Assembly: GCF_003050835.1 (NCBI RefSeq)
Contig: NZ_QAOJ01000015.1
Span: 1-64,000, forward strand
Reading direction: 5' to 3'
DNA length: 64,000 nt
From: Pseudomonas sp. GV071
GTDB taxonomy: Bacteria; Pseudomonadota; Gammaproteobacteria; Pseudomonadales; Pseudomonadaceae
Position numbers and translations under genes: made by a program. This document shows, piece by piece, positions 1 to 64,000 of this stretch. The notes under the pieces were generated by a model. It made no database searches. It worked only from the letters and a program-made list of their open reading frames with translations, and was not told the DNA's origin. Each line of letters begins with the position of its first letter. Within the stretch, counting starts at the first letter, position 1.

Positions 1-12
1 AGCGGGAGGCGA

Positions 13-40
13 ATTCTACAGCGTTTCAAACCGCTGTCAA
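13..40 (-). promoter_or_regulatory. rRNA-operon type promoter, proximal (P1)
   Basis: Read on the minus strand this is TTGACA, a 16-base spacer, then TAGAAT, followed by the GC-rich start region GCCTCCCGCT typical of Pseudomonas rRNA operons. It points off the left edge, so a 16S rRNA gene is expected just outside the window (inference). Confidence 0.75.
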
Positions 41-117
41 CACCCTCTTTACACCGCTTTCGATCAACTCAACCGATCGGCTAACAGGACCAAACCTCAA
101 CCCTGTCAGCCCGGCGC

Positions 118-145
118 ATTCTACGCAGATCTCTCTGCTTTGCAA
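118..145 (-). promoter_or_regulatory. rRNA-operon type promoter, middle (P2)
   Basis: On the minus strand: TTGCAA, 16 bases, TAGAAT. An A/T-rich stretch (about 146-190) lies directly upstream and could be an UP element. Spacing and orientation match the other two promoters, which supports a tandem array. Confidence 0.65.
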
Positions 146-215
146 CCCTTAATTTCTCGCTAACTTATTGATTAGCTTGAAGTTTTAAGAGCCTTCCGCG
201 CCGGAAGTGGTGCGC

Positions 216-243
216 ATTATAAGCACCCACAAAATACCGTCAA
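216..243 (-). promoter_or_regulatory. rRNA-operon type promoter, distal (P3)
   Basis: On the minus strand: TTGACG, 16 bases, TATAAT (perfect -10). The A/T-rich bases 244-290 upstream could be an UP element. It is the third member of the tandem array and is divergent from the lipoprotein gene at 373. Confidence 0.65.
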
Positions 244-372
244 GGCATTATTGAAATGATTCTGAAATAAACGATTAGAGGCACTTAAATACCGAACGAC
301 CCTGCAGCAAAGCTCTCTGAAGCATTGCCTTCTATATATAGAGGGATAGCACTTCCCTTGTTCAGGACCTTG

Positions 373-849
373 ATGATGAGACTTGCGACCCTTTTGCGCC
401 TCACCGGCAGTGTACTGCTGCTCCTCAGCCTCAGTGCCTGCAGCCTCTTCGATACAAGGGATGATGTGTACGTCGACCTGGTAGGCCTGGAGCCACTTCC
501 CAGCCAGGACATGGAGGCTCGCTTCGCCGTAAAGCTGCGCGTGCAGAACCCCAATGAAAGCGCCATCCGCTACAACGGCATCGCCCTGGAGCTGCGGGTG
601 AACAACCGCCCCCTGGCAACTGGCGTCAGTGATGAAAGCGGGGAAGTGCCACGCTATGGCGAAAGGGTCATCAGCGTACCCATCACCATTTCCGCGTTTT
701 CGGTGTTGCGCCAGGCCTGGGGAGTGGCCGCAAGCGCGCCCTCCAGCCATGCCTCCGTACCCTATGAGCTAAACGGCAAGCTCGGCGGCGGCTTATGGGG
801 AGCGGCACGCTTTACCGATACCGGTGAGCTGACGCTACCGGCGCAGTAG
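373..849 (+). CDS. LEA14-like (water-stress/hypersensitive domain) lipoprotein
   Basis: 158-residue predicted lipoprotein. The N-terminus has basic residues, a leucine-rich segment and a lipobox LSAC with the acylated Cys at about residue 23. The rest, with the pattern of paired hydrophobic strands and a VQNPNE-type motif, resembles LEA type 2 beta-sandwich proteins of the cell envelope. Two ATGs are adjacent at 373 and 376, with AGGA at 364-367. The earlier in-frame ATG at 325 would put 16 extra residues before the signal peptide and is less likely. No biochemical role can be assigned. It is divergent from the rRNA promoters and convergent with the next gene. Confidence 0.75.
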   Translation: MMRLATLLRLTGSVLLLLSLSACSLFDTRDDVYVDLVGLEPLPSQDMEARFAVKLRVQNPNESAIRYNGIALELRVNNRPLATGVSDESGEVPRYGERVISVPITISAFSVLRQAWGVAASAPSSHASVPYELNGKLGGGLWGAARFTDTGELTLPAQ

Positions 850-851
850 CC

Positions 852-1247
852 TTAGGCAATCGCTGCTTGCTTAGCGAGCTCGTCGAAGACTTCCGGCTGC
901 AGCGCCGCTTCGCCCTTCTCGTCCAGCACTTCGCGGGGATGTTCACTGCCGGGAATGCTGCTATCCAGCAGACTGAGCAGACTGGAGCCGCGCAGGGTCA
1001 GCACGAAGTTCTCACCGTTACCGCCCTCTGATTCAGGACGCGGCTCGATAAAGCCTTCTTTTAGTAGTAGCGCCTCGTAGTCACACGCCTCTACCTTCAA
1101 GGAATCGACCTTATCCATCTGTACGCCTTCAGCCGTCTGGTCTGCAGCGAACTCAGCGGCGTACTCCCGCGGCTTGAATGGTTTGTAGGCACCGTTCTGC
1201 ACTTCGTGAAGCAGACGCTCGATAAGGTCCCAGTTATAGGTAGCCAT
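852..1247 (-). CDS. small conserved protein, possibly DUF2513-like
   Basis: 131-residue cytoplasmic protein beginning MATYNWDLIERLL. The ATG at 1247 is preceded by a strong GGAGG seven bases upstream, so the longer reading frame to 1307 is rejected. The opening helix, the acidic C-terminal half and a late LTLRG segment recall DUF2513-type winged-helix proteins, but the match is weak and from memory. It ends 2 bases from the convergent lipoprotein gene. Function unknown. Confidence 0.6.
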   Translation of the reverse strand: MATYNWDLIERLLHEVQNGAYKPFKPREYAAEFAADQTAEGVQMDKVDSLKVEACDYEALLLKEGFIEPRPESEGGNGENFVLTLRGSSLLSLLDSSIPGSEHPREVLDEKGEAALQPEVFDELAKQAAIA

Positions 1248-1334
1248 GTTCTCAACCTCCAACCGACTGTTAGTGATGTCACGCAGGCCAGACGGCCGCG
1301 GACTCATCCTTCATAGGTTGTGACCGGCCTTTGC

Positions 1335-2240
1335 CTAGGCCCGTTCAGGTTGTTTCGCCGGCACGCCATCATCGGCAACCTTCTCGCCCGGCGACTTGCC
1401 GTCCCGTGCATGGTGTTCGATCACCGCATTCAGCTCCGCGCCAAACAACAGCACGGCCGAGGACAGATAGAGATAGAAGAGAAAGATGATGATCGCGCCA
1501 ATGCTGCCGTAGGTGGCGTTGTAGTTGGCGAAGTTCTGCGCGTAGTAACCAAAGCCCAGGGACGCCGCAATCCAGCCGACCACCGCCACAATCGAGCCCG
1601 GGGTGATAAAGCGGAACTCCTGCTTCACATCCGGCGCCAGGTAATACACCGCTGCCACCACCGCAACCAGCATCAGCACCGCCACCGGCCAACGCAGCCA
1701 GTTCCACAGCACCACCACAATCTGCTCAATCCCCAACTGATGGGCCAGCCAGTTCATGGCCTGCGGGCCGACGACCATCAAACCGGCCGCCACCAGCAGC
1801 AACACCGCCACCCCAATGATGTAGATCACCGACAACGGAATGCGCTTCCACGCCGGCCGCCCCTCTTCCACACCGTACACCTGGTTCATCGCCTGCATGG
1901 TTGAGCGCACGGCGGCGGAAGCTGTCCACAGCGCCACCAGAATACCGAAGGAGAACAAGCCGGCTTTCTGTGTCTGCAAGTTGGTAATCGCGGGGTTCAC
2001 CAGCTCCATGGCGGCCTGCGGCAGCACCAGCTCTGCCTGCTGCCGCAGCCATTCAAAAAACGGCTCGATATCCAGCACGCTGATAATGGCGATCAGAAAC
2101 AACAGAAACGGAAACAGCGAAAAGAACAGCTGGAAAGCCAGCGCCGAAGCGTAGGTCGGCAGCTCGTCGTCGAAGAAGTCGACCACCGTGCACTTGATGA
2201 TTTCCGTGAAGGAAACACCCCGCAAATCCGGCAAAAACAT
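1335..2240 (-). CDS. YihY/BrkB family inner-membrane protein
   Basis: 301 residues with about six hydrophobic segments. The opening segment with DFFDDELPTYASALAF, followed by a Phe-rich helix, is the hallmark of the YihY/BrkB (formerly RNase BN-annotated) family. The C-terminus is hydrophilic and charged. The family is thought to act in envelope integrity or transport; no substrate is established. It is a single gene, divergent from the zinc-ribbon gene at 2421. Confidence 0.85.
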   Translation of the reverse strand: MFLPDLRGVSFTEIIKCTVVDFFDDELPTYASALAFQLFFSLFPFLLFLIAIISVLDIEPFFEWLRQQAELVLPQAAMELVNPAITNLQTQKAGLFSFGILVALWTASAAVRSTMQAMNQVYGVEEGRPAWKRIPLSVIYIIGVAVLLLVAAGLMVVGPQAMNWLAHQLGIEQIVVVLWNWLRWPVAVLMLVAVVAAVYYLAPDVKQEFRFITPGSIVAVVGWIAASLGFGYYAQNFANYNATYGSIGAIIIFLFYLYLSSAVLLFGAELNAVIEHHARDGKSPGEKVADDGVPAKQPERA

Positions 2241-2420
2241 ACTCGCTCCCCCGCCCGTAAGCCATGCTCAGCGCGTGAAGTCACGGCGCCCCCAGGTTTT
2301 TGAGCCCATGGTGCCCGAATCGGTTCGTCTAAAATCTGCGGAGACCGGGCGTCGCAGCTAAAAGCAGGGAAAAACCCTATACACTATGCGGCCTTTTACC
2401 GATCCAACTCCGAGGTCCCT

Positions 2421-2762
2421 GTGAGCACGTTGCCACCCTGCCCGAAATGCAATTCCGAATTCACCTATGAAGATGGCCAGCAACTGGTCTGCCCGGAATG
2501 CGCCCACGAGTGGTCCGCTACTGCGGCGGCGGACGCTGGCGAAGGCGACAAGGTGATCAAGGATGCGGTCGGCAATGTGCTACAGGACGGTGATTCGGTC
2601 AGCGTGATCAAAGACCTCAAGGTCAAAGGCACCTCGCTGGTGGTGAAGGTCGGTACCAAGGTGAAGAACATCCGCCTGTGCGACGGCGACCACGATATCG
2701 ATTGCAAAATCGACGGCATCGGCCCGATGAAACTGAAATCCGAGTTTGTTAAGAAAGTCTGA
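2421..2762 (+). CDS. yjdM: YjdM/PhnA-like zinc-ribbon protein
   Basis: 113 residues. Cysteines 7, 10, 24 and 27 form a CxxC...CxxC zinc ribbon at the N-terminus, followed by the conserved PhnA domain ([21 protein letters not shown]). Members were named for the E. coli phosphonate locus but do not cleave phosphonates; the role is unclear. The start is GTG at 2421. A strong GC hairpin follows the stop. Confidence 0.85.
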
Positions 2763-2768
2763 AACGAC

Positions 2769-2788
2769 GGGCCGGCGTCAGCCGGCCC
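2769..2788. terminator. GC hairpin between convergent genes
   Basis: GGGCCGGC, loop GTCA, GCCGGCCC: a perfect 8-bp stem between the convergent yjdM-like gene and the binding-protein gene. There is no U-run, so it is a weak terminator or transcript end stabiliser. Confidence 0.4.
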
Positions 2789-2798
2789 GCCTGCCCCG

Positions 2799-3881
2799 CT
2801 ACAGCTTCCCTTCCATCGCCAACTTCACATAGCTCGAATCAAAGCGCAGTTTGATGTTCTTGCTATCACCCAGGGTCGAGCCGTCCGGGAACTGCATGCC
2901 CACCTTGTCGGCATTCGCCGCGCCCTCACCGAGCAAGCCCTTCTCGAATGAGAAATTACGCACCTTGTCCATGGTCGCGCTTAGCGTGCTCGACGCATTG
3001 GCGAAGGTGTAGGCCGTTACCGGCGTGTAAAACAGCTCGGTCTTGGTCAGTTGTGCGTCGTACCCGGCGAGGTCGGTGCCGGAGTGCTCGGCCATGTAGG
3101 TACGCGCCGCCTTACCCTGTTCGTTGTCTTGCTGCATCAACTGCAGGGTTTCGAACCAGGCGCCAACCAGGGCTTTGCCCAGTGCCGGGTTCTCCGCCAG
3201 GGTGGCGCTGTTCACCGCCATCATGTCGATGATCTCGCCAGGAATTTCCTTGGAGGTGAACACCTCTTTGGCCGTCGGCGACTGTTTCATCACCATGCTC
3301 AGTTGCGGGTTCCACAGTGCCGCGGCGGTCACGTCCGGGGTCATGAACGAGGCCACAGCATCGGCGTCCGAGGTGTTCATCACCGTCACGTCGCGCTCGG
3401 CCAGGCCGTGGATATCCAGGGCACGCGCCAGCAGGTAGTGCGACACCGACAACTCGACCAGGTTGACCTGCTGGCCCTTGATGTCGGCAAAACTCGAACC
3501 GTTCTTCAGCACGATGGCGTCGTTGCCATTGGAGTAGTCGCCGAGAATCAGGCCGGTGGTGTCCACGCCATTGGCGGCGGGAATGGTCAGGGCGTCCATA
3601 TTGGTCATGCCGCAGGCATCGAACGCGCCGGCCGCGTATTGGTTGATCGACTCGATGTAGTCGTTGAGCTGGACGATTTCGATCTTGATCCCGTACTTCT
3701 TCGCCCATTTATCGACGATGCCTTTTTCCGCGGCATAGCCCCAGGGCATCCAGCCGGAATAGATGGACCAGGCCACCTTGAAGCTGTCTTTCTTTTCCGC
3801 CGCGCTGATGTTGGCGGCCAGACAGAAGCTGGCCAGACCGACCAGGGCGAGTTTTTGCAGCAAGGATGCACGACGCTTCAT
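2799..3881 (-). CDS. periplasmic ABC substrate-binding protein (urea/sulfonate-like, NMT1 superfamily), orphan
   Basis: 360 residues with a signal peptide ending near ANISAAE. The mature part has the GWMPWGYAAEKGIVDKW opening seen in binding proteins found beside urea carboxylase genes and in nitrate/taurine-type binding proteins. ATG at 3881 is chosen because GAGG lies five bases upstream; the GTG at 3887 has no such site. It is the last gene of a leftward operon with the unknown 314-residue protein and a 2-oxoglutarate oxygenase. No permease or ATPase gene is adjacent, so it must borrow a transporter or be a chemosensory binding protein (inference). The substrate is not readable from sequence. 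Confidence 0.8.
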   Translation of the reverse strand: MKRRASLLQKLALVGLASFCLAANISAAEKKDSFKVAWSIYSGWMPWGYAAEKGIVDKWAKKYGIKIEIVQLNDYIESINQYAAGAFDACGMTNMDALTIPAANGVDTTGLILGDYSNGNDAIVLKNGSSFADIKGQQVNLVELSVSHYLLARALDIHGLAERDVTVMNTSDADAVASFMTPDVTAAALWNPQLSMVMKQSPTAKEVFTSKEIPGEIIDMMAVNSATLAENPALGKALVGAWFETLQLMQQDNEQGKAARTYMAEHSGTDLAGYDAQLTKTELFYTPVTAYTFANASSTLSATMDKVRNFSFEKGLLGEGAANADKVGMQFPDGSTLGDSKNIKLRFDSSYVKLAMEGKL

Positions 3882-3921
3882 AAACACCTCATGGGCATTG
3901 GCTAATAGTTGTTTGATTGGC

Positions 3922-4866
3922 TCAGCACAGCGGCTGGGTGTAACGGGTCAGGGTCGGCGACTCGTGCTCGAACCAGGCGGCCGCAGCCGGGGTAAAACCG
4001 GTGGCCTGGGCATAGGGCAAGCTGGCTTCCAGCGTGTCGATGGTGAACAGCCGCTGGCAGACGATGCCGTCGACTTCCACGGTTTGCCGCACCTGCTCCT
4101 CGGCGGCCAGGTACTCAAAGCCATCCAGCGCCAGCAGGCGCTGCCCGACCCGCGCCGGTTGCGTGGACAGGCTCACCGTGTAGCCTTTCGCCAACGAGCC
4201 CTGGGCCACCGACGTTTCAAAATTGAACAGGCGCGCCAGTTGCGCGGCATCGCCTACCGCGGCAGCGACCCGCTCACGCAGCTGCGTATCGGCCGGTACA
4301 ACCAGCGGCTCGGCACGGCCCAGCACCAGCGCCGCGTAGTCACCACAGACAATCAGGCCGCCACCGCGATGGCGCACCACGCCGCTGCCCACCTCGCGCT
4401 CTTCCAGTAACCGCAGGCCAATCAACGGGCCGGGCGCGGAAGGCTGCAGGCGCCAGTCTTCGACATACGCACCGCTCGGCGCGAACTCGATCATGCAGTT
4501 GCCAAAGCGCTTGAGCTCGGCGGGCTCCGGCCAGCGGTTATGCAGTTGCAGCGACGTGTCGCTGTGCCAGCTGAGCATCGGCTCGCGCCAGTCGCTCAGC
4601 GCTTCCCAACCTTCGTAGTTGGCCAACACCTGCAATTCAGCGGCGCTGTAATCGGCCAGGTTTCTGGCCACTACCTGAAGGTCTTCCAGCGGCAAGCGCA
4701 GGTCGATGGTGAAGCTGCGGCTTTGCAGCCAGCACACATGGGTATGCAGGTCGGTAGCGCCGTTGGCGAAGCTGATGGCGCGGCGTTTGTAGTAGCCCAG
4801 CATCCAGTCCGGCACGCCGTGCGTTGGACGACAGGCATGGGCGGCGAGCAGTTCGGCGAGGGTCAT
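3922..4866 (-). CDS. uncharacterised 314-residue protein, coupled to a 2-oxoglutarate oxygenase
   Basis: Family not recognised. The protein starts MTLAELLAAH, has no signal peptide or membrane segment, and contains two short sections rich in alternating hydrophobic residues (near residues 45-65 and 120-190) compatible with a beta-barrel or lipocalin-like fold; that is a guess. The WMLGYYKRR and DLHTHVCWLQ motifs near the start and a NFETSVAQG motif near residue 220 may be useful for searching. Its ATG overlaps the upstream oxygenase stop in an ATGA, which implies translational coupling and a shared pathway. A longer frame to 5010 lies inside the oxygenase gene and is rejected. Confidence 0.7.
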   Translation of the reverse strand: MTLAELLAAHACRPTHGVPDWMLGYYKRRAISFANGATDLHTHVCWLQSRSFTIDLRLPLEDLQVVARNLADYSAAELQVLANYEGWEALSDWREPMLSWHSDTSLQLHNRWPEPAELKRFGNCMIEFAPSGAYVEDWRLQPSAPGPLIGLRLLEEREVGSGVVRHRGGGLIVCGDYAALVLGRAEPLVVPADTQLRERVAAAVGDAAQLARLFNFETSVAQGSLAKGYTVSLSTQPARVGQRLLALDGFEYLAAEEQVRQTVEVDGIVCQRLFTIDTLEASLPYAQATGFTPAAAAWFEHESPTLTRYTQPLC

Positions 4867-5921
4867 GGGCAGGGCTCCGCAGCAGTGTTTTGGTAACCGA
4901 AGGAAGACAGGCCCTTGGCGCCCTCGGGCAATTGCAGCTCGCCGCTGGCCAGGCGCTTTTTCAGGTAGCTGAAGGTTTGCAGGGTTTGCGCATACAGGTG
5001 TTCGCCGCAACGCACAGGGGCGTAGGGGCTATGGGTGCCCGGTTCGAGCAGCGCGGGAATCGGCTCAATCAGCGTGTCGTAATCACAGGCGCAGAACAGC
5101 GGAAACGCATACCGCTCCTCCGCCACTTTGCGCACCCGGTGTGAGGTGGCGACGAAGGTACCGTTGCTGAGGACTTCCATCATGTCGCCGATATTGATCA
5201 CGAAGGCGCCCTCCACAAGGGGCACCTCAATCCACTCGCCAGCGCCGTTGAGCACCTGCAGGCCGGGCGCGGTAGGCAGCAGAATGGTGAAGCACTCGTA
5301 GTCGGTGTGCGCTCCGATACCGGGGCGGTCCACCGGCGCATGGGGGTTGTAGGGGTAGTGGATCAGGCGCAGCTGGCTGGGCGGCGTGCTGATGTGCTGG
5401 GTGAAGGCCTCTTCAGGCAACCCAAGCGCCAGCGCGAAGCCGCGAAACAGCTGGTTGCTCACCGCCAGCGCTGCATCGTAGTAGGCCTTGATGTCTTCTT
5501 TGAAGCCCGGAAATGCTGGCCATTTGTTGGCCCCCAGCATCGGCCGGCGGCGCTGCGCGTCCTGAAGATCGAAGCCCACGTCGTAGGCTTCCTTGTGGTC
5601 CACCGTGCCTTCGACGAATTGCTCCTCGCCTTCGGGCACATAACCGCTGTGATTGCTCGACAGGCCGATGTAGTCGGCCATCTTCGCCGCCAGTGGCTGG
5701 GCGAAATAGGCGCGGCTGCGGTTGACCAGGCCATCGATCAGCGCCGGCGGCACGCCATGCCCAGTGATATAGAGAAAGCCGGCCTCCCTGGCCGCCTGGC
5801 CCAACTGTGCGGCCGTGTGTTGGCGCACGGCGAGGTCGTCGGCATACAGGCCGCTGATATCCACCAGGGGCAAGGTTTGAAACGCGGTATGGGGATTGGG
5901 TTTGCCAAGGTCTGACGCCAC
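4863..5921 (-). CDS. 2-oxoglutarate/Fe(II) oxygenase, isopenicillin N synthase-like
   Basis: 352 residues. The N-terminal DIOX_N part has the GFLYITGHGVP motif; the C-terminal 2OG-FeII domain has HTDYE (first Fe ligands His and Asp), SHRVRK (third Fe ligand His) and a following Arg for 2-oxoglutarate. The start is GTG at 5921, supported by a perfect AGGAGG at 5927-5932. This family hydroxylates small molecules; fungal thymine hydroxylase belongs to it, so a nucleobase substrate would fit the region, but this is inference. It is the first gene of a three-gene operon. A paralogue lies at 33256. Confidence 0.85.
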   Translation of the reverse strand: MASDLGKPNPHTAFQTLPLVDISGLYADDLAVRQHTAAQLGQAAREAGFLYITGHGVPPALIDGLVNRSRAYFAQPLAAKMADYIGLSSNHSGYVPEGEEQFVEGTVDHKEAYDVGFDLQDAQRRRPMLGANKWPAFPGFKEDIKAYYDAALAVSNQLFRGFALALGLPEEAFTQHISTPPSQLRLIHYPYNPHAPVDRPGIGAHTDYECFTILLPTAPGLQVLNGAGEWIEVPLVEGAFVINIGDMMEVLSNGTFVATSHRVRKVAEERYAFPLFCACDYDTLIEPIPALLEPGTHSPYAPVRCGEHLYAQTLQTFSYLKKRLASGELQLPEGAKGLSSFGYQNTAAEPCP

Positions 5922-6195
5922 AGCAACCTCCTGATTAAAAAATCAAAACGTTACCTGGTCGTCCAGATTGAGCGATGGCGGCTGCCACCCCGGGTCGTCC
6001 CGGAAAACTATCCGCCCCCGAACGGGAGCGAGGAGGATGAAGCGATTTGCGTGCCAGGGGCCGTAAACCCCTCTAGAACGGGGATTCGCCGTTTATAAAA
6101 AACTACGTTTGCCCCATCGTAGGGCAAGTATCGCGCCGCGATATCCGCCACTGGGCACAGGTTGAAACCGCCGGCGGATAGCTGCGATGTTCGCC
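5922..6195. other. intergenic region with a hairpin-forming repeat
   Basis: No gene seen. It holds the promoter of the oxygenase operon and, at about 6140-6200, a sequence with GCGATATCCGCC and GGCGGATAGCTGCGA that can pair, ending in TTCGCCCTAC. A related GGCGGATATCCGC...TTCGCCCTAC copy occurs at about 62707-62739, so it is a dispersed repeat. Confidence 0.5.
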
Positions 6196-6972
6196 CTACT
6201 GAACCGGCAGGAAGTTCATAAACAGCAGGCCCTGGGCGTAACTCACCCCCAGGCGCCGGTAGCGTTCATCCAGCACATCGGTGAGCAGGTCTAGGCGCGC
6301 GACGATCTTGCCGAACTCCACGGCAAAGCTGAGGTTGCGCACATCCGGCGACAGCTCGTTGGACAGCAGCCAGGGGTTGCCCTTGATGTCGTTGCGACTG
6401 GCGAGCATCCAGGTGGCTTTCTCGATGTTGCGCGCGGCGTTGTGGATAAATTGCGGGTCGAGTTCGTCGGTCATGTAGAACTCGGTGCGCCCGCCATGGG
6501 CGGTGATCAGCATGCTGCCCAGGGCATAGATGAAACCGCCGACGCGATCGCCCTGGTAATCCACGCTGAGGGCATAACTCAGCGCCGCGACATCCTTGCG
6601 CCCACCCAACTCCGGCAAAGGGCGGCTCTGTTCGATGGCTTGCTGCACCTGCTGCTCAGCTTCCTCGACAGTGGGCAGGCCGGTCTTGCGCCATTCACGC
6701 GGGTTGCGCCGGTAGAGCTTGTCCATCAGGCGGTAGAGAGTGTTGAGGTTATTGCGCATGCCGATGGTGGCCATGCGGTCGGTGTGAGTCTGGAAGAACT
6801 CGCCGGCTTTGACCGCGCTTTTGTTGCCAATAATCGTGTCATGGTCCTGGTGACTGGCGCAGCCGCCGAGTGCCAGGGCCAGCAGCAAGCAGGCGCCAAG
6901 CCGCCAGCCGGCCGCGAGTCGAGACCTTGGGCGTCGCAGGGCGACAGAGGCAAGCAGATTCATCCAATCCAT
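6196..6972 (-). CDS. conserved lipoprotein of unknown function
   Basis: 258 residues if ATG at 6972 is used (another ATG lies at 6963; neither has a strong ribosome site). A hydrophobic segment ends in LALGGC, a lipobox with Cys near residue 38. The mature part is helical, with a conserved RKDVAALSYALSVDYQGDR segment and RNDIKGNPWLLSNE. I recognise it only as a conserved pseudomonad lipoprotein. Divergent from zntB. Confidence 0.65.
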   Translation of the reverse strand: MDWMNLLASVALRRPRSRLAAGWRLGACLLLALALGGCASHQDHDTIIGNKSAVKAGEFFQTHTDRMATIGMRNNLNTLYRLMDKLYRRNPREWRKTGLPTVEEAEQQVQQAIEQSRPLPELGGRKDVAALSYALSVDYQGDRVGGFIYALGSMLITAHGGRTEFYMTDELDPQFIHNAARNIEKATWMLASRNDIKGNPWLLSNELSPDVRNLSFAVEFGKIVARLDLLTDVLDERYRRLGVSYAQGLLFMNFLPVQ

Positions 6973-7271
6973 GCGTCGACTCAGATGCTGTGCGGTTCCA
7001 CTGGTTATAGACGCTAGCAATAAAAATGCCGCGCCTGGTTATTTTTCAGGCAGCCTGGCGCGACCTGTGTCGCATCCCGGCCTCAGGGTCTGACCGACAC
7101 GGCGCGCAGAGGTTGCGCAGCCCAGGTAAATGCCCGCCACCGCTGACTTGGTTTGGTCATCAATCGGCAATAAAAGCTGCGCAAGCTGCACCTACACCGG
7201 CTGCCCGCCATGGGCGTGTGTGCCCTCCGGTTACCAATCCCCCCAGTTCCCCGTTACTGCAGCGAGCCGGC
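6973..7271. other. divergent intergenic region, no gene seen
   Basis: About 300 bases between the lipoprotein gene and zntB. Several short inverted repeats are present but no ribosome-binding site with an open frame, and no recognisable operator. A long upstream extension of the zntB frame exists but lacks support. Confidence 0.5.
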
Positions 7272-8279
7272 ATGAATCACCACATTGAGGTTCCCGACCT
7301 GTTTGGCCTGCTCTATGGCTTTCGTTTTCGCCCTGGCGAGCGCGGCGAAGAGATCGACTCCAGCACCGCCCTGGCCTGGCTGAAGGCCCCCAGCGACGAC
7401 GGCGAATTTCTCTGGCTGCACCTCAACCTCGCCCACGCCGCGTGCGAGCGCTGGATGATGGCGCACCTCGACCTGCCGGAAAATTTCTTCGAAAGCCTGC
7501 GCGAAGGTTCACGCTCCACGCGCCTGGAGCATGTCGATGCGGCGCTGTTGGCGGTGGTCAACGACGTGGTATTCAACTTCGATATGGTCTCCACCGACAT
7601 CTCCACCCTGTGGGTGTGCGCGCGCAGTCGCCTGCTGGTCAGCGCGCGCCTGCAACCGCTGCGGTCGGTAGACAAACTGCGCTCATCGGTAAAGCGCGGC
7701 GAACGTTTTCGCTCGCCTCTGGAGCTGCTGGTGCACCTGCTGCGCGACCAGGGCGACGTGCTCACCGGCATCGTCCGCGAGACCAGCATCAGCGTTGACG
7801 GTATTGAAGATCAGTTGCTCGCCTCACGCCTCAACGACAACCGCGCCGACCTTGGCACCAAGCGCCGAGTGCTGGTGCGTCTGCAACGTCTGCTGGCACT
7901 GGAGCCTGGCTCGCTGATGCGCCTGCTCAACCGCCCGCCCGAGTGGCTGCAAGAGGACGACGTGCAGGAACTGCGTGAGGCCACCGAGGAATTCACCCTG
8001 GTGATCAGCGACCTCACCGCCCTTGGCGAGCGGATCAAGCTGCTGCAGGAAGAGATAGTCGCCAAGCTCAACGAACAAAGTAACCGCACCCTGTTCACCC
8101 TCACGGTGGTCACGGTGCTGGCCTTGCCGATCAACATCATCGCCGGCTTTTTCGGCATGAACGTCGGCGGTATTCCGCTGGCCGACGACGCGGAAGGTTT
8201 CTGGATTCTGGTGGCGCTGGTGGCCACCTTCACCGCGCTGGCCGGACGCTGGGCGTTCCGCAAGCGCAGCGACTACTGA
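7272..8279 (+). CDS. zntB: zinc/divalent cation transporter ZntB, CorA superfamily
   Basis: 335 residues. A large N-terminal cytoplasmic domain is followed by two C-terminal membrane helices; the pore signature GMN is at residues 295-297, followed by VGGIP, which is the ZntB-type variant. ATG at 7272 gives the usual family length. ZntB proteins move zinc across the inner membrane; proton-coupled uptake is the currently favoured direction. Single gene followed by ppk2 after 81 bases. Confidence 0.85.
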   Translation: MNHHIEVPDLFGLLYGFRFRPGERGEEIDSSTALAWLKAPSDDGEFLWLHLNLAHAACERWMMAHLDLPENFFESLREGSRSTRLEHVDAALLAVVNDVVFNFDMVSTDISTLWVCARSRLLVSARLQPLRSVDKLRSSVKRGERFRSPLELLVHLLRDQGDVLTGIVRETSISVDGIEDQLLASRLNDNRADLGTKRRVLVRLQRLLALEPGSLMRLLNRPPEWLQEDDVQELREATEEFTLVISDLTALGERIKLLQEEIVAKLNEQSNRTLFTLTVVTVLALPINIIAGFFGMNVGGIPLADDAEGFWILVALVATFTALAGRWAFRKRSDY

Positions 8280-8360
8280 CAGCCTAGGCTGTCATCGACT
8301 TGCCACAGCCGCGCTCTAGCATCGGCTGGTCCGCAACCCTACCGCCCACAAGGTGCCGAG

Positions 8361-9272
8361 ATGACCAACGAAGAGTTGATGCAGCGCATCCACCGCGAAC
8401 TGCAAGACCACGGTGACGAAGAGCTCGAGCTGGAACTGCTCGAAGACGGCCACGACCTCGACGAACTGTTCCAGGGCCGTCCGGACGACAGCGAAGCCCG
8501 GCGCGCGCGCAAACACTACTTCAGCGAGCTGTTCCGTCTGCAAGGCGAACTGGTCAAGCTACAGAGCTGGGTGGTCAAGACGGGCGCCAAGGTGGTGATC
8601 CTGTTTGAAGGCCGCGATGCCGCCGGCAAAGGTGGCGTGATCAAGCGCATCACCCAGCGCCTGAACCCGAGGGTGTGCCGCGTCGCCGCCCTGCCCGCAC
8701 CCAACGACCGCGAACAGACCCAATGGTATTTCCAGCGTTACGTTTCGCACCTGCCGGCGGCCGGTGAAATCGTTCTGTTCGACCGCAGCTGGTACAACCG
8801 CGCCGGCGTCGAGCGAGTGATGGGTTTTTGCAACGATGAGCAGTACGAAGAGTTCTTTCGCAGCGTGCCCGAATTCGAACGCATGCTCGCGCGCTCCGGT
8901 ATCCAGTTGATCAAATACTGGTTCTCGATCTCCGACAGCGAACAACACCTGCGCTTTCTGGCGCGCATCCACGATCCGCTCAAGCAATGGAAACTCAGCC
9001 CCATGGACCTCGAGTCGCGCCGGCGCTGGGAGGCCTACACCAAGGCCAAGGAAATCATGCTCGAACGCACCCACATCAAAGAGGCGCCCTGGTGGGTGGT
9101 GCAGGCTGACGACAAGAAAAAGGCGCGGCTCAACTGCATTCATCACCTGCTAAGCCAGATGCCCTACGAAGAGGTGCAACAACCGCAAGTCGAACTGCCC
9201 CAGCGTATGCGCCATGACGACTATGTGCGTAACCCGACGCCGCAGAACATCATCGTGCCGCAGGCGTATTGA
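8361..9272 (+). CDS. ppk2: polyphosphate kinase 2 (PPK2 family)
   Basis: 303 residues. Walker A-like GRDAAGKGG at 84-92 and the lid/Walker B stretch FDRSWYNRAGVERVMGF from residue 141 are complete, with the PPK2 motif ALPAPNDREQTQWYFQR between. PPK2 enzymes transfer phosphate between polyphosphate and nucleotides, often making GTP or ATP from polyP. The acidic N-terminus (residues 13-45) is usual in pseudomonad members. Next to the Pit phosphate transporter, which suggests a phosphate-storage neighbourhood. Confidence 0.9.
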   Translation: MTNEELMQRIHRELQDHGDEELELELLEDGHDLDELFQGRPDDSEARRARKHYFSELFRLQGELVKLQSWVVKTGAKVVILFEGRDAAGKGGVIKRITQRLNPRVCRVAALPAPNDREQTQWYFQRYVSHLPAAGEIVLFDRSWYNRAGVERVMGFCNDEQYEEFFRSVPEFERMLARSGIQLIKYWFSISDSEQHLRFLARIHDPLKQWKLSPMDLESRRRWEAYTKAKEIMLERTHIKEAPWWVVQADDKKKARLNCIHHLLSQMPYEEVQQPQVELPQRMRHDDYVRNPTPQNIIVPQAY

Positions 9273-9286
9273 GCAAGAACGGGATG

Positions 9287-9357
9287 TGAGGAGAGGCTTT
9301 AGCCTCGATGCTTTTATAAGTGCCTCGATCTATTGAGGCTGAGCCTCTCCCACAAGC
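9287..9357. repeat. divergent REP-like inverted pair
   Basis: Two facing hairpin units, GGAGAGGCTTTAGCCTCGA and its inverted partner ending GAGCCTCTCCCAC, separated by about 25 bases. The stem bases differ from the main REP class of the window but the pattern is the same. Confidence 0.7.
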
Positions 9358-9443
9358 GCTCGCTGAACGGAACAGCGAGACATAACCTGTAACATTCCAG
9401 GCGAATAGTGATCGGGGCATCCACCTCATGGACGTCCCCGCCA

Positions 9444-10361
9444 ATGAATGCCCCCTCCTACCCCGCCGATGTCTCGATCGCAGCAGACGCCAAGCCCAAG
9501 TTGAATTTCAAGAACAGCAAAGCCACTACCCTGGTGTTTTTCACGGTGCTGGTTCTGGGTCTGATCTACAGCGCCTACAGCCTGTTTCACGATGTCGATC
9601 AAGCCGGTACGGTGGTCACCACCTGGACGCCCTTTCTGCTGCTGGGCGTGGCCCTGCTGATTGCCCTCGGCTTCGAATTCGTCAACGGCCTGCACGACAC
9701 CGCCAACGCCGTGGCCACGGTGATCTACACCCACTCGTTGCCGCCGCAGTTCGCGGTGGTCTGGTCGGGCTGCTTCAACTTTCTCGGTGTGCTGGTTTCC
9801 AGTGGTGCAGTGGCATTCGGCATCATCGCCCTGCTGCCGGTGGAACTGATTCTGCAGGTCGGCTCCTCGGCCGGCTTTGCCATGGTCTTTGCCCTGTTGA
9901 TTGCCGCCATCATCTGGAACCTCGGCACTTGGGCGCTGGGCTTGCCGGCCTCGTCCTCGCACACCTTGATCGGCTCGATCATCGGCGTCGGCATCGCCAA
10001 TGCACTGATGCATGGCCGTGACGGCACAAGTGGCGTGGACTGGGTGCAGGCGACCAAGGTCGGCTGGAAACGCATCGTGGTGACGGTCGGCGAGAAGATC
10101 GGCAAGAGCCACCTCACCTACGCTCAAGGCGCTTCGGCAGAACTGGTGGCGATGGTCACCATCGGCGCCGCCGACATGTATGGCCTGCCAGTGTCGACCA
10201 CCCACGTACTCTCTTCCGGCGTCGCCGGCACCATGGCAGCCAACGGCTCCGGCCTGCAGATGCGCACCATCCGCAACCTGCTGATGGCCTGGGTGCTGAC
10301 CTTACCGATCGCGATTCTGTTGTCGGGCAGCCTGTACTGGCTGTTCACCCAGCTGTTTTAA
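9444..10361 (+). CDS. Pit-type inorganic phosphate transporter with a central in-frame deletion
   Basis: 305 residues against about 490-540 for PitA relatives. The N-terminal half is intact (NGLHDTANAVATVIYT at 81-96, SSSHTLIGSIIG near 170), as is the C-terminal part (GEKIGKSHLTYAQG, PVSTTHVLSSGVAGT). At residues about 203-208 the sequence jumps from the ATKVG of the first half directly to WKRIVVTVGEK, which in E. coli PitA lies over 200 residues further on. The central helices, the cytoplasmic loop and the second NDGQKG signature are missing. The frame is kept, so a protein can be made, but normal phosphate transport is doubtful. ATG at 9444 is assumed; no strong ribosome site is present. 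Confidence 0.75.
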   Translation: MNAPSYPADVSIAADAKPKLNFKNSKATTLVFFTVLVLGLIYSAYSLFHDVDQAGTVVTTWTPFLLLGVALLIALGFEFVNGLHDTANAVATVIYTHSLPPQFAVVWSGCFNFLGVLVSSGAVAFGIIALLPVELILQVGSSAGFAMVFALLIAAIIWNLGTWALGLPASSSHTLIGSIIGVGIANALMHGRDGTSGVDWVQATKVGWKRIVVTVGEKIGKSHLTYAQGASAELVAMVTIGAADMYGLPVSTTHVLSSGVAGTMAANGSGLQMRTIRNLLMAWVLTLPIAILLSGSLYWLFTQLF

Positions 10362-10381
10362 CCCGCGCTCCCCCGCGTATT

Positions 10382-10408
10382 GCCGCCCCTTTCGGGCGGC
10401 TTTTTTTT
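10382..10408 (+). terminator. rho-independent terminator of the pit-like gene
   Basis: GCCGCCC, five-base loop, GGGCGGC, followed by eight T. It ends transcription of the transporter gene before the convergent cysC. Confidence 0.9.
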
Positions 10409-10457
10409 GCTGAAAAACTCGCGGCTGAATCCATACCTCCAAAGGTCGCAGTTCCCG

Positions 10458-10481
10458 GTAGGAGCGGCTTCAGCCGCGATG
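10458..10481. repeat. REP element overlapping the end of cysC
   Basis: Single unit with core GGAGCGGCTTCAGCCGCGA. On the minus strand it supplies the last codons (His-Arg-Gly) and the TGA stop of cysC. Confidence 0.85.
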
Positions 10482-11081
10482 TTTTTGATCCAACACCAAC
10501 GCCAACAACCGATTGGTGGCGGTCTGGATATCCACCTGTTCGGTGTCGATTTCGCAATCGGCATCCAGGGGAGCCTCGTAGGGGCTGTCGAGGCCGGTGA
10601 AGTGGCGCAGTTTTCCGTCGAGGGCGGCGCGGTACAGACCTTTGGGATCACGGCGGGCGCAGGCGGCGAAAGAGGTGCTGATGTAGGCGCAGTGGAATTC
10701 GCCCTCTGCGAACAATGCCCTGGCAGCGTCGCGGTCGGCGCGAAACGGTGAGATGGCAGAGACGATAACGATCAGCCCGGCATCCACCATCAGCCGTGCC
10801 ACTTCAGCCATGCGCCGGATGTTTTCCTTGCGGCTCTGCGGGCTCATACACAGGTCGCGGCATAGGCCGTTGCGCACGTTGTCGCCGTCGAGCAGAAAGG
10901 TGTGCAGGCCGCGGCCGTTGAGCTGAATTTCCAGCTCGTTGGCCAAAGTCGACTTGCCGGCGCCCGACAAACCGGTCAGCCAGATGCAGCCAGGCCGCTG
11001 ACGTTTTATCCGGGCGCGCGACTGCGGCGCCAGCGCCAGGCTGTATGGGCGTATATCCACGTTGGCCTGACGCTCATTCAT
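10470..11081 (-). CDS. cysC: adenylylsulfate (APS) kinase
   Basis: 203 residues. P-loop GLSGAGKST at 37-45, DGDNVRNGLCRDL and the Arg-rich FRADRDAAR segment are the conserved APS-kinase motifs. It phosphorylates APS to PAPS, the universal sulfate donor. The start at 11081 overlaps the upstream sulfotransferase end by 8 bases, so both are translated from one message. It is not joined to a CysN domain. The C-terminus (QKHRG then stop) is encoded by a REP element. Confidence 0.9.
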   Translation of the reverse strand: MNERQANVDIRPYSLALAPQSRARIKRQRPGCIWLTGLSGAGKSTLANELEIQLNGRGLHTFLLDGDNVRNGLCRDLCMSPQSRKENIRRMAEVARLMVDAGLIVIVSAISPFRADRDAARALFAEGEFHCAYISTSFAACARRDPKGLYRAALDGKLRHFTGLDSPYEAPLDADCEIDTEQVDIQTATNRLLALVLDQKHRG

Positions 11082-11775
11082 AACCGAGCAACTCGTAGTC
11101 ACGGGCATACACCTGGCGCACCAAGTGACGGGTGCGCGCATTGCTGATGTCACGCGCACTGCCTTCGTGACGCTTGGAGGCATTCAGGTGCGGTAGGTCG
11201 CGGCTGATCTTGAGCAGCTCGCAGAGGGTGAAGAAGTCGTGGCGCAGGGTTTCCTGGCGGCCGATAAAATCCATCGCCAGGCTGCCGCTGGAGTCCAGCA
11301 GAAAGTCGGTCTGCGGGGCGAAGTGCAACTGGCGGCGCACGTTCTCGGCATGCAGCCAGCCACGCACGAATTCGTCAAAACTGGCGTAGCGGCTGACCAA
11401 CTGATTGGCCGCCTGATCACGGCGTAACGGCACGTTGTTGCGCAGGTAGGTATAGGCCGAATACGTACGCTCCAGCGGGTCGCGCACGAAGGTGAACTTG
11501 AATGCTTCAGCGTAAGCCTGGGGGAATTGCTCCTGGTACCAGTACAGCGGCAGATGGCCCGGTCGCCAGGTGTCGAACAACGCCTTGCACACACTGCTGC
11601 CAGCACACTTGGGCACATGCACGAACAAGCCGGCCACGCGCTCGAAGGCCTCGGGATAGTGAATATTGGCAGTCATCGCCTTATTCACCGTATGACGGTC
11701 CACCACCGACAAGCGCCCTAACAGGAACGAGCGTTGAGCCTTGGGCATCAGTTTCCACAGCACGCGTTGCAACAT
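11074..11775 (-). CDS. sulfotransferase (Sulfotransfer_2-type)
   Basis: 233 residues. PAPS 5'-phosphosulfate loop HVPKCAGSS at 53-61 and 3'-phosphate motif FVRDPLERTYSAY from residue 96 are both present, as in carbohydrate sulfotransferases and heparan 2-O-sulfotransferase relatives. No signal peptide, so it should act in the cytoplasm. ATG at 11775 is preferred; an upstream TTG frame lacks support. Overlap with cysC gives a compact donor-synthesis plus transfer unit. The acceptor, perhaps a surface glycan, is unknown. Confidence 0.8.
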   Translation of the reverse strand: MLQRVLWKLMPKAQRSFLLGRLSVVDRHTVNKAMTANIHYPEAFERVAGLFVHVPKCAGSSVCKALFDTWRPGHLPLYWYQEQFPQAYAEAFKFTFVRDPLERTYSAYTYLRNNVPLRRDQAANQLVSRYASFDEFVRGWLHAENVRRQLHFAPQTDFLLDSSGSLAMDFIGRQETLRHDFFTLCELLKISRDLPHLNASKRHEGSARDISNARTRHLVRQVYARDYELLGYE

Positions 11776-12035
11776 TGACCACTTCCATTTCCGAACGAGC
11801 CGCTGTTTGGCAGCGAGGTGGCGGTAACGTAGCAATGCTGCGAACGGAAATTATGCGGTCTTGGTAAAGAGCGTAAGCGGCTGGATACACAACGCTGAGG
11901 CGCGCAGCGGCAGTGCCCATGACGGCTGTGCGCGGCTTTGTGTGAGTGCGCTTACAAACGTCGTGGCGCCGACGACCGGACAGGGCGCAGAACGGCTGTC
12001 GGGTTTCGCCGTTGGCTCAACCCAACCTGCGCCAA

Positions 12036-12068
12036 TAAAAAAGGCCAGTCTCGCGACTGGCCTTTTTG
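12036..12068. terminator. bidirectional terminator after bauC
   Basis: AAAAAGGCCAGTC, loop TCGC, GACTGGCCTTTTT: a long stem with A and T runs on both sides, placed 17 bases after the bauC stop on the minus strand. Confidence 0.9.
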
Positions 12069-12083
12069 TATTGCTAACGCGGC

Positions 12084-13580
12084 TTAGCTATTGCTTGGGA
12101 AAGCGAACTGAGCGGCTTCGTGGGAAGCGCGTTGTGGCCAACGTTGGGTGATGGCTTTGCGGCGGGTGTAGAAGCGTACGCCGTCCGGGCCGTAGGCGTG
12201 CAGGTCGCCGAACAGCGAGCGTTTCCAGCCGCCGAAGCTGTGGTAGGCAACCGGTACCGGCAACGGTACGTTTACGCCAACCATGCCCACTTCGATCTCG
12301 TCGCAGAACAGACGCGCGGCTTCACCGTCACGGGTGAAGATGCAGGTGCCATTGCCGTATTCGTGATCGTTGATCAGCTGCATGGCTTCTTCCAGGCTGC
12401 CGACGCGGACGATGCACAGAACCGGGCCGAAGATCTCGTCGGTGTAGATGGTCATGTCAGTTTTGACGTGGTCAAACAGGCTGCCGCCGAGGAAGAAGCC
12501 GTCTTCGTTGCCGGCCACTTTCAGGTTGCGACCATCGACCAGCAGCTTGGCGCCAGCAGCAACGCCGGCGTCGATGTAGCCAGCCACTTTGTCACGCGCC
12601 GCAGCGGTAACCAGCGGGCCCATGTCCAGGCCGCAGGAAGTGCCGGCACCGATTTTCAGGGCCTGGATTTGCGGCACGATCTTGTCGACCAGCGCGTCGG
12701 CGATCTGGTCGCCTACACACACGGCTACCGAGATGGCCATGCAGCGCTCGCCGCAGGAACCGTAAGCGGCACCCATCAGGGCGCTGACGGCGTTGTCCAG
12801 GTCGGCATCGGGCATCAGCACGGCGTGGTTTTTCGCGCCGCCCAGAGCCTGAACGCGTTTGCCGCGCTTGGTGCCTTCGGAGTAGATGTATTCGGCAATC
12901 GGGGTCGAACCCACGAAGCTCAGGGCTTTGACTTCCGGCGCTTCGATCAGCGCGTCTACCGCTTCCTTGTCGCCGTGCACCACGTTCAGCACGCCTTTTG
13001 GCAAGCCGGCCTGGTTCAGCAGTTCAGCGATATACAGGGTGGAGCTCGGGTCACGCTCGGACGGCTTGAGGATGAAGCAGTTGCCGCAGACGATGGCCAG
13101 CGGGTACATCCACAACGGCACCATGGCCGGGAAGTTGAACGGGGTAATACCCGCCACCACGCCCACCGGCTGGAAGTCGCTCCAGGCGTCGATGTTCGGG
13201 CCCACGTTACGGCTGTATTCGCCTTTCAGAATTTCCGGGGCGGCGCAGGCGTACTCGACGTTCTCGATACCGCGCTTCAGTTCACCGGCGGCGTCTTCCA
13301 GGGTTTTGCCGTGCTCTTCGCTGATCATCTGCGAGATCTTGGCTTCGTTCTGTTCCAGCAGTTGCTTGAAGCGGAACATCACCTGGGCGCGTTTGGCCGG
13401 TGGGGTGTTGCGCCAGGCCGGGAACGCGGCTTTGCCGGCGTCGATAGCTTTCTGCACGGTGGCGCGGCTGGCCAACGGCACTTTGTGGATGGCTTCACCG
13501 GTGGACGGGTTGTACACGTCGGCAGTACGACCGGTGTCGGTCACGAACTCGCCGTTGATCAAATGCTGGATGGTGCTCAT
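12084..13580 (-). CDS. bauC: (methyl)malonate-semialdehyde dehydrogenase (CoA-acylating)
   Basis: 498 residues, full length for MmsA/IolA-type aldehyde dehydrogenases. NAD-binding region FVGSTPIAEYIY and catalytic Cys in GSCGERCMA are present. In the beta-alanine pathway it converts malonate semialdehyde to acetyl-CoA; the same family oxidises methylmalonate semialdehyde in valine breakdown. Its position after bauA and the cupin gene favours the beta-alanine role, hence bauC rather than mmsA. A 62-base gap separates it from the cupin gene. Terminator downstream. Confidence 0.85.
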   Translation of the reverse strand: MSTIQHLINGEFVTDTGRTADVYNPSTGEAIHKVPLASRATVQKAIDAGKAAFPAWRNTPPAKRAQVMFRFKQLLEQNEAKISQMISEEHGKTLEDAAGELKRGIENVEYACAAPEILKGEYSRNVGPNIDAWSDFQPVGVVAGITPFNFPAMVPLWMYPLAIVCGNCFILKPSERDPSSTLYIAELLNQAGLPKGVLNVVHGDKEAVDALIEAPEVKALSFVGSTPIAEYIYSEGTKRGKRVQALGGAKNHAVLMPDADLDNAVSALMGAAYGSCGERCMAISVAVCVGDQIADALVDKIVPQIQALKIGAGTSCGLDMGPLVTAAARDKVAGYIDAGVAAGAKLLVDGRNLKVAGNEDGFFLGGSLFDHVKTDMTIYTDEIFGPVLCIVRVGSLEEAMQLINDHEYGNGTCIFTRDGEAARLFCDEIEVGMVGVNVPLPVPVAYHSFGGWKRSLFGDLHAYGPDGVRFYTRRKAITQRWPQRASHEAAQFAFPSNS

Positions 13581-13642
13581 ACAAAACTCCCTTATCGAAT
13601 TCTTGGCCGGGGTTTTCCCGTGCCTGCACTACTTGATAGCGG

Positions 13643-13930
13643 CTACTTGATTTCGGTCTCGATGAAGACGATTTCGTGGTCGCTGGCGTTGATCACATTG
13701 TGTTCAACGCCCGCCTTGCGAAAGTACGCCTGACCTGCCACCAGGGGCGCGTGTTTCTCGCCCTCCGGGGTTTCCAACAGCAGCAGGCCGTCGGTCATCG
13801 GCACCACGACATAGTCGTAGCCATGCAGGTGCTTGCCGGTTTCACTGCCGGGGGAAAAACGCCACTCGGTGACGATCACCTCGTCGTTCTCCACCTGCAC
13901 GGTGGGCACGGCTTGCACACGTTGTCTCAT
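13643..13930 (-). CDS. bauB: small cupin protein of the beta-alanine operon
   Basis: 95 residues forming one cupin barrel; metal ligands are suggested by GKHLHGYDY and the C-terminal AGVEHNVIN histidine. ATG at 13930 sits four bases after the bauA stop, so the longer frame to 14038 (inside bauA) is rejected. Position between bauA and bauC matches the P. aeruginosa bauB gene; no reaction is established. Confidence 0.75.
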   Translation of the reverse strand: MRQRVQAVPTVQVENDEVIVTEWRFSPGSETGKHLHGYDYVVVPMTDGLLLLETPEGEKHAPLVAGQAYFRKAGVEHNVINASDHEIVFIETEIK

Positions 13931-13934
13931 CGTT

Positions 13935-15281
13935 TTAGTCCACGCTGTTGAGGGCATCGCCCACGGCGGAGAAGACGCGATCCAGGTCTTCGACCTTGGC
14001 ATTGAAGGTTGGCCCGAACTGCAGGGTGTCGCCACCAAAGCGCACGTAGAAACCGGCTTTCCACAGTTTGATACCGGCCTCGTACGGACGGATCACCGGG
14101 TCGCCATCACGCGGCGCCAGTTGAATCGCGCCGGCCAGGCCGCAGTTGCGGATGTCGACGATGTGCTTGGCGCCTTTGACGCCGTGCAGCAGCTTGGCGA
14201 AGTGCGGTGCCAGTTCAGCGGATTGCTGGATCAGGTTTTCGCGCTTGAGGATTTCCAGCGACGCCAGGCCAGCCGCGCAGGCAACCGGATGCGCCGAGTA
14301 GGTGTAGCCGTGGGTGAACTCGACCATGTGCTCAGGCGATGGCTGGTTCATGAAGGTCTGATAGATCTCGCGGCTGGCGATCACGGCGCCCAGTGGAACG
14401 GCACCGTTAGTGATCTGCTTGGCCACGTTCATGATGTCCGGGGTCACGCCGAAGTATTCGGCACCGGTCCATTTGCCCATACGGCCGAAGGCGGTGATCA
14501 CTTCGTCGAAGATCAGCAGGATGTTGTGCTGGGTGCAGATTTCACGCAGACGTTGCAGGTAACCAACCGGCGGCACGATCACGCCAGCAGAACCGGACAT
14601 CGGCTCGACAATCACCGCGGCGATGTTCGAGGCGTCGTGCAACTCGATCAGTTTCAGCAGTTCGTTGGCCAGTTCCACGCCGCCGGTTTGTGCCGCGCCT
14701 TCGGTGAAGGCCAGGCCCGGTTGCAGGGTGTGCGGCAGGTGATCGACGTCCATCAGCTGGCCGTACATTTTACGGTTGCCGCCAATGCCACCCAGGCTGG
14801 TGCCGGCAATGTTCACACCGTGGTAACCACGGGCACGGCCGATGAATTTGGTTTTGCTCGCCTGGCCTTTCAGGCGCCAGTAGGCCTTGGCCATTTTCAC
14901 CGAGGTGTCGGCGCTTTCAGAGCCCGAACCGGTGAAGAACACGTGCTTCAGATCGCCAGGCATCAGGTCGACCATTTCTTCGGCCAGCTTGAACGACAGC
15001 GCGTGGCCGTGCTGGAAGCCTGGGGAGTAATCCAGGGTGCCCAATTGTTTACCGACCGCTTCGGCGATTTCCTTGCGCGAGTGACCGGCACCGCAGGTCC
15101 ACAGACCCGACAGGCTGTCGTAGATCTTGCGGCCCTGGTCGTCCACCAGCCAGCTGCCTTCGGCCGACACGATAAACCGTGGGTCACGCTGGAAGCTGCG
15201 GTTGGCGGTAAACGGCATCCAGTGCGCGTCCAGCTTGAGCTGGCTGGCCAAGGACGGCTGTGCAGTGTGCGGCATGTTCAT
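13935..15281 (-). CDS. bauA: beta-alanine/omega-amino acid:pyruvate aminotransferase
   Basis: 448 residues, class III PLP aminotransferase. FTGSGSESADTSVKMA binds the cofactor phosphate, IFDEVITAFGR holds the PLP-contacting Asp, and AKQITNGAVPLGA carries the Schiff-base Lys. It transfers the amino group of beta-alanine (from pyrimidine or polyamine breakdown) to pyruvate, giving malonate semialdehyde for bauC. First gene of a three-gene leftward operon; divergent from bauR. Confidence 0.9.
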   Translation of the reverse strand: MNMPHTAQPSLASQLKLDAHWMPFTANRSFQRDPRFIVSAEGSWLVDDQGRKIYDSLSGLWTCGAGHSRKEIAEAVGKQLGTLDYSPGFQHGHALSFKLAEEMVDLMPGDLKHVFFTGSGSESADTSVKMAKAYWRLKGQASKTKFIGRARGYHGVNIAGTSLGGIGGNRKMYGQLMDVDHLPHTLQPGLAFTEGAAQTGGVELANELLKLIELHDASNIAAVIVEPMSGSAGVIVPPVGYLQRLREICTQHNILLIFDEVITAFGRMGKWTGAEYFGVTPDIMNVAKQITNGAVPLGAVIASREIYQTFMNQPSPEHMVEFTHGYTYSAHPVACAAGLASLEILKRENLIQQSAELAPHFAKLLHGVKGAKHIVDIRNCGLAGAIQLAPRDGDPVIRPYEAGIKLWKAGFYVRFGGDTLQFGPTFNAKVEDLDRVFSAVGDALNSVD

Positions 15282-15359
15282 TCAAGGGCCTCGCAAGGAT
15301 CGTTGTTGTCGTCTGGGTACAAAGCTTTTGTTGCGAGCAAAGGTGCCATGGGCATAAAG

Positions 15360-15390
15360 TCTGAAAAACCCGATTCTTCTAATTTTCAGA
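15360..15390. promoter_or_regulatory. inverted repeat in the bauA-bauR divergent region
   Basis: TCTGAAAA at 15360-15367 and TTTTCAGA at 15383-15390 form perfect 8-base arms 15 bases apart, 18 bases before the bauR start. A plausible LysR-type binding site for autoregulation and bauA control; inferred from position only. Confidence 0.4.
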
Positions 15391-15407
15391 TTGGCTTTTA
15401 CTAAACT

Positions 15408-16328
15408 ATGAGCACCCGTCGCCCCGACCCTCTCGCGCAAGTCAGTGACTTTGATATCCGCCTGCTGCGGATCTTCCGCAGCGTGGTCGAATGCGGCGGC
15501 TTTTCCGCAGCGGAAAGTGTGCTGGGCATCGGTCGTTCGGCGATCAGCCAGCAGATGAGCGATCTCGAACAGCGCCTGGGCCTGCGCCTATGCCAACGCG
15601 GCCGCGCGGGCTTTGCCCTGACCGAGGAGGGTCGCGAGGTGTATCAGTCGTCGCTGCAACTATTGAGCGCGCTGGAAAGCTTCCGCACCGAGGTCAACGG
15701 CCTGCACCAGCACTTGCGCGGCGAATTGAACATCGGCCTCACCGACAACCTGGTGACCCTGCCGCACATGCGCATCACCAACGCCCTGGCGCAATTGAAA
15801 GAGCGCGGCCCGGACGTGCACATTCAAATTCGCATGACGCCGCCCAGCGAAGTCGAGCAAGGCGTGCTCGATGGTCGTCTGCATGTCGGCGTGGTTCCCC
15901 AGGCCACCACCCTCTCTGGCCTGGAATACCAGCCGCTGTATGACGAACGCTCCTTGCTGTACTGCGCGGTCGGCCACCCGCTGTTTTATGCCGCCGACGA
16001 CCAGCTCAGCGATGAGCGCCTGAATGTGCAGGACGCCATCGCCCCGACCTTCCGCCTGCCGCCAGACATACAGGCCCAGTACCAGGTGCTGAAAGCCACC
16101 GCCAGCGCCTCCGACCGTGAAGGCATGGCCTTCCTGATTCTCACCGGCCGCTATATCGGCTACCTGCCGGACCACTACGCCAGCTTCTGGGTGCAGCAGG
16201 GCCGCCTGCGCGCGCTCAAGCCCAGCACACGCTTTTATGACCTCAGCCTGGCCTCGGTCACCCGCAAAGGTCGGCGCCCGCACTTGGTGCTGGAAAGTTT
16301 TCTGGAAGCACTGGCGGCCACCACCTAA
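15408..16328 (+). CDS. bauR: LysR-family regulator of beta-alanine catabolism
   Basis: 306 residues. The N-terminal winged helix-turn-helix (about 15-75) includes GFSAAESVLGIGRSAISQQMSDLEQRLG; the rest is a periplasmic-binding-protein-like effector domain. Divergence from bauA is the classic LysR arrangement and matches the bauR position in P. aeruginosa. The effector is presumably beta-alanine or a related amine (inference). Confidence 0.8.
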   Translation: MSTRRPDPLAQVSDFDIRLLRIFRSVVECGGFSAAESVLGIGRSAISQQMSDLEQRLGLRLCQRGRAGFALTEEGREVYQSSLQLLSALESFRTEVNGLHQHLRGELNIGLTDNLVTLPHMRITNALAQLKERGPDVHIQIRMTPPSEVEQGVLDGRLHVGVVPQATTLSGLEYQPLYDERSLLYCAVGHPLFYAADDQLSDERLNVQDAIAPTFRLPPDIQAQYQVLKATASASDREGMAFLILTGRYIGYLPDHYASFWVQQGRLRALKPSTRFYDLSLASVTRKGRRPHLVLESFLEALAATT

Positions 16329-16502
16329 GCCCGCCCTGCTTCGGTGCACAACGGCGCCACGACGATGCAGCGCCCGCGTTTACGACCAACCGGTCATCCC
16401 CAAGGCTTGCCCGCCACCGTTCTTGCGGCGACTGTATGCACCCGCCGAGACAAGGCTTTCGTGGATTGCGCACAATTTCCGCGAAGATTTTTTCGGCGAA
16501 TC

Positions 16503-16516
16503 TGATCACTTGGACA
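16503..16516. promoter_or_regulatory. RutR-like palindrome overlapping the porin promoter
   Basis: TGATCACTTGGACA fits TGnCCAnnTGGnCA with one mismatch. Its right half TGGACA is also the -24 element of the sigma54 promoter at 16511. Confidence 0.5.
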
Positions 16517-16526
16517 GAAACTTGCA
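16511..16526 (+). promoter_or_regulatory. sigma54 promoter of the Tsx-like porin
   Basis: TGGACAGAAACTTGCA has GG and GC separated by exactly 10 bases and a TTGC -12 element. Predicted start near 16537, about 105 bases before the porin ATG. Confidence 0.6.
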
Positions 16527-16540
16527 AAGACGAGTGCACC

Positions 16541-16554
16541 TGACCAAGTGGCCA
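16541..16554. promoter_or_regulatory. second RutR-like palindrome, just after the predicted start
   Basis: TGACCAAGTGGCCA fits TGnCCAnnTGGnCA exactly. It lies 38 bases from the first palindrome (centre to centre) and has no -12 element of its own, so it looks like a pure operator. Confidence 0.5.
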
Positions 16555-16642
16555 GGAAAACTAAAACAGAAACAGGTTGTAGGAAGCGTAACGCGCACCG
16601 TCGTTTCCCCAATCTGAGATCGATGCCTTCCTGGGAGCACAC

Positions 16643-17461
16643 ATGAACAAAGTCTCTACCCTGCTGCTTGCTAGCGGCCTGGCACTGGCCGCTACTACCG
16701 CTCAAGCAGACGGCCCGCTGCTGTGGCAAGACAACAGCGCCACCTACCTGTACGGCCGTGATTTCAAGGTCAACCCCGCCATTCAGCAAACCCTGTCGTT
16801 CGAACACGCGAGCGGCTGGACCTTCGGCGACCTGTTCGTGTTCTTCGACCAGATCAACTACAACGGCACCGAAGACTCCAACGCCGGCAAAAACACCTAC
16901 TACGGCGAATTCGCCCCACGTCTGTCGTTCGGCAAGATCTTCGACCAGAAGCTGGAGTTCGGCCCGATCAAGGACGTGCTGCTGGCCGGCACCTATGAGC
17001 GTGGCGAAAACCGTAACCAGAACTACCTGCTCGGCCCAGGCTTCGACCTGGCATTGCCAGGCTTCGACTACTTCCAGCTGAACTTCTACTACCGCAAACC
17101 CGACGGCATCACCAAGAACCCGTCCGGCCAGTGGCAAGTCACGCCGGTGTGGTCCTACACCATTCCGGTTGGCAACTCCGACATCCTCATCGACGGCTAC
17201 ATGGACTGGGTGTGGAACAACAAAGACGCCACCAGCAGCCGCCCGAACGACCTGCACGCCAACCTGCACTTCAACCCACAGATCAAATATGACCTGGGCA
17301 AAGCCATGGGCTGGACCGGCGTCAAACACGTCTACGTGGGTGTGGAATACGACTACTGGAAGAACAAGTACGCCATCGACAACGACAGCTTCCTGGGCGA
17401 CGACATTCTGCGCGGCACCACCCAGAGCGCGATCAACGCCATCGTAAAAGTGCACTTGTAA
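16643..17461 (+). CDS. Tsx/OmpK-like nucleoside-specific outer-membrane channel
   Basis: 272 residues with a signal peptide cleaved after about residue 22 (TTAQA). The mature protein is a run of amphipathic beta strands rich in Tyr/Trp/Asn ending in a hydrophobic strand with terminal VKVHL, as in channel-forming Tsx proteins (usually about 270-290 residues). It should pass nucleosides or nucleobases across the outer membrane. GGGAG precedes the ATG. Its promoter carries the same composite sigma54/palindrome element as the nucleoside ABC importer genes, and the NCS2 permease follows it. Confidence 0.85.
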   Translation: MNKVSTLLLASGLALAATTAQADGPLLWQDNSATYLYGRDFKVNPAIQQTLSFEHASGWTFGDLFVFFDQINYNGTEDSNAGKNTYYGEFAPRLSFGKIFDQKLEFGPIKDVLLAGTYERGENRNQNYLLGPGFDLALPGFDYFQLNFYYRKPDGITKNPSGQWQVTPVWSYTIPVGNSDILIDGYMDWVWNNKDATSSRPNDLHANLHFNPQIKYDLGKAMGWTGVKHVYVGVEYDYWKNKYAIDNDSFLGDDILRGTTQSAINAIVKVHL

Positions 17462-17469
17462 GCAGCAAC

Positions 17470-17556
17470 GGCACCTGCATGTTGGTGCAGGTGCCCGCTT
17501 CACGAATAACTCCTTCTTTGCCCGTTGGCGCACCTCGCGCAACGGGCATTTTTTAG
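17470..17556 (+). terminator. two hairpins ending the porin transcript
   Basis: A 9-bp stem (GCACCTGCA with TGCAGGTGC, 17471-17494) is followed by GCCCGTTG...CAACGGGC and six T at 17520-17555. The second hairpin is a standard rho-independent terminator. Confidence 0.8.
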
Positions 17557-17579
17557 CACACAGAATTCTGTAGCTGCGG

Positions 17580-17596
17580 TTGACCACCGTGGCCAA
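17580..17596. promoter_or_regulatory. palindrome before the NCS2 permease
   Basis: TTGACCACCGTGGCCAA is an imperfect 17-base palindrome with the same TTGACCA/TGGnCAA half sites as the RutR-like boxes, but with three rather than two central bases. 26 bases before the permease start. Confidence 0.4.
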
Positions 17597-17622
17597 CAAA
17601 ACACCCTTGCTGAGACCGTGAC

Positions 17623-18996
17623 ATGCACCCCGAATCCGACAGCAACACCGACCTGATCTACGGTCTGGAAGACCGCCCCGCGCCCGTCCCGGCGTTCTTT
17701 GCCGCGTTGCAACATATGCTGGCCAGCTTCGTCGGCATCATCACCCCGCCGCTGGTGATCGGCTCGGTACTGGGCCTGGGTGCCCACCTGCCGTACCTGA
17801 TCAGCATGGCCTTGATGGTGTCTGGCGTCGGTACCTTTATTCAGGCACGCCGCCCGTTCGGCATCGGCGCCGGCATGATCTGCCTGCAAGGCACCAGCTT
17901 CGCCTTTCTCGGCGCGGTGCTGTCGGCAGGCTTTCTGGTAAAGAGCCGCGGCGGTAGCCCGGAAGACATTCTGGCGATGATTTTCGGCGTGTGCTTTTTC
18001 GGCGCCTTTGTGCAGATCATCCTCAGCCGCATGCTCGGCCAACTGCGCCGGGTGATCACCCCGCTGGTGACCGGCATCGTCATCACCCTGATCGGTGTCA
18101 GCCTGATCAAGGTCGGCGTCACGGATCTGGGCGGTGGCTTCAACGCCCCGGACTTCGGCGCCCCTGGCAACCTCGGCCTCGGCGCACTGGTGCTGCTGAC
18201 CATCATCGGTTTGAACCGCTCCAGCCGCCCATGGGTGCGCTTGTCGGCGATCATCATCGGCCTGGCCGTGGGCAGCATCGCCGCCTGGTTCAGCGGCAAG
18301 CTGGTGCCCCAACCGCTGCCGGACCTGCCGCTGATCAGCCTGCCGATTCCGTTCAAATTCGGCTTCGCCTTCGACTGGACCGCATTCATTCCGGTGGCCC
18401 TGATCTACGTGATCAGCACCATCGAAACTGTCGGTGACCTGACCGCCAACAGCATGCTCTCGCGCCAACCGATCGAAGGCCCGAGTTACCTCGCGGGCCT
18501 CAAAGGCGGTGTGCTCGGTGATGGCGTCAGTTGCCTGATCGCCGCCACCTTCAGCGCCTTCCCCAACACCACCTTTGCGCAGAACAACGGCGTGATCCAG
18601 ATGACCGGCGTGGCCAGTCGTTACGTCGGCCTGTACATCGGCGTGGTGCTGTTTGCCCTGGGCCTGTTCCCGCTGCTTGGCGCGGTGCTGCAACAGATTC
18701 CGAAACCGGTTCTGGGCGGCGCTACCCTGGTGATGTTTGGCAGCGTGGCGGCGGCGGGTGTGCGCATTCTGGCGCAAAGCCCGCTGGACCGTCGCAGCAT
18801 GCTGATCATCGCGGCGTCGTTTGGTGTGGGCCTGGGCATTGCTTCGCAGCCGACCCTGCTGCACCTGATGCCCAAGCTGGTGCAGAACCTGTTTGATTCG
18901 GCGATCACCAGTGGTGGGTTGACCGCCATCATTCTTAATCTGGTGTTGCCGGAAGAGAAGAGCACGCAGGTTGTGGCAGAAGGTGTGACCGAGTAA
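17623..18996 (+). CDS. NCS2-family nucleobase (xanthine/uracil-type) permease
   Basis: 457 residues, about 14 membrane segments. The QHMLASFVGIITPP segment near the start and the conserved FSAFPNTTFAQNNGVIQMTGV region mark nucleobase:cation symporter-2 proteins, closest in feel to xanthine/urate carriers such as XanP/YgfO. It imports a purine base by proton symport. It lies between the Tsx-like porin and the purine oxidation operon, so the three uptake steps are adjacent. Substrate cannot be fixed from sequence alone. Confidence 0.88.
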   Translation: MHPESDSNTDLIYGLEDRPAPVPAFFAALQHMLASFVGIITPPLVIGSVLGLGAHLPYLISMALMVSGVGTFIQARRPFGIGAGMICLQGTSFAFLGAVLSAGFLVKSRGGSPEDILAMIFGVCFFGAFVQIILSRMLGQLRRVITPLVTGIVITLIGVSLIKVGVTDLGGGFNAPDFGAPGNLGLGALVLLTIIGLNRSSRPWVRLSAIIIGLAVGSIAAWFSGKLVPQPLPDLPLISLPIPFKFGFAFDWTAFIPVALIYVISTIETVGDLTANSMLSRQPIEGPSYLAGLKGGVLGDGVSCLIAATFSAFPNTTFAQNNGVIQMTGVASRYVGLYIGVVLFALGLFPLLGAVLQQIPKPVLGGATLVMFGSVAAAGVRILAQSPLDRRSMLIIAASFGVGLGIASQPTLLHLMPKLVQNLFDSAITSGGLTAIILNLVLPEEKSTQVVAEGVTE

Positions 18997-19000
18997 ACAC

Positions 19001-19062
19001 CATCGCGGCTGAAGCCGCTCCTACGGATTGTGCGATCTCGTAGGAGCGGCTTCAGCCGCGAT
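19001..19062. repeat. REP inverted pair between convergent genes
   Basis: Two facing copies of the GGAGCGGCTTCAGCCGCGA core separated by about 16 bases, between the permease and reductase stops. Can fold as one long hairpin and act as a two-way transcript end. Confidence 0.85.
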
Positions 19063-19078
19063 CCCTGCAAACCTCGGC

Positions 19079-20023
19079 TTAAAAATCCAGCTCCAACCGC
19101 CCCCCAGCACACCCCGACACACAGGGCATGATCCACTGCCCACTGGCCCGTTCGGCATCGGACAGATACTGATCCCGGTGCTCGATCTCGCCACTGACCA
19201 CGGCGGTCATACAGGCCCCACACATCCCCATACCGCACGACGTCGGAATGCTGATGCCGACCCGCTCTGCCGCCGCGACCAATGTCTCGCCGGCCAGCAC
19301 CGTCACGCGCTTGCCACTGCGCGCCAGCACCAACTCCGCTTCCTGCGAGTCGCTCACCAGCGGCGCCTGAAAGTGCTCTTGAAACAGTGCACTCGAAGGC
19401 CAACCCCGCTCACCCGCCAGCTGCTGCACGCTGGCCATAAAGCCATCCGGGCCACAGGTGTAGAGCTGGCTGTCGGTTTGCCAGGCAGGCAAGTGCTGAT
19501 CGAGATAGGCGCCCACCTCAGCCGCAGCCAATCCGCTGATCAGGCGCACCGCCGGGTCATGCCGCAGCTGTTCGATAAACGCGCTATGCGCCGGGCTGCG
19601 CGCGAAGTACAGCAACTGCACCGGCCGCTGCTCGGCGCGGCATTGACGGTACATGGCCAGCAACGGCGTCACGCCAATGCCGGCCGCCACCAAAAGCACC
19701 GGCCCGGTGCCCGGCTGCAGCGGAAACAGATTGCGCGGCGCACTGACCTTCAGGCGATCACCGACACGCAGCTGCTGGTGCAGCCAACGCGAACCGCCGC
19801 GCGAGTCATCGGCGTGTTTGATCGCCAGGCGCAGACAGCCTTCGTCGGCCAGGTTGGTCAACGAATACTGGCGCACCACACCGCTGCCCATTTGCACATC
19901 GACATGTGCGCCCGGCTGCCAACTGAACGGCAGCGGCGTGGAGTCGGCCATGCACAGTTCGACGGCAAGAATGCCTTCGGCCTCTTCGCGCAGGCCGCGG
20001 GTTTTCATGTCCACCCAGCTCAT
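19079..20023 (-). CDS. ferredoxin reductase subunit of a Rieske oxygenase (VanB/HpxE-like)
   Basis: 314 residues: FMN/FAD-binding barrel with RQYSLTN, NAD-binding domain with GIGVTPLLAMYRQ and CGPDGFM, and a C-terminal plant-type 2Fe-2S domain with Cys 263, 268, 271 and 301. It passes electrons from NAD(P)H to the Rieske oxygenase encoded upstream in the same operon. The ATG overlaps the deaminase stop (ATGA). The oxygenase/reductase pair resembles HpxD/HpxE of Klebsiella purine catabolism. Last gene of the operon. Confidence 0.88.
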   Translation of the reverse strand: MSWVDMKTRGLREEAEGILAVELCMADSTPLPFSWQPGAHVDVQMGSGVVRQYSLTNLADEGCLRLAIKHADDSRGGSRWLHQQLRVGDRLKVSAPRNLFPLQPGTGPVLLVAAGIGVTPLLAMYRQCRAEQRPVQLLYFARSPAHSAFIEQLRHDPAVRLISGLAAAEVGAYLDQHLPAWQTDSQLYTCGPDGFMASVQQLAGERGWPSSALFQEHFQAPLVSDSQEAELVLARSGKRVTVLAGETLVAAAERVGISIPTSCGMGMCGACMTAVVSGEIEHRDQYLSDAERASGQWIMPCVSGCAGGRLELDF

Positions 20024-21456
20024 CGGCGCACCCCGGCACGGCGTTGCAGATCGAGCACCGCGGCGCTGGCCTGACGCCCCAACTCCATCAGGTCCAGACC
20101 CGGAATCTGGTCATCGGCGACCACCCGACGGCCACCCACCAGCAAGGCGCGCAAGCTGGCGCGACCGCCGCTGGCAACCGGGCCGATGGCCATGTCGTGC
20201 AGGCCGAAATAGCGCGGGTCGTCGAGGCGGTAGATGGCGATATCGGCGGCCTTGCCGACCTCCACCGTGCCCAGATCATTCAGGCCCAGCACCTGGGCGC
20301 CACCGGCCGTACCCCAACGCACCACGTCTTCGATACTGGCGGCATCGGCGCCGCCTTCGAACTGGCCGCCGGCATATTTTGGCTGCGCCAGCTCGCCCTT
20401 GCGCGCCCGCTGCAACAGCCAGGCGGCGTGGGTTTCCGAGAGCATGTCAGCGGCCTCGTTGGAGGCGGCGCCATCCACACCAATGGAGATCGGCACACCG
20501 GCGGCTTCCAGTTCCGGCAGGTTGGCGATGCCGCTGCCGAGGCGACCATTGCTTTGCGGGCAGTGGGCGATGCCGGTGCCGGTCTGGCCAAGCAACTGGA
20601 TTTCTTCCGGCAGCAGTTTCACCAGATGCGCAAACCAGACATCCGGGCCGAGCCAGTCCTGCTCGGCGCAGAACTGCACCGGGGTCATGCCGAATTTGGC
20701 TTTGGCGGCGTCCAGATAATCCACCGTCTCGGAGAGATGACTGTGCAGGCGCAGGCCCAGCTTGCGCGCGGCCTGAGCAGTCTCGCGCAGCTCCGCCGGG
20801 GTGGTGGAATGCAAGGTAGTGGTCGGCGCCATGACGATGCGCCGAAACGCATCACTAGCCGGGTCGTGGTACAGGGCGGTCAGGCGCTCGACGTCGGCCA
20901 GGTAGGCATCGAGTTTTTCCGGGCGCAGGGCTTGCGGCAGATCGGCTTCCAACTGCCGCGTCTGTGTGCCGCCGCCGCGGCAAAGAACAAAGCGCAGCCC
21001 CAGGGCCTCGGCTTCCTCGAACAGAATCGCCGCGCTGTCGAACGGCATGCCGGGGTAATACAGGTAGTGGTGGTCGGCCACCGTAGCGCAACCAGAGCGC
21101 AGCAGTTCGAGCAGGCCGATGCGCACCGCGAGACGGAAACTGTGCTCGTCGAAGGCACCGCGAAAACGGTACGGGGTGGCGGCCAGCCAAGGCGTGAGAG
21201 TCTGGTTCAGGCCCTCGGGTTCGCCCTTGAGCAGGGACTGGAACAGGTGGTGATGGGTGTTGATCCAGGCCGGGTAAACCACGCAATCGCGGGCATCGAT
21301 CTGCGCCTCGCCGGGTTGCGGTTCGAGGTGGCCGATGGCGGTGATGCGGCCATCGACAATACGGATATCCGGGCCGGCATGGCGGGCCTCAGCACCGCGT
21401 TTGCCGGTGAGAATGGCACTGGCGTTGCGGATCAGCCAGGTGGTGTTGGCAGTCAT
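20020..21456 (-). CDS. 8-oxoguanine deaminase-type amidohydrolase
   Basis: 478 residues, amidohydrolase superfamily (AtzA/TrzN/guanine deaminase clan). Metal-binding NTHHH with His 68 and 70, later LHSHLSE and IGVDGAASNEA motifs. The length, order and surrounding motifs match the P. aeruginosa PA0142 enzyme, shown to deaminate 8-oxoguanine to uric acid. Guanine or isoguanine remain alternatives. The start at 21456 has GGAG upstream; a longer frame runs into a REP element and is rejected. It lies between permease and reductase genes of the same operon. Confidence 0.85.
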   Translation of the reverse strand: MTANTTWLIRNASAILTGKRGAEARHAGPDIRIVDGRITAIGHLEPQPGEAQIDARDCVVYPAWINTHHHLFQSLLKGEPEGLNQTLTPWLAATPYRFRGAFDEHSFRLAVRIGLLELLRSGCATVADHHYLYYPGMPFDSAAILFEEAEALGLRFVLCRGGGTQTRQLEADLPQALRPEKLDAYLADVERLTALYHDPASDAFRRIVMAPTTTLHSTTPAELRETAQAARKLGLRLHSHLSETVDYLDAAKAKFGMTPVQFCAEQDWLGPDVWFAHLVKLLPEEIQLLGQTGTGIAHCPQSNGRLGSGIANLPELEAAGVPISIGVDGAASNEAADMLSETHAAWLLQRARKGELAQPKYAGGQFEGGADAASIEDVVRWGTAGGAQVLGLNDLGTVEVGKAADIAIYRLDDPRYFGLHDMAIGPVASGGRASLRALLVGGRRVVADDQIPGLDLMELGRQASAAVLDLQRRAGVRR

Positions 21457-21480
21457 GGTGTTCACTCCGAAATCTTCGAT

Positions 21481-21545
21481 CATCGCGGCTGAAGCCCCTC
21501 CCACAAGGGAACGTATGTCTCTGTGGGAGGGGCTTCAGTCGCGAG
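21481..21545. repeat. REP inverted pair inside the operon
   Basis: Facing copies of the GGGAGGGGCTTCAG-type unit separated by a short loop, between the permease and deaminase genes, both read leftward. One arm has GTCGCGA instead of GCCGCGA. Confidence 0.85.
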
Positions 21546-21554
21546 CTGTTGTTC

Positions 21555-22352
21555 TTAGCCCTGCTCACTCTCATGCCAATGCCCAAGGCTATAGCGGGCC
21601 AGCGCCGCCATCAGGCTGAACAGCAGCACGCCAGTCAGGGCAATCAGCACCAAGGCGGCAAACAGGCGCGGGATATTCAACTGAAAGCCGGCCTGCAAAA
21701 TCTGATACGCCAAACCCGCGCCGGTGCCGCCCGTGCCGGCGACAAACTCCGCCACCACCGCACCAATCAACGCCAGGCCACTGGCAATGCGCAGCCCGCC
21801 AAAGAAGTACGGCAGCGCACTTGGAATACGCAAGCGCACCAGCGTTTGCCAGCGGCTCGCGCGGTTCAGACGGAACAGGTTGAGCAGCCCCGGATTGACG
21901 CTACGCAGGCCCAGCACGGTGTTGGAAATCACCGGGAAAATCGCCACCAGCGTGGCGCAGATCACCAGCGCCAGGGTGGCGTTGCTGCACCAGATAATGA
22001 TCAGCGGCGCGATGGCTACCACCGGCGTCACCTGCAACAGAATGGCGTAGGGAAACAGGCTGGCCTCGATGATGCGGCTCTGCACAAAGAGGAACGCCGC
22101 CAGCACCCCGAGCACCACGGCGAGGGCGAAGGACAGGAAGGTAATTTTCAGCGTTACCCACAGCGCGCCAAGCAGCATCGGGCCGTCGCTGATCAGCGTG
22201 CGGCCGATATCGGCGGGACTGGGGACCAGGTAGACCGGCACCTTCATGGCGACGCAGATGAGTTGCCAGAGGCCGAGCAGGACGGCGCCGACCAGCACGG
22301 GGGCGAGGATGTTTTGCACACGTGGGTTGGAGAGCCAGGGTTGTTTGCTCAT
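21555..22352 (-). CDS. ABC transporter permease (NMT1/nitrate-taurine type)
   Basis: 265 residues, about six membrane helices, with the permease EAA-like loop near residues 165-190. ATG at 22352 is taken because it gives the normal family length; upstream codons fall in a repeat. Forms an inner-membrane channel with the ATPase encoded upstream and is probably fed by the binding protein at 24389. Confidence 0.85.
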   Translation of the reverse strand: MSKQPWLSNPRVQNILAPVLVGAVLLGLWQLICVAMKVPVYLVPSPADIGRTLISDGPMLLGALWVTLKITFLSFALAVVLGVLAAFLFVQSRIIEASLFPYAILLQVTPVVAIAPLIIIWCSNATLALVICATLVAIFPVISNTVLGLRSVNPGLLNLFRLNRASRWQTLVRLRIPSALPYFFGGLRIASGLALIGAVVAEFVAGTGGTGAGLAYQILQAGFQLNIPRLFAALVLIALTGVLLFSLMAALARYSLGHWHESEQG

Positions 22353-22384
22353 TGGGTTTCTCCCGTGTTGGCAGTGATTAAAAG

Positions 22385-22475
22385 CAGCCCTCTCCCCAGC
22401 CCTCTCCCGCAAGCGGGCGAGGGGGCAGATTGCGGCTTGTCTCCCCAGAGGGGCCGGGGGAGAGGGTCGGGGCAG
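22385..22475. repeat. CCCTCTCC-type inverted repeat inside the operon
   Basis: CCCTCTCCCC and GGGGGAGAGGG arms with an inner hairpin (CTCCCGCAAGCGGGCGAG). Between the ATPase and permease genes. Related copies at 30143-30255 and 35062-35165. Confidence 0.75.
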
Positions 22476-22491
22476 ACGAATATCTCGCTCA

Positions 22492-23298
22492 TCAATGCCC
22501 CTCCCCATTCGCTTCCACCAACAACGCCGACAGTCGCGCACATTGCTCAATAAACCCGGCCGACATGCGAAACGCCTCGTCGCGTTCAGCCGGCCCTTCG
22601 ATCTTCACATCGGCAATCACCCGCCCCGGCCGCGCGCCCATCACCACCACCCGCGAGGATAAAAACACCGCCTCGTAAATGCTGTGGGTCACGAACACCA
22701 CGGTCAGGTCGCGCCGCGCCCAGAGTTCGCGCAGGTCGCTGTCCAGGCGATTGCGGGTGAATTCATCCAGCGCACCAAAGGGTTCATCCATCAGTAGCAG
22801 GTTGGGCTCGGTGGCCAAGGCGCGAGCAATGGAGGCGCGCATCTGCATGCCGCCGGACAGCTCACGGGGGTACACACCACCGAACTTGCCCAGCCCCACC
22901 AACTCCAACGCCGCCTGCACCCGTGGCGCACTGTCGGCGCGGTCGATGCGCATCAGGTCCAACGGCAACCGCACGTTGTCGGCGACCTTGGCCCAGGGCA
23001 TCAGAGTGGCCTCCTGAAACACCATGGCCAGTTTCTGCTGGGCGACATCGGCACCGATCTCTCCCTTGCCCCACCAGCGCACATGGCCCGCCGACGGTTG
23101 CTCCAAACCGGCAAACATTTTCAGCAGCGTGCTCTTGCCACAACCGGACGGGCCGAGCAGTGAGACAAACTCGCCACGGCCGATTTCCAGTTTCATTTTC
23201 TGCAGCGCATGGGTGCCGTTGCCGTAGGTTTTCTCCACCTGGTTGGCCAACAGCACCGGCGGCTCTTCGCTCACCGGCAGATTGAGGGCGGCGTTCAT
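22492..23298 (-). CDS. ABC transporter ATP-binding protein (nitrate/taurine type)
   Basis: 268 residues. Walker A GPSGCGKST at 49-57, Q-loop FQEATLMPW, signature ELSGGMQMR, Walker B LLLMDEPFGALD, switch His in FVTHSIYEA. The subfamily is that of SsuB/TauB-like importers. The ATG overlaps the Rieske oxygenase stop (ATGA), tying transporter and enzyme expression together. Confidence 0.9.
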   Translation of the reverse strand: MNAALNLPVSEEPPVLLANQVEKTYGNGTHALQKMKLEIGRGEFVSLLGPSGCGKSTLLKMFAGLEQPSAGHVRWWGKGEIGADVAQQKLAMVFQEATLMPWAKVADNVRLPLDLMRIDRADSAPRVQAALELVGLGKFGGVYPRELSGGMQMRASIARALATEPNLLLMDEPFGALDEFTRNRLDSDLRELWARRDLTVVFVTHSIYEAVFLSSRVVVMGARPGRVIADVKIEGPAERDEAFRMSAGFIEQCARLSALLVEANGEGH

Positions 23299-24329
23299 AG
23301 CGGCACACCGGCAGGACGGAATTGCTCCTCTTCGCCGTGCTTTTGCAGCAGCTCGAAGAGCATCTTGCGCATGATCAACCCGGGCTTGTCCGACTCCATA
23401 TGAAACTCCACACGCCGCCGCGTATCGACGCAGGCGTCGTAGTCGGTGGCTTCGAGAATCTCTTTGTCTTCGAGGGTGATCGGCGCATCCCAGGCAATCA
23501 GCTCTTCAGTGCTGCAAGCCTCTTCGCTGTCATTGCGGTACAGCCACTGCACCAGCTGAATGCGCTTGTCATCAATGGGCGTGGCGCAGTTGTAGATGAT
23601 GTGGTGCAGGCCGCTGTCCGGGTAGGTGCAACCAAAGCGGCGCACGAACGGCAGGTGCCAGCGGTTGAACAGGTGGCGGGTGGTGGTCGGCGCGTCGGTG
23701 CCGGTAACCCGGTGCCCGGCCGCTGGGTTGTTGATCGGCACGATGGTCTCGGCCTCGAAACCCCACTCGTTTTGCTCGAGCAAATATTTGGACGGCTTGG
23801 GCTGGCTGAGCATGCCGAAGTTGGCCTTGTGCACGAAGCTGAAGTGCGAGTTATCGAAGGAGTTCTCCATAAACCGCAGCGGGCTGGTTTGCCACTCCTC
23901 GTAGAACTGGAAGATGCGCCGGTACTGCGGCTGACCTTCTTCATCGAAGTGCGGAATCGGCTGCAACGGCTCGCCCAGGCACACCCAGACATAGCCGTAT
24001 TTTTCCTGGCAGTGGTAGGCGTCGGTGCGTGCGCCAGCAGGAATCGGTGCGTTGTCGGCCTGCTGCGGAATGCACACGCAGGCGCCGCTCTGGTCGTAGC
24101 GCCAGCCGTGGTAGCCGCAGACGATAACGCCGTCATCGACCCAGCCTTTGGACAATTGCGCGGTGCGGTGGCAGCAGCGGTCGGCCAGGGCCACCGGGCC
24201 TTCCTTGCCCATAAACAACACCAGACGCTCGCTCAGCAGGGTGAAGGGTTTCGGGCCGTCGGCGAGCATGCTCACGGGCATCAGGGCATACCAGAAGCGG
24301 CGCAGTACAGGTTGTTGGGTCACAAGCAT
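23295..24329 (-). CDS. Rieske non-heme iron oxygenase, HpxD/vanillate demethylase-like
   Basis: 344 residues. Rieske cluster ligands Cys52, His54, Cys71 and His74; catalytic-iron region FDNSHFSFVH with Asp159, His162 and His167. GAGGAA precedes the ATG. With the reductase at 19079 it forms a two-component monooxygenase. In Klebsiella the related HpxDE pair hydroxylates a purine ring on the way to urate, and here the enzyme shares an operon with a urate-forming deaminase and a small-molecule importer, so a purine substrate is likely (inference). Vanillate-type aromatic demethylation is the alternative but no aromatic genes are near. Confidence 0.85.
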   Translation of the reverse strand: MLVTQQPVLRRFWYALMPVSMLADGPKPFTLLSERLVLFMGKEGPVALADRCCHRTAQLSKGWVDDGVIVCGYHGWRYDQSGACVCIPQQADNAPIPAGARTDAYHCQEKYGYVWVCLGEPLQPIPHFDEEGQPQYRRIFQFYEEWQTSPLRFMENSFDNSHFSFVHKANFGMLSQPKPSKYLLEQNEWGFEAETIVPINNPAAGHRVTGTDAPTTTRHLFNRWHLPFVRRFGCTYPDSGLHHIIYNCATPIDDKRIQLVQWLYRNDSEEACSTEELIAWDAPITLEDKEILEATDYDACVDTRRRVEFHMESDKPGLIMRKMLFELLQKHGEEEQFRPAGVPL

Positions 24330-24388
24330 GGCGAATTCCTCATCGATCTTTTAACGCCCTCGCTCTACGGCGGGGCTAGCAACTCTGT

Positions 24389-25396
24389 TTACTGAGCGGC
24401 CACTTCAGCGGCGGCAGGCAGCACTTTCAGCTCACGCACAAAACGGGTGTCGTAGGCTTTTTTCCAGTCGGTGCCCGCGCTCAACAGGTTGGCTTTCACC
24501 ATAAAGTCGCGGGTGGCCTGCCAGCGCGCGTCGGTCATGGTGCCGATGCCCTGGGTCTGCGCATCGCCACCTTCCACCAAGTGGTATTCCTTGAGCTTGG
24601 CCACGCCCCAGGCGAGCAACTCGTCGTTCATGCTCGGGTTGTCCTGCTTGATCAGCTCGTTGGCGGCAGCGGGTTCAGCCAGGTAGCTTTTCCAGCCCTC
24701 CATGCTGGCTTTGACAAAGCGCTGCAGCACTTCGGGGCGGTCGGCGATCACGTCCTGGCGGGTAACCAGCGTGGAGCCGTAGGGTGGGTAGCCGGCGTCG
24801 GCGAACAGGAAGAAGTTGGCTTTCTCGCCGGCCTTTTGCGCCTGGAACAGCTCCGAGGTCGGGTAGCCCTGTTGCGCGGTGTCGGGATCGGCGAAGAACG
24901 GTTGCAGGTTGAAGGTGTAAGGACGGGCCTGGGCATCGGTGAAGCCGTATTTGCCTTTCAGCCACGGCCACCAGGTGGTTTGTCCGGAGGTGGAGACGAG
25001 GATTTTCTTGTCCTTGAGGCCATCCAGTGCGGTGACGTCGTCGTGGGTGAGCATGCCCTGCGGGTCGCCCTGGAAGGGCGCGCCGATGGCCACCACCGGC
25101 AAGCCCTGCTGCACGCTGGCGAGCACTTGCAGGTCGTAGTTGATGATCACGTCGGCCTGCTTGTTCAGGAGCAGTTGCATGCCGTTGACCTGCGGGCCGC
25201 CCATGCGGATTTCCACGTCCAGGCCGTTGGCCGCGTAAATGCCTTTGGCCTTGGCCTGGTAGAAACCACCCTGCTCGGCCTGGGCGTACCAGGAGGTGAG
25301 CAGAACGATTTTGTCGTTGGCCTGTGCACTCAGGCTCAACAGGATAGAAGCGGTGGAACCCAAGACGATGCACGCTTTCAAGGCAATGTTCTTCAT
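24389..25396 (-). CDS. ABC substrate-binding protein (NMT1/THI5-like)
   Basis: 335 residues with a signal peptide ending at LSAQA. The LTSWYAQAEQGGFYQAKAKGIY opening is typical of NMT1/THI5-type binding proteins, which include carriers of pyrimidine precursors, riboflavin and purine-like rings. First gene of the six-gene operon. ATG at 25396; an upstream extension to 25501 is leader sequence. The predicted sigma54 promoter lies about 315 bases upstream. Confidence 0.85.
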   Translation of the reverse strand: MKNIALKACIVLGSTASILLSLSAQANDKIVLLTSWYAQAEQGGFYQAKAKGIYAANGLDVEIRMGGPQVNGMQLLLNKQADVIINYDLQVLASVQQGLPVVAIGAPFQGDPQGMLTHDDVTALDGLKDKKILVSTSGQTTWWPWLKGKYGFTDAQARPYTFNLQPFFADPDTAQQGYPTSELFQAQKAGEKANFFLFADAGYPPYGSTLVTRQDVIADRPEVLQRFVKASMEGWKSYLAEPAAANELIKQDNPSMNDELLAWGVAKLKEYHLVEGGDAQTQGIGTMTDARWQATRDFMVKANLLSAGTDWKKAYDTRFVRELKVLPAAAEVAAQ

Positions 25397-25710
25397 GGCG
25401 AAGTTCTCTCTAACGGAGGGCACATAGAAAAGCCGCGCTCTGTGCACGGCGCACAGGGCTGCGAGGGAAACCGGAAGGGCTGCAGGAAACGGCAAACACA
25501 CGGCAACGAGAAACCAGCAGGACCGGGCCTGTGGCGTGAAGCGTCATGATGGAAGCTGAAAAACGGCTCATGGCTGACCTCTCTCTCGTCCGGGCAACTG
25601 CCAGGATCAAGCACCCGAATACCGGGTGTGCGACCGGGTGGCCGCAAGAGCAATGTCCTACGTCGAATGAACTGCCTCGACGCTAACCGCTTCTACTCGG
25701 AACAGGTCTT

Positions 25711-25726
25711 TGCAGAGGCTGTGCCA
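25711..25726 (-). promoter_or_regulatory. sigma54 promoter of the oxygenase/importer operon
   Basis: On the minus strand TGGCACAGCCTCTGCA: perfect -24 TGGCAC, and GC exactly 10 bases after GG. The best sigma54 match in the window. Confidence 0.7.
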
Positions 25727-25759
25727 ATCTCGGCGAAAGCCGATGGCAGCGGCCTTTGT

Positions 25760-25773
25760 TGACCAACAGGACA
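25760..25773. promoter_or_regulatory. RutR-like palindrome in the regulator/operon divergent region
   Basis: TGACCAACAGGACA, one mismatch from TGnCCAnnTGGnCA. GG at 25769 and GC at 25781 are also 10 bases apart on the plus strand, but the -12 element is TGGC, so a promoter toward the regulator is uncertain. Confidence 0.45.
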
Positions 25774-25823
25774 GTTGTTGGCCGCCGCGATGGCCACAAA
25801 AGCGCGCACAGCCCGCGTAATCG

Positions 25824-25838
25824 CGCACAACGACGGTG
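25824..25838. promoter_or_regulatory. NtrC-like enhancer site
   Basis: GCACAACGACGGTGC is a GCAC-N7-GTGC inverted repeat, the NtrC core. About 105 bases upstream of the minus-strand sigma54 promoter, a usual enhancer distance. Confidence 0.4.
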
Positions 25839-25955
25839 CACTACCAACACTTCCTACGACATCTACTGCTTTTTCTGCGCCATGCGCTTGTAAGCGGCAT
25901 GCCGCCTGGGTTATCTGTGCACAGGCTCCCCCCACTCAATGGTTCGGTTGTAGTT

Positions 25956-26621
25956 ATGAACTTCGAAGTCCCCGCGCACACCGCCAAAAACACCGGCAAA
26001 CCGGCCGGGCGTATTCGCCAGAAAAACGAAGAAGCGATTCTGGCTGCCGCCGAGGAAGAGTTCGCTCGCCACGGTTTCAAAGGCACCAGCATGAATACCA
26101 TCGCCCAGACCGTCGGCCTGCCCAAGGCCAACCTGCACTACTACTTCAGCAACAAGCTGGGGCTGTACCTGGCGGTGCTGAGCAACATCCTCGAACTGTG
26201 GGACAGCACCTTCAACAACCTCACCGCCGAAGACGACCCGGCGGTGGCGTTAGCTGCTTACATTCGCGCCAAGATGGAGTTCTCGCGGCGTCAGCCGCTG
26301 GCCTCGAAGATCTTCGCCATGGAAGTGATCGGTGGCGGCGAGTGCCTGACCGAGTACTTCAACCAGGACTACCTGACCTGGTTCCGCGGCCGCGCCGAGG
26401 TGTTCGAAGCCTGGATCGCTGCCGGCAAGATCGACCCGGTGGACCCCATCCACCTGATCATTCTGCTGTGGAGCAGCACCCAGCATTACGCCGACTTCAA
26501 CCAGCAGGTATGCCGCCTCACCGGGCGTAAAAAGCTGGCCAAAGAAGACTTCGCAGTGGCCAGCGACACCCTTATCCACATCATCCTCAAAGGGTGCGGG
26601 CTGACGCCGCCAAGCGCCTGA
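25956..26621 (+). CDS. RutR-like TetR-family regulator
   Basis: 221 residues. N-terminal TetR helix-turn-helix (about 25-75: GFKGTSMNTIAQTVGLPKAN, LHYYF). The C-terminal part carries motifs shared with E. coli RutR: LYLAVLSNILELW, FSRRQPLASKIFAMEV and LLWSSTQHYADF. RutR senses uracil/thymine and binds TTGACCAnnTGGTCAA; several close matches lie in this window's purine promoters. The ligand here may be a purine or pyrimidine. Divergent from the six-gene operon; its TGA overlaps the next ATG. Confidence 0.82.
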   Translation: MNFEVPAHTAKNTGKPAGRIRQKNEEAILAAAEEEFARHGFKGTSMNTIAQTVGLPKANLHYYFSNKLGLYLAVLSNILELWDSTFNNLTAEDDPAVALAAYIRAKMEFSRRQPLASKIFAMEVIGGGECLTEYFNQDYLTWFRGRAEVFEAWIAAGKIDPVDPIHLIILLWSSTQHYADFNQQVCRLTGRKKLAKEDFAVASDTLIHIILKGCGLTPPSA

Positions 26622-27223
26622 TGTCGTTCACCCTGAGCCAACCTTGCGAGTTTCGCGAGGACATCAAGAAGAGCCGTTTCCTCACCTTGGCTGCGCCCGT
26701 TACCAGCGCGGCCGAGGCGATGGCCTTTATCGAACAGCACAGCGACCTGGCCGCCACCCACAACTGCTGGGCCTGGAAAGTCGGCCAGCAGTACCGCTTC
26801 AGCGACGATGGCGAACCGGGCGGCACCGCTGGCCGGCCGATTCTGGCGGCCATCGAAGGCCAGGACTGCGATCAGGTGGTGGTGCTGGTGATCCGCTGGT
26901 ACGGCGGCATTCAGCTCGGCACCGGTGGATTGGCAAGGGCCTATGGCGGCGGGGCGAGCAAGTGTTTGCAGACCGGCGAGCGGGTGGAATTGGTCAGCCG
27001 GGTGAGCTGTGCGTGCCATTGCCAATTCGCCGAATTGCCCCTGCTCAAAACGCGCTTGCCTGAGCTGGAGGCGTTGCTGGAAAGCGAGCAGTACGACGGC
27101 GAAGGGGCGCAAGTGCAGATCGCCATTCCGGAAGCGCGGTTTGCCGAATTGCACAAGCTGCTGGCCGATATCAGCCGTGGGCGCATCGTTTTGCAGCGCC
27201 TGCAAGAAGAGCATCGCGGCTAA
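26621..27223 (+). CDS. yigZ: YigZ/IMPACT (UPF0029) family protein
   Basis: 200 residues. FREDIKKSRFLT, THNCWAWKVG and the SDDGEPGGTAGRP motif followed by RWYGGIQLGTGGLARAY are diagnostic for the IMPACT N-terminal domain; the C-terminal ferredoxin-like domain follows. Homologues touch translation control; the exact bacterial role is unknown. ATG overlaps the regulator stop by one base (TGATG). The last residues HRG and the stop come from a REP element. Confidence 0.88.
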   Translation: MSFTLSQPCEFREDIKKSRFLTLAAPVTSAAEAMAFIEQHSDLAATHNCWAWKVGQQYRFSDDGEPGGTAGRPILAAIEGQDCDQVVVLVIRWYGGIQLGTGGLARAYGGGASKCLQTGERVELVSRVSCACHCQFAELPLLKTRLPELEALLESEQYDGEGAQVQIAIPEARFAELHKLLADISRGRIVLQRLQEEHRG

Positions 27224-27278
27224 AGCCCCTCCCACAAAAGCAGACCTCATTTCTTGTGGGAGGGGCTTCAGCCGCGAC
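27212..27278. repeat. REP inverted pair at the end of yigZ
   Basis: Facing units of the GGGAGGGGCTT(C/T)AGCCGCGA class. The left unit contains the yigZ TAA stop. Confidence 0.85.
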
Positions 27279-27322
27279 GAAGCAAACACCGCCTCCAACC
27301 TCGCCCAACAACCAAAGCTTGC

Positions 27323-27337
27323 GCACCACCCTGGTGC
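27323..27337. promoter_or_regulatory. perfect NtrC-type site
   Basis: GCACCACCCTGGTGC is a perfect GCACCA/TGGTGC inverted repeat with three central bases, the NtrC consensus. Centre about 88 bases before the predicted start of the ABC importer transcript. Confidence 0.65.
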
Positions 27338-27383
27338 CCTTCCCCACCCACAAAAATTAATCACCCCCTCTACCAGCGCTTTC

Positions 27384-27397
27384 TGACCCACTGGCCA
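27384..27397. promoter_or_regulatory. RutR-like palindrome on the ABC importer promoter
   Basis: TGACCCACTGGCCA, one mismatch from TGnCCAnnTGGnCA. Right half TGGCCA is shared with the sigma54 -24 element. Confidence 0.5.
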
Positions 27398-27407
27398 AGT
27401 TTTTGCT
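27392..27407 (+). promoter_or_regulatory. sigma54 promoter of the nucleoside ABC importer
   Basis: TGGCCAAGTTTTTGCT: TGGC and TTGCT with GG-N10-GC spacing. Predicted start near 27418, 28 bases before the ATPase ATG. Confidence 0.65.
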
Positions 27408-27445
27408 TATGCCTGCCTCAGTAGTCTTTTTCTGAGTCAGTGATC

Positions 27446-29026
27446 ATGTCCAGTTCCCCTCCTGTTCCGCGCTTGCTGTTGCAAGGCATCACCAAGCGCT
27501 ACCCCGGCTGCCTGGCCAACGACCGTATTGACCTCAGCATCGAGGCGGGGGAAATCCACGCCTTGCTGGGGGAAAACGGTGCGGGCAAAAGCACCTTGAT
27601 GAAGATCATCTACGGCGTCACCCAGCCCGACAGCGGCAGCCTGGTCTGGCAGGGCGAAGCGCTGAAAATGCGCGACCCGGCCATGGCCCGCAGCTTGGGT
27701 ATCGGCATGGTGTTCCAGCATTTCTCCCTGTTCGAAACCCTCACCGTGGCCGAGAACATTGCCCTGGCCATGGGCAGTGAGGCCGGTACGCCGAAGCAGC
27801 TTGAGCCGAAAATTCGCGAAGTGTCGCAGCGCTACGGCATGGCCCTGGAGCCGCAACGCCTGGTGCACAGCCTGTCGATTGGCGAGCGTCAGCGGGTGGA
27901 GATCGTTCGCTGCCTGATGCAGGACATCAAGCTGCTGATCCTCGACGAACCCACTTCGGTGCTCACTCCACAAGAGGCCGACGAGCTGTTCGCCACCCTG
28001 CGCCGCCTGGCGGCCGAGGGCTGCAGCATTCTGTTTATCAGCCACAAGCTCGGCGAAGTGCGCGCGCTGTGCCAGAGCGCCACGGTGCTGCGCGGTGGGC
28101 GGGTGTCTGGCCACTGCGTGCCGGCCGAGTGCTCGGACCTGGAGCTGGCCAAGCTGATGGTCGGTGATGCCGAAGGGCTGGAAAGCAGCTATCCGAAAGT
28201 CAGCGGCGGCCGCGTACGCCTGCGGGTCGACGACCTCAACTGGCACAACATCGACCCGTTCGGCACCTCGCTGAGCAACCTGCGCCTTGAAGTGCGCAGC
28301 GGTGAAATTGTCGGCATCGCCGGGGTTGCCGGCAACGGTCAGGACGAACTGCTGGCCCTGCTCAGCGGTGAAGTGCGTTTGCCCCGTGGCGAGCGTGAAC
28401 GTATCAGCCTCGACGATCACCCCATCGCCAACCTGTATCCCGACGCTCGACGCTCGCGCGGCCTGGCCTTTGTGCCGGCCGAGCGCTTAGGCCATGGCGC
28501 GGTGCCGGATATGTCGCTCGCCGACAACGCCCTGCTCACCGCCTTCCAGCAAGGCCTGCTGAGCAAGGGCCTGATCCAACGCGCCAAGGTGCTAGCCTTC
28601 GCCGACGAAATCATCAAACGTTTTGCGGTGAAAACCCCGAACGCCGAGGCAGCGGCGCGCAGCTTGTCTGGCGGCAATTTGCAGAAATTTATCCTCGGCC
28701 GGGAAATCATGCAGCAGCCGAAACTGCTGGTGGCCGCGCACCCGACCTGGGGCGTGGACGTCGGCGCCGCCGCTGCCATTCACCGCGCCCTGATTGCCCT
28801 GCGCGATGCCGGCGCAGCGATTCTGGTGATCAGCGAAGACCTCGACGAACTGTTCCAGATCAGCGACCGCATCGGCGCCTTGTCCAGCGGCAGCCTGTCG
28901 CCCCTGGCCGCCACCGCCAGCACCACGCCGGCGGATGTCGGGCGCTGGATGGCCGGCCAATTCGCGCATGAAGCGCCTCACCTTTCCACCGGTTCCAGCG
29001 CCAGCAGCGCTGCCACCTTGAGCTGA
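27446..29026 (+). CDS. BMP-type nucleoside/purine ABC importer, double ATPase subunit
   Basis: 526 residues, two fused ABC domains as in RbsA/NupA-type importers. First domain: Walker A GENGAGKST at 42-50, signature LSIGERQRVEI, Walker B LLILDEPTSVL. Second domain: degenerate Walker A (GVAGNGQDELL) but intact LSGGNLQKFILGRE signature; such asymmetry is normal for this group. Pairs with the two permeases downstream and the BMP binding protein at 32031. Likely substrates are nucleosides or purine bases. Confidence 0.9.
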   Translation: MSSSPPVPRLLLQGITKRYPGCLANDRIDLSIEAGEIHALLGENGAGKSTLMKIIYGVTQPDSGSLVWQGEALKMRDPAMARSLGIGMVFQHFSLFETLTVAENIALAMGSEAGTPKQLEPKIREVSQRYGMALEPQRLVHSLSIGERQRVEIVRCLMQDIKLLILDEPTSVLTPQEADELFATLRRLAAEGCSILFISHKLGEVRALCQSATVLRGGRVSGHCVPAECSDLELAKLMVGDAEGLESSYPKVSGGRVRLRVDDLNWHNIDPFGTSLSNLRLEVRSGEIVGIAGVAGNGQDELLALLSGEVRLPRGERERISLDDHPIANLYPDARRSRGLAFVPAERLGHGAVPDMSLADNALLTAFQQGLLSKGLIQRAKVLAFADEIIKRFAVKTPNAEAAARSLSGGNLQKFILGREIMQQPKLLVAAHPTWGVDVGAAAAIHRALIALRDAGAAILVISEDLDELFQISDRIGALSSGSLSPLAATASTTPADVGRWMAGQFAHEAPHLSTGSSASSAATLS

Positions 29027-29038
29027 CGGAGCACCCCC

Positions 29039-30136
29039 ATGTTGTTATCCCTGGAACCGCGCGGCCAGCAATCACGCGCCATGCTCTGGCTGTCGCCATT
29101 GCTGGCCGCCGTGCTGACACTGGTGTGCGGCTCGTTGCTGTTTTTAGTGCTGGGCCTGTCCCCGGTAAAAACTCTGCACACTCTGCTGATTGCACCAATC
29201 AGCGACTGGTACGGGGTGTCGGAGTTGTTGGTCAAAGCCCTGCCGATTCTGCTCTGCGCCCTGGGCCTGGCGGTGGCCTACCAGGCGCGTATCTGGAACA
29301 TCGGCGCTGAAGGTCAGCTGCTGCTCGGCGCCCTGGCCGGCAGTGCCGTGGCGGTGAATATCATCGACTGGGAAAGCCGCTGGGCGCTGGTCTGGGTGCT
29401 GGCGGCCGGGACCTTCGCCGGCGCTGCCTGGGGCGGCCTGACGGCCTGGCTGCGCACGCAGTTCAACGCCAACGAAATCCTCACCAGCATCATGCTCAAC
29501 TACATCGCCCTGAACCTCCTGCTGTACTTCGTCCACGGCCCGCTGAAAGACCCGGAAGGCTACAACTTTCCGCAATCCGCAATGTTCGGCGACATGGCCC
29601 GCTTGCCACTACTGAGCGAAGAGGGGCGGATGCACAGCGGCATCTATTTCGCCCTGCTGGCCCTGGTGGCGATCTGGGTATTGCTGCAGAAAAGTTTTCT
29701 CGGTTTTCAGATCAAAGTGCTCGGCCTCGACCGTCGCGCCGCCGGCTTTGTCGGCTTTCGCGAGAAGAGCCTGGTGTGGTTTGCCCTGCTGGTCAGCGGC
29801 GCCCTGGCGGGTTTGGCCGGGGTCAGCGAAGTAGCGGGGCCGATTGGCCAACTGGTGCCACAGGTGTCGCCAGGCTATGGCTACGCGGCGATCACCGTGG
29901 CCTTTCTCGGGCGCCTCAATCCACTCGGCATCGTCTTCGCCAGCTTGCTGATGGCGTTGCTGTACATCGGTGGTGAGAACGCGCAGTTGAACCTGAATTT
30001 GCCCCAGGCGATCACCCAGTTGTTCCAGGGGATGATGCTGTTTTTCCTGCTGGCGTGTGACGTGCTGATTTTGTATCGGCCGCGGGTGAAGGCGGTTTGG
30101 AAGAAGCGCTTGGTGGTGAAAGAGGCGCTCGTCTGA
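29039..30136 (+). CDS. nucleoside ABC importer permease 1
   Basis: 365 residues, branched-chain/ribose-type permease fold with about ten helices. ARIWNIGAEGQLLLGALAGS and NANEILTSIMLNY are hallmarks of BMP-associated permeases (NupP/YufP type). Starts 12 bases after the ATPase gene. Forms a heterodimeric channel with permease 2. Confidence 0.9.
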   Translation: MLLSLEPRGQQSRAMLWLSPLLAAVLTLVCGSLLFLVLGLSPVKTLHTLLIAPISDWYGVSELLVKALPILLCALGLAVAYQARIWNIGAEGQLLLGALAGSAVAVNIIDWESRWALVWVLAAGTFAGAAWGGLTAWLRTQFNANEILTSIMLNYIALNLLLYFVHGPLKDPEGYNFPQSAMFGDMARLPLLSEEGRMHSGIYFALLALVAIWVLLQKSFLGFQIKVLGLDRRAAGFVGFREKSLVWFALLVSGALAGLAGVSEVAGPIGQLVPQVSPGYGYAAITVAFLGRLNPLGIVFASLLMALLYIGGENAQLNLNLPQAITQLFQGMMLFFLLACDVLILYRPRVKAVWKKRLVVKEALV

Positions 30137-30142
30137 AGACCG

Positions 30143-30255
30143 CTCCCTCTCCCCCGCCCTCTCCCCAAGGGGAGAGGGGGTCAGACCTCACGCGGTTTGG
30201 CTCCCCTCGCCCGCTAGGCCGGCCGGGCAGGCGAGAGGGGCTGGGGGAGAGGGCC
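30143..30255. repeat. CCCTCTCC-type inverted repeat between the two permease genes
   Basis: CCCTCTCCCC arms on the left (with inner CTCCCCAAGGGGAG hairpin) face GGGGGAGAGGG on the right, with a central GGCCGGCC segment. It fills the only gap between two cotranscribed subunits. Confidence 0.8.
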
Positions 30256-30295
30256 GCTTTTCGCTGCCAACAATAATTTTGCGGAGCAACACCCG

Positions 30296-31222
30296 ATGGA
30301 TCTCGACCTGTTAAGCAACATCCTCTTCGCCATGGCCCGCACCGGCACACCGTTGCTGCTGGTGGCCCTGGGCGAATTGATCTGTGAGAAAAGCGGGGTT
30401 CTGAACCTCGGCCAGGAAGGCATGATGCTGTTCGGCGCCGTGGTCGGTTTTATCGTCGCCTTCAGCACCGGCAGCCTGTGGCTCGGCGTGTTGCTGGCGA
30501 TAGCGGCCGGCATGCTGCTGTCCTTGCTGTTCGCTGCGGTGGCCCTGGGCTTTAACGCCAATCAGGTGGCTACCGGCTTGGCGCTGACCATCTTTGGCGT
30601 CGGCCTGTCGTCCTTCATTGGCGCCGCTTGGGTGGGCAAACCGTTGACCGGATTCGAACCGCTGGCGATTCCGCTGCTGAGTGAAATTCCGCTGATCGGG
30701 CGCATGCTGTTTGCCCAGGATGCGCTGATCTACCTGTCCTTCGCGCTCTTCGCCCTGGTCGCCTGGGTGCTGCTGAAAAGCCGCATCGGCCTGATCATCC
30801 AGGCCGTCGGCGAAAACCCCGACGCCGCCAGCGCCATGGGCCTGCCTGTACTGCGCGTACGCACCCTGGCGGTGATGTTCGGCGGCGCAATGGCTGGGCT
30901 GGCGGGCGGTTACCTATCATTGGCCTACACCCCCATGTGGGCAGAAAACATGACCGCCGGCCGCGGCTGGATCGCCCTGGCCCTGGTGGTGTTCGCCAGC
31001 TGGCGAGTGTTCCGTGTTCTGCTCGGCGCCTATCTGTTCGGCCTGGCCAGCATCATCCACCTGGTGGCCCAGGGTGTCGGCCTGTCGGTGCCCTCCAACC
31101 TGCTGGCGATGCTGCCGTATGTGGCGACCATTCTGGTGTTGGTACTGCTATCGCGCGACGCGATCAAAACCCGCCTGTTTGCCCCGGTGTCCCTCGGCAA
31201 GCCTTGGCAGCCTGGGCATTAA
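30296..31222 (+). CDS. nucleoside ABC importer permease 2
   Basis: 308 residues, about eight to ten helices, with GELICEKSGVLNLGQEGMMLFGA and NANQVATGLALTIFG motifs of the YufQ/NupQ group. ATG at 30296 follows GGAGC about nine bases upstream. Separated from permease 1 by the repeat at 30143. Confidence 0.9.
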   Translation: MDLDLLSNILFAMARTGTPLLLVALGELICEKSGVLNLGQEGMMLFGAVVGFIVAFSTGSLWLGVLLAIAAGMLLSLLFAAVALGFNANQVATGLALTIFGVGLSSFIGAAWVGKPLTGFEPLAIPLLSEIPLIGRMLFAQDALIYLSFALFALVAWVLLKSRIGLIIQAVGENPDAASAMGLPVLRVRTLAVMFGGAMAGLAGGYLSLAYTPMWAENMTAGRGWIALALVVFASWRVFRVLLGAYLFGLASIIHLVAQGVGLSVPSNLLAMLPYVATILVLVLLSRDAIKTRLFAPVSLGKPWQPGH

Positions 31223-31240
31223 GAGCGGGAGGTAGAAGGT

Positions 31241-31287
31241 GCTCCTACGGGACTTTGCGATTCGTAGGAGCGGCTTCAGCCGCGATT
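31241..31287. repeat. REP element left of the REP transposase
   Basis: Full unit at 31263-31286 (core GGAGCGGCTTCAGCCGCGA) preceded by a partial GCTCCTACG arm, 5 bases from the transposase stop. Confidence 0.8.
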
Positions 31288-31291
31288 GGGC

Positions 31292-31756
31292 CTAAAGCCA
31301 AACAGCGTCCCACAACGGGTAATCACCGATGCGGTCGACCAACCCTGCACGCAAAGGATTGGCAATCACGTAACGCGCTAACGCTTTTATATCGTCCTCC
31401 CCGCGCAACGCACGATCGTGATAACCGTGCTGCCAGAGCGCGCCTGTGCGTTGTAGATGCGCGTTAATGACTCGTCCGCTGCGACCTTTCAGAAAACGCA
31501 TCAATGTATCTAGCGAGCCATTTTGCAAACTGACCAACCAATGCAAGTGATCAGGCATCACCACCCAGGCCAGTGATTCAACTGTGCCCTGTTGATGAAG
31601 CTTTCGCAGTTCATTCACCAGTAGGCGGCCAGCTGCAACGTCACGAAACAGTGGATCGCGCCTATGCACTACCGCCGTCAGCAGATAAATGCGGCCAGTT
31701 TCGGAATGGCGTCCGAATCGCAGACGGGTGCCGTGAGGCGCGTGTGGTTGGGGCAT
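31292..31756 (-). CDS. REP-associated tyrosine transposase (RAYT)
   Basis: 154 residues, Y1/HUH-type transposase. The histidine pair is in VMPDHLHWL (His 70 and 72); candidate catalytic tyrosines are at 112 (WQHGYHDR) and 129 (RYVIANPLRAG). RAYTs are domesticated IS200/IS605-like enzymes thought to spread REP sequences. REP copies flank the gene on both sides. It lies antisense between the second permease and the binding protein of one importer, so its arrival split that operon. Complete and probably functional. Confidence 0.9.
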   Translation of the reverse strand: MPQPHAPHGTRLRFGRHSETGRIYLLTAVVHRRDPLFRDVAAGRLLVNELRKLHQQGTVESLAWVVMPDHLHWLVSLQNGSLDTLMRFLKGRSGRVINAHLQRTGALWQHGYHDRALRGEDDIKALARYVIANPLRAGLVDRIGDYPLWDAVWL

Positions 31757-31795
31757 TCCGTTGCCTCTTCAGTAAGGTGTCTCGGCGACAATCGT

Positions 31796-31820
31796 ATCGC
31801 GGCTGAAGCCGCTCCTACGG
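31796..31820. repeat. REP element right of the REP transposase
   Basis: Single unit TCGCGGCTGAAGCCGCTCC, inverted relative to the unit at 31263. Confidence 0.8.
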
Positions 31821-31946
31821 GATTGTGCAGTCTGGTGAGGCCTGCACCAGATCACAGCGCGCCGATTCAGCCATGCACCATCAGCGCTCCTCGCCCCCAA
31901 ACACGAAAAGACCACAGCCCCAGTTTTAAGCGCCTGCATCGGTTAA

Positions 31947-31962
31947 TTGTCCAGTTGGTCAA
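31947..31962. promoter_or_regulatory. RutR-like palindrome before the BMP binding protein
   Basis: TTGTCCAGTTGGTCAA, one base from the E. coli RutR consensus TTGACCAnnTGGTCAA; the closest match in the window. Confidence 0.6.
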
Positions 31963-31971
31963 TTTTTTGCA
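31956..31971 (+). promoter_or_regulatory. sigma54 promoter of the BMP binding protein
   Basis: TGGTCAATTTTTTGCA, GG-N10-GC with a perfect TTGCA -12. Two GCACCA half sites at 31844 and 31875 could be NtrC-related. Confidence 0.6.
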
Positions 31972-32030
31972 ATCACAGGTTTCAGCAACTCAAAAGAACA
32001 ACGACACACACCACTGGAGCTTCATTCGCT

Positions 32031-33113
32031 ATGCAGAACAATCTGAAAAAGCCCCTGCTGCGGACCCTGATCGCCGCACTCGGTTTCAGCGCCACGCTGG
32101 GCGCGTTCGCCGCTGATCCGCTGAAAGTCGGCTTCGTCTACATCGGCCCGGTGGGTGACCACGGCTGGACCTACCAGCACGAGCAAGGCCGCAAGGAAAT
32201 GGCGGCAGCCCTGGGCGACAAGGTCGACACCAGCTTCGTGGAAAACGTCCCCGAAGGCGCCGACGCCGAGCGCGTGATCCGCAACATGGCCAAGAACGGC
32301 TACAAAGTGATCTACACCACCTCGTTCGGTTACATGAACCCGACCCTGAAAGTGGCCAAGCAATTCCCTGGCGTGATCTTCGAACACGCCACTGGCTACA
32401 AGCAGGACAAGAACATGGGCACCTATCTGGCGCGCACCTATGAAGGTCGTTATGTCGGTGGTTTCCTCGCGGCGAAAATGACCAAGACCAAGAAAGTCGG
32501 CTACGTCGCCTCGTTCCCAATTCCGGAAGTGATCCGCGACATCAACGCCATCCAGCTGGCTCTGGACAAGTACAACCCCGGCACCGAAATGAAAGTGGTG
32601 TGGGTCAACTCCTGGTTCGATCCGGGCAAAGAGTCGGACGCCGCCAACGCCCTGATCGACCAGGGTGTGGACGTAGTGTTCCAGCACACCGACAGCCCGG
32701 CGCCGATCCAGACCGCCGAACGCCGTGGCGTGTACTCGGTGGGCTACGCCTCCGACATGGCCCACTTCGGCCCGAAAGCGGTGCTGACCTCCATCGTCAA
32801 CGACTGGGGCCCGCACTACATCAAGTCGACCCAGGCGGTTATCGACGGCACCTGGAAACCTCAGGACTACTGGGGTGGTCTGGCTGACGGCACGGTGAAA
32901 TTGCCGATCAGCGACATCGTGCCGGCCGACGTGAAAACCGAAGCCGAGAAGATCATTGCGGACATCAAGTCCGGCGCCTTTCACCCGTTCACTGGCCCGA
33001 TCAAAGACCAGACCGGCGCGGTCAAAATTCCCGCTGGCGTCGTAGCCACCGAAGCTGAACTGGCTTCGATGAACTACTACGTAGAAAACGTTAAGGCTGA
33101 ACTGCCGAAGTAA
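32031..33113 (+). CDS. BMP-family (PnrA/Med-like) nucleoside substrate-binding protein
   Basis: 360 residues with a signal peptide ending at GAFAAD. VGFVYIGPVGDHGWTYQHEQGR and the EHATGYKQDKNMGTY region identify the Bmp domain. It captures a nucleoside or purine base in the periplasm and delivers it to the 27446-31222 importer. ATG at 32031 has GGAGC upstream; the longer frame to 31947 crosses the promoter and is rejected. Own promoter, own terminator. Confidence 0.9.
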   Translation: MQNNLKKPLLRTLIAALGFSATLGAFAADPLKVGFVYIGPVGDHGWTYQHEQGRKEMAAALGDKVDTSFVENVPEGADAERVIRNMAKNGYKVIYTTSFGYMNPTLKVAKQFPGVIFEHATGYKQDKNMGTYLARTYEGRYVGGFLAAKMTKTKKVGYVASFPIPEVIRDINAIQLALDKYNPGTEMKVVWVNSWFDPGKESDAANALIDQGVDVVFQHTDSPAPIQTAERRGVYSVGYASDMAHFGPKAVLTSIVNDWGPHYIKSTQAVIDGTWKPQDYWGGLADGTVKLPISDIVPADVKTEAEKIIADIKSGAFHPFTGPIKDQTGAVKIPAGVVATEAELASMNYYVENVKAELPK

Positions 33114-33129
33114 GTACTATCGCAAGTTG

Positions 33130-33155
33130 GGGGCACCCGAACGGTGCCCCTTTTT
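33130..33155 (+). terminator. terminator after the BMP binding protein
   Basis: GGGGCACC, loop CGAAC, GGTGCCCC, then five T. Confidence 0.9.
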
Positions 33156-33255
33156 ACATCTGCTATCTGTGCCGTCCCTGCTGAAACACTCAGCAGAACC
33201 GCCTCTTCGCTATGGGTACGAGAAGACCTGAAGCAACAACCTTCTTGGAGCCACC

Positions 33256-34224
33256 ATGCCCAATTCCCTGCCCCTGATTGATATCGCCCCCCTTTACCAA
33301 AACGACGACGCCGGCTGGCTGGCAGTTGCCAAGCAGATCGACGCCGCATGCCGCGAGTGGGGCTTTTTTTATATCAAGGGCCACCCCATCAGCCCGGAAC
33401 GAATCGACGCCCTGCTGCAGGCCGCGAAAACCTTTTTCGCCGCCAGCGAAGCAGAAAAACTGCGCATCGATATCACCCAGAGCGAACACCATCGCGGCTA
33501 CGGCGGCATCGCCACCGAGCAGCTCGATCCGACCAAACCGAGCGACCTGAAAGAAACCTTCGACATGGGCTTTCATATGCCCGCCGACCACCCCGAAGTG
33601 CTGGCCGGCAAACCGCTGCGCGGCCCCAACCGCCACCCCGAGCAGCTGGGTTGGGAAGCGTTGATGGAACAGCACTACAGCGACATGCAGGAGCTGGCGA
33701 AAACCCTGCTGCGCGCCATGACCATTGCCCTGGGCATCGAACGCGACTTCTTCGATGCGCGCTTCAACGAGCCGATCAGCGTGCTGCGCATGATCCACTA
33801 CCCGCCGCGCCACACTGCCAGCAGCGCCGAACAGCAAGGCGCCGGCGCGCACACCGACTACGGCTGCATCACCCTGCTGTACCAGGACGACGCCGGCGGC
33901 TTGCAGGTGCAGAACGTCAAAGGCGAATGGATTGATGCGCCGCCGATTGCCGGCAGCTTTGTGGTCAACCTCGGCGACATGATGGCGCGCTGGAGCAACG
34001 ACCGGTACAAGTCCACCCCGCACCGGGTGATTAGCCCGTTGGGCGTGGATCGCTACTCCATGCCGTTCTTCGCCGAGCCGCATCCGGATACGCAAATCAG
34101 CTGTTTGCCGGGGTGCTCGGACGCAGCGAACCCGCCGAAGTATCCAGCGACCACCAGTGTGGAGTATTTGCTGTCGCGGTTTGCCGATACCTACGCCTAC
34201 ATCCGCGAGCAAGAGGCGGTTTAA
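33256..34224 (+). CDS. 2-oxoglutarate/Fe(II) oxygenase, isopenicillin N synthase-like (second copy)
   Basis: 322 residues. GFFYIKGHPI in the N-terminal domain; HTDYG and PHRVI carry the Fe ligands, and RYSMPFF the 2-oxoglutarate Arg. GGAG is found before the ATG. Related to, but clearly distinct from, the oxygenase at 4863 (30 residues shorter). Its place right after a nucleoside importer and before adenine deaminase suggests a nucleobase or nucleoside substrate, unproven. A similar gene lies near the adenine deaminase gene in P. aeruginosa (from memory). Confidence 0.85.
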   Translation: MPNSLPLIDIAPLYQNDDAGWLAVAKQIDAACREWGFFYIKGHPISPERIDALLQAAKTFFAASEAEKLRIDITQSEHHRGYGGIATEQLDPTKPSDLKETFDMGFHMPADHPEVLAGKPLRGPNRHPEQLGWEALMEQHYSDMQELAKTLLRAMTIALGIERDFFDARFNEPISVLRMIHYPPRHTASSAEQQGAGAHTDYGCITLLYQDDAGGLQVQNVKGEWIDAPPIAGSFVVNLGDMMARWSNDRYKSTPHRVISPLGVDRYSMPFFAEPHPDTQISCLPGCSDAANPPKYPATTSVEYLLSRFADTYAYIREQEAV

Positions 34225-34233
34225 GGTCAACAG

Positions 34234-34299
34234 CATCGCGGCTAAAGCCCCTCCGACACTGGACCGAAGATTCTTGTGGGAGGGGCTTTAGCCGCGAGC
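34234..34299. repeat. REP inverted pair
   Basis: Facing GGGAGGGGCTTTAGCCGCGA-type units; the left arm has CTCCGAC in place of CTCCCAC. Confidence 0.85.
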
Positions 34300-34367
34300 T
34301 TTTTTACCGTCGCCCCACCATTCCCCCGCTATGCTGTGCCCCTCTCCCTCAAAAACAGGAGCCGCAC

Positions 34368-35054
34368 ATGGCACAGGCAAAATCCGCATTGATCATTGGC
34401 GCCTCGCGCGGCCTCGGGCTGGGCTTGGTACAGCAACTGCACGCCGATGGCTGGCAGGTGACCGCCAGCGTTCGCAGCCAGGCCGGCGTTGACGCATTGC
34501 GGGCCCTGCCAGGGGTGAAGATCGAACAGTTGGATATCAATGACGGCGCCCAGGTCGGCGCGTTGCAAAAACGCCTCGAAGGCCAGACCTTCGACCTGCT
34601 GTTTATCAACGCCGGCGTCTCCGGCCCTGCCCATCAGTCCGTTGAGCACGCCACTGTCGAAGAGCTCGGCCAGCTGTTTATGACCAACGCCATCGCCCCG
34701 ATTCGCCTGGCCCAGCGCCTGGTCGATCAGGTGAAAAAACCCAGCGGTGTATTGGCCTTTATGAGCTCGATCCTGGGCAGCGTGGCCATTCCCGAAGGCA
34801 ACAACATGCCGCTGTACAAGGCCAGCAAGGCGGCACTGAATTCGATGACCAACAGTTTTGTCTGCGAGCTGCAAGACAGCAGCCTGACCGTGCTGTCGCT
34901 GCACCCGGGCTGGGTGAAAACCGACATGGGCGGCGAAGGTGCACCGCTGGATATCGAGACCAGCTGCAAAGGACTGGTGGCGCAGATCAACGCGCAGGCG
35001 GGGAAAGGCGGCTATCGGTTTATTGATTACCAGGGCGAAAGTATTGCCTGGTAA
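34368..35054 (+). CDS. short-chain dehydrogenase/reductase (CsgA/sniffer-like)
   Basis: 228 residues. NAD(P)-binding IIGASRGLGLGL near residue 9, NAG motif in FINAGVSG, catalytic Ser in FMSSILGS and YKASK for Tyr/Lys. AGGAG lies seven bases before the ATG. This SDR branch often reduces carbonyls of unknown substrates. No operon partner is obvious. Confidence 0.85.
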   Translation: MAQAKSALIIGASRGLGLGLVQQLHADGWQVTASVRSQAGVDALRALPGVKIEQLDINDGAQVGALQKRLEGQTFDLLFINAGVSGPAHQSVEHATVEELGQLFMTNAIAPIRLAQRLVDQVKKPSGVLAFMSSILGSVAIPEGNNMPLYKASKAALNSMTNSFVCELQDSSLTVLSLHPGWVKTDMGGEGAPLDIETSCKGLVAQINAQAGKGGYRFIDYQGESIAW

Positions 35055-35061
35055 GTGTTTG

Positions 35062-35165
35062 CCCTCTCCCCCGTGAGCGGGCGAGGGGAGACAAACGGAG
35101 CTTGCCGCATTAACTCGGTCGGCCCCCTCTCCCGCATGCGGGAGAGGGTTGGGGAGAGGGCAGCG
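35062..35165. repeat. CCCTCTCC-type inverted repeat between convergent genes
   Basis: CCCTCTCCCCC arm at the left and GGTTGGGGAGAGGG at the right, with inner hairpin CTCCCGCATGCGGGAG. Third copy of this repeat family in the window. Confidence 0.8.
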
Positions 35166-35167
35166 AT

Positions 35168-36250
35168 CTACAGCCCAATAAACGTCAGCATCAAAAACGT
35201 CGCAAACAAGGCGAAGTGGGTCATGCCTTCAATGGCATTGGTCTCACCGTCATTGAGGTTAATGGCGGCGACGATCAGGGTGATAAACACCATCACCGAC
35301 TGAATCGGCGTCATCGCCATCAGGAACGGTTGACCGGTGTACAGGGCAATGCCTTCCATCACCGGCACGGTCAGAATCACCGTCGACAGCGACGCGCCCA
35401 GGGCGATGTTGACCACCGATTGCATGCGGTTGGCCATGGCCGCGCGCAGGGCGGTGAGAATCTCCGGCGCAGCAGAAATCGCCGCCACCAGCAACGCAGC
35501 CAATACTGGCGGTGCCCCCGTGCCTTCCAGTCCCAGGTCCAGCGCTTTCGACATCACCTCGGCCAACGCGCCGATAACGATCACGCCCAGTACCAGCATG
35601 GCGATGGAAAAGGCTTTGCTGTCGTGCTGCTCTTCTTCGGTATTGGCGCGGCGTTTTTCCGGGTAGGCGTAGCTGAAAAAGTAACTGTGCGGGCCCACCT
35701 GCATGCGCAGGAACAGGGCGTAGAGCATGATCATCATGACCACGGTAAAGGCCGAATAGGCCTTCCACGAACCCTCCGGCACGAACTCCGGCACCACCAT
35801 GGAAATGCCCATGGCAGTGAGGATCATCACGCTGTAGCTTTTCGCCGAGTCGTCGTTGTAGGGCTGCTCGCCATGCTTGATGCCGCCCATCAGCGCGGCC
35901 AGGCCGAGGATGCCGTTGATGTCGAGCATCACCGCCGAATAAATGGTGTCGCGCACCAGGGTCGGCGAGGCTTCGTTGCTCATCATGATGGCCAGCACCA
36001 CCACTTCCACCAGCACCGCAGCCAGGGTCAGGATCATGGTGCCGTAGGGGTCGCCCACCCGGTGCGCCAACAGCTCAGCATGGTGGGCAACGCGCATCGA
36101 GGCGCAGATGATCGCCCCCACCAACGCCAGCGCGCCCACCAGGGCAACGCCCTGGCCGGAGTGCAGCAAGGCATGCTCCAGCGGGTAGGCAATGGCCACT
36201 GCGGCAATCGCGATCAGCAGCAGTTTTTCGTCTTTGAAATGGGCAAGCAT
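35168..36250 (-). CDS. ChaA-like calcium/cation:proton antiporter
   Basis: 360 residues, about ten or eleven helices in two related halves. Each half has the acidic CaCA-type motif: GDPYGTMILTLAAVLVEV and SAAPEILTALRAAMANRMQS. A charged loop at about 200-215 splits the halves. It should export Ca2+ or Na+/K+ in exchange for protons. Monocistronic; no riboswitch was recognised upstream. Confidence 0.85.
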   Translation of the reverse strand: MLAHFKDEKLLLIAIAAVAIAYPLEHALLHSGQGVALVGALALVGAIICASMRVAHHAELLAHRVGDPYGTMILTLAAVLVEVVVLAIMMSNEASPTLVRDTIYSAVMLDINGILGLAALMGGIKHGEQPYNDDSAKSYSVMILTAMGISMVVPEFVPEGSWKAYSAFTVVMMIMLYALFLRMQVGPHSYFFSYAYPEKRRANTEEEQHDSKAFSIAMLVLGVIVIGALAEVMSKALDLGLEGTGAPPVLAALLVAAISAAPEILTALRAAMANRMQSVVNIALGASLSTVILTVPVMEGIALYTGQPFLMAMTPIQSVMVFITLIVAAINLNDGETNAIEGMTHFALFATFLMLTFIGL

Positions 36251-36365
36251 GGGCCGTAGCAGTCCTTGGCAACAAAATGTTGCAGCAGCTTAAGCGGCTG
36301 CGCCCTCACTGCCAACCGGAAGCAGCAAGGGGATTACAGGAGATTCTGTCTCGCTGGTCAGCTAA

Positions 36366-37355
<990 letters not shown>

Positions 37356-37365
37356 TTGCGGCCCC

Positions 37366-37431
37366 GTAGGAGCGGCTTCAGCCGCGATGCTTGTGAACTT
37401 AAAAGCATCGCGGCTAAAGCCGCTCCTACAG
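37366..37431. repeat. REP pair between convergent genes
   Basis: GGAGCGGCTTCAGCCGCGA and an inverted copy with TAAAGCC, separated by about 18 bases. Confidence 0.85.
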
Positions 37432-37439
37432 GTCTCACG

Positions 37440-38831
37440 TTAGCTGGTGACGGCGGAGGAACTGGCCCGCCGCGAAACCACCAGCCAATCCAGCACCCCG
37501 ATCACCACCAGCGACATCCCCACCAGCGGAAACGCCACGCCCAGCGCGATGATGATCACCACCGCCGTTTTCCACAGCGGCAGGTCATGACGCAGAGGCG
37601 GCACGCCCAGTTGCCCTTGCGGCCGACGTTTCCACCAGATCACCAGGCCACTCACCGAGCTAAGCAGAATCAGCAGGCACACCGCCAACATCAGCAGTTG
37701 GTTGGCCAGGCCGAACAGTTTGCCTTCGTGCAGCATCACCCCGGTTTCGACGCCCTTGGCCACCAGGTTGTAGTGCTGCCAACGCACGTCGGCCAGCACC
37801 TGGCCGCTGTATTGGTCGACATGCAGGGTGGCGTCGTTGCGTGGGTCATCGGCAAACAGGGCGATGGTGTACACGCCTTCGTTGCCCTGCGGCAGGGTGA
37901 TGCTGTAGCCCGGCTGCACACCGTTGGCCTGGGCGATGTCGACCACTTGCTGCAGAGGAATCTGCCCCGTGGTGGCGGGCGCCATGTCGGCCATGCTGTG
38001 GCCGTTGTGCGCAGCGTGGGGGTCGACGGCTGGCGGTTTGGAGGCTGGCAGCGGGGTGTTTTCCACGGCCCAGGCGACGGTCTGCGAATCCGCCGTGTTC
38101 AGGCTGCGGGTCTCGACGCCGGATTTCGGCACGTCATTCCACATCGCCGCCGGGAACTGGTTCCACACATCGGCAAAGCTTTTGCCCCAGAAACCGGTCC
38201 AGGTCATGCCGGTGAGCAGCATGAACAGCAACAGCAGCGAACCCCAGAAGCCGGTGACCGCATGCACGTCGCGCCAGAACAAGCGCCCGCGCGCGGCCAT
38301 TCGCGGCCACAACACACCGGCACCCCAACGCCCACGCGGCCACCACAGGTACAGGCCGGACACCACCAGCACCACACCCCACCCGGCCGCTAATTCGACT
38401 AACCGATCGCCAACGGTGCCCAGCAGCAGCTCGCCGTGCAGCGCACGGGCCAGGGCTTGCAGGTTGTTCTGCGCATCCTGGCTGCCGAGCACGATGCCGC
38501 TGTAGGGGTCGATAAACAGGTTGAGCTTGCGCCCTGCCTCGGTGACCACGAATTGCGCGCTGTGGCGCTCATCCACCGGCGGCAGGTATTGGCTGATCGC
38601 CGCCTGTGGATAAGCCGCCTGAACCCGCGCCATTTGTTGCTCGGCGCTGAGCACCTGGCCAATCGGGTTGGCCTGCAACAGGTCGGCGTACATCAGGTTG
38701 TCGAGCTGCGGTTTGAACAGATAAATGATGCCGGTCAGCGACAGCACGATCATGAACGGAATGACAAACAGGCCGGCATAGAAGTGCCAGCGCCAGGCCT
38801 GGTTGTAGAACGACACAGGAGCCTTGCTCAT
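37440..38831 (-). CDS. PepSY-associated membrane protein (PiuB-like)
   Basis: 463 residues, four or five helices, with the family's WHFYAGLFVIPFM opening, WRDVHAVTGFW in the middle and a PepSY-type segment near residues 305-345. A periplasmic loop near 275-290 is rich in His and Met (HAAHNGHSMADM), suggesting metal contact. Relatives act as ferric or cupric reductases or siderophore helpers. It is downstream of a copper chaperone gene, so a copper role is more likely here. Confidence 0.85.
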   Translation of the reverse strand: MSKAPVSFYNQAWRWHFYAGLFVIPFMIVLSLTGIIYLFKPQLDNLMYADLLQANPIGQVLSAEQQMARVQAAYPQAAISQYLPPVDERHSAQFVVTEAGRKLNLFIDPYSGIVLGSQDAQNNLQALARALHGELLLGTVGDRLVELAAGWGVVLVVSGLYLWWPRGRWGAGVLWPRMAARGRLFWRDVHAVTGFWGSLLLLFMLLTGMTWTGFWGKSFADVWNQFPAAMWNDVPKSGVETRSLNTADSQTVAWAVENTPLPASKPPAVDPHAAHNGHSMADMAPATTGQIPLQQVVDIAQANGVQPGYSITLPQGNEGVYTIALFADDPRNDATLHVDQYSGQVLADVRWQHYNLVAKGVETGVMLHEGKLFGLANQLLMLAVCLLILLSSVSGLVIWWKRRPQGQLGVPPLRHDLPLWKTAVVIIIALGVAFPLVGMSLVVIGVLDWLVVSRRASSSAVTS

Positions 38832-38849
38832 AGGTGCGCCCCCCGGCGT

Positions 38850-39332
38850 TCAGTTTTTGTGTTGGGACATATCGTGCTGTTCGGCCGGTGCTTCTTTCTG
38901 CACGGCCACTTGCACGGTCACCTCACCGGCTTTCTCGAAATGCAGGGTCAGCGGGAAACGTTCGCCATCCTTGCCCTGCTGTTTCAGGTTGAACAGCATC
39001 ACGTGGTAAGCCATCGGCGCGAAGGTGGCTTCGCCGCCGGCTGGCACGGTGACGAACTGCACCTGCTGCATTTTCATCAGGCCGTTCTGGTCAATGTGTT
39101 CATGCATCTCGGCCTTGCCGGCCACCGGGGTGTCCACCGAGAGCAAACGGTCGGCGCTGGCGCCCTTGTTGTGGATGATGAAATACACCGCCGAGGTCGG
39201 CGCGGTGGGCGGCATTTCGCGCGACCACGGGTGGTCGATGTGCAGCTCGCCCACTTGGTATTCATGGGCCATGGCAGTGAACGAAAGGGTCAGCAGGGCG
39301 GCAGCAGCGAACAGCGATTTAAACAAGCTCAT
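38850..39332 (-). CDS. PCu(A)C-family periplasmic copper chaperone
   Basis: 160 residues; signal peptide to about residue 22 (FTAMA). The copper site is visible as EMHEHI, LMKMQ and the later YHVML. The C-terminal tail EQHDMSQHKN adds His/Met. ATG at 39332 is used; an upstream frame to 39482 lacks support. It carries Cu(I) in the periplasm. Between DUF2946 and PepSY genes, a common trio in pseudomonads. Confidence 0.88.
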   Translation of the reverse strand: MSLFKSLFAAAALLTLSFTAMAHEYQVGELHIDHPWSREMPPTAPTSAVYFIIHNKGASADRLLSVDTPVAGKAEMHEHIDQNGLMKMQQVQFVTVPAGGEATFAPMAYHVMLFNLKQQGKDGERFPLTLHFEKAGEVTVQVAVQKEAPAEQHDMSQHKN

Positions 39333-39397
39333 CAGAATTCTCCGAACAGTCGAAAGGCAACGACAACACACAGGCACAGACAGCAATGGACCTGGGT

Positions 39398-39778
39398 TCA
39401 GAGCGGAGAAGCGCGGGGGTTGGCCGAGGGCCAGGAGTAACGCGGCGGGGCTTTGCTGCGGGGTTCGAAACTGGGTAAGCAATCACGGCGTTCGCGCAGC
39501 AACCAGCTCAGGCAGAACAGCAGGGCCAGGCCGAGGCTGACGGCGCCGCACAGGGGGCAATTGAACGGGGTGGTGGCGCTGGCGTCGTTGACCGAACCGC
39601 TGCCTGAATCCAGGGTGGGACCGGAGCTGTTGTCTGCCGAACAAAACGCCCCGCCAAAACCGTTCAGGCTCAAGCCGAGCATTTGGCCATGGCCGATCCC
39701 GCAGGCGAGCACGTTGAACAGCACGCTGAAGTACAGCAGCCAGGCCAGCAGTGAGCGGTTGGTCAGGGACGGTTTCAT
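39398..39778 (-). CDS. DUF2946 membrane protein
   Basis: 126 residues. One hydrophobic N-terminal helix, a Ser/Gly-rich loop, a FNCPLC motif and a second helix, then a basic tail. DUF2946 proteins are small and often sit beside copper receptor or chaperone genes; the CPLC pair may bind metal. First gene of the leftward copper-linked trio. Confidence 0.8.
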   Translation of the reverse strand: MKPSLTNRSLLAWLLYFSVLFNVLACGIGHGQMLGLSLNGFGGAFCSADNSSGPTLDSGSGSVNDASATTPFNCPLCGAVSLGLALLFCLSWLLRERRDCLPSFEPRSKAPPRYSWPSANPRASPL

Positions 39779-39833
39779 GGCCGCGACTCTACCACTGCAA
39801 AACGCGCTGACAAGCCCCGGATTGCCGCAGGGG

Positions 39834-40751
39834 CTAGCTGCCCCCGGGCTTGGCGCTAAGTAATTGGCTACAGCGTTGTTGGATAAATTCACGCAGCAGG
39901 TACACCGTTTTGCTCAGTTGGGCGCGATGGGTGCAGATTAGGTTAAGCGCCGCCGGCTCGCCACGCAGTTCCGGCAATAACACCTTGAGGCGCCCGGCCT
40001 GCACATCGGCGGCCACGTCCAGCCACGATTTGTACATCACCCCACGCCCGGCCACGCCCCAGCGGCGCACCACGTCGGCATCGTCGCTGACCTGATTGCC
40101 GCCCACCGTCACGCTCAGCTCGCGCTTGCCATCGATAAAACGCCAGCGCTCGTGCAAGCGCCCGCCAAGCATGTACAGCAGGCAGTTGTGCTGGGCCAGT
40201 TGGTCGATGCGTAGCGGTTCGCCGTGTTGCTGCAAATAGGTCGGCGAGGCGCAAAGCACGCGGCGGTTGTTGGGCGCCAGGGGCAGCGCCACCAGGCTGG
40301 AGTCTTCCGGGGCGCCGTAGCGGATGGCGATGTCCACCGGCTGGCGAAACAGGTCGGCGTTGCGGTCACCGAGCAGCAGCCGCACGTGCAGTTGCGGGTG
40401 TTCCAGCTGGAATTCGTCGAGCCAGGGCAGCAGCACGTTGCGGCCGAAATCCGAGGGCGCGGAAATCTGCAGCACCCCACTAATGTCTACCTTCCTGCCC
40501 GCCAATTGCTGCTGGGCTTCGTCTAGGCTTTGCAGAGCCGCGCGGGCATAGCCGAGAAACTGCTCGCCTTCGGGGGTCAGGCGCAGGCTGCGGGTGGAAC
40601 GGGCGAACAGGCGAACCTCCAGCTCCTGCTCCAGGCGCTTGAGCGCCGCACTGGCCACCGCGGGCGACACGTCCAGGTCGCGCGCCGCCGCCGACAGGCT
40701 GCCGAGGTCGGCGGTACGTACAACGATGTGCAGGTCATCCAGGCGCAGCAT
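39834..40751 (-). CDS. LysR-family regulator
   Basis: 305 residues. Helix-turn-helix in the first 65 residues (GSLSAAARDLDVSPAVASAALKRLE), then a CrgA-type effector domain (GVLQISAPSDFGRNVLLPWL). ATG at 40751. Divergent from the oxidoreductase gene at 40884, which it probably controls; effector unknown. Confidence 0.85.
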   Translation of the reverse strand: MLRLDDLHIVVRTADLGSLSAAARDLDVSPAVASAALKRLEQELEVRLFARSTRSLRLTPEGEQFLGYARAALQSLDEAQQQLAGRKVDISGVLQISAPSDFGRNVLLPWLDEFQLEHPQLHVRLLLGDRNADLFRQPVDIAIRYGAPEDSSLVALPLAPNNRRVLCASPTYLQQHGEPLRIDQLAQHNCLLYMLGGRLHERWRFIDGKRELSVTVGGNQVSDDADVVRRWGVAGRGVMYKSWLDVAADVQAGRLKVLLPELRGEPAALNLICTHRAQLSKTVYLLREFIQQRCSQLLSAKPGGS

Positions 40752-40883
40752 GGTCGAGGTCCTTGGCAAGGCGATTATCAACGGCAGGTTGAAAGAGCCT
40801 CAGCTTCTACGCTGTTTTTCCCACCAGCGAAATAGCCGACCATGCTGACCATCCATTGCCCCTCTTTATTTGGAGCCGTACCC

Positions 40884-41897
40884 ATGAAAGCCATTGCCTA
40901 TTACCAACCCCTGGCCATCGATAACGAAGCCGCCTTGCAAGACATCGAACTGCCCACGCCTACCCCGCTGCCCCGCGACCTGCTGGTGGAAGTACGGGCG
41001 ATTTCGGTAAACCCGGTGGACACCAAGATCCGCAAGAACGTGGCGCCGGAAAACGGCGAAGCCAAGGTGCTGGGCTGGGACGTGGCCGGCGTGGTCAAGG
41101 CCGTGGGCAGCGAAGTCACCCTGTTCAAGGTCGGCGACAAGGTGTTCTACGCCGGCGCCCTGAACCGTGCCGGGGCCAACAGCGAACTGCACGTGGTGGA
41201 CGAGCGCATCGTCGGCCATATGCCGAAAAACCTCAGCTTCACCCAGAGCGCCGCTTTGCCACTGACCGCCATCACCGCCTGGGAGCTGCTGTTCGAGCGT
41301 CTGCAGGTGGCGCAGGGCAACAGCGGTAAGAAGCAGAGCTTGCTGATCGTCGGCGCCGCCGGTGGCGTCGGTTCGATTCTGGTGCAGCTGGCCCGTCAGC
41401 TCACCGATCTCACCGTGATCGGTACCGCCTCGCGCCCCGAGACCCAGGACTGGGTACGCGAACTGGGCGCCCACCACGTGATCGATCACAGCAAGCCGCT
41501 GGCTGAAGAGCTGAAGCGCATCGGCGTCGGCCAGGTCACCCACGTGGCCAGCCTGACCAACACCGACCAGCATTTCGCCCAGTTGATCGAAGCCCTGGCG
41601 CCTCAAGGCAAGCTGGCGCTGATCGACGACCCGAAAAGCCTCGACGTGACCCAGCTCAAGCGCAAGAGCCTGTCGCTGCACTGGGAGTTCATGTACACCC
41701 GCTCACTGTTCGAAACCGCCGACATGATCGAGCAGCACCGCCTGCTCAACCAGGTGGCCGAGCTGATTGACGCCGGCACGCTGAAAACCACGGTGGGCGA
41801 GCACTTCGGTAGCATCAACGCGGCCAACCTGCGCCGCGCCCATGCCCTGCTGGAAAGCGGCAAGGCCAAGGGCAAGATTGTCCTGGAAAGCTTCTGA
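40884..41897 (+). CDS. zinc-type/quinone-oxidoreductase-like alcohol dehydrogenase
   Basis: 337 residues, MDR superfamily. GROES-like N-terminal half (VRAISVNPVDTKIRKN) and Rossmann half with VGAAGGVGSILVQLA. No catalytic zinc cysteine pattern, so it is probably of the quinone reductase (ZADH2/YhdH-like) sort using NADPH. GGAG precedes the ATG. Divergent partner of the LysR gene. Confidence 0.85.
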   Translation: MKAIAYYQPLAIDNEAALQDIELPTPTPLPRDLLVEVRAISVNPVDTKIRKNVAPENGEAKVLGWDVAGVVKAVGSEVTLFKVGDKVFYAGALNRAGANSELHVVDERIVGHMPKNLSFTQSAALPLTAITAWELLFERLQVAQGNSGKKQSLLIVGAAGGVGSILVQLARQLTDLTVIGTASRPETQDWVRELGAHHVIDHSKPLAEELKRIGVGQVTHVASLTNTDQHFAQLIEALAPQGKLALIDDPKSLDVTQLKRKSLSLHWEFMYTRSLFETADMIEQHRLLNQVAELIDAGTLKTTVGEHFGSINAANLRRAHALLESGKAKGKIVLESF

Positions 41898-41900
41898 GCA

Positions 41901-41936
41901 CCCAAAGCATCGCGGCTGAAGCCGCGATGCTTTGGG
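41901..41936. repeat. perfect 36-base REP-derived palindrome
   Basis: 17-base arms CCCAAAGCATCGCGGCT with only GA between them, 3 bases after the preceding stop. Looks like two REP half units joined head to head; likely stops or protects the transcript. Confidence 0.85.
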
Positions 41937-42042
41937 TGGGACTATTGACCGTGTGTCGCTCGAATGATCTCGGTCAAAGACAATTCAGCGCTCAGGACTA
42001 GACTGCAACTTCCTCGACTTTTCCCACCAGCAGGAGGCAGGC

Positions 42043-42222
42043 ATGAAAATTCTTGTTCGTACGCTCTCCACGCCGCAAGGCCCGCTTTGGCAAGTTCGCA
42101 TGGACCAGCATGCGGTGAGTTTTCGCAGTGAGGCGCAGGCCCGCGAGTTCGTGAATACCCTGGAAGCCCGTCTGAAAGCCCCCCACCAGCTACCGCTGGT
42201 CGAACAACGCGCCGCCGGCTAA
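42043..42222 (+). CDS. small conserved protein, 59 residues
   Basis: Reads MKILVRTLSTPQGPLW... to a TAA at 42222. A perfect AGGAGG sits six bases before the ATG, strong support for a short gene. Soluble, with a basic start and mixed alpha/beta pattern; a QVRMDQHAVSFRSEAQAREFV core. No family recognised. Convergent with the Bcr/CflA pump gene. Confidence 0.7.
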   Translation: MKILVRTLSTPQGPLWQVRMDQHAVSFRSEAQAREFVNTLEARLKAPHQLPLVEQRAAG

Positions 42223-42250
42223 GCCGCGCGGCTTTCTACGCTGCGTGCCG

Positions 42251-43441
42251 TTACAAGACACCGAACGGCACGCTCTTCGCGCTGCGCGACGTCACCTGCG
42301 CCAGCACCATCGCCAACACCCCACAGCCGCTGATCACCAGCGCCATCGGCATGGCCGTGCCGTCGTGCAGGATGCCGACCAGGCTGGCCGCGCCAGCTGC
42401 CACGCTGAACTGCAGGCAACCGAGCATTGCCGAGGCGCTGCCGGCATGGCTGCCCTGCCCCGCCATGGCGCAGGCCGAGGCGTTGGGAATGATGCAGCCA
42501 AGGCTGGCGATAAAGCAGAACAGCGGCAGCATCAGCGGCAATAGCTGGGTCGGGCGCAACGCCGTGACCGCCAGCAGGATCAGGGCGAACAGCAGGTACA
42601 ACCAGACAATTCGCACCAGCCAGTAACCCGGCCCGTGGTGGCGCAACAGCCGTGCGTTGACCTGCGCCGTAACGATGAAGCCCGCCGCGTTGCCACCGAA
42701 CAGCCAGCCGTAATGCTCCGGCGGCACGCCATACAGCTCGATGAACACGAACGGCGACCCGGCGATGTAAGCGAACATGCCAGCCATGGCCACGCCACCG
42801 GTCAGGGCATGGCCCATGAACTGGCCGTCGCCGAGCAGCTTGGCGTATTGACGAAAGGCACCGCGCAGCGGTGGGCGGGCGATGCCGGTCGGGATGGTCT
42901 CCGGCAACCACAACGCCACGCCCAATAGACACAACACGCTGAAGCCGGTCAGGCAGTAGAAGATCGATTGCCAGCCAAACAGGTTGAGCAGCACGCCACC
43001 GCCAAACGGCGCGAGGATTGGCGCCACGCCCATCACCAGCATCAGTTGCGAGAACGCCTTGGCCGAGGCCAGCGGGTCACAGAGGTCGCGGATCACCGCG
43101 CGGGAAATCACCATGCCGGCACAGCCACCGAGGGCCTGGACAAAGCGCGCGCCGATCAGCCATTCCAGGTTCGGCGCCATGGCGCAGGCGAACGAGGCCA
43201 GGGTGAACAGCACCACGCCCACCAGCAATGGCAGACGCCGGCCGAAACGGTCAGTGAGTGGCCCGTAGACCAATTGGCCAATGGCCAGGCCGCTGAAATA
43301 GGCGGCCAAGGTCAGTTGCACATGCTCGACATCGGTGCCGAACGCATGGGCCAAGGTTGGGAAGCTCGGCAGGTAGAAGTCGATGGCCAGAGGGCCGAAG
43401 GCGCTCAGGGCACCGAGAATCAGCAAAATACGTAAATTCAT
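42251..43441 (-). CDS. Bcr/CflA-family multidrug MFS exporter
   Basis: 396 residues, 12 helices. FGPLAIDFYLPSFP at the start, LTDRFGRRLPLL between helices 2 and 3, and ARFVQALGGCAGMVISRAVIRD are typical of Bcr/CflA drug:proton antiporters. ATG at 43441. Monocistronic. Confidence 0.88.
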   Translation of the reverse strand: MNLRILLILGALSAFGPLAIDFYLPSFPTLAHAFGTDVEHVQLTLAAYFSGLAIGQLVYGPLTDRFGRRLPLLVGVVLFTLASFACAMAPNLEWLIGARFVQALGGCAGMVISRAVIRDLCDPLASAKAFSQLMLVMGVAPILAPFGGGVLLNLFGWQSIFYCLTGFSVLCLLGVALWLPETIPTGIARPPLRGAFRQYAKLLGDGQFMGHALTGGVAMAGMFAYIAGSPFVFIELYGVPPEHYGWLFGGNAAGFIVTAQVNARLLRHHGPGYWLVRIVWLYLLFALILLAVTALRPTQLLPLMLPLFCFIASLGCIIPNASACAMAGQGSHAGSASAMLGCLQFSVAAGAASLVGILHDGTAMPMALVISGCGVLAMVLAQVTSRSAKSVPFGVL

Positions 43442-43524
43442 GAACGGTCCGGCGGCGGAAGAAAAACGCGGCCGACGATGGTACACCAATAGCAGGCTAA
43501 CGATCTCGCCACAAAGATCAAAGG

Positions 43525-43589
43525 CATCGCGGCTAAAGCCCCTCCCACAAGGATCGTGCGCTTTTGTGGGAGGGGCTTTAGCCGCGAGC
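43525..43589. repeat. REP inverted pair
   Basis: Two facing GGGAGGGGCTTTAGCCGCGA units, between the MFS promoter side and the end of the RND permease gene. Confidence 0.85.
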
Positions 43590-43604
43590 TTTTAACAAGC
43601 AGCG

Positions 43605-46600
43605 CTAATGTGCGTCCGGGCTATCCGCTTGCTTCGGCTTTTTCTTGCTCAATTTCGCCGAGGCCGTTTCCACCAGCAGGTAGAACATCGGAATCACGAA
43701 AGTCGCCAGCAAGGTCGCCGCCAGCATGCCGCCGATCACCCCGGTACCAATCGAGTGACGGCTGGCTGAACCGGCGCCGGTGCTGATGGCCAATGGCACG
43801 CAACCAAGAATGAATGCCAGCGAGGTCATCACGATCGGCCGGAAGCGCAGCTTGGCCGCCTCCAGCGCCGAATCGTAAATGCTCATGCCTTGCTGGCGAC
43901 AGAGCACGGCGAACTCGACGATCAGAATCGCGTTTTTCGCCGCCAGGCCGATCAGGGTCACCAGGCCGACCTGGAAGTACACGTCGTTTTGAATGCCGCG
44001 CAGCCACACCGCCAGAATCGCGCCGAACACCGCAAAGGGCACGGCGGTGACCACGGCCACCGGCAAGGTCCAGCGTTCGTACTGAGCGGCGAGAATCAGG
44101 AACACCATTACCAGGCCGAAGATAAACGCCGTGCTACCCGAGCCCTGGGAGGCCAGTTCCTGATACGCCTGGCCGATCCAGCCCAAGGTGTAGTCAGCCC
44201 CGAGCGTTTCATCCGCTACTTCTTGCATCGCTTCCAGCGCCTGCCCCGAGCTATAGCCCGGTGCCGGTCCGCCGAGGACTTTCGCCGCTGGGTAGACGTT
44301 GAAGCGCGCATAGCTGTCCGGGCCGAGGATACGGCGCACGCTGACCAAGGACGAAAGCGGCACCAGCTCCGAGGTAACCGAGGAGCGCACATACACCTGA
44401 CTGAGGTCTTCGGGCTTTCTGCGGAACTCCGCCTCGGCTTGCAAGCTCACCTGCCAGGTGCGGCCGTAAAGATTGAAGTCGTTAACGTAGTAGCTGCCGA
44501 AGGTGGTCTGCATGGCGGTGAACACATCGTTGATCGCCACGCCCAGGGCTCGCGCCTTGGTGCGGTCGAGGTCGATGTAGTACTGCGGCACCTCGGCGTT
44601 GAAGGTGGTATTCACCCCCGCCAGCTCCGGGCGTTTGGCCGCCGCGGCCATGAACTTGTGAACCATCTGCTCCAGCTGTTCACTGCTGCCGCCGCTGCGG
44701 TCCTGGATATACGCTTCGAAGCCGCCGGTGGTACTCATGCCGGTGATCGGTGGCGGGTTGAAGGTCATCACCATCGCGTCTTTCTGCGACGCACCCATGC
44801 CCATGAAGGCGCGCGGCAGGTTGCGCGCGTCCAGCTCCTCGGTGGTGCGCTCACTCCAATCTTTCAGCGGAATAAACGACACCCCGGCGTTGCTGCGGGT
44901 GCCGAAGGTGAGCACGTCGAAACCGGCGAAAGTCACCACGTCTTGCACGGCCGGGTGTTTCATCAGTTGCTCGGTGACATCGCTGGTGACCTTCTCGGTG
45001 CGCGTCAGCGACGCGGCTGATGGCAGGAAATAGGCGTTGAGCACGTAACCCTGGTCTTCATCCGGCACCAGGGAGCTGGGCACCCGCCCGAACAGCACCA
45101 CCATCAGCGCGATCATGCCGCCAAACAGCAGCAAGCCAATAAATGAGCGTTTGAGGAAGAACACCACCCCTCGGCTATAGCCAGCGGTGGCCTTGTCGAA
45201 GAAGGTGTTGAACCAGCGAAACGGAGCCGCCGGTTCCTTGTGCTCGGGCTTGAGCAACAAAGCGCACAGCGCCGGCGACAAGGTCAGCGCCACCAGCCCG
45301 GAAACCGCGACCGACACCGCAATGGTGATGGCGAACTGTTTATACATCTGCCCTGCCAGGCCACCGAGGAAGCCCACCGGAATGAACACCGCACAGAGCA
45401 CCAGCACGATAGCGATGATCGGCCCGGTTACCTCCTCCATGGCCTTGATCGCCGCCTCGCGTGGCGGCAGCTTCTCGGTGCGCATCACCCGCTCGACGTT
45501 TTCCAGCACCACAATGGCATCGTCGACCACGATGCCGATGGCCAGCACCAGGCCGAACAAGGTCAGCAGGTTGATCGAGAAGCCAAGCATGTACATGCCG
45601 GCAAAGGTGCCGATCAGCGACACCGGAATGGCCAGCACCGGAATCAGCGTGGCGCGCCAGTTCTGCAGGAAAATGAACACCACCAGCACCACCAGCACCA
45701 AGGCCTCGAAGAAGGTGTGGATCACCTCCTCGATGGAGACCTTCACAAACTTGGTGGTGTCGTAGGGGATCTTGTAGGTCATCCCCGAGGGGAACCGTTT
45801 GGCCAGGCGCTCCATGGTGTCGCTCACGGCCTTGGCAGTGTCCAGAGCGTTGGCACCGGGTTGCAGGTAGATACCAAAGGCGGCGTTCTGCTGACCATTG
45901 AGGCTGGTCATCAGCGAGTAGTCCTGCGCCCCCAGTTCCACCCGGGCGACATCCTTGAGGAGCAAACTGGCTCCCGTGGTATCGGAACGCAGAATGATGC
46001 TCTCGAACTCTTTCGGGTCGGCGAACCGCCCTTGAGTGGTCACCGTATAGGTGAAGTCCTGCTCTTTGGTCAGCGGCTGGCGACCAAAACTGCCCGCTGC
46101 GAACTGCGAGTTCTGCTCCTGAATCGCACTGACCACATCGGTGGGCGTGAGGTTGTACTGCGCCAGTTTGTCCGGCCGCAGCCAGATGCGCATGGAGTAG
46201 TCCTTGGAGCCGAACTGGCTGGCGTCGCCCACGCCCTTGAGACGCTTGAGTTCGTCGATCACGTTGATCAGCGCGTAGTTGCTGATAAAGATCGGGTCAC
46301 GGGAACCGTCCGGCGAATACAGGGTAATTACCTGCAGGATGTCGGAGGATTTCTTCTCCACCTTCACCCCTTGCCGGCGTACCTCTTCCGGCAGCTTGGC
46401 CAGCGCCGCCTGCACCTTGTTGTTGACGTCGATGGTGGCCTGGTCCGGGTCGGTGCCGACCTGGAAGTACACGTTCAGGCTCATGGCGCCGCTGCTGTCG
46501 GAGTTGGACAGCTGGTAGATCATGTTCTCGACGCCGTTGATTTCCTGCTCCAGCGGCGCCGCCACGGTCTCGGCGATCACCTGGGAACTGGCGCCGGGGT

Positions 46601-46748
46601 AATTGGCGCTGACCGCCACCTGCGGCGGCAGAATTTCCGGGTACTGGGAAATAGGCAGCGAGCGCATGGCCGACAGCCCGGCGAGCACGATAACCACGGA
46701 GATCACCGTGGCGAAGATCGGTCGATCGATAAAGAAGCGAGAAATCAC
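43605..46748 (-). CDS. RND multidrug efflux inner-membrane transporter (HAE1)
   Basis: 1047 residues, full length. Twelve helices with the two large periplasmic loops; proton-relay segment [16 protein letters not shown] in helix 4 and the AcrB-like start [19 protein letters not shown]. It forms the trimeric pump with the adaptor gene upstream (11-base gap). No outer-membrane factor gene follows, so it must share an OprM-like channel (inference). Exact Mex/Ttg type not assigned. Confidence 0.9.
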
Positions 46749-46759
46749 GGCAACGCTCC

Positions 46760-47935
46760 TTAAGCTTGTTTCGCAGGTTGGTCGCTAGCCGCTTTGGCCT
46801 CGCTGGCTTTGACTGGCGACTCCGGACGGACCTTGAGCACGCCCTCGACAATCACCTTGTCGCCTACGTTGAGGCCCGCTTCGATCACCCAGCGCCCCTC
46901 CGAGGTGGGGCCGGTTGTCACCTGCCGCGCATGGGCCAACCCCTGTTCATCAACCACGTACACGAACGTGCCCTTGGGTCCCTGCAACAACGCACGTTCC
47001 GGCACGGTAATGGCGTTGGCCCGAGTCAACCCTTTGATCACCACCCGCATGAACTGGCCCGGGAGCAAGTTCTGATTGGGATTGGGCACTACCGCCCGGG
47101 CACTCACGGTGCCGGTGCCGCTGCTGACGAAGCTGTCGGTAAAGTCCACTCGCCCCTCGAGCGGGTAGTCACTGCCATCGCCGAACTTGAGCTGAGCAAA
47201 CAGCTTGCCGTCGCTTGGCATCGACACCTTGCCGCTCTGCACGCCCTCGCGCAGGCGTTCCGCAGCGGTGTCGGGGTAGGCGAAGTTGACATACAAGGGA
47301 TCGAGTTGCGTGAGCTGGGTGAGCAAACTGGCATTGGGATCAGAGGCTACTACCAGGCTGCCCTCGGACACGGTCTGCTTACTGGTGATGCCGGAGATGG
47401 GGGCGACCACGGTGGTGTAATCGAGGTTGATCTGGCTGGTTTCCACGTCGGCCTTAGCGGCTTCGACGTTGGCCTTGCTCTGCTCGAAATTGGACACCGC
47501 ATTATCCAGCTCACTTTCACTGGCGAAACCTTTCTTCTGCAGTTCGCGAATCCGTTTCAGGTCGCGGTCGGTCTGCCGGTAGCGAGCCTGCGCTTGCGCC
47601 AGCGCGCCGTTAGCGCGCATCAGCGCCGCCTGGTAGGGACGCGGGTCAATGCGAAACAGCACCTGCCCAGCCTTGACCTTGCTGCCCTCCTCATACGTGC
47701 GCTGCTGCAGAATGCCGCTGACCTGCGCCCGCACCTGCACTTCCCGGTAACCCGCCGTACGCCCGGAATACTCCAGCACTATCGGGAAGGTTTCCGCCTT
47801 GGCCACTTCCACTGTCACTTCCGGTGGTGGCGGCGCGGGCGCAGCAGGCGCATCGGCGGCCTGGCTGACGGTGCCGAACAAGCTCAGGGTTATCAAGGAA
47901 AGAGGCACGACAAACGAAGACAAGGCGTACGGCAT
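46760..47935 (-). CDS. RND periplasmic adaptor protein
   Basis: 391 residues. Signal peptide, then lipoyl/barrel-sandwich motifs ([24 protein letters not shown]) flanking a coiled-coil hairpin (about 95-170), beta-barrel and membrane-proximal domain. ATG at 47935 is chosen because GGAG lies seven bases upstream; longer starts at 47944 and 47959 lack one. No lipobox Cys follows the signal peptide. Confidence 0.88.
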
Positions 47936-47991
47936 AACGGTCTCCATGACCAAGCGCATCAGATAAATAAAGATGATCCAGAGCTGGTCGA

Positions 47992-48011
47992 TACATACAG
48001 GAGTGTTTGTA
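47992..48011. promoter_or_regulatory. palindromic operator between the TetR regulator and RND operon
   Basis: TACATACA, four bases, TGTTTGTA: 7 of 8 positions pair. Similar in form to AcrR/TtgR operators (TACAnACA half sites). 57 bases before the adaptor start. Confidence 0.55.
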
Positions 48012-48088
48012 AAGTCCCCGCAGGCACTACAATGCCCCTCACGCCCGCTCTAACTGAACAGAGCCTAGACAGAAATAGCCCAACCGCC

Positions 48089-48712
48089 ATGCGAAGAACC
48101 AAAGAAGAAGCAGAGAAAACCCGCAGCGCCATTTTGCTGGCCGCGGAGATGCTGTTTCTGCAAAAAGGCGTGGGCCACACCACCCTCGACCAGATCGCCA
48201 AGACCGCCGACGTCACCCGCGGCGCGGTGTACTGGCACTTTGAAAACAAGGCGCACCTGTTCCACGAAATGCTCAATCAGGTGCGCCTGCCGCCCGAACA
48301 AATGGCCGAATTGCTGTCGGCCGACAATCGCCGCGAGCCACTGCAGACCCTGCGGGATATCTGCGTGGATGCGCTGGTCAACCTGGTCCACGACGAACAG
48401 AAGCGACGGATCATGACCATCTTGCTGTTTCGCTGTGAGTTCACCGATGACCTGCGCGAAGCCGAAGACCGCCACAACGCCTTCGTGCGCCAGTTCATCG
48501 ACCTCTGCGAAGCGCTGTTCCAACGCGCCGCTGCGCACTTGCAGCCGAGCATGACGCCGCGTCTGGCCGCACTCACCCTGCACGGGATGGTCATTGGCTT
48601 GTTCAGCGATTACCTGCGCGACCCCGAGCTGTACCGCCCGGAGCAAGAGGCAGGACCGATGATCGATGCGATCTTCCGCGGCCTGGCCCGCGAATGGCCG
48701 TTGAGCAACTAA
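48089..48712 (+). CDS. TetR-family repressor of the RND pump (AcrR/TtgR-like)
   Basis: 207 residues. It starts MRRTKEEAEKTRSAIL and has the AcrR-type helix-turn-helix VGHTTLDQIAKTADVTRGAVYWHF. The C-terminal ligand domain resembles TtgR/AcrR. Divergent from the pump genes with an operator-like palindrome between. ATG at 48089; a very long upstream frame overlaps the adaptor gene and is rejected. Confidence 0.88.
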   Translation: MRRTKEEAEKTRSAILLAAEMLFLQKGVGHTTLDQIAKTADVTRGAVYWHFENKAHLFHEMLNQVRLPPEQMAELLSADNRREPLQTLRDICVDALVNLVHDEQKRRIMTILLFRCEFTDDLREAEDRHNAFVRQFIDLCEALFQRAAAHLQPSMTPRLAALTLHGMVIGLFSDYLRDPELYRPEQEAGPMIDAIFRGLAREWPLSN

Positions 48713-48743
48713 CCTAGGTGGTATCTGCTGCTGGAGCCTGACC

Positions 48744-49133
48744 ATGCGCGCCTTTCTGTTTGCCTGGCTGTTGATCACCTCGGCGTTTGCCCACGCCGAA
48801 TTCGCCGAAGCACCGACGCCGCAGTCGGACGGTTACGGGGTGTTGATCATTTCCCGCGAGCGGCTGGAAGTGGGGAGTCCTTGCGACATCGGCCTGTACC
48901 TGCAGGACCAACTGGCGGCGCGGTTGTGGCAAGGGCAGTCGGTGGCGTTCAACTTGCCGCCGGGGGCGATTTCGGTGCGTTTGGGGTTGTTGGGCCCAGG
49001 GGTGTGTTCGCCGGGGATCAGCCAGACCAGCAGTATTTCGGTGGACCTGATTCCGGGAGAAATTCGCCGGTATCGGATTGGGTTGAATACCACGGGGTTG
49101 TACCTGCTGCAGTCACCGCCCCTGAACCAATAG
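48744..49133 (+). CDS. secreted protein of unknown function
   Basis: 129 residues. Clear signal peptide (FLFAWLLITSAFAHA). The mature domain is all-beta in pattern and holds two Cys that could pair (SPCDIGLYL and GPGVCSPG). A similar size and shape are seen in conserved pseudomonad proteins of the DUF2846 kind, not certain. Follows the TetR gene by 31 bases and may be cotranscribed. Confidence 0.65.
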   Translation: MRAFLFAWLLITSAFAHAEFAEAPTPQSDGYGVLIISRERLEVGSPCDIGLYLQDQLAARLWQGQSVAFNLPPGAISVRLGLLGPGVCSPGISQTSSISVDLIPGEIRRYRIGLNTTGLYLLQSPPLNQ

Positions 49134-49165
49134 ATGCCCTCCTTTTGCCGATCCGCGTTTCCCCT

Positions 49166-49188
49166 GTAGGAGCGGCTTCAGCCGCGAG
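49166..49188. repeat. REP element
   Basis: Single unit with core GGAGCGGCTTCAGCCGCGA, 31 bases upstream of the copper promoter. Confidence 0.8.
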
Positions 49189-49218
49189 CTCTTGATCCAC
49201 CGACCAAAAGCGCTAGGG

Positions 49219-49250
49219 CTTGACCTTACCCAGGGGTCAAGGTTGATCCT
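49219..49250 (+). promoter_or_regulatory. CueR-type promoter/operator of copA
   Basis: -35 TTGACC at 49220, a 19-base spacer, -10 GATCCT at 49245. The long spacer carries the CTTGACC/GGTCAAG palindrome, as in MerR-family activated promoters that need DNA twisting by CueR. Confidence 0.75.
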
Positions 49251-49276
49251 GTGGACGAACTCAACGGAGATCGCCC

Positions 49277-51667
49277 ATGTCCAGCCTCCACGCTTTCGAC
49301 CTCCCCATCCAGGGCATGACCTGCGCCAGTTGCGCCGGCCGCGTCGAACGCGCCTTGCAAGCCGTACCCGGCGTTCAGCAAGCCAGCGTCAACCTGGCTA
49401 CCGAGCACGCACGTATCCAAGCCCCCGCCGACGCCCTTCCACGTCTTATCGAAGCCGTGCACGGCGCGGGTTACAACGTGAGCAGCCAACGCCTGGAGCT
49501 GGCCATCAGCGGCATGACCTGCGCCAGCTGCGCCGGCCGTATCGAGCGTGCCCTGGCCCAGGTACCCGGGGTGAAAAGCGCCAGCGTCAACCTGGCCACC
49601 GAGCGCGCCCATCTCGAACTGGTCGGTAGCAGCGACGCGGCGCCCTTGTTGGCCGCGGTCAAAAGCGCAGGTTACAGCGCCAGCGTGATCAGCGATGCCC
49701 AACCCCAGCAAGACCCACAGCGCCAGCTGCAACGCGAACGTTGGGCGGTGCTGTTGGCGCTGGTTCTGGCGCTACCGCTGATGGCGCCGATGCTGCTGGA
49801 GTGGGCGGGGCTGCACTGGATGCTGCCGGCCTGGGTGCAGTTCGCGCTGGCCACCCCGGTGCAGTTCATCCTCGGTGCGCGCTTTTATGTCGCCGCCTAC
49901 AAAGCCCTGCGCGCCGGTGCCGGCAATATGGATTTGCTGGTGGCCCTGGGCACCAGCGCGGCTTACGGCCTGAGTCTTTACCAGTGGTGGTCGGCACCGG
50001 CAGGCGCCATGCCGCACCTGTATTTCGAAGCAGCCGCGGTGGTGATCGCCTTGGTGCTGCTCGGCAAATACCTGGAAAGCCGCGCCAAACGCCAGACCGC
50101 CAGCGCCATCCGCGCCCTCGAAGCGCTGCGCCCGGACAGTGCGGTGCGTTTGCGTGATGGCGCGGAAGAACGGGTGGCGATCAGCGCCATCGCCCTCGGC
50201 GACCTGATCGTGGTGAAACCCGGCGAGCGCTTTGCCGTGGACGGCGAGGTGGTGGAAGGCCAGAGCCATGCCGACGAAGCGCTGATCAGCGGCGAAAGCC
50301 TGCCGCAGGCAAAACAGCCCGGCGACCCGGTCACCAGCGGCGCCATCAATGGCGAAGGCCGGCTTCTGGTGCGCACCCAGGCGCTGGGCGGCGAGACCGT
50401 GCTGGCGCGGATCATCCGCCTGGTGGAAGACGCCCAGGCCGCCAAGGCGCCGATCCAGAAACTGGTGGACCGGGTCAGCCAGGTGTTCGTGCCAGTGGTG
50501 ATCGGCGCTGCCCTGCTCACCCTCGCCGGCTGGCTGTTAGCCGGTGCCGGGATAGAAACCGCGCTACTCAACGCTGTGGCCGTGCTGGTGATCGCCTGCC
50601 CGTGCGCCCTCGGTCTGGCCACGCCGACGGCGATCATGGCCGGCACCGGGGTGGCGGCCAAACACGGCATTCTGATCAAGGACGCGCACGCCCTGGAGAT
50701 CGCCCACAAGGTCAGCGTGGTGGCTTTCGACAAGACCGGCACCCTGACTTCCGGCAGCCCGCAAATCGTCCACCTGCAGGCCAGCCACAACGACAGCGAA
50801 CTGCTCAGCCTGGCCGGCGCCCTGCAGCGCGGTAGCGAACACCCGCTGGCCAAGGCGGTGTTGCAGGCTTGCAGCGAACGCCAGCTGCCACTGCCAAGCG
50901 TCAGCGCCAACCGCGCACTGGCCGGGCGCGGCATTGCCGGTACGGTTGATGGCCGCGAGCTGGCCCTGGGCAACCGCCGCCTGCTGGAAGAAAGCCAGTT
51001 GCCGGGCGAGCATTTCGACCAGCAGGCCAGCGCCTGGGAAGCCGAGGGCCGCACGTTGTCCTGGCTGCTGGAGCTGCAACCAACGCCACAGGTGCTCGGC
51101 TTACTGGCCTTTGGTGACAGTCTTAAACCAGGCGCGGCAGCGGCTATCGCCAACCTGCGCAAGCGGCAAATCACCTGCCACCTGATCAGCGGCGATAACC
51201 AGGGCAGCGCCCAGGCGGTGGCCACAGCATTAGGCATCGACTCGGTGCACGCCCAGGTATTGCCGGGAGAAAAATCAGCCCTGATCAACGGCCTGAAACA
51301 GCAAGCCACCGTGGCCATGGTGGGTGATGGCATCAACGACGCCCCGGCACTCGCCGCCGCCGACGTCGGCATCGCCATGGGCGGCGGCACTGATGTGGCC
51401 ATGCAGGCGGCCGGCATCACCCTGATGCGCGGCGACCCACGCCTGGTGCCGGCGGCGCTGGAGATCAGCCGGCGCACCTACGCGAAGATCCGCCAGAACC
51501 TGTTCTGGGCCTTTATCTACAACCTGGTGGGCATTCCGCTGGCCGCCTTCGGCCTGCTCAACCCGATGCTGGCCGGCGCCGCCATGGCGCTGTCGAGCGT
51601 CAGCGTGGTGAGCAATGCGCTGCTGTTGAAACGCTGGAAGCCCGACTTTGAGGAGAACGATCAATGA
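49277..51667 (+). CDS. copA: copper-exporting P1B-type ATPase
   Basis: 796 residues. Two N-terminal heavy-metal domains, each with [10 protein letters not shown] (Cys 16/19 and 82/85), eight helices with the CPC ion motif in [13 protein letters not shown], phosphorylation DKTGTLT, and [16 protein letters not shown] hinge. Exports Cu(I) from the cytoplasm. GGAG before ATG. Downstream of a CueR-type promoter and overlapping cueR. Confidence 0.95.
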
Positions 51668-52062
51668 ACATCGGCCAAGCAGCAAAACGCTCAGGGCTGA
51701 GCGCCAAGATGATCCGCTACTACGAAAGCATCGGCCTGCTGCAGCCGGCCCATCGCAGTGAAGCCGGCTACCGCCACTACCAGCCGCAAGACCTGCACAC
51801 CCTGGCCTTTATCAAACGCTCGCGCGACCTGGGGTTTTCCCTGGAAGAAGTGGGCAAACTGTTAACCCTCTGGCAAGACCGCCAGCGCGCCAGCGCCGAC
51901 GTCAAAGCCTTGGCCCGCGACCATATCGATGCGCTGAACCGCAAGATCGACGAGCTCACCAGCCTGCGCGACACCCTGCACGACCTGGTGCAGACCTGCC
52001 ACGGCGATGACCGCCCGGATTGCCCGATATTGAAAGATTTGGAGAAGGGCTGTTGCCCCTGA
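51664..52062 (+). CDS. cueR: MerR-family copper-responsive regulator CueR
   Basis: 132 residues. Winged helix [26 protein letters not shown], dimer helix, and Cu(I)-binding Cys112 and Cys120 in CHGDDRPDC, the same positions as in E. coli CueR; the extra CC at the C-terminus is also usual. ATGA overlap with copA makes it part of the operon it activates. Confidence 0.92.
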
Positions 52063-52066
52063 AAAA

Positions 52067-52132
52067 CATCGCGGCTAACGCCCCTCCCACAATGGATCGA
52101 GCGTCCATGTGGGAGGGGCGTTAGCCGCGATG
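52067..52132. repeat. REP inverted pair with a matched base change
   Basis: Facing units in which GCTAACGCC on one side is matched by GGCGTTAGC on the other, unlike the GCTAAAGCC seen elsewhere, so the long stem is preserved. Confidence 0.85.
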
Positions 52133-52146
52133 AATTTAATGCGGTA

Positions 52147-52611
52147 TTACGCCTGCGACTGCAGGTAATTTTCCAGGCCGATGCGGTCGATCAAGCCGAG
52201 CTGCTGTTCCAGCCAGTACGCGTGATCTTCCTCGGTGTCCTGCAGTTGCAGAATCAGGATGTCGCGGCTGATGTAGTCCTTGTGGGTTTCGCACAGGGCC
52301 ACGCCTTTGCTCAGGGCGGCGCGCACTTCGTATTCCAGCTTGAGGTCGGCGCGCAGCATGTCCGGCACAGAGCTGCCTGGGAACATCGGCTTGGCGGTCA
52401 TGTCCGGGGTGCTTTCCAGAAACAGGATGCGCTGCAGCAGGGCATCGGCGTGCTGGGTCTCTTCTTCCATCTCGTGGTTGATGCGTTCATAGAGCTTGGT
52501 GAAGCCCCAGTCCTGGTACATGCGCGAATGCAGGAAATACTGGTCACGGGCGGACAGTTCGCCACGCAGCAGATCCTTGAGGTATTCGACGACTTCGTTA
52601 TTGCCCTGCAT
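52147..52611 (-). CDS. ftnA: ferritin FtnA (bacterioferritin-like, no heme ligand)
   Basis: 154 residues, ferritin four-helix bundle. Ferroxidase residues Glu18, Glu51, His54, Glu127 and His130 are present, but the heme-binding Met52 of bacterioferritins is Thr here, as in P. aeruginosa FtnA. Stores iron in a 24-mer and may co-assemble with BfrB. ATG at 52611; the extended frame to 52659 is not supported. Confidence 0.88.
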
Positions 52612-52669
52612 TGCTATTTCCCCGCACAAAAAACCGAAGGCGAAAGCTTCGGCCGCCAAGACCGAGTGG

Positions 52670-53530
52670 TCAAGCCCGGCGTTTGGGCAACACGGTCACC
52701 GCCAGGCCGACAAACACCAGCGCACAGGCCAGCCAACTGAGCGGGCTGAGTTGCTCATCAAGCAGCAGCCAACCGGCCAACAGCCCGGAAACCGGCACTG
52801 CCAGGGCAAACGGGGTGACCACGCTGGCCGGATAACGGCGCAGCAGAAAGCTCCAGATGGCAAAGCCGACGGTGGTAGCGAGAAAGGCGATGAACAGCAG
52901 TGCGGCAATACCACGCAGGCTCAAGTGGGTGAGCGCGAAGCTGATGGCGGCCGGTCCTTCGAACACATAGGAAAGCGCCAGCAGCGGCAGCGGTGGAATC
53001 AGACTGATCCAGCAGATCAGGCGCAGCATGTCGGTGGCGCCGGAGCGCTTGGTGGCGATGTTGGCGCACGCCCACATCAGCGCGGCGAACACCACCAGGG
53101 CGAAGGCCAGCAAGCTATCGCCGAGCGGCCGCTGCCAACCGATCAACACCAGACCACTGGCGGCCAGAGCCAAGCCCGCCAGCGCACGGTGGCTGGGGCG
53201 TTCGCCGAGCATTACAGCGGCAATCAGAATGGTGAAGAACACCTGGCTTTGCAGCACCAGCGACGACAGCCCCGCCGGCATGCCCAAGTGCATGCCGACA
53301 AACAGCACACCGAACTTGAACACCCCGAGCAACAAGCCGATCTGCATGATCCGCCACCACGGCGCCGGCATCGGCCCACGCAGAATCAGCAACGGCAACG
53401 CCGCCAGGGCAAACCGCAGGGCGCAGAACAGCAGCGGTGGAAAATCCTCCAGGCCGACCTTGATCACCACGAAGTTCACACCCCAGATCAGGGTGACCAA
53501 CAAGGCAAGCAAGGCGTGGCGTAAAGGCAT
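52670..53530 (-). CDS. EamA-family (DMT) transporter
   Basis: 286 residues, ten helices in two EamA repeats ([12 protein letters not shown] near residue 16; [14 protein letters not shown] near 155). Probably an amino-acid or metabolite exporter; substrate unknown. Related to YdcZ/EamA (cysteine exporter) branch by length. Confidence 0.85.
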
Positions 53531-53627
53531 GGCAGGGCTCCAGAAAAACTGGGGCCTACGCTAGCAGCTAGAGGGGGGTATGTATGGATACAGATGGGGA
53601 TTTTGTTGGGCAGAGCAGATCAAGAGC

Positions 53628-53692
53628 ATCGCGGCTAAAGCCCCTCCCACATGGATAGGTGATCCTTGTGGGAGGGGCTTCAGCCGCGATGC
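53628..53692. repeat. REP inverted pair
   Basis: Facing GGGAGGGGCTT(C/T)AGCCGCGA units just downstream of the RIO kinase gene end. Confidence 0.85.
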
Positions 53693-53708
53693 TTTTGGCT
53701 TTAAAAAC

Positions 53709-54602
53709 TCACTGCAACCAAGGCGGCGGTGGTGGCTCGTCGGTTTTGGCCGGGCCTTCGGCGTCGGCACGAGCAGCCTGCTTGCGCTGTTCATCCAACC
53801 GCGCCGCTTCGATTTCGCGCATCACCGCACCCACGTCGGCACTCTCTTCTTCCTCGGCAAACTCACCGGTGAGCACGCTCGCCGGGTGCAGGGTGCCGGC
53901 TTCGTAGAGCGCCCACATTTCCTTGGCGTAGCGGGTCTGCTTGAGCTCGGGGGCGTAGCGCCCGAAGTAGGCAGCCATGTTGCCAACGTCGCGCTCGAGC
54001 ATGCTGAACGCGTGGTTGTTGCCGGCCGCATCCACCGCCTGCGGCAGATCGATGATTACCGGGCCGTTGGCATCCAGCAGCACGTTGAATTCCGAGAGGT
54101 CGCCATGCACCAGGCCCGCGCACAGCATCAGCACGATCTGGCGGATCAGGAAGGCGTGGTACTCGCGGGCTTCTTCGGGCTCCATCACCACGTCGTTCAA
54201 ACGCGGCGCGGCATCGCCGTCGGCACCGGCGATCATTTCCATCAACAGCACGCCGTCGAGGAAGTCGAAAGGCTTGGGTACCCGCACACCGGCACTGGCC
54301 AGGCGGAACAGGGCCGAGACTTCGGCGTTCTGCCAGTTCTCTTCCTGCTCCTTGCGCCCGTGCTTGGAGCCCTTGGCCATGGCCCGGGCGTCCCGACTGT
54401 TACGGACCTTGCGGCCCTCCTGGTATTCGGCCGCCTGGCGAAAACTGCGTTTGTTCGCCTCTTTATAAACCTTGGCACAACGTAACTCTTTACCGCAGCG
54501 CACCACATAGACCGCTGCTTCCTTGCCGCTCATGAGCGGGCGCAGCACCTCATCGACCAAGCCATCTTCAATCAAGGGTTCAATGCGTTTGGGAGTCTTC
54601 AT
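53709..54602 (-). CDS. RIO1-like atypical protein kinase (PA4780 family)
   Basis: 297 residues. GKEAAVYVVRCG phosphate-loop, Lys in CAKVYKE, catalytic loop LVHGDLSEFNVLL and metal-binding IIDLPQAV (IDLP in place of DFG) identify a RIO kinase. A proline-rich acidic tail (last 35 residues) follows. Eukaryal and archaeal RIO1 acts in small-subunit assembly; the pseudomonad role is unknown. Gene sits near cueR as in P. aeruginosa PA4778-PA4780 (from memory). Confidence 0.88.
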   Translation of the reverse strand: MKTPKRIEPLIEDGLVDEVLRPLMSGKEAAVYVVRCGKELRCAKVYKEANKRSFRQAAEYQEGRKVRNSRDARAMAKGSKHGRKEQEENWQNAEVSALFRLASAGVRVPKPFDFLDGVLLMEMIAGADGDAAPRLNDVVMEPEEAREYHAFLIRQIVLMLCAGLVHGDLSEFNVLLDANGPVIIDLPQAVDAAGNNHAFSMLERDVGNMAAYFGRYAPELKQTRYAKEMWALYEAGTLHPASVLTGEFAEEEESADVGAVMREIEAARLDEQRKQAARADAEGPAKTDEPPPPPWLQ

Positions 54603-54790
54603 CAGCTTTTATCAAGGGTCCTTTTTTGCCAGAGGTCGGTGGGCATGCCAGAGCGCGAAGGCCGGCTGCGGCCCATCCTCTCACAGCCCGCCGCAGATGC
54701 CGACCCTGGGAACGCGACGGAGGGCAAATCGTTGGCATGTGGAGTGGCTTCTGGATGAAATGTTGCGGCGCATTTTGCCGCTGCACAGCC

Positions 54791-55681
54791 CTACCCGCGC
54801 TGCAAATTCTGCTTCAGCGCTTCTATGGCATAGCGCACTTTCGCCGGCTGCGCATCGCGCCGCGGGGTGACCAAATAAATGGGCAGCGCTGCGTGCTGCC
54901 ATTCCGGCAGTACCCGCTGCAGGCGACCGCTGGCCAGCTCGCCGCGCACCTCCGGTTCCGGCTGGATCGACAGGCCCATGCCCGCCAGGGTGAATTCGCG
55001 GGCGGCGATCATGTTGTTGCAACTGATCCGGCTTTCCAGTTTCAGCCGCCGCTCCTCGCCTTGGCGGTTGTGCAGCACCAGCTGCTGGGGCAGGTGCTGG
55101 GTGCTCAGGCTCAGGTAGTCGAGGTGTTGCAGCTGCTCAGGGGTTTCCAGCGGCGGATGCTGCGCCAGGTAGGCCGGCGAAGCGCAGAGCACGGCATTCC
55201 AATCGACCACATGGCGGGCCACCAAACTGGAGTTTTCCAGGCGGCCGATACGCAGGGCGATGTCGATACGCTGCTCGATCAGGTCGACCTGCTCATCATC
55301 GAAAAACACCTTCAGACGCAACTGCCGGTGCGCGGCGAGCAACGGCGCCAGCGCCCGGCTCAGGCGCCCGCCGGCAAAACCCACCGGGGCGGCGATGCGC
55401 AGCTCACCCACCGGCGCGTCGCGCAATTCCAGCAGGCGCTGCTCGGCCTCCTGGGCCAGCGCCAGCACCTGGGCGCAGCTGCGATAAAAGGTGGCGCCCG
55501 CTTCGGTCAGGGTGAGCTTGCGGGTGGTGCGGTGCAGCAGGCTGACCTGGGTACTGGCCTCCAGCTTGCTGATCTGTTGGCTGACCGCCGAGGAGGTCAT
55601 GCCCAACTCGGCGGCAGCCGCCACCATCGAGCCCTTGTCCACCACCGTGGCGAACACCGCCATGCGTTTTAGCTGCTCCAT
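54791..55681 (-). CDS. LysR-family regulator
   Basis: 296 residues. Helix-turn-helix GSMVAAAAELGMTSSAVSQQISKLEA and a CrgA-like effector domain (GELRIAAPVGFAGGRL). Divergent from the NAD(P)-binding protein gene at 55784. A perfect TTAAGC palindrome starts 3 bases before its start codon, consistent with autorepression. Confidence 0.87.
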   Translation of the reverse strand: MEQLKRMAVFATVVDKGSMVAAAAELGMTSSAVSQQISKLEASTQVSLLHRTTRKLTLTEAGATFYRSCAQVLALAQEAEQRLLELRDAPVGELRIAAPVGFAGGRLSRALAPLLAAHRQLRLKVFFDDEQVDLIEQRIDIALRIGRLENSSLVARHVVDWNAVLCASPAYLAQHPPLETPEQLQHLDYLSLSTQHLPQQLVLHNRQGEERRLKLESRISCNNMIAAREFTLAGMGLSIQPEPEVRGELASGRLQRVLPEWQHAALPIYLVTPRRDAQPAKVRYAIEALKQNLQRG

Positions 55682-55683
55682 TC

Positions 55684-55708
55684 TTAAGCACCGCTTAACT
55701 GTTTAAGC
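55684..55708. promoter_or_regulatory. TTAAGC repeats, probable LysR operator
   Basis: TTAAGC-ACC-GCTTAA is a perfect palindrome (55684-55698), followed by a third direct TTAAGC half at 55703-55708. Directly beside the LysR start codon and upstream of the divergent gene. Confidence 0.55.
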
Positions 55709-55783
55709 CTTTTTAGCCTATTTCTCCGACCTTTACCCATCACAGATGATGGCGACCAGTTCATCACTCACTTGGAGACACCC

Positions 55784-56425
55784 ATGAAAATCGCCTTGAT
55801 CGGTGCCAGCGGCTTTGTTGGTGCAGCTGTACTGCAAGAAGCTCTGAACCGTGGCCACGCGGTCACCGGTATTGTTCAGCACCCGGAAAAACTGCCGGCC
55901 CATGCCCAGCTCACTGCGGTGAAAGCCGATGCCTACGATGCCGCCGCCCTGGCGCCAGTGCTCAAGGGCCATGACGCCGTGGTCAGCGCCTTCAATCCGG
56001 GCTGGGACAAGGCCGACATCCTGCCGCTGTTCCTCAAAGGCAGCGCCGCGATTGCGGCGGCGAGCAAGCAGGCTGAAGTTAGCCGCCTGCTGGTGGTCGG
56101 TGGGGCCGGCAGTTTGTACGTGGCGCCGGGCCTGCAACTGATCGACACCCCGGACTTCCCTGCCGCTTACAAAAACGGCGCCGAGGGTGCACGGCAGCAC
56201 CTGAACCAATTGCGTGATGAGCCGACGCTGGTCTGGACCTTCCTGTCGCCGCCAGCCTTGTTGCAGCCGGGTGTGCGCAGCGGCAAATACCGCGTGGGTG
56301 GCGAGGAGCTATTAATGGATGGCGCGGCACCAGCGGGGATCAGCGTGGAAGACCTGGCGGTGGCGATTGTCGATGAGCTGGAGCAGGGCAAGCAGTTGCG
56401 TAAGCGTTTTACTGTCGCAAATTAA
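55784..56425 (+). CDS. NAD(P)-binding oxidoreductase, NmrA/SDR-a type
   Basis: 213 residues, Rossmann fold with MKIALIGASGFVGAAVLQEAL at the start and a VVGGAGSLYV middle motif; no YxxxK catalytic pair. Similar to YwnB/Rrf2-linked epimerase-like proteins that respond to redox or thiol stress. GGAG is eight bases before the ATG at 55784. Probably controlled by the divergent LysR. Confidence 0.85.
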   Translation: MKIALIGASGFVGAAVLQEALNRGHAVTGIVQHPEKLPAHAQLTAVKADAYDAAALAPVLKGHDAVVSAFNPGWDKADILPLFLKGSAAIAAASKQAEVSRLLVVGGAGSLYVAPGLQLIDTPDFPAAYKNGAEGARQHLNQLRDEPTLVWTFLSPPALLQPGVRSGKYRVGGEELLMDGAAPAGISVEDLAVAIVDELEQGKQLRKRFTVAN

Positions 56426-56442
56426 CCCTCAGCTCCAACATT

Positions 56443-56520
56443 CTGGATTCCGGCCTGCGCCGGAATGACGGAGGTTTTTGTACCTTTCGCCGTCATTCCG
56501 GCATAGGCCGGAATCCAGAC
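56443..56520. repeat. CTGGATTCCGGC inverted repeat pair
   Basis: CTGGATTCCGGCCTGCGCC with GGAATGACGG, then an inverted copy ending GGCCGGAATCCAGA. Different family from the REP units. Between the convergent oxidoreductase and response-regulator genes, so it may end both transcripts. Confidence 0.8.
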
Positions 56521-56542
56521 TCGCATAAGCAACCCAAAAACT

Positions 56543-57733
56543 TCAGGCTGACTCCTGCGGCAAGGTCAACTCAATGGTCTCGCCAAACGATTCATCCAAA
56601 CGCTGCAGATCAGAATTGATCGCCGCCGTGTCATCCGCCAGCCCCAGGGCCAAACTGCAGAATTCATCGGCAGCGCCAAGGAAGGCCATCACCACCATCG
56701 GGTCAAACTCGGTGCCGCTGCCGGCGCTGATCCGTTCCACCGCTTCGGCGTGGCTGCTGGTTTGCCGGTAGGGGTGGTGGGCAGTCAGTTCTTCGTAGCG
56801 CCCCACCACCGCCATCAGCCGTGCTGGCAGAGGTATCTGCTCGCCGCGCAGGCCCTGTGGATAACCACTGCCATCCCAGCATTCGTATTGGCTGTGGACG
56901 ATGTGTTTGGCGTCGGTGAGAAAACTTTCGGTGCTGCCGAGTTTGTCTTCGGCGGCCTGCAGCGCGGCAAAGCCAGCCTCGGCGTGGCGGTGCAGCATTT
57001 CCAGGTCGGCGGCTTCCAACGGCACCAGCGGATGCAGAATGCGGTCGGGCAAGGTCAGCCGGCCGATGCCATGCAACATCGCCGATTTGCCCAGACGGCT
57101 GATCCGCACTGGCGTCAGCTCCTCGGCCAGGGCCGGTTGCTGGGCCACCAGGGCAGTGGCCAGCGCCACCATGTACGGTTCGATACGCGCCAGATGCCCG
57201 CCACCGGGGTTCTCACGCATGCGCGCCAGGCCGGCCATGGCTTCGATGGTGACTTCCTGGAGCTTTTCGATATCACGGGTGCGGCGGCGCACTTCGAGTT
57301 GCAGGTACTCGCTCTTGTCGCGCAGAAAGTCGGCGCCGGCTTTCAGTTGCAGCTGGGCTTTGACCCGCGCCAGTACCAGCGGTGGGCTGATCGGTTTGGT
57401 GATGTAGTCCACCGCGCCCAGGCTGAAGCCGTGCTGCTCATCGGCCACCTCGGTCTTGGCGGTGAGGAAGATCACCGGGATATCACGGGTCTGCGGGTCG
57501 GCCTTGAGGCGTTTGCACACTTCATAGCCGTCCATCAGCGGCATCATGATGTCCAGCAGGATCAGGTCCGGCGGTGGGCTGCTGATGGCAATGCGCAAGG
57601 CCTTGAGCCCGGAGCTGGCCACTTTCACCCGGTAACTGGGCAGCAGCAGTTCGCTCATCAGCTCGAGGTTTTCCGGGGTGTCATCCACCACCAGCACCAG
57701 CGCTTGCTCGGGTCGGTCGAGTATCCCGTCCAT
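56543..57733 (-). CDS. response regulator with degenerate HD-GYP domain
   Basis: 396 residues. REC domain 12-130 with phospho-acceptor Asp61 (LLDIMMP); linker coiled coil about 135-165; HD-GYP-like domain from about 165. The late motif WDGSGYPQGLRGEQIPLPARL is kept, but the catalytic HD pair is HG (His220-Gly221) and the HHE triad before WDGSGYP reads QYE. Such changes should abolish cyclic-di-GMP hydrolysis. It follows the hybrid kinase after 28 bases and is its likely partner. Confidence 0.85.
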   Translation of the reverse strand: MDGILDRPEQALVLVVDDTPENLELMSELLLPSYRVKVASSGLKALRIAISSPPPDLILLDIMMPLMDGYEVCKRLKADPQTRDIPVIFLTAKTEVADEQHGFSLGAVDYITKPISPPLVLARVKAQLQLKAGADFLRDKSEYLQLEVRRRTRDIEKLQEVTIEAMAGLARMRENPGGGHLARIEPYMVALATALVAQQPALAEELTPVRISRLGKSAMLHGIGRLTLPDRILHPLVPLEAADLEMLHRHAEAGFAALQAAEDKLGSTESFLTDAKHIVHSQYECWDGSGYPQGLRGEQIPLPARLMAVVGRYEELTAHHPYRQTSSHAEAVERISAGSGTEFDPMVVMAFLGAADEFCSLALGLADDTAAINSDLQRLDESFGETIELTLPQESA

Positions 57734-57761
57734 ACCATCTCCTGTCGTCCAAGGTTGAGGC

Positions 57762-60700
57762 CTAGAGGCTCAAACCACGCTGTTCACTGGTTTGCCGCAA
57801 TAACATCAGGGCCTGTTCGAAATCGTAGCAGCGAACCGCCTCGGCCAGTGGCGGGTAATCACCATCGAAAGCACTGCGCAGCAATCCGGCCTGGGCTTCG
57901 AACACTTTGCCGGCGCGCGGGTCGTCATGGGCAAACAGCCCGGCCAACTGCTGACAGACCGCCTCCAGCTGCGCGGGATCTACCGCAGCCGGCGGCTCGT
58001 CGTCCGGCGTCTGCCACAATTGCTCAATCGCTTGCAGCAACGCCTGCAGGCTCTGGTTCACTTCACTGATCAACGGCGCCAGCTCGTCGCCAGCGCGGGA
58101 ATCTTTCAGCGCGGTTTCCAACAGCGCCGCCTGGGTTTGCAGATCCACCGCGCCGAGGTTGCCGGCCAGGCCCTTGAGGCTATGGGCCAGACGTTCGGCA
58201 GCTTCGCCCTCGCCTTGGTTCAGTGCCACCTGCAACTGGGCGCTGAAATTTTTCTGGCTGCCGGCAAATTTGCGCAGCAGCCGCTGGTAAAGCTCGGGCT
58301 TGCCCAGAACCCGGCGCAGGCCGCTGGCCAGGTCGACACCGGGCAACTCCCAGGCAGGTAGCGGCGCCGCGCCGACGGGCTCACTGACCATTCCGGCATC
58401 CACCCGTAGCCAATGCGCCAGGGTGCGCCAGAGCTGGTCGGGGTCCAACGGTTTGCCCAGGTGGTCGTCCATGCCCGCTTCCAGGCACCGCTCGCGGTCG
58501 GCCGGCATGGCGTTAGCGGTCATGGCCACGATCGGCAAGTGGGCGAATTGCGGTTCGGCGCGCAAGCGGCGGGTGGCGGCAAGCCCGTCGAGCACTGGCA
58601 TCTGCATGTCCATCAGCACCAGGTCGAAATAGCCAGCGTCCTTGGCCAACAACATTTCCACCGCCTGCGCGCCGTGCTCGGCCTGCTCGATCTGCAAGCC
58701 GCTTTCTTCCAGCAGGCCGCAGGCCACTTCGCGGTTCAGCTCGTTGTCCTCGACCAGCAACACCCGTTTGCCCGCCAGGTTGGGCAAGCCGTTGTTGGCC
58801 ACTGCCGGTTCAAGGGCCGGGACCAGGCCATTGCCACGGTTGGCCAGGGTGCTGACCACCGCGTCGAGCAACACCGAGGGGTTGAGCGGTTTCAGCAGCA
58901 CATCGTCGACCCCCACTTGGCGGGCCTCGTGCAGTACCTCTTCACGGCCATGGGCGGTGACCATCAGCATGCGCGGTTGCGCCTGCAATTCGAGCCCCTG
59001 CAACTGCCGGGCGGTTTCGATGCCGTCCATGTCCGGCATCTGCCAGTCGAGCAGCACCAGGTCGAACGGTCGGCCCTGATCGGCCAGTTGCACCTGGCGC
59101 AGGGCGGCGCTGCCGGACACCGCGGTCTCCACCCGAAAGCGCATGCCCACCAGCATGTCGTGCAGCACCCGGCGGGCGCTGTCGTTGTCGTCCACCACCA
59201 GCACGCGGCGGCCGCGCAGGTTGGGCTGGGCCTGCAGCACCTGTTGGTCCTGGCTGGAGATGCCCAACGGCAAACGGCACCAGAACAGGCTGCCGCGCCC
59301 GGCCTGGCTCTGTACCCCGACCCGGCCGCCCATGGCCTCGGCCAGGCGCTTGCAGATCGCCAGACCAAGTCCGGTGCCGCCGTATTTGCGGGTGGTCGAG
59401 CTGTCGGCCTGCTGGAAGGATTCGAACAGCCGCTCCAACTGGTCATGGCTGATGCCGATGCCGGTGTCGCGCACGGCGAAGTACACCTGCACCTGCTGGG
59501 CATCCTGCTGTTCGGCGCGGATCAGCAGCTCGATTTCCCCGCGCTCGGTGAATTTCACGGCGTTGTTGGCGTAATTGATCAGTATTTGACCAATGCGCAG
59601 CGGGTCACCCACCAACTGCAACGGCAGCTTGGGGTCGAGGTTGAACACCAGCTCAAGGTGCTTGCCGGCCACTTTTTCGCCGATCAGGTTGGCGACGTTT
59701 TCCAGCACCTGCTGCAGGTTGAAGTCGATCTGCTCGATGCCCAGCTTGCCGGCCTCGATCTTGGAAAAGTCGAGGATGTCGTTGATCACTCCCAGCAGGT
59801 GCTGGCTGGCCTGCTGGATCTTGTCGACGTAGCCACGCTGGCGCGGGTCCAGCTCGGTTTTCTGCGCCAGGTGGGCCATGCCGATGATGGCGTTCATCGG
59901 CGTGCGGATTTCGTGGCTCATGTTGGCGAGAAAATCCGACTTCAACCGCGCGGCCTCCTCGGCCAGTTCCTTGGCATCGGCCATCGCCGCCTCGGCCTGT
60001 TTGCGCGCGGTGATGTCGCGGCTCACCCCGACCAATCCCAGCGGCACACCGCGGTTATCGCGAAAGATGGTGCGCAGGGTATCGAACACCACCCAATGGC
60101 CATCGGGGTAACGCACCCGGCCTTCACTTTCGTAGGTGCTGTCGCGGGTGATCGCGGTGTAGTCGTGCTCCTCGCGCTTGGCCGCCCAGTCGAGATTGAG
60201 CAGTTCGTGGTCGCGCTTGCCCAGCACCTCTTCACTGCTGTGGCCGAACAGTTCGGCGCAGGCCTGGTTGATGCCCAGGTAACGGCCCTGGATATCCTTG
60301 AACCAGATCGGGTCGGGAATCGCGTTGATGATCGCCACCAAGGTACTGCGCTGGCGCACCACCTCGGCTTCGGCCAGTTGCCGCTGGCGGATCTGCGAGC
60401 GCAGGTTGCGGTTCCACAGCACCACTACGACCAGCGCCGCCAGCACCCCGAGCAGGTACGGCCAGCCTTCGCGCAACAGGCTTCGCCAACTGAAGGCCGA
60501 CAGCGGCGGCAGCCAGCGGTCGAGAATCTGTTCGCGCTCTTCACGGTCGAGACTGGCCAGGCCCTTGTTGAGCACCTCGACCAACTGCGGCCAGTCGCGG
60601 CGCGCAGCAAAATGCAGCTCGCTGCGCAGCAGCCCGGACTCGCCGCGCAGTTCGATATTGGCCAGGCTGAGTTTGCGCACCAGGTAGCTGGCGACAATCA

Positions 60701-61286
60701 TGTTGCCGACATAGGCATCGGCGCCGCCCGAGGACACCGCACGCAGCGCTTCTTCGGCGCTGCCCACCTCGACCAGCTGCGCTTGCGGTACGGCGGCGCG
60801 CAGCAGGTCTTCGGTAACAAACCCGCGCTCAATCGCCACCCGTTTGCCGACCAGGTCCTGGATGGTGCGAATGGGCAGCTCGTGGCGGGTGAAGATCAGG
60901 CTGTTGCTGGCCAGGTAGGCGTCGGTGAAGGTCATGCGCGCCTTGCGCTCTTCGGTCAGCGCCACCGAGGGCAACAGATCGATCTGCCCGGCGCGCAGGG
61001 CTTCCAGCACTGCGCCCCAGGTGGGCAGTTGCACGGTTTCGAAACGAATGCCCAGGCGCTGGCCGAGCAGGGCCAGGTAATCACCGCTGATACCGCTGTG
61101 CTGGCCCTGCTCGCCGAGCACATCGAACGGCTCCCAGCCGCCGCTTTGCACGCCGACGCGCACCACCGGGTGCGCAGCCACCCAGGCGCGCTCCTCGCTG
61201 CTGAGGTTCAACGGCGCGGCCTGCAGCGTGCCGACCAGCGCCATCCCCAGCAGCAGGCCAGTCAGCCATGCCTTGCAACCACCCAT
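57762..61286 (-). CDS. BvgS/EvgS-like hybrid sensor histidine kinase
   Basis: 1174 residues: signal peptide 1-23; one periplasmic SBP_bac_3 Venus-flytrap domain about 40-262; membrane helix about 274-291; PAS/PAC about 312-430; HisKA with His458 (NMSHEIRTP); HATPase about 555-672; REC1 with Asp747; REC2 with Asp893; Hpt with His1035 ([14 protein letters not shown]). The full phosphorelay is inside one protein. The amino-acid-type binding domain suggests it senses a small periplasmic ligand. Signals probably go to the response regulator downstream. Confidence 0.92.
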
Positions 61287-61341
61287 ACTGCCTCCGTTGC
61301 GTGAGCTTGCTCAGCTAGCTTAGCGAGCCTGACGCCAGACG

Positions 61342-62253
61342 CTACTCCTGGGCCGGCGGGCGCCTCTGCTCCTGACCAGGCTGGCGGCGCCACTGGGGCA
61401 GGCCGATGAGCACCACCGCGCTGATGATCACCAACATCGCCAGCCACTCCTCGGCACCGATCTGCTCATTGGCGAAGACGATGCCGAGCAGCACCGCCAC
61501 CACCGGATTGACGTAGGCATAGCTGGTCGCTGCCGCCGGGCGCACGTGCTTAAGCAGGTAGACGTAGGAACTGAAGGCGATGATCGAGCCGAAAAAGATC
61601 AGATACAGCAACGCGCCCCAGCCGGCGGCGCTAGGCATTTGCGTCATGCGCTCACCGCTGAGCAGGCTGCCCACCAGCATCACCGCGCCGCCGCCGAGCA
61701 TTTCCGTGGCACTGGCCATCGGGCCGTTGGGCAGGGGTTGGGTTTTGCTCCACACCGAACCAAACGCCCAACTGGCCGCAGCAAACAGAATCATCGCCGC
61801 CCCGGCCGGGCTGGCCTGCAGGTTGGAACCGACATTGAGCAAGGCAATACCGGTCATGCCCAACGCGATGCCGGCCCACTCCAGCCTGGAATTGCTGTGA
61901 CCGAACCAACGGCTGAACAGCAAGGTAAACAACGGCACCGTCGCCACCGCCAACGCCGCCACCCCCGAGGCCACCCCCGCATGCTCAGCCAACGTCACCC
62001 CGCCATTGCCAAACGCCAACAACAAGGTGCCCACCGCTGCTGCGGCGCGCCACTCCCGCCAGGTCGGCGCCGGCGTACCGCGTAAACGCAGGTAGCCATA
62101 CATCAGGCTGCCGGCAATCAAAAAACGCACCGCCGCCATTAACAAAGGTGGCCAGGTCTCCACCCCGATGCGGATCGCCAGATAAGTGGAACCCCAAATA
62201 ATGTAGAGCGCGGCAAAAGCAGCAATGAGCAACAGCGGAACACGCGGACGCAT
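61342..62253 (-). CDS. yedA: YedA-like EamA (DMT) exporter
   Basis: 303 residues, ten helices. FAALYIIWGSTYLAIRIGVETWPP, LLAFGNGGVTLAEH and YAYVNPVVAVLLGIVFANEQ are typical of YedA (drug/metabolite exporter). Charged Gln/Arg-rich tail. Monocistronic. Confidence 0.87.
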   Translation of the reverse strand: MRPRVPLLLIAAFAALYIIWGSTYLAIRIGVETWPPLLMAAVRFLIAGSLMYGYLRLRGTPAPTWREWRAAAAVGTLLLAFGNGGVTLAEHAGVASGVAALAVATVPLFTLLFSRWFGHSNSRLEWAGIALGMTGIALLNVGSNLQASPAGAAMILFAAASWAFGSVWSKTQPLPNGPMASATEMLGGGAVMLVGSLLSGERMTQMPSAAGWGALLYLIFFGSIIAFSSYVYLLKHVRPAAATSYAYVNPVVAVLLGIVFANEQIGAEEWLAMLVIISAVVLIGLPQWRRQPGQEQRRPPAQE

Positions 62254-62757
62254 GGAAAGGCTCGATGGGCGGCAGGCAAGAGAGGGAGTGTAGGAGGTGA
62301 AACAGGGAAGGCGACAGGCACAGTCAGCAAGGGGATTGGGGATACAGCCGAATCGGATGGCCGCCCTCCTCCCTTACTGGGAAAAGCGCGCAGGCTTTTG
62401 ATCGTGATCTTGATCTGGCTTTTGATCCACCCGCCCCGTTAGCGAAGGCCGAGTGCAGGCGCTGCGTAAGGGGTCGAGCGGCCGGGAGCCGCGAGAGGCG
62501 TGATGGGCCATGGATGGCCCGTCTCGCCGGCCCCTGGAGCAGCGCCGGAGCGAGGGGAGTCGCAGCGCAGCGGAGACCCGAGGTCGGGGCAAGCGTTTTG
62601 GTTACTTTGCCGCGACTGGCAAAGTGACTCGCCTGTAAGAGGCGAAACCAAACGTTCAGCACACGCAATAAAGAAGAACTACGACGCCTGCGAGGGAGGC
62701 GAAACGGCGGATATCCGCTACGCAGATATTCGCCCTACAAAGGCAGACCGAACGAAA
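62254..62757. repeat. 504-base intergenic region with a dispersed non-coding repeat
   Basis: No credible gene. About 62395-62660 is GC-rich, with hairpins such as GGGCCATGGATGGCCC (62505-62520), and a module GCAAGCGTTTTGGTTACTTT...AAAGTGACTCGCC that I recognise as recurring in pseudomonad genomes. From 62707 a GGCGGATATCCGC/TTCGCCCTAC unit matches the one near 6170. Open frames across it are usual over-annotations. Confidence 0.5.
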
Positions 62758-63084
62758 TCACTTATCCGGCATAGGCATCGGAAACGGCATCACATTCCCC
62801 GTCCCCGGCCGCGCCTCACTGATCTTCGGCGTCCCCAACCGCTCCACCTCATCAATCCGCACAATGGCATGCATCGGCACAAAACTGCGCACCACACCCT
62901 CGAACTGCGCCTTCAGCTTCTCCTCACTGGGATCCACCACCACCTGCGTGCGCTCGCCAAAGACAAACTCCTCGACCTCGAGAAAGCCCCACAGATCGCT
63001 CTGATAGATCTGCTTGGCGTACATCTCGAACACCTGGCCCTGGTTGAGGAAGATCACCTTATAGATAGGTTCACGCTTGCTCAT
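62758..63084 (-). CDS. DUF1820 family protein
   Basis: 108 residues. PIYKVIFLNQGQVFEMYAKQIYQSDLWGF and the SFVPMHAIVRIDEV segment are the conserved DUF1820 core; Pro/Met-rich tail. Cytoplasmic, function unknown. GGAG upstream of the ATG. Divergent from miaB, an arrangement common in pseudomonads. Confidence 0.88.
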   Translation of the reverse strand: MSKREPIYKVIFLNQGQVFEMYAKQIYQSDLWGFLEVEEFVFGERTQVVVDPSEEKLKAQFEGVVRSFVPMHAIVRIDEVERLGTPKISEARPGTGNVMPFPMPMPDK

Positions 63085-63215
63085 GAGAAGGAGATAAACC
63101 GTGGGAAATTTTCGGGGGCGGGATCATAGCATAGCCTCCCGGCAGGCAATGCTAGGCCGCGTGGCCGCGCATCACTATAATGCGCGGTTCTTCGAACCCG
63201 CCCCCTCGAGCCCGC

Positions 63216-64000
63216 ATGAGCAAGAAGCTGTATATCGAAACCCACGGTTGCCAGATGAACGAGTACGACAGCTCGCGCATGATCGACCTGCTGGGCGAAC
63301 ATCAGGCCCTGGAAGTCACCGCCCGCGCGGAAGACGCCGATGTCATCCTGCTCAATACCTGCTCGATTCGTGAGCGCGCTCAGGACCGGGTGTACTCCCA
63401 GTTGGGCCGCTGGCGTGAGCTGAAACTGGCCAAGCCGGACATGGTGATCGCCGTCGGCGGTTGCGTGGCCAGCCAGGAAGGCGCGGCGATCCGTGACCGC
63501 GCGCCCTATGTCGACGTGGTGTTCGGCCCGCAAACCCTGCACCGTCTGCCGGAAATGATCGACGCCGCGCGCATCACCCGCCTGCCGCAGGTGGACGTCA
63601 GCTTCCCGGAAATCGAGAAATTCGACCGCCTGCCCGAACCACGCATCGACGGTCCCAGCGCCTATGTGTCGATCATGGAAGGCTGCAGCAAGTACTGCAC
63701 CTTCTGCGTGGTGCCTTATACCCGTGGCGAGGAAGTCAGCCGGCCGTTCGACGATGTGCTGGCCGAGGTGATTCACCTGGCCGAGCACGGCGTGCGCGAA
63801 GTGACCCTGCTGGGGCAGAACGTCAACGGCTTCCGGGGCGTCACCCATGACGGCCGTACCGCCGACCTGGCCGAGCTGATCCGTGTGGTCGCTGCCATCG
63901 ACGGTATCGACCGCATCCGCTACACCACCTCGCACCCGCTGGAGTTTTCCGACAGCCTGATCCGCGCCCACGCCGAAGTGCCGGAGCTGGTGAAACACCT
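63216..64000 (+). CDS. miaB: tRNA-2-methylthio-N6-dimethylallyladenosine synthase, 3' end beyond window
   Basis: First 261 codons of about 440; open to the window edge. N-terminal methylthiotransferase domain with Cys12, Cys49 and Cys83 (second Fe-S cluster), then the radical-SAM triad Cys157, Cys161, Cys164 in CSKYCTFC. It thiomethylates A37 of tRNAs reading U-starting codons. ATG at 63216. Confidence 0.95.

Follow-up and report, generated by a model that had tools for sequence, protein, structure and literature searches.

A Pit-family phosphate transporter gene of Pseudomonas sp. GV071 lacks its middle in frame, probably through a recent microhomology deletion

Transporters of the Pit family are defined by two copies of a signature sequence, one in each repeat of the protein (PMC3126765). 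In human PiT2, that report identifies H502 and D506 in the C-terminal signature as critical for transport, and describes a truncated PiT2 without TM5-6 and the large loop that keeps both signatures and transports at a very low level. The PiT2 truncations (delta R254-V483 and delta L183-V483) are internal deletions that leave both ends of the protein in place, as does the bacterial deletion described here. They retain both signatures, however, with transport that is either full or very low (PMC3126765), whereas the deletion described here takes the second signature.

Pit genes can be lost in bacteria. PitA is reported to be dispensable in Mycobacterium smegmatis (PMC2797804); in E. coli, tellurite enters through PitA and loss of the protein raises tellurite tolerance (PMC3501828). 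When Pseudomonas aeruginosa PAO1 was evolved on colistin, 7 of 19 mutants carried changes in pitA, and the growth of engineered pitA mutants was not reduced, according to the same report (PMC10569645). In that work, as here, the Pit gene of a Pseudomonas is hit; in contrast, those pitA (PA4292) alleles arose in laboratory evolution and include an 11-base deletion, whereas the one in question here is large and in frame (PMC10569645).

Our window is a stretch of 64,000 nucleotides from Pseudomonas sp. GV071 (contig NZ_QAOJ01000015.1, positions 1 to 64,000), and the features of its pit gene are collected in Table 1. The reading frame is uninterrupted from the ATG, or from an alternative GTG at 9408, to the stop codon, with no internal stops or frameshifts; the nearest relatives begin where the ATG sits. 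The PHO4 profile (PF01384) matches the predicted protein with 175.7 bits (cut-off 33.7) in two stretches, leaving the middle of the profile (1-350 in full) uncovered, whereas the intact protein at locus L034 spans positions 1-350 in one piece. Across the join, the translation runs from DWVQATKVG directly into WKRIVVTVGEKIG. The preliminary description of this DNA had noted a Pit transporter missing its middle in frame, joined at about residue 206 (base 10059) with over 200 residues gone; the two-piece profile match and the comparison with relatives bear it out on each of these points.

Table 1 Features of the shortened pit gene and its surroundings in the window.
Feature	Coordinates	Strand	Details
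pit gene with in-frame internal deletion	9444..10361	+	305 codons + stop
Retained N-terminal PHO4 half	9684..10058	+	PF01384 profile 1-117; first signature VNGLHDTANAVAT, GLPASSSHT
Deletion junction	10053..10065	+	ACCAAGGTCGGCT
Retained C-terminal PHO4 end	10059..10325	+	PF01384 profile 261-350; GEKIG, GLPVSTTHV
Terminator-like inverted repeat, then T run, 3' of pit	10380..10408	+	by eye

Relative to loci L034, L035 and L036, the window gene is short of exactly 696 bases, or 232 codons, in frame. L034 and L035, from records titled Pseudomonas viridiflava with 83-84% DNA identity to the window, encode Pit proteins of 537 residues each, against 305 in the window; the short protein is 89-90% identical to those of L035 and L034 over its first 207 residues and 93-95% identical over its last 102. 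We compared the spacing of the two halves across 110 loci (L001 and L005-L113, leaving out L002-L004, which are the window itself), a set in which seven are PitA-type paralogues: L001, from the strain itself, and L028-L033. In all 110, the spacing exceeds that of the window by 678-735 bases; at L001, the difference is 705 bases (235 residues). Intact Pseudomonas orthologues of about 537 residues are like the window gene in having PPK2 upstream (in L034 and L035) and a similar motif before the ATG, but they keep the 232 internal residues, HGSNDGQKG included, that the window gene has lost. We take PA4292 to be the orthologue of this gene.

The loss falls on parts of the protein that define the family. 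By alignment, the first signature is kept (N81-T92, NGLHDTANAVAT) and the second, HGSNDGQKG, is gone. By a crude hydropathy measure, three hydrophobic stretches of L034 (205-234, 273-296 and 416-447) are missing from the short protein; a weaker one at 464-484 falls under the threshold in the short protein as well. Without the second signature and these three hydrophobic segments, the short protein should not transport phosphate, and because three is an odd number, its C-terminal part would be inverted. Among solved structures, comparison by sequence found a single relative, the phosphate transporter 6l85, and its match has the two-repeat layout as well. AlphaFold gave a mean pLDDT of 47.5 and a pTM of 0.34 for the short protein, and 48.8 and 0.37 for intact L034 as a control, from 24 and 23 aligned sequences, respectively; with the control modelled as badly as the short protein, neither model supports a conclusion.

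Upstream of pit lie a CorA-family gene, whose best NCBIfam match is ZntB at a score under that model's cut-off, and a PPK2 gene; the latter had been named as the neighbor in the preliminary description and is confirmed, and nothing connects it to the deletion. Near the start, a motif is kept (CTGTAACAT...GAATAGTGA in the window, with variants in L034 and L035), and a variant of the terminator-like repeat occurs in L034, as judged by eye. The intergenic region upstream of pit is 171 bases in the window, compared with about 490 in L034. This could have meant the loss of a promoter, a reading that we rejected: L034 and L035 have palindrome-like repeat units in this region, and the start-proximal motif is retained.

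The flanks show some further features. The ppk2-pit gaps of L034 (3540-3900) and L035 (3600-3890) are full of repeated palindrome-like units, CCCGTCATCC...GCGGGGATCCAG; the gap in the window is shorter and has a different inverted repeat at about 9290-9350. On the 3' side, GTAGGAGCGGCTTCAGCCGCGATG (10455-10490) resembles what we take to be a REP-type palindrome of Pseudomonas. Genes for an APS kinase (cysC-like) and a Sulfotransfer_2 protein lie at 10470-11835, between pit and a dehydrogenase-like gene at 12084-13580. Neither was seen in any of 80 loci from named genomes within the flanks that were fetched, L034 has only about 0.5 kb at this place, and the window's genome matches the sulfotransferase family just once. 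The pair looks like a lineage-specific insertion of sulfate-activation and sulfation genes.

The junction itself carries a short repeat. L035 has ACCAAGGTCGGCT at the left end of the stretch that the window lacks and ACCATGGTCGGCT at the right end; the two agree at 12 of 13 bases, the last 8 of them as an exact run. This resemblance lets the breakpoint slide within about 10052-10065. The repeat goes back to the protein motifs TKVGY and TMVGW. The nearest relative, L034, has ACAAAGGTCGGTT at the left end, and its ends share just 6 bases as an exact run. Among the 110 comparison genes, 9 have an exact 8-base run near the deletion sites and the commonest run is 4, a count that includes L029, which was matched at a wrong left site (spacing 1224). 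Of the in-frame junctions of 300-1200 bases that are possible in the L035 gene alone, 241,650 in total, 228 have microhomology of at least 8 bases, which makes it unlikely that the repeat lies at the junction by chance. The repeat is what would be expected as the footprint of a slippage or microhomology deletion when L035 stands in for the ancestor; with L034 and its 6 exact bases, the fit is weaker. The junction also shares an exact 15-mer, GGTCGGCTGGAAACG, with the strain's intact paralogue on contig C3. Recombination with that paralogue can be set aside: beyond the junction, identity of the C-terminal part is 93-95% to L035 and L034 and only 64% to the paralogue.

The short form is rare. 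A degenerate pattern of the junction matched 1 of 398 same-genus genomes, which is the window's own. With a DNA query that spans the junction, 202 of the 398 genomes gave matches at E <= 1e-30, and among the matches listed only the window's own genome covered the query in full. With an N-terminal protein query, matches were found in 161 of 239 genomes; among the 150 matches listed, all 149 besides the window lie in open frames that measure 535-737 codons, where that of the window measures 322. The preliminary description had allowed for close relatives with the same short gene; no short pit was seen in other Pseudomonas among the 110 loci, in the 398-genome pattern search or among the orthologue matches listed.

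To place the deletion in time, we compared 104 sequences over the retained part, excluding the first 60 codons and seven paralogues. The window gene has no changes at sites that are invariant in all the others, as is also true of 88 of the other 103. Its tip length is 0.018; those of L035 and L034 are 0.017 and less than 0.001, respectively. The dN/dS ratio is 0.04 to L034 and 0.054 to L035; it is 0.014 for L034 versus L035 and 0.06-0.10 for most deeper pairs. Together, these values indicate that constraint has acted on the retained parts for almost their entire history. The lack of decay argues that the deletion is recent, although the constraint would also agree with ongoing function.

We consider it very probable that this is a recent loss-of-function deletion, specific to the strain or lineage, that arose by slippage or microhomology in a dispensable Pit transporter. 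Slippage during replication, or joining mediated by microhomology, between a pair of imperfect direct repeats of 13 bases would have removed 696 bases, codons 207-438 in L034 numbering, from an otherwise normal gene for a low-affinity Pit-family phosphate transporter, with the frame preserved through chance. What remains would encode a membrane protein of 305 residues that lacks half of its substrate site (the second Pit signature) along with three hydrophobic segments, and this protein would probably be degraded. The genome encodes a second, intact Pit protein of 490 residues (C3:126359-127705, the paralogue L001) and has two matches over the PstB model cut-off, that is, PstB-type ATPases; phosphate uptake should therefore not depend on the short gene, and would continue via the intact paralogue and Pst. 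With a derived loss that is unique, intact relatives and no decay, the gene has, judging by its sequence, the makings of a recent pseudogene with a presumably inactive product. Of the origins that the preliminary description had offered, a recent deletion is the one favored by the repeat at the junction, the long genes of relatives, the lack of decay and the absence of the middle elsewhere in the assembly.

It is unlikely, by comparison, that the deletion is an artefact of assembly or sequencing, in which case the gene in the cell would be intact, at about 1614 bases, and the draft would have dropped 696 of them. The draft genome is a single assembly of 26 contigs and the exact junction is unique among the 398 genomes, as such an error would be. 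Yet the missing middle has no copy anywhere in the 26 contigs (5.72 Mb), with partial matches only in the C3 paralogue; the contig is unbroken through the junction, and genome completeness is 99.99%. The join also sits at a short repeat typical of true deletions. Assemblers work with overlap words of more than 13 bases, so the repeat at the pit junction would not be collapsed, and a false join at a repeat of 8-13 bases would be an unusual assembler failure.

Very improbably, the 305-residue protein is a functional shortened Pit that moves phosphate, for instance as a dimer, or acts as a binding partner or regulator. The retained frame, start, pre-start motif and terminator-like sequence are consistent with such a role, as is the lack of decay, and human PiT2 without its middle still transports at a low level (PMC3126765). 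That truncated PiT2, however, had both signatures and the window protein is without the second, which in human PiT2 holds residues reported as critical (PMC3126765); among the matches listed, the long form is present in 148 of 148 other genomes, and the predicted inversion of the C-terminal part weighs against function as well. Less probable still is the specific arrangement in which the protein is expressed and active as a single-signature dimer, with the first repeats of two oppositely oriented chains forming the site; if true, this would be an arrangement such as an ancestral half-size transporter might have had. That the gene is an old pseudogene, long inactive after an ancient deletion, is scarcely credible: part of it is gone and its junction is absent from relatives, but it has acquired no stops or frameshifts and no changes at otherwise invariant sites, and its tip length (0.018) is close to that of L035 (0.017).

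The short pit does not represent a new kind of transporter, and the case is an ordinary one. Pressures on Pit genes include metal oxyanions, arsenate and membrane-active antibiotics, some of them those of the studies introduced above. The loss of pit could have been neutral or, conceivably, selected; in the latter event, it would make one natural example to set next to those evolved in the laboratory. Outside annotation, the significance of the finding is small. Automatic pipelines would probably annotate the short gene as an inorganic phosphate transporter despite the missing half of its active site. The locus cleanly illustrates how a microhomology deletion that stays in frame would escape the notice of gene callers, and it also illustrates the redundancy of Pit transporters in Pseudomonas.
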